In this document: positions 1-38,893 of the stretch, piece by piece | How positions within the stretch are numbered: position 1 is the stretch's first letter | Layout of the letters: each line of letters opens with the position of its first letter | Assembly: GCA_003166955.1 (NCBI GenBank) | Contig: PMUI01000018.1 | Coordinates: 1 to 38,893, forward strand | Direction: 5' to 3' | Length of the DNA: 38,893 nt | Source of the DNA: Acidobacterium sp. | Lineage (GTDB): Bacteria > Acidobacteriota > Terriglobia > Terriglobales > Acidobacteriaceae | Notes under the pieces: generated by a model | What the model was told of the DNA's origin: nothing | Databases searched by the model: none | What the model saw: only the letters and a program-made list of their open reading frames with translations | Position numbers and translations under genes: made by a program

Positions 1-2716
1 TTGTCGAACTGGATGTGTCCGGAGTGTAAGTCACCGTCAGCGTATCGCTGCCCGTTGCCAGCGAGCCGGCTGGAATGTTGATCGTCGTCGTTCCGCTGGT
101 CAGCGTAGTCACCACCGAGGTGAACCCGCCTCCCGTTAGTACGACCGTTCCGGTGGGTGTCGGGTTACCGCTGCCTCCGTTGACTGCGACCGTCACAGAA
201 AGGCTCTGCGCGGCCGTGATGCTCGACGGGGAGGGTGTCACTGTCACTGTCGGCGACATCAGCTCCGTCATCACCGTCACCAAAGCCGACCCAGTCGCAC
301 TGTTGTAGATTGTGGAACTGGACGTGTCCGGAGTGTAGTCCGCAGTCAGCGTGTCGCTGCCTGTCGCCAGCGATCCGGCCGGGATGCTGATGACCGCGTT
401 GCCGCTGCTCAGGGTGGTCGCCGCGGAGGTGTAGCCCCCGCCAGTCAGCGTCACCGTTCCGGTGGGAGTCGGATAGCCGGTGCCGCCATTGACCGCGACT
501 GTCACCGAAAGCGTTTGCGCCGTCGTGACGCTCAATGCAGACGGCGTCACCGTGACCGACGGCGTGATCATGACGGGCGCCGTCGTGCTGGGTCCCCCAA
601 GAATCTCGATGGCGGCTCCGTAAAGGGCCGTTCCTGACGTTCCGTTGGCCATCAGGTAGTCCATTGACCGGGGACTGGTCGAGTTCGTGTAAAAGAAGAC
701 GAATGGATCGCCTGTACTCCAGCTGGATTGATCTGTCATCCCTGTCGCATAAATCGAATTGAACACGACTCCTGCCGATTGCCCCGTGCAGGTCGGTGGT
801 GTCACTCCTCCTGAAGTGCACATCCCGCTGGGAGGCCCGGTCCCCACATAGGAAGTGGCAATAATAACGCTGTTATATCCGGCATTAATCGTCGGCGTAA
901 TTACCGGGTCGCCCACGATGTTATCGTTCAGAATCGGGCCCTGCGTGCCGACGGCATGATTTACGGTCGTGCCCACGCATCCTGTTCCGGTTAAGTTATC
1001 GGCTCCAGCTATCGTGTAGATCTCAACGTGCGTCTGGTCTTTATCGGGAGTGTAACTGAAGATGCGATCACGGCCTGAGACGTTCGAGCCAAGGCACGCC
1101 GAGTATTGTTGCGGGTCTACCGTCGGGTCCGTGTAAGCAGTTCTCGCATAAGTAGTCCCGTAGTTATCCGTAAGATTCGTCATTCCCCATCCGGCACTGG
1201 GATTCGACGTGGAGAATACGATGGCATTGCCGTTCGAGGGCAATGGATTCCATCCCAGCACATTCCAGTTAATGAAATGCTGGTCGGTGACAACCTGGAT
1301 CCCGCTGGGCTGAGTTCCCGCCCCGCTCGACGCCTTGAATGCCTGAGACACAATGTTCCAGCCCAGCCCTGCCGTGTTATTCACGTCCTGCGCATTGGCG
1401 TATAGGGTGGGATTGATGACACCCGCCGACGCCTGCACCTCCACCATCGACATGAACTGATCGAAGTCGTTCTCCGCGATTTTCGCCGATGTATCATCGG
1501 GCATCGAAACGCCCGCCTGATTTCCGCTCTCCATAGCACCCGAAGCACAGATACCGAATGTGAAGACCATGTCACCGCTGGAGGTTGTGGTAATAGGCCC
1601 GGGATTAAGAATGCCCTGACCTCCACTGAAGCCGCTATCTCCATCCCCGCACGAAGCCGCGCCAATTCCACTCACCTCGTCATAGCTGAACTGGGCTACG
1701 TCGCCATCGACGATGGCATTGCTGAACGCAACCGTAATGACCGACGTTCCCGCCGCGGCTCCGCAGACGTACCTGACTTCGGTTGTCTCGGCATGACTAC
1801 TATCCGTCGTGGTCGCGCCCGCCGTCCATGTGTTCGATTGGTCATCGGTGATCGACGAAATCGTTGCCGAGTTGGGATGGCTGACGGTGAGTTTCATCAA
1901 ATTGCCGGGCAACGTCGGCGGCACAGTAATCTTGAAGGGACCCGTTAAAGTATCCGTGCCTGTCCCCAGCGCAACCGTGTCCTTCTCGTGAATCACACAG
2001 GGATGGGTCGCGTCGCAATCCGGCCAAACGTAGGTCCTCAGGTAGCTCGTCCGGAGCTCCACGCCCGCTGCGGACCATGCGCCCGATGCAATGGTCGCGG
2101 CGCACGAAAGGCTTCCCGCGGTCGCCGCCGTGTTGTCGCATGCTGCGCCCGCGGCGTCGTTGCTCGTTGACCCTGTGCTGGCCGCATTCCGTAAATTGCC
2201 AGTACCGGCAGTTGGAACACCCGCATTTCCCAGACTGGAAACCACCGCTACCAGCCAGTCGTTGGCGTCCCCTGTAGTGATAGCAATTCCAGGAGTCGTG
2301 CTGGTTCCGTTTGCAGTTCGAGTGACACCGATGGCAGTGACGCCGGAATACTCTTCAACACTCAGGTTGTAGTTTGTCTGACCTATAAAATTCGGTGTCA
2401 CCGCGGTCAGAGCGGAGCAGTCTCGACAGATAAGTATCGCGGAGCAGGAACCTCCGTTATTGCAGACCTCTGCGTAGGGGAAAAAGTAGGAACCTGTTGC
2501 GTTTCCCGCGACGTAGTTGATCGAGGTTGAGCTAGAGGTCCAGGTAAGGCCCACAATCACCAGATTCCCCGCTGTCGTTGGTCCGGTTAGCGTGCAGGCC
2601 GCACCCGTTGAAGCCGAAGTCTGGCTGCAAATGATGTTCGACGCGGAGACAAAAGTGATGGCACCCCACGCGGAAACCGAGCAAAGCAGGGTCAGAGCGA
2701 GAACCAGACGCTTCAA
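1..2716 (-). CDS. Secreted Ig-like repeat protein, 3' end beyond the window
   Basis: An open frame runs from a TTG at 2716 off the left edge (905 codons seen). TTG is the only usable start: an in-frame TGA lies nine codons upstream, and AGAGGAAA sits just before the TTG. Residues 1-18 (MKRLVLALTLLCSVSAWG) form a Sec signal peptide. A Cys-containing beta-rich region of about 700 residues follows. From about residue 710 come two ~90-residue repeats sharing SVTVAVNGG, PTPTGTV, IPAGSLATGSDTLT and YTPDTSSST; these match the Big_3/Ig-like repeat proteins common in Acidobacteria. It is probably cell-surface or secreted, adhesive or structural. Specific function is unknown, and more repeats are expected beyond the edge. 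Confidence 0.85.
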   Translation of the reverse strand, partial: MKRLVLALTLLCSVSAWGAITFVSASNIICSQTSASTGAACTLTGPTTAGNLVIVGLTWTSSSTSINYVAGNATGSYFFPYAEVCNNGGSCSAILICRDCSALTAVTPNFIGQTNYNLSVEEYSGVTAIGVTRTANGTSTTPGIAITTGDANDWLVAVVSSLGNAGVPTAGTGNLRNAASTGSTSNDAAGAACDNTAATAGSLSCAATIASGAWSAAGVELRTSYLRTYVWPDCDATHPCVIHEKDTVALGTGTDTLTGPFKITVPPTLPGNLMKLTVSHPNSATISSITDDQSNTWTAGATTTDSSHAETTEVRYVCGAAAGTSVITVAFSNAIVDGDVAQFSYDEVSGIGAASCGDGDSGFSGGQGILNPGPITTTSSGDMVFTFGICASGAMESGNQAGVSMPDDTSAKIAENDFDQFMSMVEVQASAGVINPTLYANAQDVNNTAGLGWNIVSQAFKASSGAGTQPSGIQVVTDQHFINWNVLGWNPLPSNGNAIVFSTSNPSAGWGMTNLTDNYGTTYARTAYTDPTVDPQQYSACLGSNVSGRDRIFSYTPDKDQTHVEIYTIAGADNLTGTGCVGTTVNHAVGTQGPILNDNIVGDPVITPTINAGYNSVIIATSYVGTGPPSGMCTSGGVTPPTCTGQSAGVVFNSIYATGMTDQSSWSTGDPFVFFYTNSTSPRSMDYLMANGTSGTALYGAAIEILGGPSTTAPVMITPSVTVTPSALSVTTAQTLSVTVAVNGGTGYPTPTGTVTLTGGGYTSAATTLSSGNAVISIPAGSLATGSDTLTADYTPDTSSSTIYNSATGSALVTVMTELMSPTVTVTPSPSSITAAQSLSVTVAVNGGSGNPTPTGTVVLTGGGFTSVVTTLTSGTTTINIPAGSLATGSDTLTVTYTPDTSSST

Positions 2717-2757
2717 CCTGAATTTCCTCTTTCTGCATCAACTGTTCGGAGCATTTA

Positions 2758-2786
2758 ATTGTAGTGTTCATCAGGTGAACTGCCAA
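2758..2786 (-). promoter_or_regulatory. Sigma-70-type promoter for the Ig-repeat protein
   Basis: On the minus strand TTGGCA (2786-2781), a 17-nt spacer and TACAAT (2763-2758) each differ from the consensus hexamers by one base. The predicted start near 2751 leaves a leader of about 35 nt that includes the ribosome-binding site. The rest of 2787-3006 shows no gene. Confidence 0.6.
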
Positions 2787-3006
2787 TTAAAAGAAAACTG
2801 TAACGGAAACGGGTAACCCCGCAAGCACCGCTTCTTATTACGTGGGAGTATTACCGTAAACTGGAAGTTTCGCCCTCAATCGTCGTTAACAGGCCGAAGC
2901 ACGTTTTCCAGGCAGGCAAACTCTGGAAACGCGGTTTAGCGATATTAGCCCGGTCGCCGCATCACTCCCCAAAACCGGGCAGCGGCAACACTCAACCCTG
3001 CACCGG

Positions 3007-3543
3007 TTAACTGATGGCCGGGTCGGTCGTGCTCGGCTTTCCGGTTTCGAGGTGACCGGCTATGTCCTGCTGGAAAGTGACAATCGGATTCAACGGTGAG
3101 GACGAAGTCATACCAGCACGCATGATTTGCGGCGGAAACTGAAGTTTCGAGCATTGCGCCGCTGGCGAGCTGATGGGTTGTCGTGACGCGGGTGTAGGCG
3201 TCCAGTACATTTACGGTGGCGGCCAGGGCGCCCGCATTGTTGGCGAACAAGGTCACTGAGTTAGTCGCGACGTTATAAGACACTCCGCTCTCGAGGTTGA
3301 TCGCCGTCAGCTCGAGTACTCCCCGCGATAATTGCGGTAGAAGCCGTTGGGGCCGTAGACCGAAAGATCATAGGCGGCCAGACCATCGGGCGCGAAGGTC
3401 CAGGTATCGGAGAGGGTGGCGTTGGGGCTGACCGTGTAATTGTGAGGCGCTTGCAATGGGTTCGCAGAGCGAACCTGGAAGACAGCTGTCTGAGCGCCGG
3501 TATTGGTAAACATTGAGGTAACGGTTTCGCCGGCGAGATTCCC
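3007..3543 (-). pseudogene. Phospholipase C C-terminal remnant (DUF756 repeats), two frameshifts
   Basis: Translation gives the tail of a phosphocholine-type phospholipase C: FTNTGAQTAVFQVRSA, LSDTWTF, AYDLSVYGPNGFYRNYRG, then after a frameshift near 3310 VSYNVATNSVTLFANNAGA and WYDFVLTVES. After a second frameshift near 3090 it ends QQDIAGHLETGKPSTTDPAI and stop. This order is that of the duplicated C-terminal domains (PF05506) of the family. The catalytic phosphoesterase part is absent, so this is a decayed 3' fragment. The family hydrolyses phosphatidylcholine or sphingomyelin outside the cell; no activity is expected here. Confidence 0.75.
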
Positions 3544-3711
3544 ACGGGTGATTGGGTAATGGGAAGTCTCTTCGAAGGAAAGTGCAGGCAGAGCTGGATC
3601 GCTAAAGCTGATCATTACTGCCCCAGGATAGATCATCAACAGCGGTGAGTGCGTCGCGATGATGAGCTGCAAATCGCCGTCCTCGGTAAGCTCGTGAATC
3701 AGCACGCGAGT
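3544..3711 (-). pseudogene. Tail of a small AAA/ABC-type ATPase
   Basis: In the frame that runs on into the phospholipase C fragment, residues read TRVLIHELTED, LQLIIATHSPLLMIYPGA and SFEETSHYPITR. IIATHSP is the H-loop region of SMC/OLD-like ATPases; the YPGA, Y/FEET and HY-x-TR features are typical C-termini of a family of ~240-residue AAA proteins. Walker A, the Q-loop and the signature are missing. It therefore looks like a truncated 3' end joined to another gene's remnant; the junction near 3544 is inferred from where similarity changes. Confidence 0.6.
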
Positions 3712-3739
3712 GCATTTGGCGGAGGCATCCGGCCTTCTG

Positions 3740-4117
3740 GTAAAGCCAGAGGCGGCTCGAAAGCAAGCCGACGCAGAATCGACGGAAGCAACATCGAATC
3801 TGGTATCCAATGGACCGACAGAGCCGGGAGTCAACGGTGGTCAATCCGGGTCAGCCGCGACCTCGACTTCAGAGCCGGCTGTACTTCGGCGCTTCCACGG
3901 CAGCATTTCACTCGATTCGACTCGGCTTGGCAGAGACGCCAGCCGAGTGGCGGACGAGGTCGTGGCGCACCTGTCTTCCCTTGTAGGCGCAGACGTGAAG
4001 ATCACTCTCGAGATCGAGGCTGACGTTCCGGGAGGCGTCCCGAAGAGGGTGGTTCGGATCGTGACGGAGAACTGTCGGACGCTCAAGTTCGAGGGGGCAG
4101 GATTTGAAAAGGAGTAG
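3740..4117 (+). pseudogene. C-terminal remnant resembling DUF499-type ATPases
   Basis: The last ~75 residues (RRFHGSISLDSTRLGRDAS, then EVVAHLSSLVGADVKITLEI, GGVPKRVVRIVTEN, RTLKFEGAGFEKE) match, from memory of the family, the conserved C-terminus of large DUF499/ATP-binding proteins found in defence and mobile islands. The preceding Pro/Ser/Gly-rich stretch fits the linker of such proteins. The ATPase core is not present upstream: opposite-strand remnants lie there instead. I read it as a 3' fragment stranded by deletion. A real short protein is possible but has no clear ribosome-binding site. Confidence 0.5.
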
Positions 4118-4440
4118 CCCCTGCCTTTGCTTCCCGGGTGGCGCAGGCGAAGATCAGTGCTCAGAGTTCACTTGCGTTGGCGCGATACCGACCGCGTCGA
4201 AATGACGCAACTTGGTAGAGTGCCACTGCCCAGATCCCACACGCTGGGCTCTATGGGCACCCAATTGGGGGTACATTTGGGGGTATTCTAAGTGGAGTAT
4301 ATTTCAAACGATTGCAAATACAACGTTTGCTGATGATTACGAATCCTGCTGCCCCAAAAAATTGGCACCCGGCAGCCACCGCCTCCCGCGCACCCGGCAT
4401 CTCGTGTAAACGTTGCTCAACTACCACCCAGGATTCCCGA
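4118..4440. other. Gene-free stretch with an att-like segment
   Basis: It contains TTGGGGGTA twice (4265-4273 and 4277-4285), resembling repeats seen near tyrosine-integrase attachment regions. At 4335-4345 is GATTACGAATC, the reverse complement of the anticodon-loop sequence of tRNA-Thr(CGT). Only that short piece resembles a tRNA; the other arms cannot be folded. It may be a leftover attachment site closing the remnant island at 3.0-4.1 kb. The assignment is speculative. Confidence 0.3.
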
Positions 4441-4551
4441 ATGTTCAAACTCGGCAAGCCCGAAACACCCTTCCAGTGGATCGCCCACCTCGAACTCGCC
4501 GTCGTTGCGCTGTTTCTTGTCTGGTGGATGCTCCGCGTCTACGTCCTCTAG
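4441..4551 (+). CDS. Small single-pass membrane protein, 36 residues
   Basis: The frame encodes MFKLGKPETPFQW, then a hydrophobic span (ELAVVALFLVWWMLRVYVL) reaching the C-terminus. An AGG lies about 8 nt before the ATG. The polar N-terminus followed by one membrane helix is typical of tiny bacterial membrane proteins. No family is recognised and there is no obvious operon partner: the next gene lies on the other strand, 19 nt away. Coding is plausible but unproven. Confidence 0.45.
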   Translation: MFKLGKPETPFQWIAHLELAVVALFLVWWMLRVYVL

Positions 4552-4570
4552 CTCGTCCCTTCGCTCCCCA

Positions 4571-5821
4571 TCACCGCTCGTTCAACAGAATCTCCACCCG
4601 CGTGTTCTTCGGGAACTGGATCTCGTGCCCCTTCGCAATCCAGCGGAAGTAGATCGACTTCGACAGCGCGAAATAAGCAAATCCCCGCCCCACCGCCGGG
4701 TTCGCCGCCGCCATGGCCGCCACCCGCGCCGCAAATCCAAATCCATTGCTGATCACCGCGCTGTTCGCTGGGTTAGCAGCATCGTCTCCATACGACGCCG
4801 CCGTCAACACGCCCAGCGCCATCGGCGCCAGATATTTCCCCGGCCCCGAACTCGACGCCGCCGTCCCCTCTTCGCTGATCTTCAGATTCTGCTGTGCCGC
4901 AGCCTCTGCCCCTGCCAGTTGCCCATGCACCGCCGACGCCGCTCCACCCTCCGTCTCGATACTCCTGAACGTGAACCGCAATCGCCCATTGCGAGCGAAC
5001 CACCGGCCCGGCTGCGCCAGCGTCACCAGGCCTTTCATCTCCGCCCCTTCGGGAAATAAAACCTGCTTCCCATCCGGCGTCAGCAGCGGAGCCGTCAGCA
5101 CCGCCGTCGCCGGCGCGCCGTGCTTGTCCCTGGCAGAATCCAGACCCACCGTCAGCCGCGCCTGCACCAGCCCCGTCGGCGTGTCCTTCACCTCGGCTCG
5201 CGGCAGCGGCGCCGGCTGCGGGCCCGGAATCTCCACCGGAGCCATCAGCTCCGCATCGTACTGCGTCCCCTTCCAGATTGTTGCCGGACTCCACGGCAGC
5301 TGCCCATACACCCACTTCACCACCCGATCCCCCAGGTTCGGATGGTGAATCGTGTCCAGCGCCTCGCGTTTGCGATCCTCGATCTGCGCCCGCACCTGCT
5401 GGCTCAGTGTCGAGTGCTTCTTGTTGGCGCTCATCTTCACTACCGCGGCGTCTCTCTGCACCACCGCCGTGTGCAACGTCACGGTGGTCCCGTCCGCCAG
5501 CCGCAGTGAATTGAACGTGACATCGGGAACCGGCGGCGGCACGAACTGCCCGTCCAGCACCTCCTTCACGCGGCTCTCCTGCGCGGGATGCGTGCCGACA
5601 ATCGTCCCCGACACCGGCGTATCCACCGCTAGCAACTTGTGATCCACGCTGTAGATGGGCGCAATCAGATGCCCCTCGATCCGCGTCCCCGCCCTCACGC
5701 GATACCGATGGTCCACCTGAACACGCAGCGGCACTCCTGCAGGAATGGTGGTTTGCGCGAGCATGGGCAGCGCCGCGAAATACAAGACGCACCCAGGAAA
5801 AACAGCCGCTGAAAAAACCAT
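4571..5821 (-). CDS. Secreted hypothetical protein
   Basis: About 416 residues from the ATG at 5821 (MVFSAAVFPGCVLYFAALP), giving a hydrophobic leader ending near MLAQ and then TTIPAGVPLRVQVDHRYRVR. The mature part is beta-rich, with statements such as GTRIEGHLIAPIYSVD and VDTPVSGTIVGTHP, a style seen in Acidobacteria secreted proteins and loosely in TrbI-like barrels. A GTG about 14 codons upstream is an alternative start, since GGAG lies very close to the ATG. It follows the YVTN gene by 52 nt on the same strand, so the two are probably co-transcribed. Function unknown. Confidence 0.7.
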   Translation of the reverse strand: MVFSAAVFPGCVLYFAALPMLAQTTIPAGVPLRVQVDHRYRVRAGTRIEGHLIAPIYSVDHKLLAVDTPVSGTIVGTHPAQESRVKEVLDGQFVPPPVPDVTFNSLRLADGTTVTLHTAVVQRDAAVVKMSANKKHSTLSQQVRAQIEDRKREALDTIHHPNLGDRVVKWVYGQLPWSPATIWKGTQYDAELMAPVEIPGPQPAPLPRAEVKDTPTGLVQARLTVGLDSARDKHGAPATAVLTAPLLTPDGKQVLFPEGAEMKGLVTLAQPGRWFARNGRLRFTFRSIETEGGAASAVHGQLAGAEAAAQQNLKISEEGTAASSSGPGKYLAPMALGVLTAASYGDDAANPANSAVISNGFGFAARVAAMAAANPAVGRGFAYFALSKSIYFRWIAKGHEIQFPKNTRVEILLNER

Positions 5822-5873
5822 CACTCCAGATTTAGACTGGCCCGGGAGCAAAACAGCCACTCGCCCCACTCGC

Positions 5874-6890
5874 TCACCGTCCCACCACCAAAACCTCAAA
5901 CGTCCCAGGCTTCGCTCTCGGCCGTCCCGTCGTCGCAGGCTCCAGCTCTGCCGTCGGCAAAAAGATCTCATGCCGCCCCACATCGACGCCCATCGTCCGC
6001 GCACCCGCAGCGGTCTGGACCGTCTGCACAACCTCGTAGCTACCCGACTTCTCAGCCACGACCGTCAGCGATCCATCCCGGCAGCTCGCAAACGCCTGCG
6101 CCCCATCGACCTTCGTCGCATCCACGCCCACGCCGATCGGCAGCGCCGCCAGCACTTTCCCGTCCTCCGCGCTCATCACGATCATCTTCTGTGGATTCCG
6201 GCACCCCACAAACAGCCGATGCGTCTTCGCATCGAGCGCCATCCCCACCGGATGTCCACCCGGAGCCACTGGCCATCGCGCCACCACCGTCCGCGTATGC
6301 AGGTCCACTACCGCAACCACGTCCTTGTCCTCAAGGTTGATGTAGACCTTCCCCTTCCCATCGCTCGCCAGAAACTCCGGCTTCCCGCCCAGATCAATCG
6401 GCGCATCCATCTTCCCGTTCGCCGGATCGATGTCCGGCTTGAACGTCATCAGCACTCCGCCATCGCCCGAAACCGCCAGCACCTCATTCATCGCCGCGTC
6501 GTAAATGATCCCGTCCGAATCCGGAACCGTCGGGATCGTCCCCAGCACCGCATAGGTCTTCAGATCGAAGACCACAATCGCGCCGCTCCCGCCGCCGTCC
6601 GTGATAAACCCGCGCCCCACCTTCGACACCACAGCCACGCCGTGCGAAACCTTCTGCCCCGGAATATCCCCCAGAACCTTCCCCGTCTCCTCATCGATCG
6701 CCTGCGTGTGCGTGGTCCGTGTCACGAAGATTCGGTGCGCCTCCGCATCCACGGTGACGTAATCCCACCCGCCATCCCCGCCCACGTGAAACGTCTTCGT
6801 CACTTGCCAGTTCGCCTGGCCAAACACCGGCGCCATCCCAGAGCAGAGCGCCAGAGCCCCAATCGCCAAAACCAAACGATTCGCCCGCAC
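5874..6890 (-). CDS. Secreted YVTN-type beta-propeller protein
   Basis: 338 residues from GTG 6890, chosen because GAGGAG precedes it by 7 nt. MRANRLVLAIGALALCSG is a signal peptide cleaved near VFGQA. The mature protein has repeating blades: GGWDYVTVDAEAHRIFVTR, HGVAVVSKVGRGFITDGG, SDGIIYDAAMNEVLAVSGDG, FLASDGKGKVYINLEDKD and VGMALDAKTHRLFVGCRN. These fit YVTN/NHL-like seven-bladed propellers. Such proteins are periplasmic or secreted binding scaffolds, and no catalytic motif is visible. It lies upstream of the secreted protein at 4571-5821 on the same strand. Confidence 0.8.
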   Translation of the reverse strand: MRANRLVLAIGALALCSGMAPVFGQANWQVTKTFHVGGDGGWDYVTVDAEAHRIFVTRTTHTQAIDEETGKVLGDIPGQKVSHGVAVVSKVGRGFITDGGGSGAIVVFDLKTYAVLGTIPTVPDSDGIIYDAAMNEVLAVSGDGGVLMTFKPDIDPANGKMDAPIDLGGKPEFLASDGKGKVYINLEDKDVVAVVDLHTRTVVARWPVAPGGHPVGMALDAKTHRLFVGCRNPQKMIVMSAEDGKVLAALPIGVGVDATKVDGAQAFASCRDGSLTVVAEKSGSYEVVQTVQTAAGARTMGVDVGRHEIFLPTAELEPATTGRPRAKPGTFEVLVVGR

Positions 6891-7124
6891 AAGAATTCTC
6901 CTCAGTAAATTGATTGAAAGAAACAAGCGCAAAAGCGCGCCCCGAAGGCAGCACCCTCCGGACGAGCTAACTCTATCCCCGCTCCCTGAATCCTTCCTGA
7001 AGACGGGAAATTGTGAAGATGGAAACCGTGTGATTTTCGCGGCAAGCGAATGAACGCAACCGAAGCCGCTACCAGCATCCTGGCAGATGCATCCTTCCAA
7101 CTACCACGCCCGGCGCAACCTTTT

Positions 7125-7166
7125 CTGAACGCCGAACGCTCGTCTGTCCCCTGTTCCCTGTTCTTA
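7125..7166. repeat. Heptanucleotide array containing a stop codon
   Basis: Six in-phase 7-bp units: CTGAACG, CCGAACG, CTCGTCT, GTCCCCT, GTTCCCT, GTTCTTA. The last unit holds the TAA of the minus-strand gene at 7164-7355. Confidence 0.65.
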
Positions 7167-7355
7167 GGCCCTCTGCCGATCATCCCCGCGCAGCACCAGC
7201 TCCAGATCCGACTCATGCGCCAGCTTCTTCGGCGGCAAGTGATTCCCATCCAGCTGAACCACGTACATGTCCTGCAGATAAGCGAGCTTCCTGGCCACCA
7301 CTCCGCTCGCCTGCCCACCTTTTACGCGAACCTTCTGCCCTTCTGTGAATGCCAT
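7164..7355 (-). CDS. Small KOW/SH3-like protein, 63 residues
   Basis: The product begins MAFTEGQKVRVKGGQASG and continues VVARKLAYLQDMYVVQLDG. This pattern (entry strand, V-x-V-G-G, then VVQLDG) resembles KOW or SH3-like beta-barrel small proteins that bind nucleic acid or protein. An in-frame ATG three codons upstream (7364) is an alternative start; neither has a strong ribosome-binding site. The C-terminus is charged (LRGDDRQRA). Its stop codon falls inside a heptanucleotide array. Function unknown. Confidence 0.6.
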   Translation of the reverse strand: MAFTEGQKVRVKGGQASGVVARKLAYLQDMYVVQLDGNHLPPKKLAHESDLELVLRGDDRQRA

Positions 7356-7669
7356 GCGGCCCATCTTGCACCGATTCCCAAAATGGAACAATGGCCAAAT
7401 GGGGACACCCTCCATCCCTCCAGCGTGTAGCCGTGTGCCATTACCAACCTGCCCCCGAAGTTCGATTACCACCGTCCCATAGTTTCTGCCGTAACCTCCG
7501 ACCCTACCGCCACTCGAAAAATTCGCTGCACCCTCCTTACTTCCCTGCCCCATCTACTGCGCGTGCTTCGGATACGCGCACAACGGCCGGCTCCTCCCCG
7601 ATATGCCTTCCCCAATCCCTGTGCGTCCCATCACATACCACCCGCCCCAACCCTCTGCGAAAATATCCA
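7356..7669. other. Divergent intergenic region before fhs
   Basis: It separates the minus-strand KOW-like gene from fhs. A perfect 7-bp stem with a 9-nt loop lies at 7558-7580 (TGCGCGT / ACGCGCA) in what would be the fhs leader. No convincing -35/-10 pair or riboswitch was recognised. Confidence 0.35.
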
Positions 7670-9310
7670 GTGACGCACACTATCGAAGCTCCAACCGCCA
7701 AACCGCCCCTCCTTCCCATCACCGCAATCGCCCGCAAGCTCGGCCTGCACGACGACGACTTCGATAAGCTCGGCCCGCACTTCGCCAAGCTCCATCTCGA
7801 TCTTCTCCGCGACCCCGCGCGCCCGCCCCGCGGCAAGCTCATCCTCGTTACCGCCACCACGCCCACGGCCTCGGGCGAAGGCAAAACCGTCACCTCCATC
7901 GGCCTCGTCCAAGGGCTCGAGCACCTCGGCAAAAAAGCCATCATCACCTCCCGCGAGCCCTCGCTCGGCCCCGTCTTCGGCATGAAAGGCGGCGCTGCCG
8001 GCGGCGGCCTCTCCCAAATCGAGCCCAGCCAGAAGGTCAACCTTCACTTCACCGGCGATTTTCACGCCATCACCTCGGCGCACAATCTCCTCGCGGCTCT
8101 CATCGACGCGCACCTCTTCCACGGCAACGACCTCCGTCTCGATCCCGTCCGCATCTCGTGGCCGCGCGCCATGGACATGAACGACCGAGCCCTGCGCCGC
8201 ATTACCGTCGACGTGGGTGGCAAGCACGATGGCGCCAATCGCAGCACCGGCTTCGTCATCACCGCCGCGTCTGAGATCATGGCCATCCTCGCCCTGGCCA
8301 AAGATCGCGCCGACCTCCGCCGCCGTCTCGCCGCCATCGTCATCGGCGCAACCCGCGACGGCAAGCCCGTCCGCGCCGCCGACCTTCACGCCACCGGCGC
8401 CATGATGGCTCTCCTCGCCGACGCTCTCCTCCCCAACCTCGTTCAGACCACCGAAGGTACGCCCGCGCTCGTGCATGCTGGCCCCTTTGGCAACATCGCG
8501 CACGGCACCAGCAGCATCATCGCCCAGCAAATCGGCCTCCGCCTCGCCGACTACGTCATCAACGAAGCCGGCTTCGCCGCCGATCTCGGCGCGGAAAAAT
8601 ACATCGACATCGTCATGGGCGTCTCCGGCACCAGCCCCTCCGCCGCCGTTCTCGTCACCACCGTGCAGAGCCTCCGCAACCAGGGCGAAGGCGTTCTCGA
8701 AAATGGTTTCCCCAACCTCGCCCGCCACGCGCAGAACCTCCAGCGCTTCGGCCTCCCCACCATCGTCGCCATCAACCGCTTCCCCCACGACACGCAGCAG
8801 GACCTCAACCAGGTCCGCGCCTTCTGCGATCGGCTCGGGATCCCCACCGCCCACACCGAGCCCTTCACCAAAGGCGGCGAAGGATCCGAAGCCCTGGCCC
8901 GCGCCGTCGTCGACCTCATTGACCGCAACCCCAACGCCGCCGCGCACCCCATCTACGCGCTCTCCGACACCTACGAAGAAAAGCTCAACAAAGTCGCAAC
9001 CGGTATCTACGGAGCCGACGGCGTCTCCCTGAGCGACACGGCCCGCAACAAACTCCGCCAGTTCGTCGACTGGGGCTACGACGGCCTGCCCATCTGCGTC
9101 GCTAAAACCCAGTACTCCTTCTCCGACAATCCGAAAAAGCTCGGCGCTCCCACCAACTGGACCCTCGCCATCAACGACGTCTCGCTCTCCGCCGGAGCCG
9201 GCTTTCTGGTCTGCATCGCTGGCAACATGATGCTCATGCCCGGCCTTCCCAAAACCTCCCTCGCCGAAGAAATCGACGTCGACGACCAGGGCGAAATCCT
9301 CGGCGTCTAA
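7670..9310 (+). CDS. fhs: Formate--tetrahydrofolate ligase
   Basis: 546 residues from GTG 7670, close to the usual ~555. It catalyses ATP-dependent formylation of tetrahydrofolate to 10-formyl-THF in cytosolic one-carbon metabolism. Diagnostic features: the nucleotide loop TPTASGEGKTV (residues 64-74), REPSLGPVFGMKGGAAGGG, FTGDFHAITSAHNLL, ITAASEIMAILALA, EAGFAADLGAEKY, PTIVAINRFPHDT and a C-terminal GNMMLMPGLPKTSLAEEID. No clear SD precedes the GTG, so the start is chosen by family alignment. It is apparently monocistronic: a heptamer array and a hairpin repeat follow directly after the stop. Confidence 0.95.
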   Translation: MTHTIEAPTAKPPLLPITAIARKLGLHDDDFDKLGPHFAKLHLDLLRDPARPPRGKLILVTATTPTASGEGKTVTSIGLVQGLEHLGKKAIITSREPSLGPVFGMKGGAAGGGLSQIEPSQKVNLHFTGDFHAITSAHNLLAALIDAHLFHGNDLRLDPVRISWPRAMDMNDRALRRITVDVGGKHDGANRSTGFVITAASEIMAILALAKDRADLRRRLAAIVIGATRDGKPVRAADLHATGAMMALLADALLPNLVQTTEGTPALVHAGPFGNIAHGTSSIIAQQIGLRLADYVINEAGFAADLGAEKYIDIVMGVSGTSPSAAVLVTTVQSLRNQGEGVLENGFPNLARHAQNLQRFGLPTIVAINRFPHDTQQDLNQVRAFCDRLGIPTAHTEPFTKGGEGSEALARAVVDLIDRNPNAAAHPIYALSDTYEEKLNKVATGIYGADGVSLSDTARNKLRQFVDWGYDGLPICVAKTQYSFSDNPKKLGAPTNWTLAINDVSLSAGAGFLVCIAGNMMLMPGLPKTSLAEEIDVDDQGEILGV

Positions 9311-9338
9311 ATCCCTATTCCCTGTTCCCTGTTCCCTG
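9311..9338. repeat. Heptanucleotide array TTCCCTG directly after fhs
   Basis: Units ATCCCTA then TTCCCTG three times, starting on the base after the fhs stop codon. Confidence 0.7.
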
Positions 9339-9347
9339 CCTTTCCGC

Positions 9348-9393
9348 GGGTGCCCCATCCTGGTCGCGCGTCTTTTGCGCGAGCAGGGTGGGA
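9348..9393. repeat. Hairpin repeat element, GGGTGCCCCAT family
   Basis: GGGTGCCCCAT is followed by an 11-bp stem with one mismatch (CCTGGTCGCGC / GCGCGAGCAGG, 9359-9387), a 7-nt loop GTCTTTT, and GGTGGGAT. A second copy lies near 17.97 kb with a different, matching stem. Confidence 0.6.
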
Positions 9394-9508
9394 TCGCTTC
9401 CCGAACCCCGAAAGAATCCGGGCGCCCCATCACTTGACTCCCAACCCGACGCCCTTCCCCACCAGCTACCGGCCACCACCTACCAGCTCCCCCGCATCCC
9501 ACGTGTGA

Positions 9509-9658
9509 ATGATCCGCAAACTCAAATCCGGCGAATTCCGCCTCTACTCCCGCAAAAAAGACGCCTCTACCGGCAAGCGCCGCAACCTCGGCACCTTCTC
9601 TTCAATGGACAAAGCGAAACAACACGAACGCGAAGTCCAGTACTTCAAAAAACACTAA
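9509..9658 (+). CDS. Conserved 49-residue basic protein
   Basis: The short frame begins MIRKLKSGEFRLYSRKKD, continues TGKRRNLGTFSSMDKAKQHE and ends VQYFKKH. I recognise this as a widespread tiny family of uncharacterised proteins (MIRKLKSGEYRLYSRK...GKRRNLGTF...HEREVQYFKRH) in soil and water bacteria. It is strongly basic, with a beta hairpin then a helix, suggesting nucleic-acid contact, but no function is established. No good SD is visible upstream; the start follows the family N-terminus. Flanking DNA holds repeats on both sides. Confidence 0.75.
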   Translation: MIRKLKSGEFRLYSRKKDASTGKRRNLGTFSSMDKAKQHEREVQYFKKH

Positions 9659-9966
9659 GCAGTTGCCGAGGAATTCAGAGGCTTAGAAGGAGCACGGCTT
9701 TCAAGGGGCACGGCTTCACAGCTTGCGGGAAAAAACACAAGCCCGTGCTGTACCGACCAGGTTCACCCCACAGCAAGAAGCAGGCTCTCCTGGTACTCGA
9801 ACCGTCAACAGAACTCGATCCTGCATTCATCTCGAAAGTACTGTCTTGAACCGTTTTCGGAAAAAAGCAACGCCTCAACTCTGCCCCTTGCTTTTTTCTG
9901 CAAGCTCTTGAGTTGTGCCGAAAGATCATTCTCATGATTCGGGCTTCAGCCCCCGAGGATCCGTTT
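9659..9966. other. Gene-free stretch with a hairpin
   Basis: It holds two near-copies of GCACGGCTT (around 9692 and 9707) with a degenerate inverted partner near 9748, and the hairpin described at 9861-9897. No gene was seen in either strand. Confidence 0.4.
9861..9897. terminator. Candidate bidirectional hairpin
   Basis: A 10-bp inverted repeat AAAAAAGCAA / TTGCTTTTTT encloses a 17-nt loop. The stem is AT-rich, so it may be a weak terminator. It lies between the 49-residue protein gene and the DUF3175 gene. Confidence 0.35.
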
Positions 9967-10299
9967 ATGCCGACAGCAAGAAAGTCAACTTCCACCCGAC
10001 ACCGCGCTGCGAAGGAAACTTCAAAAGCGCCGGCAAAGAAGCGCTGGGTAAAGACCGTCACCACCGATTCCACCCATCCCCCCAAAGACCTCTTCACCAA
10101 AAGTGCGCCCGTCATCGCGCGCTCCCTCGCCTCGAAGAAGATCTCCCCCAAAGGACCCGGCTCTGGCATGCGTATGCTGACGTACTTCATCAACCGCGCC
10201 GGAAAAGACCTCAGCGCCCCACGCAAACGCGAACTGGAACGCGCCAAAAAGCTTCTCCACGAACGCATGGAGAAGGAAAAACAGAAAAAAGCCGCCTAA
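9967..10299 (+). CDS. DUF3175 family protein
   Basis: 110 residues from ATG 9967, with GAGG about 10 nt upstream. An N-terminal Ser/Thr/Lys-rich tail precedes the domain: KKRWVKTVTTDSTHPPKDLF, VIARSLASKK, GSGMRMLTYFINRAGKDLS and a basic helix RKRELERAKKLLHERMEKE. The core SAMxMLxxYINRAGKxL-type motif is that of DUF3175, small basic proteins of unknown role often found in stress-tolerant soil bacteria. The tail is Lys-rich, suggesting nucleic-acid binding. Alternative in-frame starts upstream add residues without family support. Confidence 0.75.
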   Translation: MPTARKSTSTRHRAAKETSKAPAKKRWVKTVTTDSTHPPKDLFTKSAPVIARSLASKKISPKGPGSGMRMLTYFINRAGKDLSAPRKRELERAKKLLHERMEKEKQKKAA

Positions 10300-10333
10300 A
10301 CGAATCCAGGCGCCGGGCTCCCATGTCGCTGCG

Positions 10334-10368
10334 TTGATTACTGATCACCGATTACGGATCACTGACCG
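10334..10368. repeat. Heptanucleotide array of CTGATCA type
   Basis: Five in-phase units: TTGATTA, CTGATCA, CCGATTA, CGGATCA, CTGACCG. The permease stop codon (TAA on the minus strand, 10352-10354) lies inside the third unit. Confidence 0.55.
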
Positions 10369-11821
10369 CCGCGCCCAGCAGCCGTCTTCTCTTCCTCTGC
10401 GCAATCGCGAACACCAGTACGCCCACCCCCACCAGCACCGCCGTCGACACCAGCACCTTCGCCAGCGCCAGCGGTTTATTCGGCTCCTCGTCCGCAGGAA
10501 TCGCCGACAGCACAATTGTGCCCGCCGTTGATACAAATCCCACGACCGCCAGAATTACCGCCACTGGCCGCCCTCCCGGAACGCGCATCACGCCCGCGCC
10601 CACAGGCCGGCTCTGTACTCGAATCATCGCCACAAACAGCGGCAAAAACGGCAGAAACGTCGTAATGATCGTCATGCTCACCATCACGTCGTACGCGCCC
10701 CGCACGCTCGTTCCCGCCTGCCCCAGCGCCCCCATCACCATGCCCGCCAGTCCGTACACGCCGATCGCCACCCAGGGCGTTCCAAATTTCCTGTGCACCC
10801 GCCCGAACACCGGCGGCAAATAAAGATCAATGCCTGCTACAAATGGCAGCCGCGACGTGGCCGACAGATACGAAGCGGCTCCCCCGATTGCGCTCAGCGC
10901 CAGCAACCCCGCCATCACCACGCCCAGCCACGGAACCCCCAGCCGCCCACACAGCACCGCCGCTCCGTGCATAAATCCATCCACCCCGGAAACCTGCCCC
11001 GCCGGCAGCGCCACCAGCAGAGCCGCCGTTCCCGCAACATATCCCACGGCCAAAACCAATCCCGCTACCAGCAGCGCCCGCGGAATCGTCTTCCGCGGCT
11101 CTCTGATCTCCTCCGCCATAAACGATCCCGTCTCCGCCCCGGAAAAAGCGAAGAAGATCGTCGACCAGAAGATCGCATCCTTCAAACTCAAATGCGGAGC
11201 CATCGCCGCCCACGAAAACTTCGTCGCCACCCCAAACCGCGCCGCGGCCACCGCCCCCAGCACCACCAGCACCAGCACCGACAGCCACGCGCCGCTCGAC
11301 CCAATATTGTTCAGCCACTTCCCCTGCTCGAGCCCCACGATATTCACCACCGTGATGATCGCCAGCCACACCACCGCAAACGTCATGAAGTACATCGGGC
11401 TCGCCGCCAGCCGATGCCCCCACTCGCCCGCCCCAAACAGCGCCGCTCCAGCGCCGAAATACAAAATCGAAGGAAAGTACGGCAGGTTCGACATCCAGTA
11501 CATCCACGCCGTCAGAAAACCGGCAGCGTCCCCGAACGCCTCGCGCGCCCAGATGTACAGCCCGCCCTCCTGCGGATACCGCGAGGACAACTCCATCACA
11601 CACGCGGCCAGCGGCACGAAAAAACCGAGCAGTCCGAAGAACCAAACGATCAGCGAACCAGGCCCGGCCGCCGCAGCCGTCGCCACCCACCGCACGCTCA
11701 GCGACGCGGCAATATAGAGCAGCGCCACATCCCGCAGGCGCAGCGCCCGCTTCAGCCCCTGCGCATGCCCATGCTCAGCGTCCGGCGCCGCGATCGGCGC
11801 GACCACCGGCATATCAGCCAT
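10352..11821 (-). CDS. APC-family amino acid permease
   Basis: 489 residues with about 12 hydrophobic segments. It should move amino acids or amines across the inner membrane by proton symport or exchange. Signals: the TM1 region ALLYIAASLSVRWVATAA, ELSSRYPQEGGLYIWAREAF (the conserved PxxGGxYxW motif of APC carriers), FFAFSGAETGSFMAEEIREP (the E-x-x-P motif after TM6), and SATSRLPFVAGID. The start codon overlaps the stop of the upstream oxidoreductase by 8 nt, so translation is coupled. The substrate cannot be told; the neighbour suggests a reduced amine or amino acid. Confidence 0.88.
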   Translation of the reverse strand: MADMPVVAPIAAPDAEHGHAQGLKRALRLRDVALLYIAASLSVRWVATAAAAGPGSLIVWFFGLLGFFVPLAACVMELSSRYPQEGGLYIWAREAFGDAAGFLTAWMYWMSNLPYFPSILYFGAGAALFGAGEWGHRLAASPMYFMTFAVVWLAIITVVNIVGLEQGKWLNNIGSSGAWLSVLVLVVLGAVAAARFGVATKFSWAAMAPHLSLKDAIFWSTIFFAFSGAETGSFMAEEIREPRKTIPRALLVAGLVLAVGYVAGTAALLVALPAGQVSGVDGFMHGAAVLCGRLGVPWLGVVMAGLLALSAIGGAASYLSATSRLPFVAGIDLYLPPVFGRVHRKFGTPWVAIGVYGLAGMVMGALGQAGTSVRGAYDVMVSMTIITTFLPFLPLFVAMIRVQSRPVGAGVMRVPGGRPVAVILAVVGFVSTAGTIVLSAIPADEEPNKPLALAKVLVSTAVLVGVGVLVFAIAQRKRRRLLGAAVSDP

Positions 11822-13409
11822 GCGCCAGATCCCTCAGCACCGCCATCGCCGCGTTCCGCCCATTCACCCCAATCACGCTGCCTCCCGGATGCGTGCACGC
11901 CCCGCACAAATACACGCCCTCCATCGGCGTCCGCGCCGTCAACCTCTTCGACCACATATAAGGAGGCAAACATTCTCCCTGGAAAATATGTCCGCCCGTC
12001 AGCCCCACTTTCTCCTCAATGTCAGGAGGCCCCAAAACCTGTGCCTCCACCACAGCCGTATCCCCGCGGTTCGAGTCAATGTTGGAACAGAACCGCCCCA
12101 GCGACCCCAGCGCCAGCCGCCGCACCTCATCGCGCCGCGATTCCCAGCTCCCCTGCGCAAATTTGTAGGGCACATATTGCGCAAACAAGCTCATCGTGTG
12201 CAGCCCCTCCGGCGCCACGCTGCGATCATGCACGCTCTGGAAATACAGCTCGCACCACAGCGCCTCCGGCAACTCCCCGCGCTTCGCCGTCGCGAAACCC
12301 GCCTTCCACTCCGCTTTCGTCAGCGGTGCGTTGATCTGTCCATAGTGGTGCGCCTCGTCCACTCCCGGCCGCGCCTTGAAATTCGGCAGCTCCCGCAGCA
12401 GCACATTCAGCTTCACCGTGCACCCTTCAATAGGAACCGACTCCACCCGCGCCTTCCACGCCGCATCCGCCGCCCCACCCAGGAGGCGCAGCGTCACCCG
12501 CGGGTCCGCATTCGAAACCACCACCCCAGCCGCGATCCGCTCCCCACCCTCGAGCCGCACGCCTTCCCCAGGAACAATCTCCGCAACCCCAACCCCGGAA
12601 GCCACCACCGCCCCCGCCTCGCGCGCCGCGTCGCAGAAATAAAATGACACCATCCCCATCCCGCCCCGCACGTACCCCCACATCCCCGGCATCCCGCCCA
12701 GCCGCCCCGACGCATGATGAAACCGGATCGACGCCGTCCCCGCATCGAACGGGCTCGCGTTCGTCCCAATCACCCCCTGCCCCAGATACGCAATTTGTAA
12801 CCGCTCATCGCACAAATAGTTTTCGACGAACTCCGCCATCGACCACTCGTACAGCAGTTTTCGCGCCTCCTCATCGCCGCCGAGCTTCGCGTCAATCTCC
12901 TCTGGCCCAGGCGCATCGCCAATCCAACAATCCCCATCCCCCGCCGGACGCAACGCCTCCCTCAATCGCCCGAGCGTCGCGTTCATCGCCTTCCAACCCT
13001 CCACATCGCCCGGCGCAAACCGCCGCACCTCCGCCTCGCACTGCGCATCGTCGTCCCAAAGCTGAATGCTGCTCCCATCCAACATGGGCACAAACAAACC
13101 ATTCACCGCAGGAGTCCAGTGAAATCCCCGCGCCGGCAGCCCCAGCTCCTCCACCACCAGCGGATGCAGCAGCCCCGCCAAATACGCGCACGGCGACATC
13201 CGCACGCCCGGGTGCGTCTCCGGAAACGGCTCCTCAATCGTGCACGCACCGCCCACGCGTTCCCGGCTCTCCAGCACCAGCACCCGCTTCCCCGCCCGCG
13301 CCAGATACGCCGCGCACGCGAGGCCATTGTGCCCAGCCCCCACCACCACCACGTCCCACGTCCGGCCGGCGAGCTCCCGCACCGGCGCAGGCAATCCCAC
13401 CTTCCCCAA
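11814..13409 (-). CDS. FAD-dependent oxidoreductase, phytoene dehydrogenase/PYROXD2-like
   Basis: 531 residues. The N-terminal Rossmann motif is WDVVVVGAGHNGLACAAYLA (GxGxxG at about residues 24-29), followed by VLVLESRERVGGACTIEE; the C-terminal FAD motif is GVYLCGACTHPGGSVIGVNG. This architecture is COG1233 (CrtI/PYROXD2-like) rather than a true carotenoid desaturase, as no carotenoid genes are nearby. The predicted start is a TTG with no clear SD, so the N-terminus is uncertain by some residues. It forms an operon with the downstream permease. The reaction, probably oxidation or isomerisation of a hydrophobic or amino substrate, is unknown. Confidence 0.85.
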   Translation of the reverse strand: MGKVGLPAPVRELAGRTWDVVVVGAGHNGLACAAYLARAGKRVLVLESRERVGGACTIEEPFPETHPGVRMSPCAYLAGLLHPLVVEELGLPARGFHWTPAVNGLFVPMLDGSSIQLWDDDAQCEAEVRRFAPGDVEGWKAMNATLGRLREALRPAGDGDCWIGDAPGPEEIDAKLGGDEEARKLLYEWSMAEFVENYLCDERLQIAYLGQGVIGTNASPFDAGTASIRFHHASGRLGGMPGMWGYVRGGMGMVSFYFCDAAREAGAVVASGVGVAEIVPGEGVRLEGGERIAAGVVVSNADPRVTLRLLGGAADAAWKARVESVPIEGCTVKLNVLLRELPNFKARPGVDEAHHYGQINAPLTKAEWKAGFATAKRGELPEALWCELYFQSVHDRSVAPEGLHTMSLFAQYVPYKFAQGSWESRRDEVRRLALGSLGRFCSNIDSNRGDTAVVEAQVLGPPDIEEKVGLTGGHIFQGECLPPYMWSKRLTARTPMEGVYLCGACTHPGGSVIGVNGRNAAMAVLRDLAHG

Positions 13410-13496
13410 AACCGCAGCTGTTGCCGAACCACTCAGACTCCACCCCCAAAAGGTTTCCTGCCAGTATCCACACCAGCGCGCAATCGCGAAAGCAAA

Positions 13497-13504
13497 TTGC
13501 GCAA
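13497..13504. promoter_or_regulatory. TTGCGCAA palindrome in the divergent oxidoreductase/GH3 region
   Basis: An 8-bp perfect palindrome centred on GC lies in the 238-bp divergent region. A lone -10-like TATACT is at 13598-13603, ahead of the GH3 gene, without a convincing -35. It may be a regulator half-site; this is weak evidence. Confidence 0.25.
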
Positions 13505-13647
13505 ATCATCATCCAACCCGCAAACCTCGTCCGCGACCCGTCCAGCCCACAGCCACAGATGCACCGCACATCGGTACTCCAACGCTCCCCAGCGGCCTAT
13601 ACTGTCGCTTCGTCAAAAGAATATTTTCCGAGGAGACTTCACACTCC

Positions 13648-16338
13648 ATGTTCCCGACCCGCACGCGCACGCTGTTTGGCGCACTCGCGCTCTTCGCCGC
13701 CGCCTTCCTGATCGCGCCCCCCGCCCCGGCCCAGCAAACCTCCGAAACACAGCAGCCCTGGCTCAACACCTCCCTCCCCGTCGACCAGCGCGTCGACGCC
13801 CTCATCTCCCAAATGTCTCTTGAAGAAAAGGTCCAGCAGATGCGCGACCACGCCCCCGCCATCTCCCGCCTCGGCATCCCCAAATATGACTGGTGGAACG
13901 AAGGCCTCCACGGCGTCGCCTTCGCCGGATACGCCACCAATTTCCCCCAGGTCATCGGCATGGCCGCCACATGGGACACCCAGCTGGTCCACACCATGGG
14001 CCAGACCATCTCCACCGAAGCCCGCGCCAAATACAACGAGGCCATCCGCCGCGGCCAACCAGAACAGTTCTTCGGCCTCACCTTCTGGGCCCCCAACATC
14101 AATATCTTTCGCGACCCCCGCTGGGGACGCGGACAGGAAACCTACGGCGAAGATCCATTCCTCACCGGCCGCATGGCCGTCGCCTTCGTCACCGGTATGC
14201 AGGGCGACGACCCCACCCACTTCCGCGTCGTCTCCACGCCTAAGCACTACGCCGTCCACTCCGGACCCGAGCCCACCCGCCATCAGGTCAACATCGACGC
14301 CTCACCCCACGACCTCGAAGACACCTACCTGCCCGCCTTCCGCGCCGCCGTTGCTGAAGCCCACGCGCAGTCCGTCATGTGCGCCTATAACTCCATCGAT
14401 GGAGCTCCCGCCTGCGCCAACACCATGCTCCTTCAGCAACACCTCCGCGACGCATGGCACTTCGACGGCTACGTCGTCTCCGACTGCGGCGCCGTTGCCG
14501 ACGTCTTCACCGGCCATCACTTCGCCCCCGACATGCCCCACGCCGCCGCTGCCGCCGTCAAAGCCGGCACCGACCTCGAATGCGGCTACGGCCAGGGCCA
14601 GGCCTATCCCGCGCTCGTCGACGCCGTCCACCAGAACCTCATCTCCGAAGCCGAAATCAACGCCGCCCTCCATCGCCTCTTCCGCGCGCGCTTCCAGCTC
14701 GGCATGTTTGACCCGCCCTCCAGCTTCCCGTACGGCCAGATCCCCTTCAGCGAAGTCAATTCCCCCGAGCACCGCCGGCTCTCCCTCCAGGCCGCGCGCG
14801 AATCCATCGTCCTCCTCAAAAACCAGGACCACGCCCTCCCGCTCAAATCCTCCATCTCGTCGATCGCCGTCATCGGTCCCACCGCCGAATACGTCCAGTC
14901 TCTCCAGGGCAACTACAACGGACCCCCGCCCCAGCCCGTCTACCCACTCAACGGCATCGAAAAGCGCTTCTCCTCGGCCCACGTGAACTACGCCCAGGGC
15001 TCGACACTCGTCGCAGGCTACGCCATCCCCATCGAGCACACCGCGCTCCATCCCGCCAACGGCCCTGGTGACGGCCTCACCGGCGAATACTTCAACACAC
15101 CCGACTTCAGCGGCTCGCCCGTCCTCACCCGCACCGACCGCAACGTCAACTTCAACTGGGATAAAGTCGTCCCCGTCCCCAGCCTCCAGCGCAACAACTA
15201 CTCCGTCCGCTGGACCGGCAAATTTACCCCCCCCGCTCCCGGCGACTACCAGCTCGGCGTTCGTATCAACTACTGTTACGCATGTGAAAATTCCGAAGGC
15301 TTCCGCCTCTACCTCGACGACAAACCCATCGTCACCAGCACCGCCCAGATGCAAGCCGAGCGCGGAGCCGTCTACGACAAATCTGTAACCTTCACAGATA
15401 CAAATCCCCACGCCATCCGTCTCGAATACCTCCACGGCACCGGCTCGGCAGGCATCGACCTCACCTGGATCCCGCCCGCCGCCGCACTCCGCGACCAGGC
15501 CGTCCAGGCCGCAAAGCAATCCGACATCGTCATCGCCTGCGTCGGTCTCTCGCCGAATTTGGAGGGTGAGGAAATGCCCGTCCATCTCGAAGGCTTCTCG
15601 GGAGGTGACCGCACCTCCATCAATCTCCCCACCGCGCAGGAAGATTTACTCAAAGCCGTAGCCGCCACCGGCAAGCCGCTCATCGTGGTTCTTCAAAACG
15701 GTTCAGCCCTCGCCGTCAACTGGGCCCAGGAGCACGCCGCCGCCATCCTCGAAGCCTGGTATCCCGGCGAAGAAGGCGGCACCGCCATCGCCGAAACCCT
15801 CGCCGGAGACAACAACCCCGCCGGCCGCCTGCCCCTCACTTTCTACGCCTCGAACGCCCAGCTCCCGCCCTTCGAAGACTATGCGATGAAGGGCCGCACC
15901 TACCGCTACTTCGACGGCAAACCCCTCTACCCCTTCGGTTACGGACTCAGCTACACCACCTTCACCTACAGCAATCTCCAGATCGCCAACACCAACGTCG
16001 CCGCGGGACAACTCGTTACTGTCACAGTAACAGTTACAAATACAGGATCCCTGGCAGGCGACGAAGTCGTCGAGCTCTACCTCACCCAACCGAAAGCCTT
16101 CGAAACACCGCAGCGCGAACTAGCCGCCTTCACCCGCGTCCACCTCGACCCCGGCGCAACCACCCACGTCGGCCTCAACCTCGAACCACGCACCCTCTCC
16201 CAGGTCGACGAAAAAGGCAACCGCATCATCCTCCCCGGCGAATACACCGTATCCGTGGGCAGCACCCAGCCCAGTGCCGCGAGCAATATCCAAACCACAA
16301 CTTTCATCATCACCGGCAAGAAGGAGCTGCCGAAGTAG
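13648..16338 (+). CDS. Exported glycoside hydrolase family 3 with PA14 insert
   Basis: 896 residues. It should cleave beta-glucosides or beta-xylosides from plant polymers outside the cytoplasm. ATG 13648 follows GAGGAG; residues 1-29 form a Sec signal peptide ending PAPAQ. GH3 marks: DWWNEGLHGV (residues 81-90), NIFRDPRWGRGQETYGEDP, VVSTPKHYAVH, and the nucleophile Asp279 in FDGYVVSDCGAV. A PA14 domain starts about residue 476 (GLTGEYFNTPDF). The second GH3 domain and a fibronectin III-like tail (LVTVTVTVTNTGSLAGDEVV) complete the family plan. It is followed by a GH1 gene in the same direction, suggesting a shared saccharide-degradation role. Confidence 0.93.
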   Translation: MFPTRTRTLFGALALFAAAFLIAPPAPAQQTSETQQPWLNTSLPVDQRVDALISQMSLEEKVQQMRDHAPAISRLGIPKYDWWNEGLHGVAFAGYATNFPQVIGMAATWDTQLVHTMGQTISTEARAKYNEAIRRGQPEQFFGLTFWAPNINIFRDPRWGRGQETYGEDPFLTGRMAVAFVTGMQGDDPTHFRVVSTPKHYAVHSGPEPTRHQVNIDASPHDLEDTYLPAFRAAVAEAHAQSVMCAYNSIDGAPACANTMLLQQHLRDAWHFDGYVVSDCGAVADVFTGHHFAPDMPHAAAAAVKAGTDLECGYGQGQAYPALVDAVHQNLISEAEINAALHRLFRARFQLGMFDPPSSFPYGQIPFSEVNSPEHRRLSLQAARESIVLLKNQDHALPLKSSISSIAVIGPTAEYVQSLQGNYNGPPPQPVYPLNGIEKRFSSAHVNYAQGSTLVAGYAIPIEHTALHPANGPGDGLTGEYFNTPDFSGSPVLTRTDRNVNFNWDKVVPVPSLQRNNYSVRWTGKFTPPAPGDYQLGVRINYCYACENSEGFRLYLDDKPIVTSTAQMQAERGAVYDKSVTFTDTNPHAIRLEYLHGTGSAGIDLTWIPPAAALRDQAVQAAKQSDIVIACVGLSPNLEGEEMPVHLEGFSGGDRTSINLPTAQEDLLKAVAATGKPLIVVLQNGSALAVNWAQEHAAAILEAWYPGEEGGTAIAETLAGDNNPAGRLPLTFYASNAQLPPFEDYAMKGRTYRYFDGKPLYPFGYGLSYTTFTYSNLQIANTNVAAGQLVTVTVTVTNTGSLAGDEVVELYLTQPKAFETPQRELAAFTRVHLDPGATTHVGLNLEPRTLSQVDEKGNRIILPGEYTVSVGSTQPSAASNIQTTTFIITGKKELPK

Positions 16339-16367
16339 CATCGCTTAGCTGGAAACAACCCTCCTAA

Positions 16368-16379
16368 TTAAACGTTTAA
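16368..16379. promoter_or_regulatory. Candidate LacI-family operator upstream of the GH1 gene
   Basis: TTAAACGTTTAA is a perfect 12-bp palindrome with a central CG step, the usual design of LacI/CcpA-class operators. It lies between the two glycosidase genes and 90 nt before the GH1 start. No regulator gene is in the window. Confidence 0.5.
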
Positions 16380-16423
16380 GCTGATACGCTGGATGCCGAC
16401 CCACGAAGCGCCCCGCTGCTTTT

Positions 16424-16458
16424 CTGAACGCCGAACGCTGAGCGCTGAACGCTGTCTC
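16424..16458. repeat. Heptanucleotide array CTGAACG
   Basis: Units CTGAACG, CCGAACG, CTGAGCG, CTGAACG, CTGTCTC lie immediately upstream of the GAGG ribosome-binding site of the GH1 gene. Confidence 0.6.
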
Positions 16459-16469
16459 ACGAGGCTCCT

Positions 16470-17933
<1,464 letters not shown>

Positions 17934-17961
17934 GTCCGCGGCCCAGGGCGTGTACAAATCC

Positions 17962-18007
17962 GGGTGCCCCATTCTGATCGCGCGCCTTTTGCGCGATCAG
18001 GGTGGGG
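17962..18007. repeat. Hairpin repeat element, GGGTGCCCCAT family, second copy
   Basis: GGGTGCCCCAT precedes a perfect 10-bp stem CTGATCGCGC / GCGCGATCAG (17974-18000) with a 7-nt loop GCCTTTT, then GGTGGGG. Compared with the copy at 9348, the stem sequence differs but the arms still pair. Confidence 0.65.
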
Positions 18008-18044
18008 TCGTTGATGACCCGCGACCAGCTGCCAGCCTTTTCAG

Positions 18045-18100
18045 AACGCTATCCGCTCTCCGCTGTCCGCTCGCTTCTCGGAACGCTGTACCCTGTCTTC
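18045..18100. repeat. Heptanucleotide array ending exactly at the holB start codon
   Basis: Eight degenerate 7-bp units (AACGCTA, TCCGCTC, TCCGCTG, TCCGCTC, GCTTCTC, GGAACGC, TGTACCC, TGTCTTC) run up to the base before GTG 18101. Confidence 0.5.
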
Positions 18101-19207
18101 GTGCCTTTCAAAGACTTCCTCGGCAACGAACCCACCGTCCGCCACCTGCGCGAATCCCTCGCCGCCCAGCGCCTTCCGCACTCCCTCATCCTCGCCGGCC
18201 CCCGCGGCTCCGGCAAATACACCCTCGCCATCATGCTCGCCCAGGCCGCCAACTGCCTTAACCCACAAACGTCCGACAACCTGCCCGACTTCTGCGGCCA
18301 CTGTTCCAACTGTCAGCGAATCGGCCAGTCCCTCGACCTCGACGCCCGCGTCGCCGAGGCCATCGCCACCCGCGAAGACATGCGTGACGCCGACAAGCGC
18401 GACACCCGCATCCTCATTCAGACACACCCCGACGTCCTCGTCATCCCACCCGACCCGCCGCAGCTCCTCATCAAAATCGGCCAGGTCCGCGTCCTGACCC
18501 GCGAAATCTACCGCGTCCCCGCCGAAGCCCGCCGCGCCTTCTCCATCTTCACCAGCGCCGCCTTCATGAAAGAAGCCGCCAACTCCCTCCTCAAAATTCT
18601 CGAGGAACCGCCCGCGCACGCCACCATCATCCTGCTCGCAGAAAATACCGGCGAGCTCCTCCCCACCATCCGCTCCCGTGCCGGAATCTTCCGCCTCGGC
18701 GCCATCCCCACAGACCAAATCGAAAAACTCCTCGCCGAACGCCGCCCCCAAACCAAGCCCGCCGAGCGAGCCCTCATCGCCCGCCTCTCCGAAGGCGCCA
18801 TCGGCCGAGCACTTGGTTTTGATCTAGCCGCATACCTTGCCAGCCGCGCCGACGCCCTCGTTCTCCTGCGCAACGCCAGCGGTCAAAACGACGCTTCTGA
18901 TTTGTTTCACGTCACGGAAACCTACCGCGCCGGCGCCGAAGGCCAGGAAAAAACTGAAGTCCTCCTCCGCGCCGCCTCCTCGCTCCTCGAAGACCTCCTC
19001 CTCCTCAAATCAGAAACCCCGCAGCTGGTCCGCAACATCGACATCCAGCGCGAACTCGCCTCGATGGCGACTGCAGTAACCTTCGACTGGATCGAAGCCG
19101 CCGCCCGCGGCCTCCGCCAGGTCGAATCCGGCATGCGCCGCAACCTTCTCCGCTCCCTCGCCCTCGACAGCTTCGCCGCACAGCTCAGCGGCGCAGCCCA
19201 GCTCTGA
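18101..19207 (+). CDS. holB: DNA polymerase III subunit delta-prime
   Basis: 368 residues from GTG 18101 (read as MPFKDFLGNEPTVRHLRES, the family N-terminus). It is a clamp-loader subunit in chromosomal replication. Evident features: Walker A-like GPRGSGKYT, the zinc-binding cluster DFCGHCSNCQRIG, and the AAA+ helix AANSLLKILEEPPAHATIIL with LPTIRSRAGIFRLG (SRC-like motif). The C-terminal collar helices are present. There is no SD: a heptamer array abuts the GTG. It could also be read as a DnaX-like protein, but the length and the lack of a long tail favour delta-prime. Confidence 0.85.
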   Translation: MPFKDFLGNEPTVRHLRESLAAQRLPHSLILAGPRGSGKYTLAIMLAQAANCLNPQTSDNLPDFCGHCSNCQRIGQSLDLDARVAEAIATREDMRDADKRDTRILIQTHPDVLVIPPDPPQLLIKIGQVRVLTREIYRVPAEARRAFSIFTSAAFMKEAANSLLKILEEPPAHATIILLAENTGELLPTIRSRAGIFRLGAIPTDQIEKLLAERRPQTKPAERALIARLSEGAIGRALGFDLAAYLASRADALVLLRNASGQNDASDLFHVTETYRAGAEGQEKTEVLLRAASSLLEDLLLLKSETPQLVRNIDIQRELASMATAVTFDWIEAAARGLRQVESGMRRNLLRSLALDSFAAQLSGAAQL

Positions 19208-19578
19208 GCGTCGACCCTTGAATATATTTTTGTGTGGAAGGAAACTCGGCCTTTCGGCCGTCTTAGAGGTCAGCGCGGGGATCGAGGAACGGCCTCACTG
19301 ACGCGATTTTCCGTCCCCTTTCCGTTCACAGACGTCTCTGCGAACTGGACCCCCGCGCGTCGGGAGTCTACACCACGTCGGCAACGACTTTCCAAATCTA
19401 TTCCACGTTCCCTGTTCTCTGTTTTCAAAACGCCATCCCGCGCCCTGTTCTGGATTCCCACACCCATTCCAGGGTACGATCCTCCCAACATTACCCCCAG
19501 CGAAGTCCCTGCCTATGCGACGCGGCCCCGGTTTCCTGCATCACATAGGCACATCTTGTCCTTAAAGGATTTTTGGGT
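19208..19578. other. Gap between holB and the Hfq-like gene
   Basis: It holds a small hairpin CGGCC-TTTC-GGCCG (19247-19260), a possible weak terminator after holB, and short heptamer-like units TTCCACG, TTCCCTG, TTCTCTG (19401-19421). No gene or clear promoter was recognised. Confidence 0.4.
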
Positions 19579-20157
19579 ATGTCCCAGTTGCCTGCCTCAG
19601 CCGTGCGGACGCTGCGTCCGCAAGCCGTGAAGACGCCGACCCAGCGTGCTGCCGCGGTCCTCGGCTCCGCCGCTCTCAGTTCCTCTGTGCCCAGCGCAGC
19701 CGCGCCTGGCCCCGTTGCGGTCCCGCCTCCAGCCCCGGCGCCCCCGCCTCCCAACAACACCGTCGACCTCGACGTCATCGGTCCGCGCAAACTCATCCGC
19801 CCCACCCTGCCCGGCAGCGCCCTCCGCAACCGCCGCTTCCAGCGCCAGGACGAGCCCGCCCTCCTCATGCGCTCCTCCGCCGCCCACGTTTCCGCTCCGC
19901 ACGAAAGCTCCCACGCCGAAGCCTTCTACCTCCAAAAGCAGGTCCAGGCCCAGACCCCCATGGTCTTCGTTCTCGATGACGGCGAAAAGGTCGAAGGCTG
20001 TATCGAGTGGTACGACCGCAACGTCATCAAGGTGCGCAGCACCTCGTCATCGCCCTTCCGCGTCAACAACCGCAGCGAATCCGGCACCCGCATGCTGATC
20101 TACAAATCCAGCATCAAGTACCTCTACAAAGCCGGCGAAAACCAACCGCAGTTCTAG
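19579..20157 (+). CDS. Hfq-like Sm protein with long disordered N-terminal extension
   Basis: 192 residues from ATG 19579 (AAAGGA upstream). Residues 1-110 are Ala/Pro-rich and low complexity. Residues 114-185 resemble Hfq: AEAFYLQKQVQAQTPMVFVL, DDGEKVEGCIEWYDRNVIKV (Sm1), a Ser/Asn-rich insert (residues 154-170), then RMLIYKSSIKYLY, whose YKSSI corresponds to the YKHAI Sm2 motif. Hfq is a hexameric RNA chaperone helping small RNAs pair with mRNA. Typical Hfq has about 70-100 residues, so the N-terminal extension and the loop insertion are unusual. The Hfq assignment is by motif only. Confidence 0.75.
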   Translation: MSQLPASAVRTLRPQAVKTPTQRAAAVLGSAALSSSVPSAAAPGPVAVPPPAPAPPPPNNTVDLDVIGPRKLIRPTLPGSALRNRRFQRQDEPALLMRSSAAHVSAPHESSHAEAFYLQKQVQAQTPMVFVLDDGEKVEGCIEWYDRNVIKVRSTSSSPFRVNNRSESGTRMLIYKSSIKYLYKAGENQPQF

Positions 20158-20210
20158 GATCACCAGCAGCCCCCAAAGCAAACTCCAGCGCCCGGTCTGC
20201 ATCTCCGCGC

Positions 20211-20280
20211 AGCTTCCAGCTTCCAGCTTCCAGCTTCCAGCTTCCAGCTTCCAGCTTCCAGCTACAGGCTACCGGCTCTC
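20211..20280. repeat. AGCTTCC heptamer array, seven perfect units
   Basis: Seven perfect AGCTTCC units followed by three degenerate ones (AGCTACA, GGCTACC, GGCTCTC). The stop codon of the minus-strand tsaC-like gene (20262-20264) lies inside the eighth unit. Confidence 0.85.
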
Positions 20281-21362
20281 ATCAACCTGTCCCGCACTGC
20301 CACCCCAATCCCCAACGGCGCCGGCAGCGGACACACAATCACCGTTACTCCCGCCGCATCCAGCCATCGCAGCCCGGCATACAGCTTCTGTGCCAGCCCC
20401 TCCGGCTTCTCCCACGGTCCCCAGTGGTAGACATGCACCGTGTCGTAGCCCATCGTGAATCCCCGCAGGTCGAACGGCTTCTTCCGCATCAGGCTCAGCG
20501 CTGCCATGAACCCCTCCGGTGCCATTACACCCACCACCTCGCCGGCCTCCTCCAGGCGATTCACCTCATCGATCAGCGCCACATCCAGGCCCGGCGAAAG
20601 TCCTTCTACCAATACCAGCCGCGCCCGCGGCGCATAATGCCGCACGCCCATCCCCGGTGCCGGAGCCGCCTTCCGAGACTCACCCTCCTCGACTTCCGTC
20701 CGATACACCACCTCGCCCCGGCACACCGAACGAAGCTGCTCCAGCGTGATCATCCCTGACCGATAAATCACGCACTCCCCCTCCCGCACATCCACTATCG
20801 TCGACTCCACCCCGTGCGTCGTCTCCCCTCCATCGAGAATCGCGTCGATCCGCCCCTCCAGATCCTCGGCCACGTGAAATGCATTCGTTGGGCTAATCCG
20901 CCCAAACCGGTTCGCGCTCGGCGCCGCCACCGGAACCCCCGCTACCCGCAGCAGCGCCTGCGCCACAGGATGCGCCGGCATCCGCACCCCAACCTTCTCC
21001 AGCCCAGCCGTCACCAGCTCCGGAACCTTCGCGCTCCTCGGCAGCAGCAGCGTTAGCGGCCCCGGCCAGAAAGCCTCCATCAGCCGATAAGCATCCTGGT
21101 TGACCTCCGCCGCGACCATCTCCAACATCTCGCGATCTCCAACGTGCACGATCAACGGATCCCAGCTCGGCCGCTCTTTCGCCGCAAAAATCTTCTTCAC
21201 TGCATCGGCAACCAGCGCGTTCGCCCCCAACCCGTACACCGTCTCCGTAGGAAACGCCACCGTCCCGCCACCGCGCAGAATCTCCGCCGCCCGAGCAATC
21301 GCCGCCCGCGATCCCTTCTCCTCCAGATCCCCAACATCCACCGCGAGCCTCTGCGTCTGCAC
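20262..21362 (-). CDS. tsaC: Threonylcarbamoyl-AMP synthase, Sua5 type
   Basis: 366 residues from GTG 21362 (GGGAG upstream). It makes threonylcarbamoyl-AMP from threonine, bicarbonate and ATP for t6A modification at position 37 of ANN-decoding tRNAs. Motifs: AEILRGGGTVAFPTETVYGL (the YrdC fold), KERPSWDPLIVHV, FWPGPLTLLLPRS, VGVRMPAHPVAQALL, PVAAPSANRFGRISPT, and the family ending with a C-terminal Sua5 domain after a linker (VRHYAPRARLVLVE). The length fits Sua5 (about 340) rather than short TsaC (about 190). The last residues come from a heptamer array that supplies the TAG. Confidence 0.92.
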   Translation of the reverse strand: MQTQRLAVDVGDLEEKGSRAAIARAAEILRGGGTVAFPTETVYGLGANALVADAVKKIFAAKERPSWDPLIVHVGDREMLEMVAAEVNQDAYRLMEAFWPGPLTLLLPRSAKVPELVTAGLEKVGVRMPAHPVAQALLRVAGVPVAAPSANRFGRISPTNAFHVAEDLEGRIDAILDGGETTHGVESTIVDVREGECVIYRSGMITLEQLRSVCRGEVVYRTEVEEGESRKAAPAPGMGVRHYAPRARLVLVEGLSPGLDVALIDEVNRLEEAGEVVGVMAPEGFMAALSLMRKKPFDLRGFTMGYDTVHVYHWGPWEKPEGLAQKLYAGLRWLDAAGVTVIVCPLPAPLGIGVAVRDRLMRAGSL

Positions 21363-21409
21363 TCTCTCATCTCCCGATCCCTATGCTACGACCCGCGCGT
21401 CCCCCGTTC

Positions 21410-21437
21410 CTGAGCGCCGAACGCTGTACGCTGTTCC
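21410..21437. repeat. Heptanucleotide array abutting the CYTH start codon
   Basis: Units CTGAGCG, CCGAACG, CTGTACG, CTGTTCC end one base before ATG 21439; no SD sequence is present. Confidence 0.6.
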
Positions 21438-21438
21438 A

Positions 21439-22017
21439 ATGAGCCTCGAAGTCGAAGTCAAATTCCCCGTCCCCGATCCCGGCGCCCTCACCCGCCGCCT
21501 CCTCGACGCCGGCTTCCATCTGGAAACCCCCCGCACCTTCGAGCGCAACATCCTCTACGACACCCCCGACCGCCGCCTCCGCTCCCAGACCGCCATCCTC
21601 CGTGTCCGTAAATACGGTGACCGCTGGGTCATCACCTTGAAATGCCTCCCTCCGAATCACGACCCCGAAGCCCGCCACAAGCATCGTGACGAAACCGAAA
21701 CCGAGGTCGAGGACGGCCAGGCCATCGGCCACATCTTCTCCCAGCTCGGCTTCCAGCCCTCCTTCGTCTACGAAAAATACCGTACCGAATTCGCCGACCC
21801 CACCGGCCACTGCGTCCTCGATGAAACCCCCATCGGCTTCTACGCCGAACTCGAAGGCCCCCCCGAATGGATCGACGCTACCGGCCGCAAACTCGGCATC
21901 GACCCCTCCCAGTTCATGACCCTCAGCTACGGCCGCCTCTTCGAGCAGTGGCAGCGCGACAACAGCAGCTCCGTCCCCAACCTCACCTTCGACGAAATTC
22001 ACGCCGCCAAAAGCTGA
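21439..22017 (+). CDS. CYTH-domain triphosphate tunnel protein
   Basis: 192 residues with the ExExK signature at the N-terminus (MSLEVEVKF: Glu4, Glu6, Lys8), then FERNILYDTPDRRLRSQTAI and LRVRKYGDRWVITLKC, and paired acidic residues (DETETEVED). This is the triphosphate tunnel metalloenzyme fold seen in class IV adenylate cyclases and thiamine triphosphatases. Activity (triphosphatase or cyclase) cannot be assigned from sequence. There is no SD: a heptamer array precedes the ATG. It is divergent from the tsaC-like gene, 76 nt apart. Confidence 0.85.
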   Translation: MSLEVEVKFPVPDPGALTRRLLDAGFHLETPRTFERNILYDTPDRRLRSQTAILRVRKYGDRWVITLKCLPPNHDPEARHKHRDETETEVEDGQAIGHIFSQLGFQPSFVYEKYRTEFADPTGHCVLDETPIGFYAELEGPPEWIDATGRKLGIDPSQFMTLSYGRLFEQWQRDNSSSVPNLTFDEIHAAKS

Positions 22018-22061
22018 TTCTTTCCCCGACCGGGCCGATACATCCATTGAACGGCACATTT

Positions 22062-22095
22062 CGGGCGAAGCGGTGCACTCTTCCCTCTTCGCCCG
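22062..22095 (+). terminator. Hairpin between CYTH gene and small-protein operon
   Basis: A perfect 9-bp stem CGGGCGAAG / CTTCGCCCG with a 16-nt loop, followed by GTTCTTTG. The position 45 nt after the CYTH stop suggests a terminator or attenuator, though no T-run follows. Confidence 0.4.
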
Positions 22096-22118
22096 GTTCT
22101 TTGCCCGGGAGGTGTCGC

Positions 22119-22319
22119 ATGGTCTCTTCCCTCTACGCTCCCAGCCGCCGCCGCCGCAACGCGCTCTGGCGCCAATTCCAGCGGCCTCTCCAGCGCGAGA
22201 TCATGCTCGTCGCCGCTGCGCTGCACCCAGCCGAACCCGCCGGCAATGAAGCCCCTCCCCAGACGATCCACCCTGAACCGCGAGCATCCTCCATCCCCCA
22301 CACAGAAAGCCACTCATGA
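22119..22319 (+). CDS. Basic hypothetical protein, 66 residues
   Basis: ATG 22119 has a strong SD (GGGAGG, about 7 nt upstream). The product is Arg-rich at the N-terminus (APSRRRRNALWRQFQRPLQR) followed by a Pro/Ala/His tail. No family is recognised. Its TGA overlaps the ATG of the next gene (ATGA), so the two form a coupled pair. The strong SD and overlap support real translation; function is unknown. Confidence 0.5.
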   Translation: MVSSLYAPSRRRRNALWRQFQRPLQREIMLVAAALHPAEPAGNEAPPQTIHPEPRASSIPHTESHS

Positions 22320-22663
22320 GTTTCCTCGCCCGCTTCTCGTGTCGCGTCAAACTGATCTTCATCGCCGGACTCCTGGCCGGATCCACAGGCCTGGCTGCCC
22401 TCGCGCAGATCCTTCCCCTCAGTCGAGTTGAAATCCTCTCCTTCTGGACGGCGGCGCTCGTGGGCGGTTCGCTCGCCATCGCTGCCCTCGCCATGACCGC
22501 CCATGGAATCATGAGCTCCATCGACAAGCTCGCTCACCGCGCGCAGTCCATCGCCCAGGGCGACCTCACCGGCGAGCCCTTCCAGTTCGGAACCCAGGAC
22601 GAAATCGGCCAACTCGCCCTCTCCATCAACCGCATGCAGCCCGGTGCGACTCAATCCTCATAA
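22316..22663 (+). CDS. Membrane protein with truncated HAMP domain
   Basis: 115 residues: membrane segments at about 11-33 (VKLIFIAGLLAGSTGLAALA) and 41-62 (ILSFWTAALVGGSLAIAALA), then a HAMP-like stretch SIDKLAHRAQSIAQGDLTGE with EIGQLALSINRMQ. HAMP normally links a sensor to a kinase or chemoreceptor output module, but none follows here: the gene stops at the end of HAMP. It may be a standalone HAMP membrane protein or the N-terminus of a truncated receptor. Translation is coupled to the small upstream gene. Confidence 0.65.
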   Translation: MSFLARFSCRVKLIFIAGLLAGSTGLAALAQILPLSRVEILSFWTAALVGGSLAIAALAMTAHGIMSSIDKLAHRAQSIAQGDLTGEPFQFGTQDEIGQLALSINRMQPGATQSS

Positions 22664-22671
22664 GGCCCCGC

Positions 22672-22692
22672 CTTCCTGTTCCCTGTTCCCTG
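22672..22692. repeat. TTCCCTG heptamer array
   Basis: Units CTTCCTG, TTCCCTG, TTCCCTG lie between the converging HAMP and MscS genes. The MscS stop codon (22702-22704) sits in the continuing 7-bp phase. Confidence 0.55.
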
Positions 22693-22701
22693 CTCTTTTT
22701 C

Positions 22702-23691
22702 TCATTCTCCTGTAAACGGATTCACCTCTGTCGACTTCGCCGCCGTCGGATCCACCTTCGGTAACTCTGGCTCGCCAGGACCAACAACCACTCCGCTGTT
22801 CCCTGTTCCCTGTTCCCTGGTGTAAACGCGCATCGGATCTCCAGGCAACATTCCCTTCTCCTCCAGCGCCAGCCGGATCCGCCGCTGCGTCTCCCGCTGC
22901 GCCGCCCACTGCTGGTTCGCCTTCGTCTTCAACTGCAGCGGATAAATCACCTGCGATCCCTTGATCGCATCCACCCCCAGCAGCACCGGATCGGCCAGAT
23001 ATACGTCCCTGTATGCAGGATCGTTGCGTACGCTCATCGCCACGTCCTTCAGCAGCGCCATCACCTCGTCCGGATTCGCCGAAAAATCCACCGACACGTT
23101 GATCGTCGCCAGCGAGAAGTCCCGCATCAGGTTGGCCACCGTCGTGATTTGCGAATTCGGAATGATAAACAGCGTCCCATCGCCGCCCCGCACCATCGTC
23201 CGCCGCAGCGTCATTCCTTCCACGGTGCCGTTCACGCCGGCAATCGTCACTACATCGCCCACGTTGTACTGATCCTCGACCAGGATCAGAAATCCGTTGA
23301 AGCAGTCCTTCACGATGTTCTGCGCCGCCAGGCCTATCGCCACCCCCGCCACCCCCGCGCTCGTCAGCAGCGGTCCGAGATTGAACCCCAGAACGGGCAG
23401 CACCTGCAGGGTCGCCAGGAACACGATGATCCCGATCCCCGTCGCCCGAATGACCGTCGTCAGCGTCCGCACCTGCGCATAATGCCCTGCCGAGCTCGAC
23501 TGCCGGTTCGCAATGGTCAGGATCCGGTCCGTCACCAGCCGCAGCACCCACATCAGCGCCCACGAAATCAGCGCCACCACGATCAGCTTCGGCAGCTTTT
23601 CGTGCAGGAATTCCTGCAGGTCCTGAACGTACTTGTCCCCCAGTCCCTCGAAGAACTCCCGCCGCCCCAGAATCAGTAACTCAGTCCACAT
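22702..23691 (-). CDS. MscS-family mechanosensitive channel
   Basis: 329 residues from ATG 23691, preceded by GGGAGAG. It should open under membrane tension and release solutes during osmotic downshift. The TM3/pore helix reads LLTSAGVAGVAIGLAAQNIV, followed by KDCFNGFLILVEDQYNVGD and the beta domain (GTVEGMTLRRTMVRGGDGTL, FIIPNSQITTVANL). Upstream TM segments are in KLIVVALISWALMWVLRLV and GIGIIVFLATLQVLPVLGF. The C-terminal tail carries an in-frame 21-bp heptamer insertion giving TREQGTGNS, outside the conserved fold. Divergent from the gene at 23812. Confidence 0.9.
   Translation of the reverse strand: MWTELLILGRREFFEGLGDKYVQDLQEFLHEKLPKLIVVALISWALMWVLRLVTDRILTIANRQSSSAGHYAQVRTLTTVIRATGIGIIVFLATLQVLPVLGFNLGPLLTSAGVAGVAIGLAAQNIVKDCFNGFLILVEDQYNVGDVVTIAGVNGTVEGMTLRRTMVRGGDGTLFIIPNSQITTVANLMRDFSLATINVSVDFSANPDEVMALLKDVAMSVRNDPAYRDVYLADPVLLGVDAIKGSQVIYPLQLKTKANQQWAAQRETQRRIRLALEEKGMLPGDPMRVYTREQGTGNSGVVVGPGEPELPKVDPTAAKSTEVNPFTGE
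22798..22818. repeat. Heptamer array inserted in the MscS coding sequence
   Basis: Three GTTCCCT units, exactly 21 bp, sit inside the MscS gene near its 3' end, so reading frame is kept. Confidence 0.7.
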
Positions 23692-23745
23692 CTCTCTCCC
23701 AGAATAACGTCACCGCAGGTTCATCTATCCGCTTTGGAACGGGCT

Positions 23746-23751
23746 TATAAT
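23746..23751 (+). promoter_or_regulatory. Perfect -10 hexamer TATAAT
   Basis: TATAAT lies 61 nt before ATG 23812 in the divergent MscS intergenic region. No good -35 is found at the expected distance, so activator dependence is possible. Confidence 0.4.
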
Positions 23752-23811
23752 GCTGCCACCCGCATCTGTGCCGCGGCGCATCCCACACATACGCCGCGCA
23801 GAGGAGACATC

Positions 23812-24222
23812 ATGGTCGATATCGCCCTCTTCACACCGAAAGCCCGGCTCTGCTCGATCGTACTGGCAGCCGTTGCCTTTGCCTCCTTCGCCGCTCATGC
23901 ACAGCAGCAACCGCCGACCGCACCCATCCAGCCCCAGTCCCCCCGCCTCGGCGTGGATGCGTCGACGCCCGGCTTCGGCAACACCAATCCCCGCGACCCT
24001 GACCAGGCCCGCATGCTCAAGGACATGAGCCGCGAGCGCAACAACCTGCGCCAGAAACAAATCGTGGACGAGACCAATCACCTCCTCGACCTCGCCAAAC
24101 AGCTCAAGGACGCCGTCGACAAGAGCAGCAAGGACCAGCTCTCCCTCGAGGTCGTCAACACTGCCACAGAAATCGAGAAACTCGCCAAAACCGTCAAAGA
24201 AAAAATGCGCGACGGCCAATAA
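23812..24222 (+). CDS. Small secreted coiled-coil protein
   Basis: 136 residues from ATG 23812 with GAGGAG upstream. A signal peptide (RLCSIVLAAVAFASFAAHAQ) is followed by a Pro/Gln-rich linker and then a helical region: MLKDMSRERNNLRQKQIVDE, THLLDLAKQLKDAVDKSS and IEKLAKTVKEKMR. No catalytic motif. It resembles small exported helical proteins recurrent in Acidobacteria; function unknown. It has its own promoter region and is followed by a 300-bp gene-free heptamer-rich gap. Confidence 0.7.
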   Translation: MVDIALFTPKARLCSIVLAAVAFASFAAHAQQQPPTAPIQPQSPRLGVDASTPGFGNTNPRDPDQARMLKDMSRERNNLRQKQIVDETNHLLDLAKQLKDAVDKSSKDQLSLEVVNTATEIEKLAKTVKEKMRDGQ

Positions 24223-24526
24223 AACCAGCGTTCAGTTCTCAGCGTTCCGCGTTCAGGGTTTTTCTACCGGCTACAGGCTCCCAGCTCCCGGCTCCCGGCT
24301 CCCGCAGCCCCAGCAACGCTGAACGCTATCCCCTATCCGCTCACCCCCGCTCCCCCGTCCGTGTCCCTCCTCCGTTACCTTCCAACCATCCCCTTTCCTC
24401 GCCTCCCCGCGATACAATCTTTCGTCGGCTCAGCTACGAGCCGCTGCAACGAAACACGTTCTCGCAATCGCACCCGCAAGCTCTAAACTGAACATGGCGA
24501 TCATCTAAAGGAGCAAGAGGTCCCGC
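24223..24526. other. Gene-free gap before the E1 dehydrogenase gene
   Basis: It contains the heptamer array at 24266-24342, a lone TACAAT at 24413-24418 (a -10-like hexamer without a clear -35), and the SD sequences AAAGGAG and AAGAGG before ATG 24527. A four-codon ORF ATG-GCG-ATC-ATC-TAA ends next to the first SD. Confidence 0.35.
24266..24342. repeat. Heptanucleotide array, eleven units
   Basis: In-phase units: ACCGGCT, ACAGGCT, CCCAGCT, CCCGGCT, CCCGGCT, CCCGCAG, CCCCAGC, AACGCTG, AACGCTA, TCCCCTA, TCCGCTC. The array switches from GCTCCCG-like to AACGCTG-like units without losing phase. Confidence 0.75.
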
Positions 24527-26743
24527 ATGGCGCGCACCGCAGTCTCCGGCGCTGAGATCAAAAAGTCGGCCGAGCACGCAGCCTCCCGCAATGGCAGCGG
24601 CCCCGGCCTTCCCCCCGAAAAGCTCCTTGAGATCTACCGCCTTATGGTCCTCTCGCGCCGCACCGACGACCGCGAGATCATCCTCAAAAACCAGCAAAAA
24701 GTCTTCTTCCAGATCTCCGGCGCCGGCCATGAAGCCCTCCTGGTCACCGCCGGCCTCTCCCTCCGCCCCGCCTACGACTGGTTCTTCCCCTACTACCGCG
24801 ACCGCGGCCTCTCCCTCGCCCTCGGCACCACCGTCGAGGAGCACTTCCTCCAGGCTGTCGGCGCCGCATCCGACACCGCCAGCGGCGGCCGCCAGATGCC
24901 TTCCCACTGGACCAGCGCCGCCCGCCACATCGTCTCGCCCTCTTCCTCCACCGCCACCCAGTGCCTCCAGGCCGTCGGCTGCGCTGAAGCCTCCCTCTAC
25001 CTCACTCAACACCCCGCAGCCGCCGAAACCCCCAGGCAAGTGCCTGACGCGCCCCCCGACTACCGCCAGTTCCACCCCGTCGATTTCCACGGCGACGAAG
25101 TCGTCTACGTCTCCATCGGCGAAGGCGCCACCTCCCAGGGCGAGTTCTGGGAATCCATCAGCATCGCTTCCAACCTCAAACTCCCTGTCCTCTTCGTCGT
25201 CGAAGATAACGGCTACGCCATCTCCGTCCCCGTCGAAGTCAACACCCCCGGCGGCAACATCTCGCGCCTGCTCTCCAATTTCCCCAATTTCCATTTCGCC
25301 GAAGTCGACGGAACAGACCCCATCGCCTGCCTCCACGCCTTCGAAGCCGCCGTCGCCCACTGCCGCGCCCGCCTGGGTCCCGCCCTCGTCCACGGCCACG
25401 TCATCCGCCCCTACGCGCATTCTCATTCCGACGACCCCCGCCTCTACCGCCCCGAATCCGAGCGCGACGCCGAGTCCATGCGCGACCCCATCCAGAATTT
25501 CCGCAGCTACCTCCTTCACGAAAGCGTCGCCGACGTCGAAACCCTCGACCGTATCGAGAAGCAGGCCGACGACGAAGTCCGCGAAGCCGCTGAGCGCGCC
25601 CTCGGTGCGCCGCCGCCCAGCGCCGAGCCCGCCGCCATCCTCCGCCACCGCTACTCCGAGGACTACGACCCGACGCGCCCCGAGCTCCAGACCGCCCCGA
25701 CACCCGAAGGGGGCGACCGCACCATGGCCGACCTCATCAACCTGTGTCTCCACGACGAAATGCGCCGCGACTCCCGCATCGTCGTCTTCGGCGAAGACGT
25801 CGCCGACTGCTCCCGCGAAGAATATCTGGCCCAGAAGCAAGTCAAAGGCAAAGGTGGAGTCTTCAAGCTCACAGCAGGCCTCCAGTGCGAATTCGGCTCC
25901 ACACGCGTCTTCAATTCCGCATTAGCCGAAGCCGCCATCGTCGGCCGCGCCACCGGCATGGGCGTCCGCGGCCTCAAACCCGTCGCCGAAATTCAGTTCT
26001 TCGACTACATCTGGCCCGCCATGCATCAGCTCCGCAACGAGCTCAGCGTGCTCCGCTGGCGCTCCAATGGAACCTTCTCGGCGCCAGCCGTCATCCGCGT
26101 TCCCATCGGCGGCTATCTCACCGGCGGATCCATCTATCACTCGCAGTCCGGCGAAAGCATCTTCACCCACACGCCCGGAATCCGCGTCGTCTTCCCCTCC
26201 AACGCCCTCGATGCCAACGGGCTCCTCCGCACCGCCATCCGCTGCGATGACCCCGTACTCTTCCTCGAGCACAAACGCCTCTATCGCGAAGCCTACGGCC
26301 GCGCGCCTTACCCCGGCCCCGACTACACCATCCCCTTCGGCAAAGCGAAAATCGTCCGCGAAGGCAAGCACCTCACCCTCGTCACCTACGGAGCCATCGT
26401 CCCCCGCGCCCTCCAGGCGGCGAACAGGGCCGCCCGCGAGCTGGGAATCGAAACCGAAATCCTCGACCTCCGTACCCTAAGCCCCTACGACTGGGAAGCC
26501 ATAGCGACCTCCGTCACGAAGACCAGCAAAGTAATCGTTGCCCACGAGGACATGATCAGCTGGGGCTACGGAGCAGAAATCGCCGCCCGCATCGGAGAAG
26601 AACTCTTCGACTCCCTCGACGCGCCCGTCCGCCGCATCGGAGCCATGGACACCTTCGTCGCCTACCAACCCCTGTTGGAAGACGTAATCCTCCCCCAACC
26701 CGAATCCATCTTCCAATCCATAGCCGACCTCGCAAAGTACTAG
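24527..26743 (+). CDS. Fused alpha-beta E1 of a branched-chain alpha-keto acid dehydrogenase type complex
   Basis: 738 residues. Residues ~1-370 are E1 alpha, with the thiamine diphosphate motif [17 protein letters not shown] and ending [13 protein letters not shown]; ~399-738 are E1 beta ([87 protein letters not shown]). It decarboxylates 2-oxo acids with TPP and passes an acyl group to a lipoyl E2. Fusion of alpha and beta is known in some Bacteroidetes and Acidobacteria. No E2 or E3 gene is in the window. Substrate (branched-chain 2-oxo acids or pyruvate) is inferred. Confidence 0.88.
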
Positions 26744-26761
26744 CCCCTCGCGCAGAGACGT

Positions 26762-27592
26762 TCAAGCCTGTGATCCCTCGGGCATCTCGGCGCACGAGAG
26801 TAACTCCGACGGCGTGATTCCCTTTGGAATGCGCCTGTAGGTAAAGCTCCTGCACTCTGCAATGGTTCTATGGTCCGGATTGTAGTTTGCAAAGCCGCCG
26901 TGATACCGAATTTCGAAACTGGCCTCGAAGCGCGTACCATCCTCGGCTTCGTAGTCAATTCTGGCAGGCACAACGCTTTCACGGACCTCGTGGATATTTT
27001 GCGTAGTTACCCACTATTCACTAAGCGCGCACACTAAATCCGCGTGGCTATCGTAGCCCCATTGATCCCCGACTTCCGGCACGAAACGTGTTGAAGCATT
27101 CGGCGCGAGGCCCTGTTCCACCTGCGGGAATAGTACGATTCGTTTTTCCAGGAGAAGCGGCGCAATAGAGACCATGCGAGCCGGACTTCGACCGTGATTG
27201 ACAAGGGTCAACGACGCGGTTCGTGATTTGTAAGCCCGGTCATCTGAGAACTCCGCTTCGATCTTTGGATCGTCTGGCCTCAAAGGGCCAACTACAACAT
27301 AGGACCCCAGCTTCCCTCTGAGGCTCACAATTGTCTTTTCCCGCTCGGCATCCAGCTTCGACGCTGCCTTCCCAATCTGGAATGCTGCGTACGCACAAAG
27401 TGCAATGAAATAGAACCAGAGCGCAGAGTGAAGAACCGCCCGGTCCAAATTCTCTCGGCGATCCTTTGCATATGCGAGCACCAAAGGCGCGAAACTCGCA
27501 ATCAATGACCATCCGATGTTATCGCGCGCCCAAGGAACGGCATCGCGGCGCAAACGCCCCCAAAGCCTGCCTAAATATCCCATGATCCTCAT
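26762..27592 (-). pseudogene. Membrane protein gene split by an in-frame amber codon
   Basis: From ATG 27592 a 192-residue frame (two hydrophobic segments, NIGWSLIASFAPLVLAYAK and SALWFYFIALCAYAAFQIG, then a soluble beta domain) ends at TAG 27014-27016 after DLVCALSE. The same frame continues past the TAG for 83 codons (WVTTQNIHEVRESVVPARID, YEAEDGTRFEASFEIRYHGG) to a TGA at 26762, and these residues read as a natural continuation of the beta domain. It is therefore probably one gene inactivated by a nonsense mutation. A separate 69-residue protein from GTG 26971 is the alternative. Function unknown. Confidence 0.55.
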
Positions 27593-27681
27593 TTTTTCAC
27601 TGAGTCGCGCTCCGCGCCACAGCAAGCACGACGGTGAAAGCCACGCCCTTCAGGGCGCGGGAACAAAAGACCGCGCCGAAC

Positions 27682-27717
27682 GGGGTCCCCAGCGCGCCCG
27701 GTTTTGGCGCGCTGGGG
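27682..27717. repeat. Hairpin element GGGGT-CCCC family, copy 1
   Basis: A 12-bp perfect stem CCCCAGCGCGCC / GGCGCGCTGGGG with a 7-nt loop CGGTTTT, preceded by GGGGT. Confidence 0.75.
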
Positions 27718-27776
27718 CTGGAAGGCGCTTCCGTGCTGCCGCAGGCCGTCGTTGGGGCCTCCCGTCGCGCACGACC

Positions 27777-27812
27777 GGGGTCCCCTGCGCACCCGGTGTT
27801 GGTGCGCAGGGG
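27777..27812. repeat. Hairpin element GGGGT-CCCC family, copy 2
   Basis: A 12-bp perfect stem CCCCTGCGCACC / GGTGCGCAGGGG with a 7-nt loop CGGTGTT. The stem differs from copy 1 at three positions, each change being matched in the other arm. Confidence 0.75.
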
Positions 27813-27927
27813 TGGCAAAGCGATGGGGCCGAAACCTGGCGGCGGAGTTCGTGAGAACGGAGCCATCCTTACGCGCCGGAGGCCCCGAATTGATCTCCTG
27901 CCGGCAGAGGCAAATTCGCAAAAGCGC

Positions 27928-27948
27928 CGCGCCCGCCTTTTGGGCGCG
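27928..27948. repeat. Hairpin with GCCTTTT loop
   Basis: A perfect 7-bp stem CGCGCCC / GGGCGCG around the loop GCCTTTT, the same loop as the hairpin near 17.98 kb. Confidence 0.6.
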
Positions 27949-28031
27949 AACAGGGTTGCTGATGAGGCCGCGTACTCATCGCTCGCCGCGTGATGCGGTC
28001 AGGAGGGCGCCCCGCCAAATCGCGGAATTAG

Positions 28032-28046
28032 GTTCCCTGTTCCCTA
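28032..28046. repeat. Heptamer pair overlapping the NQK gene stop codon
   Basis: GTTCCCT GTTCCCT A: the minus-strand TAG (28044-28046) is formed by the end of the second unit. Confidence 0.5.
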
Positions 28047-28226
28047 TTTCTTCAGAATCGCCTTCTGATTCGCCAGAATCTCCTTCTGGTTCGCCAGAAT
28101 TGCGTCCAGCGACTTCTGGTTTTTCTTAATGTCTCCCTGGTTCGCGAGAATCGTCTTCTGGTTCGCAAGAATGCTCTTCTGATTCGCAAGGATCGTCTTC
28201 TGATTCACGACTACTTCATCGGCCAT
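28044..28226 (-). CDS. NQK-repeat coiled-coil protein, 60 residues
   Basis: ATG 28226 follows GGAGAG by 6 nt. The product begins MADEVVVNQKTILANQKSIL and goes on as 7-residue repeats of the form NQKxILA: NQKTILA, NQGDIKK, NQKSLDA, NQKEILA, NQKAILKK. The strict seven-residue period with Ile/Leu at one face predicts a parallel coiled coil, with Asn at a core position favouring a defined oligomer. It is a tiny uncharacterised family I have seen in Acidobacteria and Proteobacteria. At DNA level it is a degenerate 21-bp repeat. Function unknown. Confidence 0.7.
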   Translation of the reverse strand: MADEVVVNQKTILANQKSILANQKTILANQGDIKKNQKSLDAILANQKEILANQKAILKK

Positions 28227-28549
28227 AGTTTCTCTCCAGTCTCCGTTAGGAAATGCAGCCGCCATTGTCGCCGATTCCCCCGTCCCCGCAAAACAACCTC
28301 CAGTGGAAATTTTTCTCCACCCTCCGATGGACCAGGCTTCAATGACCCGCCCTCGCCGCTTGGCCCTTACCCCGGGCTCGGTTCTGAATGGTTTTCCTGT
28401 TCCCTGTTCCCTGTTCCCTACTCCCTGGTTTTTTGTCAAGTGGGAGCCCCGAAATCCAAAGTAATGACCCCTGACTTACAACGACTTACACGCCAACAAC
28501 ACCAAAGATATTTGGCAGGTTTATTCCCCAAACTTGGTATTCTGATAAT
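28227..28549. other. Gene-free region between the NQK gene and repeat copy A
   Basis: It holds the promoter side of the NQK gene, the heptamer array at 28393-28427, and the tandem ACTTACAACGACTTACAC near 28475. The latter is unassigned. No gene was recognised. Confidence 0.4.
28393..28427. repeat. TTCCCTG heptamer array
   Basis: Units TTTCCTG, TTCCCTG, TTCCCTG, TTCCCTA, CTCCCTG. Confidence 0.7.
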
Positions 28550-29080
28550 AGAGGGTAAGAAAAAGAAGGGCTGCTCATCCGAGCGGCCTTTTTCTATTGC
28601 CGGAATCGGAGGGAAATCAATGAGGACCGCAAGAGCAGGCATCTCCGTGAGCCACTCACCCTGCGCCCCGCACTCCGCACCCTGTCGCGTCCAGGGCCAG
28701 GCAGGAAGCGGCCCTGCGGCCGCGTTTACGTCACACTCAACCGCCTCTGCTGCAAACTCGGCCATGTCTGCTGTTAACTCGGCCATGCGCCCGTCAAACT
28801 CGGCCATGTTGACGTCAACCTCGACCGCACTCCATCTGACCCCGCCTCAATCATCTGCCCTCAACTCGGCCGAGTTTGACGCAAACCCAACCGAGCCTGG
28901 TTCAACCTCGAACGAGATCGTAACTAACAGGTACCAAGTCACTTCTCCAGGGTACTCAAGCCGGGTAATTTCGCTAACTCGCACAAAACAAGTCATCGGC
29001 CATTTTTCGAGAGGGGCACTTTTTTCAGGGAATGCGAACAAACAGCGAATCGAAGAACCAGTCGCCGCTCAGACGGACGG
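28550..29080 (+). repeat. Long inverted repeat, copy A
   Basis: This ~531-bp block recurs in inverse orientation at 38222-38755. Order in both: AGAGGGTAA, a terminator-like hairpin with loop ATCC, a T-run, SD plus ATCAATGAGGACCGCAA, an array of 21-bp-spaced AACTCGGCC motifs, then CACTTCTCCAGGGTACTCAA, CAAAACAAGTCATCGGCCAT and GCGAACAAACAGCGAATCGA. In this copy motifs start at 28755, 28776, 28797, 28818, 28839, 28863, 28884 and 28905. Small indels that are not multiples of three separate the copies, so a conserved protein is unlikely. The block ends 83 nt before the aroB start. Identity is high but I could not compute it. Confidence 0.85.
28569..28588. terminator. Terminator-like hairpin of repeat copy A
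   Basis: Stem GGCTGCTC / GAGCGGCC (one G-T pair), loop ATCC, then TTTTTCT; an A-rich run precedes it, so it could act in both directions. No plus-strand gene lies close upstream. Confidence 0.65.
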
Positions 29081-29132
29081 GAAGTCGACTCAAACCTTCC
29101 TTTGGCCTTCCGTGGGGAGGCTCCGGAACTCA

Positions 29133-29160
29133 GTGCCCTGTACCCTGTACCCTGTACCCT
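29133..29160. repeat. GTACCCT heptamer array abutting the aroB start
   Basis: GTGCCCT followed by three GTACCCT units, ending 3 nt before ATG 29164. The nearest GGAGG is about 45 nt upstream, too far to serve aroB. Confidence 0.75.
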
Positions 29161-29163
29161 GAA

Positions 29164-30264
29164 ATGCGCACGATCCACGTCAAAACCGCTTCCGCCGATT
29201 ACCCGGTCTTCATCGGCCGCAATCTCCTGGCCCAGGTTGCGCGCCATGTCCAAAGGTCTGTCCAAAAGTCGGCCGCACGCAGTACCTTTGTTCTCACTTC
29301 GCCCGAAATCTGGGCCCTCTGGGGCAAACAGTTCCTCGCCCCCTTCCCAAAAGGCCAGCAGCCCACAGCCCTCTTCCTCCCCGCCGGCGAGCGATTCAAG
29401 CGCCTCGCCCAGGTCGAACGCCTCGCCTCCGAACTCGCCGAAGCCGGAGCCGACCGCTCCTCGCTCCTCATCGCCTTCGGCGGCGGCATCATCGGCGACC
29501 TCGCCGGATTTCTCGCCGCCATCTACATGCGCGGCATCGACTACATCCAGGTTCCCACCACTCTGCTCGCCCAGGTCGACTCCTCGGTCGGCGGCAAAAC
29601 CGGCGTCAACCTCGCCGCCGGCAAAAATCTCATCGGAAGCTTCCATCATCCGCGCGCTGTCTTCGCCGACATCGACGTTCTGCAAACCCTCCCCGACCGC
29701 GAGCTTCGCGCCGGCCTTTTCGAAAGCGTCAAAGCCGGCATCATCCGCGACGCTGCACTCTTCCGCTTCATGGAACAGAACTCGAAGACCATCCTCGCCC
29801 GCGAACCCGCTGCCCTCGAGCGCGTCATCGTCGCATCGATCCGCATGAAAGCCGGCGTCGTCGCCATCGACGAGCGCGAGTCCGGCCTGCGCATGATCCT
29901 CAACTACGGCCACACGCTCGGCCACGCCATCGAAGCCGCCACCGGCTACCGCACGCTTCTCCACGGCGAGGCAATCGCCTGGGGCATGCTCGCCGCGCTT
30001 CAGATCGCCCTCGCCCGCAACACCGTCGGTTCCGATCAGGCCGAGCGCATCGAGCAAACCATCCTCGCCTACGGACCGCTCCCGCCTTTCCGCGCCACGC
30101 CCGCCAAACTCCTCGCGGCCGCCGGTCGCGACAAAAAGAATCGTGCCGGAACCCGGCGCTTCATCCTCCCCAAAGGCATTGGTAACGCAGTTATTGTCGA
30201 AGATGTAATGGAAGCGGAGCTCCTCTCCGCAATCAACTGGACTCTAGCCCATGCCCATAAATGA
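29164..30264 (+). CDS. aroB: 3-dehydroquinate synthase
   Basis: 366 residues ([20 protein letters not shown]), usual length. It converts DAHP to 3-dehydroquinate in the shikimate pathway, using NAD and a metal ion. NAD-loop [20 protein letters not shown], then [20 protein letters not shown] and [20 protein letters not shown]; the metal site includes [13 protein letters not shown] and [11 protein letters not shown]. The ATG lacks an SD and follows a heptamer array directly. phhA lies 75 nt downstream; linking aromatic amino acid synthesis and breakdown is plausible, but the codon style changes abruptly between them. Confidence 0.95.
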
Positions 30265-30339
30265 GCCTCAATGCAAATCAGTTTGACATCTCTGCATGGT
30301 CGGTGAAATTCTCTAACGTTTTGCCGGGGGTGATGATCG

Positions 30340-31122
30340 ATGAATCCACCAGGGGTGGCTGGAGCGGAGACACAGAGGCAGGCAAGCGCGCCGCTCACGG
30401 TCGCCGAGCCGTACCTGATCCAACAGAAATGGGACGCATACAACGACGAGCAGCACGCGGTGTGGGCGGAGCTGGTGCGGCGGCGGATGCCGCAGTTGCG
30501 GGAGCACGCGGCCGAGGAGTATCTGAACGGGTTTGAGCAGATCGGGCTTCGGGAAGACACGATTCCGAACCTGGCCGATGTGAACCGGAGGCTGGGGCCG
30601 CGGACGGGATGGAATGCGACGCCGGTGAGCGGATTCCTGCCGCCGGATGCGTTCTTCGAGATGCTGGGCGCGCGGCAGTTTCCGACGACAACGTACATTC
30701 GGAGCCGCGAGGCGATGGAGTACACGCCGGAGCCGGATATTTTTCATGACGTGTTTGGGCATGTGCCGATGCACGCGCATCCGGTGTTTGCGGATTTTCT
30801 GCAGCACTACGGGCGGGTGAGCGCGGCGCTCATGAGTGACAAAGACAAGCTCGAAAAGATGGGCCGCCTGTTCTGGTTCACTGTGGAGTTTGGGGTGATC
30901 CGGCAGAAGGGGAAGGTGAAGTTGTACGGCAGCGGACTGATCTCGTCGCATGGCGAGGGGACGCACGTGATCGAAGGTAAGCCGGAGATTCGGGACTTCA
31001 ATCTCGACCAGGTGCTGGAGCAGAAGTTTCTGGTGTCGCAAGAGCAGAAGGTGTTGTACTCGGTGGAGTCGTTCGACCAGATTTACGAGGCGGCGCAGGA
31101 AGCGGAGAAGCGGCTCGCCTAA
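30340..31122 (+). CDS. phhA: Phenylalanine 4-monooxygenase
   Basis: 260 residues. It hydroxylates phenylalanine to tyrosine with tetrahydrobiopterin, O2 and iron. Iron ligands are visible: His136 and His141 in DIFHDVFGHVPMHAHP and Glu183 in LFWFTVEFGVI; also RQFPTTTYIRSREAMEYTPE and LYGSGLISSHGE, typical of bacterial aromatic amino acid hydroxylases. GGGGGTGAT precedes ATG 30340. Third codon positions are G-rich (GTG, CTG, GCG), unlike the C-ending codons of most plus-strand genes here, so this segment may have been inverted or acquired. A pterin-4a-carbinolamine dehydratase is not in the window. Confidence 0.95.
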   Translation: MNPPGVAGAETQRQASAPLTVAEPYLIQQKWDAYNDEQHAVWAELVRRRMPQLREHAAEEYLNGFEQIGLREDTIPNLADVNRRLGPRTGWNATPVSGFLPPDAFFEMLGARQFPTTTYIRSREAMEYTPEPDIFHDVFGHVPMHAHPVFADFLQHYGRVSAALMSDKDKLEKMGRLFWFTVEFGVIRQKGKVKLYGSGLISSHGEGTHVIEGKPEIRDFNLDQVLEQKFLVSQEQKVLYSVESFDQIYEAAQEAEKRLA

Positions 31123-31349
31123 CACCTCGGCGCGGTGGGTTAAGACGGAGGTGGGATTCACGGGCGGCGGCGCGGTTCGTTACTTTGTGAGCCTGCGCAC
31201 GTCTGAACAAGCGGCACAGCGGCTCACCTGAGTAACGGCAGGTTTGCAATATTTGCAGAGAATTTATCTGTGCGGATGCACAATACATAAATTGGTCTCG
31301 TTTGCGGGCGCGTCTGCATTTACGACCGCGACGAGCGCAGGAGGAAACG

Positions 31350-32021
31350 TTGCCGCGGATCCACTTTCATCAACAACTCGCGGAACTGAAGGACAAGCTG
31401 CTGGCGATGGCTGCGCTGTCGCAGCAGGCAGTGGAGTCGGCGGTGGACGCGTGGCTGCAGCGCGACGAGGGTCTTTGCCAGTACGTGCGCGAGAACGAGA
31501 CGGCGATCAACACGGCGCAGCGCGAAGTGGACGAGATGGCGTACCAGCTGCTCTCGCGGGAGCAGCCGATGGCGATCGATCTGCGGTTCATCCTGGCGGT
31601 GATCAAGATTAACGGCGACCTGGAGCGGATCGGTGACATGGCGGTGAGCATCGCAATTCGGACGCTCGATTTGCTGGATCAGGATCCGCTCGATTTGCCG
31701 GTGGACATTGCCGGGATGGGCGATTTTGCTGGGCGGATGATCCGGACGGCTCTGCAGTCGCTGCTGGACGGCGACGCGCTGGTGGCCGAGTCGGTCCGCG
31801 ACATGGATGACGAGATCGACCGGATGAACCGGGTGGCGATTGCCGATCTGACCAGGGTAATCCAGGAGCGGCCGGAGACGGCGGATCAGGCGCTGCCGGC
31901 AATTCTGATTTCGCGAAACCTGGAGAGGATTGCTGACCACGCGACGAATATCGCGACGGACGTGATTTTCTGGGTGCGGGGCGCGGACTTGCGGCATCAG
32001 CTTTCGATGGCCGTCGACTGA
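31350..32021 (+). CDS. phoU: Phosphate transport regulator PhoU
   Basis: 223 residues from TTG 31350, chosen because GGAGGAAA lies about 5 nt upstream. It is a peripheral regulator of PhoR/PstSCAB in phosphate homeostasis. Two PhoU repeats: LKDKLLAMAALSQQAVESAV, REVDEMAYQLLSREQPMAID, LRFILAVIKINGDLERIGDM and, in the second repeat, MDDEIDRMNR and ISRNLERIADHATNIATDVI; the ExxxD metal sites are conserved. No pst or phoR gene is in view. Codons are G-ending like phhA. The 227-bp gap before it contains TTTGCA twice (TTTGCAATATTTGCA), possibly regulatory. Confidence 0.9.
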   Translation: MPRIHFHQQLAELKDKLLAMAALSQQAVESAVDAWLQRDEGLCQYVRENETAINTAQREVDEMAYQLLSREQPMAIDLRFILAVIKINGDLERIGDMAVSIAIRTLDLLDQDPLDLPVDIAGMGDFAGRMIRTALQSLLDGDALVAESVRDMDDEIDRMNRVAIADLTRVIQERPETADQALPAILISRNLERIADHATNIATDVIFWVRGADLRHQLSMAVD

Positions 32022-32035
32022 CGGCCAACTGGCAT

Positions 32036-32281
32036 TCAGCGTTGAGAAGAGCTGCGATTCGCCGTCACGGGTCTCACTGCACCAACCGCATAGCCGCGTC
32101 GATAAATCCCCTCGCCGCATTGATCAAGCGTTTCGCAGTGGCAGTTTTGCATCATCCTTCTCATCAGACCCTGCATTGACTTGATTCCGTCCATCAAGTC
32201 GTCGAGTTCCTCCAGTTTTCTTCGCGACAGTTCCTGCCACCGTTCTGAGGCTCGAGTCGCACCGCGGAAGCCGAAGAACAA
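32036..32281 (-). pseudogene. MerR-family regulator C-terminal fragment
   Basis: About 50 residues (RWQELSRRKLEELDDLMDGI, KSMQGLMRRMMQ, NCHCETLDQCGEGIYRRG) match the dimerisation helix and Cys-containing effector loop of metal- or redox-sensing MerR regulators. The N-terminal HTH domain is missing upstream on this strand: a DinB remnant on the other strand occupies that DNA. The two cysteines in HCETLDQC would be the metal-site residues in a complete protein. It is a truncated remnant. Confidence 0.55.
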
Positions 32282-32311
32282 CCGCCGGTTCGACCTTCTC
32301 CGATCTCGCCG

Positions 32312-32440
32312 CTATCAGCGACTACGGTAACTCGCTTGTCGCTCATCCTTGAGTCCCTGGTTCACACCTTCGACCACTATGGGCAGATGGTCGAGTACCT
32401 GCGCATGAACGGTGTGGTGCCACCGGCCAGCCGCCCATGA
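32312..32440 (+). pseudogene. DinB-family C-terminal remnant
   Basis: The frame ending at TGA 32438-32440 reads [20 protein letters not shown] and [13 protein letters not shown]. The H-x-x-x-HYG-x-x-V-x-Y-L-R-x-NG-x-VPP-x-S pattern is the C-terminal helix of DinB/DUF664 four-helix metal-binding proteins (bacillithiol transferase-like fold). The first three helices are missing, so only a 3' stub remains. Confidence 0.55.
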
Positions 32441-32770
32441 AGCGAGCACCCCTGCTAAGCGGCCTTCGCCGGCGACAACCACATACTGCTCCTCGAGCGG
32501 TCCGCCTCGGCAAAGTGGCAAAGCCGCGACTTCACTCACGCCAATCCCGCCACCAAACCGGTCACTAAGAATTCCGTATCCGATCAAACCTCTTTCGCCT
32601 ATGCTAGGGAAAACCCCCGAGCTGGAAATCCTGCGTCCGCCAGTCTCGAAGGCCCCCGTCCATGAGCAGCCCCCATGCCCCGCTCCGCAGACGGCGACCC
32701 AGTTGCCTTCCAGTGAAGGCGCGACTTAAAACCGCTGTTGCCGTTAGATACCCATGAGGGCCACGAACCA
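32441..32770. other. Gene-free gap before the Ser/Gly-rich secreted protein
   Basis: No recognisable gene. A -10-like TATGCT is at about 32599 without a clear -35. The DNA between the DinB remnant and the next gene probably belongs to the same decayed segment. Confidence 0.3.
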
Positions 32771-34126
32771 ATGAACGTCTCGTCTGCTCGCGCAAGCCTG
32801 CTTCTCTTGGCCATTCTCTGCCTGTCCAGTGTCTTCGCACCCGCCCAGAGCAAACCGAAACCCGCAACGTCATCGAAGTCCGCTTCTTCGTCTTCGTCAG
32901 GCGGAAGCAGCGCGGGCGGCCACAGCGGAGGCGGAGGCGGTGCCGCGGGAGGCAGCGCTGCAGGAGGCGCTGCAGCGGACTCTTCCACCGGCCCGTTCTC
33001 CATCGAGACCGAGATGTTCACCTACAAGGCGGTGGAGGAGAACAGCGAGGTCATCGCCTGTGACATCGCCCGCTATCTCTTCCAGGGGGAAGTCGTCGAA
33101 GCACCGCCCGGATCCCACGCTCCCTGCGCCATCAGCAACGCCGCTCAGTCAAACCCAGGCATCGTCATCGTTTCGTCCGACAGCTCACTGATGTCCGACT
33201 TTCAGCTCTGGCGGGCCGACATGGCCACCATGAGCGCTCTGGAAGCAAGGGCAAAGAATGTCTGCGTTGCCGAAGCGAAAAATGAGAATGGAGAACCCGT
33301 TCCCGCCCAGCAGCCACACATTAAATCAAGGGGCCTCGGAGGCGCCGTCGCCGGACTCGCGCAAGTCACTCCTCAGGGCCAGGCGATAGGAGCCGCCCTG
33401 GCGCTCTTCAGCAGCAGCCAAACGGTCAATTCCACTGTAGGCACCGTCGAAAACCCGGCGCTGATCAATGAGGTCGCCCGCGAGCTCCGTTCTCTCAACG
33501 TTCTCGTCCTCGTGCCCGAGCTCTATAATCCCGGCTCTCTCGGCCCCGCGGACTATACCAATTCCCCCTATCTGCAGAATCTCGAAAACTTCAATTCCTC
33601 CTACGAAAAGTGCACGACGGCCAAAGCCGGATATCCCGAAAACGCCCCCGAAGCTGCGAGCATCAACAGCCTCATCGGCAGCATGGATGCCTTCCTGAAG
33701 GGGGTCATGGCCGGACCCGCACCCGCTGCTTCGGCTGAGGACACATCGGACGCGACCAACGCACCCTCCCACTTCGCCGCGATCTTCACTGCGGATGAAG
33801 TCGCCAAACAGATGGGCTTCACCGGTAATGGAGCGAGCGGAGCCAGCCCAACCTGGCAGCATGTGCTCTGGCTCAAGGCGCTCGAGTCAGGCGGCTCCGT
33901 CGATCGCCAAAGCAATCTTTTCGGAACGAAGATCACTTTCGGCGGCGGCGCAGTCGACTCCTATTCTGTCTTCCGACTCAACGGACAGCTGGTCTGCTCC
34001 GGCAACGTCTTCAACTTCCAAAGCCCCGTCCGAACCAAGGATCTCCAGAAGACCTTCCGCGCGATGCCGATCGACAATCCGGCCCATCCCCCCATGCTCC
34101 ACAGCACCTGCGGACAACTACCGTAG
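32771..34126 (+). CDS. Secreted hypothetical protein with Ser/Gly-rich linker
   Basis: 451 residues from ATG 32771. Signal peptide ARASLLLLAILCLSSVFAPA is followed by a low-complexity linker of Ser, Gly, Ala and Thr (about residues 26-75). The mature domain begins FSIETEMFTYKAVEENSEVI and includes DIARYLFQGEVVEAPPG, VIVSSDSSLMSDFQLWRADM and AAIFTADEVAKQMGF. No family recognised. Possibly periplasmic. Upstream GAGGG is a distant SD, so the start is moderate. The downstream 34286 gene, 159 nt away, is another secreted protein, and they may be co-regulated. Confidence 0.7.
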   Translation: MNVSSARASLLLLAILCLSSVFAPAQSKPKPATSSKSASSSSSGGSSAGGHSGGGGGAAGGSAAGGAAADSSTGPFSIETEMFTYKAVEENSEVIACDIARYLFQGEVVEAPPGSHAPCAISNAAQSNPGIVIVSSDSSLMSDFQLWRADMATMSALEARAKNVCVAEAKNENGEPVPAQQPHIKSRGLGGAVAGLAQVTPQGQAIGAALALFSSSQTVNSTVGTVENPALINEVARELRSLNVLVLVPELYNPGSLGPADYTNSPYLQNLENFNSSYEKCTTAKAGYPENAPEAASINSLIGSMDAFLKGVMAGPAPAASAEDTSDATNAPSHFAAIFTADEVAKQMGFTGNGASGASPTWQHVLWLKALESGGSVDRQSNLFGTKITFGGGAVDSYSVFRLNGQLVCSGNVFNFQSPVRTKDLQKTFRAMPIDNPAHPPMLHSTCGQLP

Positions 34127-34285
34127 TTCTGACTTGAGCTGAAGCTCCCTCCGTCTTAGTTGACCTTCATTCCCCGCAGGGCTGGTGGCCAAAAAAGAGA
34201 TGTGCGGCTGATGACCATCCATAGCCCTCCGCGTCACCTCCAGGAGGATTAGACTTAGACTTATCTCCGACTGGGAGGCGAATGG

Positions 34286-34909
34286 ATGCCCTGCCGCCGA
34301 GCTCTCACCGTATCCGTGTTGTTGCTGTCTTGCCTGGTTGTTGCCGCAAAGGGCAAGAAAAAAGCCAGTCTTCCGCTGTACGTACTTCAGGCGCATACAG
34401 CATGGGTGATCGTCGATCCCCAGGCCGGAATGGATATCACGGATCCGAACGCCAACCGCATCGCCCGCGAAGACGTGGAAAATGCTCTGGCAAAGTGGGG
34501 AAGGCTCACGCCCGTCACCGACCCGTCGCAAGCCGACCTCATCATCGTCATCCGCAAGGGCAACGGCAAACTAGTCCAGCCAACCATAGGGGGCGCGCCA
34601 GCTAACAATCCACCTCCGGTGATCGGTCAGCGGACAGATACCGGGATCACTGCTTCGGGTCGAGCGGGACCGCCACTCGAGACATCCGATCCGCATCCGC
34701 AAATCGAAGTCAGCTCCCCGGATGACACGTTCGTTGTCTACCGTGGTAATCCTGCCTACAACAATGCCCCCACTTCAGACAATCCGCTCGACAGCCCGCC
34801 TGTATGGCGATACATCGCGAAAGACGCGCTTGAATCTCCCAGTGTTCCCGCGGTCGATCAGTTCCGGAGGGTCATTGCCGAGTCGGAGAAGGCTTTGGCA
34901 GGACCGTAA
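34286..34909 (+). CDS. Secreted Acidobacteria-type hypothetical protein
   Basis: 207 residues from ATG 34286 with GGGAGG about 7 nt before it. Signal peptide RALTVSVLLLSCLVVAA, then KKKASLPLYVLQAHTAWVIV, DPQAGMDITDPNANRIARED and VENALAKWGRLTPVTDPSQA, DLIIVIRKGNGK. I recall this LPLYVLQA..WVIVDP..G pattern from uncharacterised Acidobacteria proteins, but no function is assigned. The acidic and Pro-rich C-terminal half is probably disordered. It is the last plus-strand gene before a parS-like palindrome. Confidence 0.75.
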   Translation: MPCRRALTVSVLLLSCLVVAAKGKKKASLPLYVLQAHTAWVIVDPQAGMDITDPNANRIAREDVENALAKWGRLTPVTDPSQADLIIVIRKGNGKLVQPTIGGAPANNPPPVIGQRTDTGITASGRAGPPLETSDPHPQIEVSSPDDTFVVYRGNPAYNNAPTSDNPLDSPPVWRYIAKDALESPSVPAVDQFRRVIAESEKALAGP

Positions 34910-34933
34910 GACACACATTCACTCGACGCGCAG

Positions 34934-34949
34934 CGTTTCACGTGAAATC
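34934..34949. promoter_or_regulatory. parS-like palindrome
   Basis: CGTTTCACGTGAAATC contains the perfect 12-bp palindrome TTTCACGTGAAA and matches the Bacillus-type parS TGTTTCACGTGAAACA at 13 of 16 positions. It is intergenic, between convergent genes. Other CACGTG words in the window (e.g. 6781, 20870) lie inside genes and match only one half. Confidence 0.5.
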
Positions 34950-34974
34950 TGCCTGGCTCCTAAGGCAGCTCCCG

Positions 34975-34995
34975 GTGCCCTGTGCCCTGCTCTCA
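34975..34995. repeat. GTGCCCT heptamer array with a stop codon
   Basis: Units GTGCCCT, GTGCCCT, GCTCTCA. The TGA of the minus-strand gene at 34993-36252 is the last three bases of the third unit. Confidence 0.6.
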
Positions 34996-36252
34996 TTTCT
35001 TCTTCTTCGCCACCATCTCGGGCGGCGTCCGCGGCGGCGGCACACTCACCGGCGGCAAATCGTACACCTCAATCGTCCCGTTCCGCAGTATTGCGAACCG
35101 CTTCCCGTCAGGAGACAGCGCCACATTCTGTCCCGCCGTCAGCACCGGCGACGCGTCCCGCACCAGCACCAGCTTCCCGCTTTCCGTGTCGTACACGCCG
35201 GCGATCTGCGCCTGAACATCCTCCGGGTACAGCGCGTCGAATGTCGAGATCGGCCGGCTCACTGCCACCGACTCATACACGAACCGGCTCCCGTTCTCCG
35301 CAGAATCGAACCATCCCCACACGAACCGGTTCTGCCAGCGGTCCCGCCACAGCTCCCCGTCGCCCGCGGTTGAAACCGCAATGACTTCGCGTTCGTCGCT
35401 GTCCCCATAACACCCCACCATCAGCGCAACACTCGCGCTCAGCGGCCGCGCCGACGGCTGGCACTGCGACTTCACCTGCGCCACGATCCTCGGGTCGCCG
35501 TGGAAGGGTACGTCCCGCATCACCCAGAAGCCCTGCCCCTTCCCCTCCAGCAAATCCAGCAGCCCGTCGCCCATCAGCGGAAGCAGCGTCGCACTCTGCC
35601 CTTCGGTCGCCAGCATCGGCGTCTTCTCGCCCAGCGGGAAGATCATCACCTTGACCGGTTCACCCGTGCCCAAACGCCGAGGCTCCGCCGGCTCCGTATG
35701 CAGCTTCTCCGGCTCGTTCGTCTCCACCACCATCAGCTTGCGATCGGACGAAATCTGAATCGCCCGGATGCCTGCGCTGAACGTCATGAACGGCTCCAGT
35801 TCCAGCGACTGATCCGTCACGAACAGCGAATCCCGCCGCCGCACCAGGAATTTCCCATCCTCGAAAGGCCACAGATACTGCGACCGGTCGTGCATCCGCC
35901 ATTCCGCCTTCCGCACAACCTCGCCTGTCTTCAAATCCAGCAACAACGCCCGAATCTGCTGGTCGTCATCCTCAGCCGGATCGTTCGGCGCCCGTTGCAG
36001 CAGCCCACCCACCCGAAACGTAAACAGCAAATGCTCGTTATCGAAAAACCCGATCGCCGCCGACGACAGCCGATAGGTCAGGTAAAACGTACCCGGCGGC
36101 TTGTATCCCAGCGGAGCCACTTCAATGCTCACAGCCGGTTTTTGTTCAGCCGGAGGATTCGGCGCCGGTTTCTTCTCCGCCAGGGTCGCCAACGCGATCA
36201 GCGCGACCATCCCTGTCAAGCCTGCCCGTCTCCTGATTCCCACGCGCGCCAT
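34993..36252 (-). CDS. Secreted beta-propeller-like hypothetical protein
   Basis: 419 residues from ATG 36252. An N-terminal segment RRRAGLTGMVALIALATLAE is a signal or anchor; the next 30 residues are Pro/Lys-rich. Then beta-rich repeats: AAIGFFDNEHLLFTFRVGGL, RALLLDLKTGEVVRKAEW, RDSLFVTDQSLELEPFMTFS and IRAIQISSDRKLMVVETNEP. Near the end SPDGKRFAILRNGTIEVYDL is a propeller-like blade. It is typical of Acidobacteria proteins with WD/TolB-like propellers. The Lys-rich C-terminus (AKKKK) is odd. Function unknown. Confidence 0.7.
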   Translation of the reverse strand: MARVGIRRRAGLTGMVALIALATLAEKKPAPNPPAEQKPAVSIEVAPLGYKPPGTFYLTYRLSSAAIGFFDNEHLLFTFRVGGLLQRAPNDPAEDDDQQIRALLLDLKTGEVVRKAEWRMHDRSQYLWPFEDGKFLVRRRDSLFVTDQSLELEPFMTFSAGIRAIQISSDRKLMVVETNEPEKLHTEPAEPRRLGTGEPVKVMIFPLGEKTPMLATEGQSATLLPLMGDGLLDLLEGKGQGFWVMRDVPFHGDPRIVAQVKSQCQPSARPLSASVALMVGCYGDSDEREVIAVSTAGDGELWRDRWQNRFVWGWFDSAENGSRFVYESVAVSRPISTFDALYPEDVQAQIAGVYDTESGKLVLVRDASPVLTAGQNVALSPDGKRFAILRNGTIEVYDLPPVSVPPPRTPPEMVAKKKK

Positions 36253-36342
36253 CGAGTCCTGTTTCCATTCTTCGCGCCTTGCGCCGCGGAATCAAATCCC
36301 GCGCCCAGCGAGCCGCAAATCCCGCACTTCGCGCAATACTAT

Positions 36343-36371
36343 TTGACGGCGCGCCGCAATGTGGGTATAAA
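36343..36371 (+). promoter_or_regulatory. Sigma-70 promoter for the TPR gene
   Basis: TTGACG (36343-36348), a 17-nt spacer and TATAAA (36366-36371): one mismatch in each hexamer. The predicted start lies about 57 nt before ATG 36436. Confidence 0.75.
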
Positions 36372-36435
36372 ACGGTGTCTACTGGTTGCAGGAAGACGCC
36401 GCGTGCCCCGGCTGCGTCTTCGAGGCAGATCGATT

Positions 36436-37002
36436 ATGGCCCGAATGCAGGAAGCACGCGAAATACCCACCCCTCGCCGCTCTCCACGCTCACCCTCCGC
36501 CAAATCCGCTGCGCCGTCGAGCGAGAATAAACAAATGCTCCAGGATTACCAAAACGCCCTCCAACTCATGCAGCAGGGCAAGTTCGAGAAGGCTCGCGTC
36601 CTTTTCGAGAAGCTCACCCGCGATGGATCTCCCGAAATCCTCGAGCGCTCTCGCGTCTACATCACCGTCTGCGAGCGCAACTCCAGAGAATCCTCGCTCA
36701 GCTTCAAGACTCCCGAAGAGCAGTACGACTATGCGGTTTCCCTGCTCAACGCCGGCTCCTATGAAGAAGCCCGCGACCAGTTCGAGTCCATCCTCGGTTC
36801 CGCTCCTCAGGCGGACTTTGCCCACTACGGCATGGCGTTGCTCAGCAGCATGACCGGCCAGGCCGAGGAAGCACTCGACCACCTCGGAAAAGCGATCGAG
36901 ATTAATCCATCGAATCGCATTCAGGCGCGCAGCGACCCCGACTTCATCGATATGGCCGACGATCCCCGCTTCACCGAGCTTCTTTACCCGGAGTCCAGCT
37001 AG
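36436..37002 (+). CDS. Tetratricopeptide repeat protein
   Basis: 188 residues from ATG 36436; GAGG lies about 10 nt upstream. A basic, Ser/Pro-rich N-terminal 30 residues are followed by TPR helices: DYQNALQLMQQGKFEKARVL, FEKLTRDGSPEILERSRVYI, PEEQYDYAVSLLNAGSYEEA and ALLSSMTGQAEEALDHLGKA. TPRs mediate protein interaction. A similar architecture is seen in Acidobacteria small TPR proteins of unknown partner. It has its own promoter, 17+hexamer type, upstream. Confidence 0.8.
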   Translation: MARMQEAREIPTPRRSPRSPSAKSAAPSSENKQMLQDYQNALQLMQQGKFEKARVLFEKLTRDGSPEILERSRVYITVCERNSRESSLSFKTPEEQYDYAVSLLNAGSYEEARDQFESILGSAPQADFAHYGMALLSSMTGQAEEALDHLGKAIEINPSNRIQARSDPDFIDMADDPRFTELLYPESS

Positions 37003-37011
37003 CGGCGAGCG

Positions 37012-37039
37012 GGAAGCTGGAAGGTAGAAGCTGGAAGCG
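37012..37039. repeat. Heptamer array in the inverse orientation
   Basis: GGAAGCT, GGAAGGT, AGAAGCT, GGAAGCG: the reverse complement of AGCTTCC units. With the array at 37084-37139 it forms an inverted pair after the TPR gene that could fold as a hairpin in RNA. Confidence 0.65.
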
Positions 37040-37083
37040 AATTGCCCCGGACGACCTCGCAGAATGGATCGGAACCGGGCTCC

Positions 37084-37139
37084 GAGCTCCCAGCTTCCTG
37101 CTTCCCGCTTCCTGCTTCCTGCTCCCAGCTTCCTGCTAG
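37084..37139. repeat. CTGCTTC heptamer array, eight units
   Basis: Eight in-phase units (GAGCTCC, CAGCTTC, CTGCTTC, CCGCTTC, CTGCTTC, CTGCTCC, CAGCTTC, CTGCTAG) lie 30 nt upstream of the yvcK start; a shorter heptamer pair (GTCCCTG, ATCCCTC) follows up to the base before the start. Confidence 0.75.
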
Positions 37140-37168
37140 ACTCGTAAGCGTAAGTCCCTGATCCCTCA

Positions 37169-38212
37169 GTGACTCAAGCTGCGAACTCCATCGCTCCCGA
37201 AGGCCTGCGCGTCGTCGCAATCGGCGGTGGCACCGGCCTCTCCACCCTGCTGCGCGGCCTCAAGCTCCGCGTTCCGCACCCCACCCGCCCGCTCGCCCCC
37301 GGCACCCCCGACCCACTCATCGCCGACCTCACCGCGGTCGTCACCGTCACCGACGATGGCGGCTCCAGCGGCCGCCTCCGCCGCGAGTTCAAGATGCTTC
37401 CCCCCGGCGACCTGCGCAACTGCATGGTCGCGCTCTCCGAGGACGAGCGCCTCCTCTCCCGCCTCTTCAAGCACCGCTTCCGCAATGCCGGCGCGCTGGG
37501 CGGCCATAATTTTGGCAACCTCTTCATCGCCGCCCTCACTGAAATGACCGGCGACTTCGCCCAGGCCATCCGGCTATCCGCCGAAATCCTCGCCACCCGC
37601 GGCCACATCTTCCCCGCCACCGCCACCAACGTCACCGTCACCGCCCGCATGGAAGACGGCACCATCGTCCGCGGCGAAACCAACATCACCGCCAGCCGCC
37701 AGCGCATCGTCGAGCTCATGCTCGACCCACCCGATCCGCCGCCGCCCCCCGAGACCCTCCAGGCCATCGCCGCCGCCGACCTCATCACCGTCGGCCCCGG
37801 CTCGCTCTACACCAGCATCGTCACCAATCTCCTCGTTCACGGCATTCCCGAAGCCCTCGGCGCCGCTCAGGCCACGCGCGTCTTCATCTGCAATCTCATG
37901 ACCCAGGCCAACGAGAGCCTGCACCTCACCGCTTCGCAGCACATCGAGCGCATCTACGAGCACGCCGGCCGCCCCATCTTCGACTACGCCCTCGTCAATA
38001 CCGCTCCCGTCTCGCGCGAACTCCGCGACCGCTACGCTGCCGAAGGCGCCGAGATCACCATCGCCGACGTCGACCGCATCGAAGCCCTCGGCGTTCAGTG
38101 CATCACCGGCAACTTCGCCGCCGAAGGCGACGTCCTCCGCCACGCCGCCGACCGAGTCACCGACGCGCTTCTGTCTCTCCCGGTCCGTTCCGCCGCTGTT
38201 GCCGCCCACTGA
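37169..38212 (+). CDS. yvcK: YvcK/CofD-family gluconeogenesis factor
   Basis: 347 residues from GTG 37169. The family binds UDP-sugars or phospho-substrates and is needed for growth on gluconeogenic carbon and for cell-wall shape in Bacillus. Motifs: VVAIGGGTGLSTLLRGLKLR, VVTVTDDGGSSGRLRREFKM, LPPGDLRNCMVALSEDE, AGALGGHNFGNLFIAALTEM and AADLITVGPGSLYTSIVTNL. The start lacks an SD and follows two heptamers. The repeat copy B begins 10 nt after the stop. Alternative CofD/FPL transferase activity is unlikely without F420 genes. Confidence 0.9.
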   Translation: MTQAANSIAPEGLRVVAIGGGTGLSTLLRGLKLRVPHPTRPLAPGTPDPLIADLTAVVTVTDDGGSSGRLRREFKMLPPGDLRNCMVALSEDERLLSRLFKHRFRNAGALGGHNFGNLFIAALTEMTGDFAQAIRLSAEILATRGHIFPATATNVTVTARMEDGTIVRGETNITASRQRIVELMLDPPDPPPPPETLQAIAAADLITVGPGSLYTSIVTNLLVHGIPEALGAAQATRVFICNLMTQANESLHLTASQHIERIYEHAGRPIFDYALVNTAPVSRELRDRYAAEGAEITIADVDRIEALGVQCITGNFAAEGDVLRHAADRVTDALLSLPVRSAAVAAH

Positions 38213-38221
38213 TCCTGGGTC

Positions 38222-38755
38222 CCTGTCCGTCTGACGGCTTTTTTCGATTCGCTGTTTGTTCGCATTCCCCGAAAAAATGCCCCCCTCCGAAAAAATGGCC
38301 GATGACTTGTTTTGAGTGAGTTAGCAGAGTTACCGGGCTTGAGTACCCTGGAGAAGTGACGTAGTACCTGTCAGTTACGACCTCGGTCGAGGTTGATATA
38401 AGCTCGGCTCGGTTTGCATCAAACTCGGCCGAGTTGAGGGTAGATGATTGAGGCCGGGTCACATGGAGTTCGGCCGAGGTTGATGTCAACAGGGCCGAGT
38501 TTGATGGGTACTCGGCCGAGTTAACAGCAGACACGGCTGAGTTTGTAGCAGAGGCGGTCGAGTTTGAGGCACACACGGCCGTGAGGCCGCTTCGTGAGTG
38601 GCCCCAGGGTGGCCCTGGATGCGACAGGGCGGAGTGCGGGGCACAGGACGAGCGTGGCTCGCGGCAACGGCTGCTTTGCGGTCCTCATTGATTTCTCCCC
38701 GGTTCAGACAATAGAAAAGGCCGCCGGATGGCGGCCTTTTTCTTTTTTACCCTCT
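38222..38755 (-). repeat. Long inverted repeat, copy B
   Basis: The minus strand of this block matches the plus strand of copy A (28550-29080) from AGAGGGTAA to CAGACGGAC. The 21-bp-spaced motif (GGCCGAGTT on the plus strand) occurs at 38385, 38406, 38427, near 38452, 38472, 38493, 38514, 38535, 38556 and 38577. It fills the whole gap between yvcK and the Flp pilin gene, and its hairpin stands where the pilin gene's terminator is expected. Confidence 0.85.
38719..38736. terminator. Rho-independent terminator after the Flp pilin gene
   Basis: A 7-bp stem GGCCGCC / GGCGGCC with loop ATCC read on the minus strand, followed by TTTTC; on the plus strand a longer T-rich run follows. It lies 37 nt after the pilin stop and is also the hairpin of repeat copy B. 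Confidence 0.8.
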
Positions 38756-38772
38756 GTTACCGGCCTCAATTC

Positions 38773-38893
38773 TTAGAGGCTGCTCCCGATCGTATTAAAT
38801 TCGTTCGATATTTTGTTGTTGAGGCCCTTGAGCGCGGCGATGGCAGCAACGGCGATCAGCGCTGCAATCAGGGTGACGTGCCCCCGAAAAACT
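38773..38893 (-). CDS. Flp-type pilin, C-terminal part
   Basis: About 40 codons enter from the right edge: VTLIAALIAVAAIAALKGLN, then NKISNEFNTIGSSL and TAA. The hydrophobic IAALIAVAAIAAL helix followed by a polar KISNxFNxIGxxL tail is the hallmark of Flp/Fap type IVb pilins assembled by Tad machinery. The leader and processing site lie beyond the window. Tad secretion genes would be expected upstream on the minus strand, to the right of the window. Confidence 0.85.
   Translation of the reverse strand, partial: VFRGHVTLIAALIAVAAIAALKGLNNKISNEFNTIGSSL

Follow-up and report, generated by a model that had tools for sequence, protein, structure and literature searches.

A pair of inverted repeats beside aroB and cofD in an Acidobacterium genome: probable gene-less copies of a mobile transcription unit dispersed within one genus

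The window, i.e. the whole stretch of 38,893 nucleotides from Acidobacterium sp. contig PMUI01000018.1 that was analyzed, contains two copies of a repeat in opposite orientation. Copy 1 (28434..29054, plus strand) resides directly upstream of aroB and has the same direction as this gene. Copy 2 (38240..38759, minus strand) lies beside cofD and adjoins the stop codon (38773-38775) of a gene that, judging by its motifs, may encode a Flp pilin-like protein. In pairwise alignment the copies are 82% identical (positions 1-519 of 521 nt, E 2e-145). The inverted arms 28694-29030 and 38268-38604 match over 337 nt at 84%, further shorter arm pairs were found, and hairpin, SD-like stretch, ATGAGGACCGCAA, 21-nt array and tail come in one and the same order in both copies. 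The original prediction of an inverted pair with equal internal order is thus confirmed, but its boundaries had to be widened: copy 1, formerly begun at 28550, is now begun at about 28434 because a conserved promoter-like box sits 5' of the earlier start. As delimited here, copy 1 starts at a conserved TGTCAAG, a limit set by alignment A3, and stops where the shared tail ends, a limit set by a 27-nt run that is the longest exact match between the copies; the true ends are uncertain. Copy 2, recognized from sequence, inverted arms and alignment, is truncated at its 5' end; the promoter search showed no promoter box.

The repeats had been suspected to belong to a dispersed family, and this is indeed the case. 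A profile search (R1) detected array and tail at 19 loci, the two window copies among them, of the 5.4-Mb genome from which the window stems (E <= 1e-4) and, among the matches listed, in nine of the 12 genomes of the genus, two of them with a single match. The family has apparently spread within one genus of soil acidobacteria. For comparative analyses we used a sample of 76 copies, made up of 16 from the same genome as the window and 60 picked by hand among the matches listed, so that shares of this sample are not a census; L119 and L168, one identical 3.1-kb sequence in two genomes, were both counted. The literature searched by title or start of abstract, which left aside most subscription journals and all preprints, yielded no description of the element.

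The putative promoter of copy 1 (28512..28543, plus strand), found by alignment A3 and pattern search, reads TTGGCA ... TGGTATTCT and is of the extended -10 type. A stricter version of the pattern, used first, matched upstream of 37 of 73 copies on the sense strand and of one on the other strand; with the relaxed core the counts over the same 73 copies are 50 and zero. A G+C-rich hairpin with an ATCC loop follows (28562..28594, plus strand) and leads into TTTTT, resembling a terminator; its counterpart in copy 2 (38715..38741, minus strand) is GGCCGCC-ATCC-GGCGGCC with TTTT. The copy 1 stem, GGGCTGCTC/GAGCGGCCT, contains a G-T pair and falls short of 6 bp under a strict rule of perfect Watson-Crick pairing. 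The claim that the stem is altered between copies but still pairs proved right, and the trait is general in the family without being universal: in 39 promoter-hairpin stretches the mean length of the longest perfect Watson-Crick stem is 7.4 bp vs 4.5 bp in 2-mer shuffles, a stem of at least 6 bp is present in 20 of the 39 (in one of these, L160, away from the hairpin's place), and stem sequences differ among copies (GGCCGC, GCCTCG and GCCCCGGC types). Next come an SD-like CGGAGGG and the ATG of a short frame beginning with ATGAGGACCGCAA (28607..28622, plus strand), a start common to copies 1 and 2 and L003 among the copies read in this genome. The frame is open for 180 codons in copy 1 and, from the ATG at 38686..38688 (minus strand), for 55 codons in copy 2, where the stop lies just inside the array; no antisense frame of either copy is free of stops over the stretches 28620-29000 and 38290-38688. 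Both the breakage of frames between copies and a stop in the reverse frame had been noted before.

The 21-nt palindromic array of copy 1 (AACTCGGCCGAGTTTGACGTC type; 28729..28920, plus strand), apparent from the sequence and a repeat search, has its internal anchor, ATCTGACC, at 28834. The A2/R1 region, made up of the end of the array and the tail and recognized by alignment and the R1 profile, occupies 28834..28998 on the plus strand and ends in ACAAAACAAGTCATCG; in copy 2 it occupies 38300..38463 on the minus strand (R1 match, 114 bits). Thirteen of the 76 copies have a weak anchor and were excluded from frame, stop, codon-position and spacing tests but kept in those for half complementarity, gene traces and promoters; nine further copies in which no tail was found were left out of the spacing test. 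In 52 of the remaining 54 copies, anchor and tail are 146-151 nt apart.

Some members of the family are larger. In nine of the 76 sampled copies, a gene for a CCCH-type zinc-finger protein lies between hairpin and array, the protein measuring 149-222 residues in array-bearing copies. Strong matches to this gene comprise 16 copies in nine of the 12 genus genomes; an R1 match follows directly downstream on the same strand for 11 of the 16 (one of these matches being weak) and for none of eight weak gene matches, and five strong copies have no R1 match. Promoter and hairpin precede all six strong gene copies that were inspected by eye. Promoter and anchor are 632-853 nt apart in the five gene-bearing copies measured in which a promoter was found, compared to 109-325 nt in 44 of 45 gene-less copies and 621 nt in the remaining one. 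Changes in the gene are distributed over codon positions as 139/106/213 and pN/pS is 0.29-0.72 (six pairs), showing that the zinc-finger gene of complete members is under purifying selection at the protein level; no such selection was detected for array and tail. The idea of a non-coding family therefore stands for array and tail, where codon-position and phase tests agree and two results are mildly contrary, and falls for the family as a whole since complete members carry this gene. Between this gene and the short frame in the two window copies, no relationship could be detected.

The two types are linked by L131, which lacks about 440 nt of the gene carried by L132, is 90-92% identical to it on both flanks and retains a remnant barely recognized by the gene profile (E 0.002). 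L131 is, by this comparison, most probably an internal deletion of the gene-bearing type; L132 and its near twin L135 both sit at contig ends and may therefore be assembly variants. As the gene profile found no significant trace in 66 of the 76 copies, descent by deletion is demonstrated for one copy only.

The Cys-Cys-Cys-His spacing of the protein is shared with Pfam DUF5763 (PF19067) and the TRM13 CCCH zinc finger, but with weak scores that all stay under the curated cut-offs: for DUF5763, L178 reaches 11.3 bits and L180, which is only distantly related and belongs to a different genus, 18.6; for zf-TRM13, L008 reaches 10.4. The element proteins tried have no significant sequence match in Pfam, NCBIfam, PHROGs or PDB, and no transposase was found in the elements. 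A virus origin was also considered; one scan of viral contigs with one protein gave no relative.

What is the array? One reading is that of a structured regulatory RNA, transcribed from the element's promoter and folding as tandem hairpins. The 5' hairpin, which retains pairing with changed bases in many copies, would fit, as would the co-variation of unit halves between copies at four of ten paired positions (strongest at k=5, 0.51 vs 0.29). However, array and tail have a weak consensus fold (-2 kcal/mol, 12 pairs, two of them changed on both sides), copy 1 has an unremarkable folding energy (z -0.61), two halves taken from a single unit fit each other no better than halves taken from separate units in the same copy, the outermost position excepted, and an anchor-tail pairing that is striking by eye in L221 and L144 failed a permutation test over 53 copies, showing no co-variation. 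Rfam 15 has no match at gathering score within the window (17 sub-threshold matches fall in seven loci). The array is no demonstrable folded RNA; only the 5' hairpin holds, and we consider this reading improbable. In part, the two halves of the palindromes vary jointly from copy to copy, which suggests binding sites for a dimer.

Clearly unlikely, too, is translation from the ATG through array and tail into small secreted or disordered proteins with a seven-residue repeat (NSAEFDA). Many copies offer an SD-like stretch and start codon, and 53 of 63 copies keep the forward frame open along 186 nt vs a mean of 34 (maximum 47) after column shuffling, with 17 stops vs 37.8. Moreover, changes placed at random in one copy per pair give 18.1 stops vs six seen, none of 500 trials being as low, although this result is explicable by conserved motif positions; when similar copies are recombined, stops are not significantly avoided (11 vs 13.0, fraction 0.17). 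Against translation, changes in the array are distributed as 243/255/174, the third codon positions being the most conserved (pN/pS 1.36, 19 pairs), the anchor-tail distance shifts by single bases such that each of the three reading phases occurs in the tail, and in several gene-bearing copies the zinc-finger ORF continues into the array in another frame. A single frame under purifying selection across copies, named in the original prediction as the sign of a protein gene, was thus not found for array and tail, column-shuffle and random-placement tests notwithstanding.

It is equally hard to credit that the repeats are REP/BIME-type palindromes mobilized by tyrosine transposases of the RAYT or TIRYT kind. 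Such systems share with ours clusters of short palindromes, and Acidobacteria are reported to be among the carriers of TIRYTs (PMC3733652). Three Y1 transposase genes are indeed present in the genome of the window, but none is flanked by the repeat or shares convincing sequence with it: the three loci have no R1 match, just 11-19-nt matches with E 0.02 or worse. The units described here are also far longer, with a fixed 21-nt phase, promoter, gene and tail.

That the copies are ordinary, vertically inherited regulatory regions of aroB and the cofD neighbour has next to no chance of being right: copy 1 does precede aroB closely and in the same orientation, but no R1 match occurs at aroB in 11 relatives or at cofD in nine, as far as readable (L195 and L209 stop within 400 nt at a contig end). 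Because neither site is occupied in the relatives read, a comparison between species rather than strains, the window copies are probably lineage-specific insertions, and the mobility earlier proposed as possible becomes probable. Not all copies are recent, since L114 and L158 occupy the same place in two species. A flip of the 9-kb segment between the copies, also proposed, is unsupported because the left junction, at aroB, has the orientation of the window in all three relatives sharing the left neighbour and the exact match spans just those 27 bp; there is no sign that the repeats have inverted the genes they enclose.

Among the small non-autonomous elements of bacteria, MITEs and those of the Correia, ERIC and RUP kinds (review PMC2229807) are likewise short, dispersed and lineage-specific, with embedded motifs and gene-less beside gene-bearing copies. 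The family resembles them in its many dispersed loci per genome, in the empty sites at both window positions and, in the one case of L131, in an internally deleted derivative. It differs in that the gene-bearing relative encodes a zinc-finger protein instead of a recognizable transposase, and in that no terminal inverted repeats were found (the longest inverted match of the end 60-mers, taken at approximate ends, is 5-7 nt in five of five elements, not beyond shuffles). Nor was a target-site duplication found, the flanks of copy 1 being too diverged and repetitive to reveal one. Heptamer repeats were considered as an insertion target and discarded; runs of at least 12 at lag 7 show a weak excess, near the ends only (4% vs 1% of 78 stretches each). 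The iterons found at plasmid origins and the multi-site ends of transposons such as Tn7 likewise have repeats of about 21-22 nt at helical phase with conserved spacing, but in the elements read here, which are chromosomal and occur in many copies, no Rep or TnsB gene was seen.

Taken together, the gene-less window repeats probably belong, as MITE-like members, to a dispersed family of mobile transcription units confined to one genus. The complete unit consists of promoter-like box, short leader with strong 5' hairpin, CCCH zinc-finger gene, 21-nt array and a tail at near-fixed distance. As with MITEs that descend from larger elements, internal deletion can take out the gene while ends, hairpin, array and tail stay. 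The units may move via a recombinase acting in trans, and the array may be a cluster of sites for a dimeric protein that serves regulation or mobilization, the simplest candidate being the zinc-finger protein of the element itself. The two window copies would have inserted separately, beside aroB and cofD, with no joint action. It is conceivable, albeit rather unlikely, that the family is a mobile unit without recognizable transposase whose sole gene encodes a CCCH protein reading its own 21-nt array, both diversifying together and the protein being supplied in trans to gene-less copies.

In the preferred reading, a "non-coding repeat" of soil acidobacteria is explained as the stripped form of a gene-carrying unit. 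The complete form is a compact pair in which a short zinc-finger protein goes with an array whose palindromes change under strict spacing. Should the protein read the array, the pair would be a small system, found in nature, in which protein-DNA (or RNA) specificity changes, and if it also drives movement, a transposition system without known catalytic domain.

The two window repeats, one near aroB (plus strand) and one near cofD (38240-38759, minus strand), share 82% nucleotide identity across 519 nt (E 2e-145). This is far above chance and bears out the inverted pair of the original prediction, except that the aroB copy (approximately 28434-29054) starts further 5' than proposed because a conserved promoter-like box stands upstream of its hairpin. 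The cofD copy is truncated at this 5' end, lacking the box, and adjoins a gene resembling, by eye, that for an Flp pilin. An insertion sequence within this gene apparently forms the end of the contig (38773-38893; both named by eye); the second half of such a gene is found at the end of contig C34, 3' of another promoter-hairpin copy (L048).

From 5' to 3', the element comprises a conserved TGTCAAG, a promoter-like TTGGCA...TGnTATnCT, a brief leader, a hairpin rich in G+C with a run of T, a Shine-Dalgarno-like stretch with start codon, a gene in some copies, the 21-nt array, the anchor CTGAC...AATCA, the tail GAAAACAAGTCACCG and often a G-rich end. Searched for upstream of 73 copies, a relaxed promoter core occurs in 50 on the sense strand and in none on the opposite strand. 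Pairing of the hairpin is retained despite sequence change, with perfect stems of at least 6 bp in 20 of 39 cases, one of them misplaced. Anchor and tail are 146-151 nt apart in 52 of 54 copies, a near-fixed spacing despite a divergence that allows separate pairs at 70% identity or more for just 38 of 63 copies.

Among 76 sampled copies, 60 of them chosen from matches to R1, a sequence-only profile of array end and tail, and 16 from the own genome, nine (one of them, L150, cut off by the contig start) carry a small zinc-finger gene between hairpin and array. Its conserved region of 109 positions starts with M..ECxFILPNGxxCRCxATRNQxFCRHHAP; the gene is under protein-level selection, and the protein members tried gave no significant family match. 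A protein search yielded 16 strong copies (E < 1e-17) in nine of the 12 genus genomes and, in 49 other genomes, two weak matches alone, one containing stops; among 121 genomes sampled across the class, for which the number of other genus members is not stated, only the own genome matched. R1 matches lie directly 3' of 11 of the 16 strong copies (ten strong, one weak) and of none of the eight weak gene matches. The remaining strong copies comprise L177, L178, L186 and L189, in which promoter and hairpin are present and no 21-nt array was seen by eye, and L184 with a different 21-nt array (by eye). Distant gene relatives in L188 and L190 likewise follow a hairpin, the latter preceding another kind of 3' repeat. 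The 3' type therefore seems tied to the protein subfamily, an impression from few cases. This other repeat, CTGAT...TCAATCACCTGrGTCAAATGGGCC...AATCAATCAAG.AGTCAAAAGGTTGAC, was also noted after or near the same hairpin module, mostly with promoter, in L051, L059 and upstream of L016, as in L190, where it lies 3' of the gene relative; L058 is similar.

The short frame of the window copies holds no trace of the gene. One direct case of conversion to a gene-less form is provided by L131, which is 90-92% identical to L132 from the same genome (G010) on either side of approximately 440 nt that it lacks, and passes from the first ~14 gene codons straight into the array; caution is warranted as both L132 and L135, its twin at 94% identity, are situated at contig ends. 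The shared architecture suggests that the window copies descend from a gene-bearing form as well.

The array units are palindromic, idealised as TCAAACTCGGCCGAGTTTGA, TCAATCACGACCGTGATTGA or TCATTCGCACACGCGAATGA in different copies. Across all 76 copies, unit halves match better within than between copies at four of ten paired positions and no better within one unit than across units of the same copy. This pattern fits sites of a dimeric binder with drifting preferred sequence or homogenised repeats, and does not require RNA pairing; the zinc-finger protein may be linked to the array. Folding and pairing tests of array and tail did not demonstrate a folded RNA. As to a protein, the forward frame is open in 53 of 63 copies versus a mean of 34 after column shuffling and also exceeds random placement of changes, with no excess over recombination of similar copies; this openness is interpreted largely as a side effect of a motif free of stops. 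When similar copies were compared in 19 pairs, each copy used at most once, array changes by codon position were 243/255/174 and pN/pS was 1.36 for the open frame, 0.80-0.90 for four others and 1.37 for one reverse frame, and the tail phase shifts by single bases between copies, such that a selected array-tail protein is not shown.

The own genome (G000; 5.4 Mb, 142 contigs) contains 17 DNA matches and 19 distinct R1 loci at E <= 1e-4. At E <= 0.01, R1 matches nine of the 12 genus genomes, with one match each in G001 and G011 and none in G004, G007 and G008. Under stricter filters, two of 60 genomes in a family-wide sample matched: the own genome and G069 from another genus, whose two diverged copies retain hairpin, start codon, array and tail (by eye). 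With the 5' module included, DNA matches occur in all 12 genus genomes; the sole match outside the genus spans 38 nt in one of 29 genomes. An exact promoter pattern was found in 16 stretches, 11 from Acidobacterium sp. metagenome-assembled genomes of palsa samples; the other five, from unrelated organisms, look like chance, judged from context.

The original prediction further proposed that the repeats could recombine and flip the enclosed 9-kb segment. No evidence for such a switch emerged: the left junction is oriented as in the window in all three informative relatives, and the longest exact run common to both copies is 27 bp. In the six relatives with aroB and cofD on one contig, order and orientation are the same, which is compatible with either state. 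The phhA-phoU block (approximately 30300-32100) is inverted relative to aroB when compared with L197, L198 and L199, and in L195 the inversion affects phhA alone; the breakpoints do not coincide with the two repeats.

Another hairpin repeat, CGGGTGCCCCATCCTG...CAGGGTGGG, is likewise dispersed and occurs at 9347-9396 and 17961-18010, with 92 own-genome matches at two mismatches or fewer versus two for the reversed control; several of the fetched relatives also carry it, with altered stems (by eye). Intergenic 7-bp tandem repeats (CCCTGTT and GCTTCCA types) lie at 20210-20284, 28401-28432, 29135-29166 and 37077-37137. The 21-nt repeats at 28027-28214, also found 5' of aroB in relatives, seemingly belong to a minus-strand heptad-repeat (coiled-coil-like) gene.

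Insertion sites point to mobility. R1 had no match at aroB in 11 relatives or at the fetched cofD loci, the two own-genome loci alone being positive among 27 searched. The adjoining stretches read (for cofD in nine relatives) hold other content, the contig end being reached within 400 nt in L195 and L209, and L197, L198 and L199 have the same coiled-coil-like gene 5' of aroB with no element in between. Flanks common to L114 and L158, from two species, count against recent movement of every copy, and in five elements with approximate ends no terminal inverted repeat beyond chance was detected. The window repeats probably represent a mobile transcription unit restricted to this genus, in forms that lack the gene.
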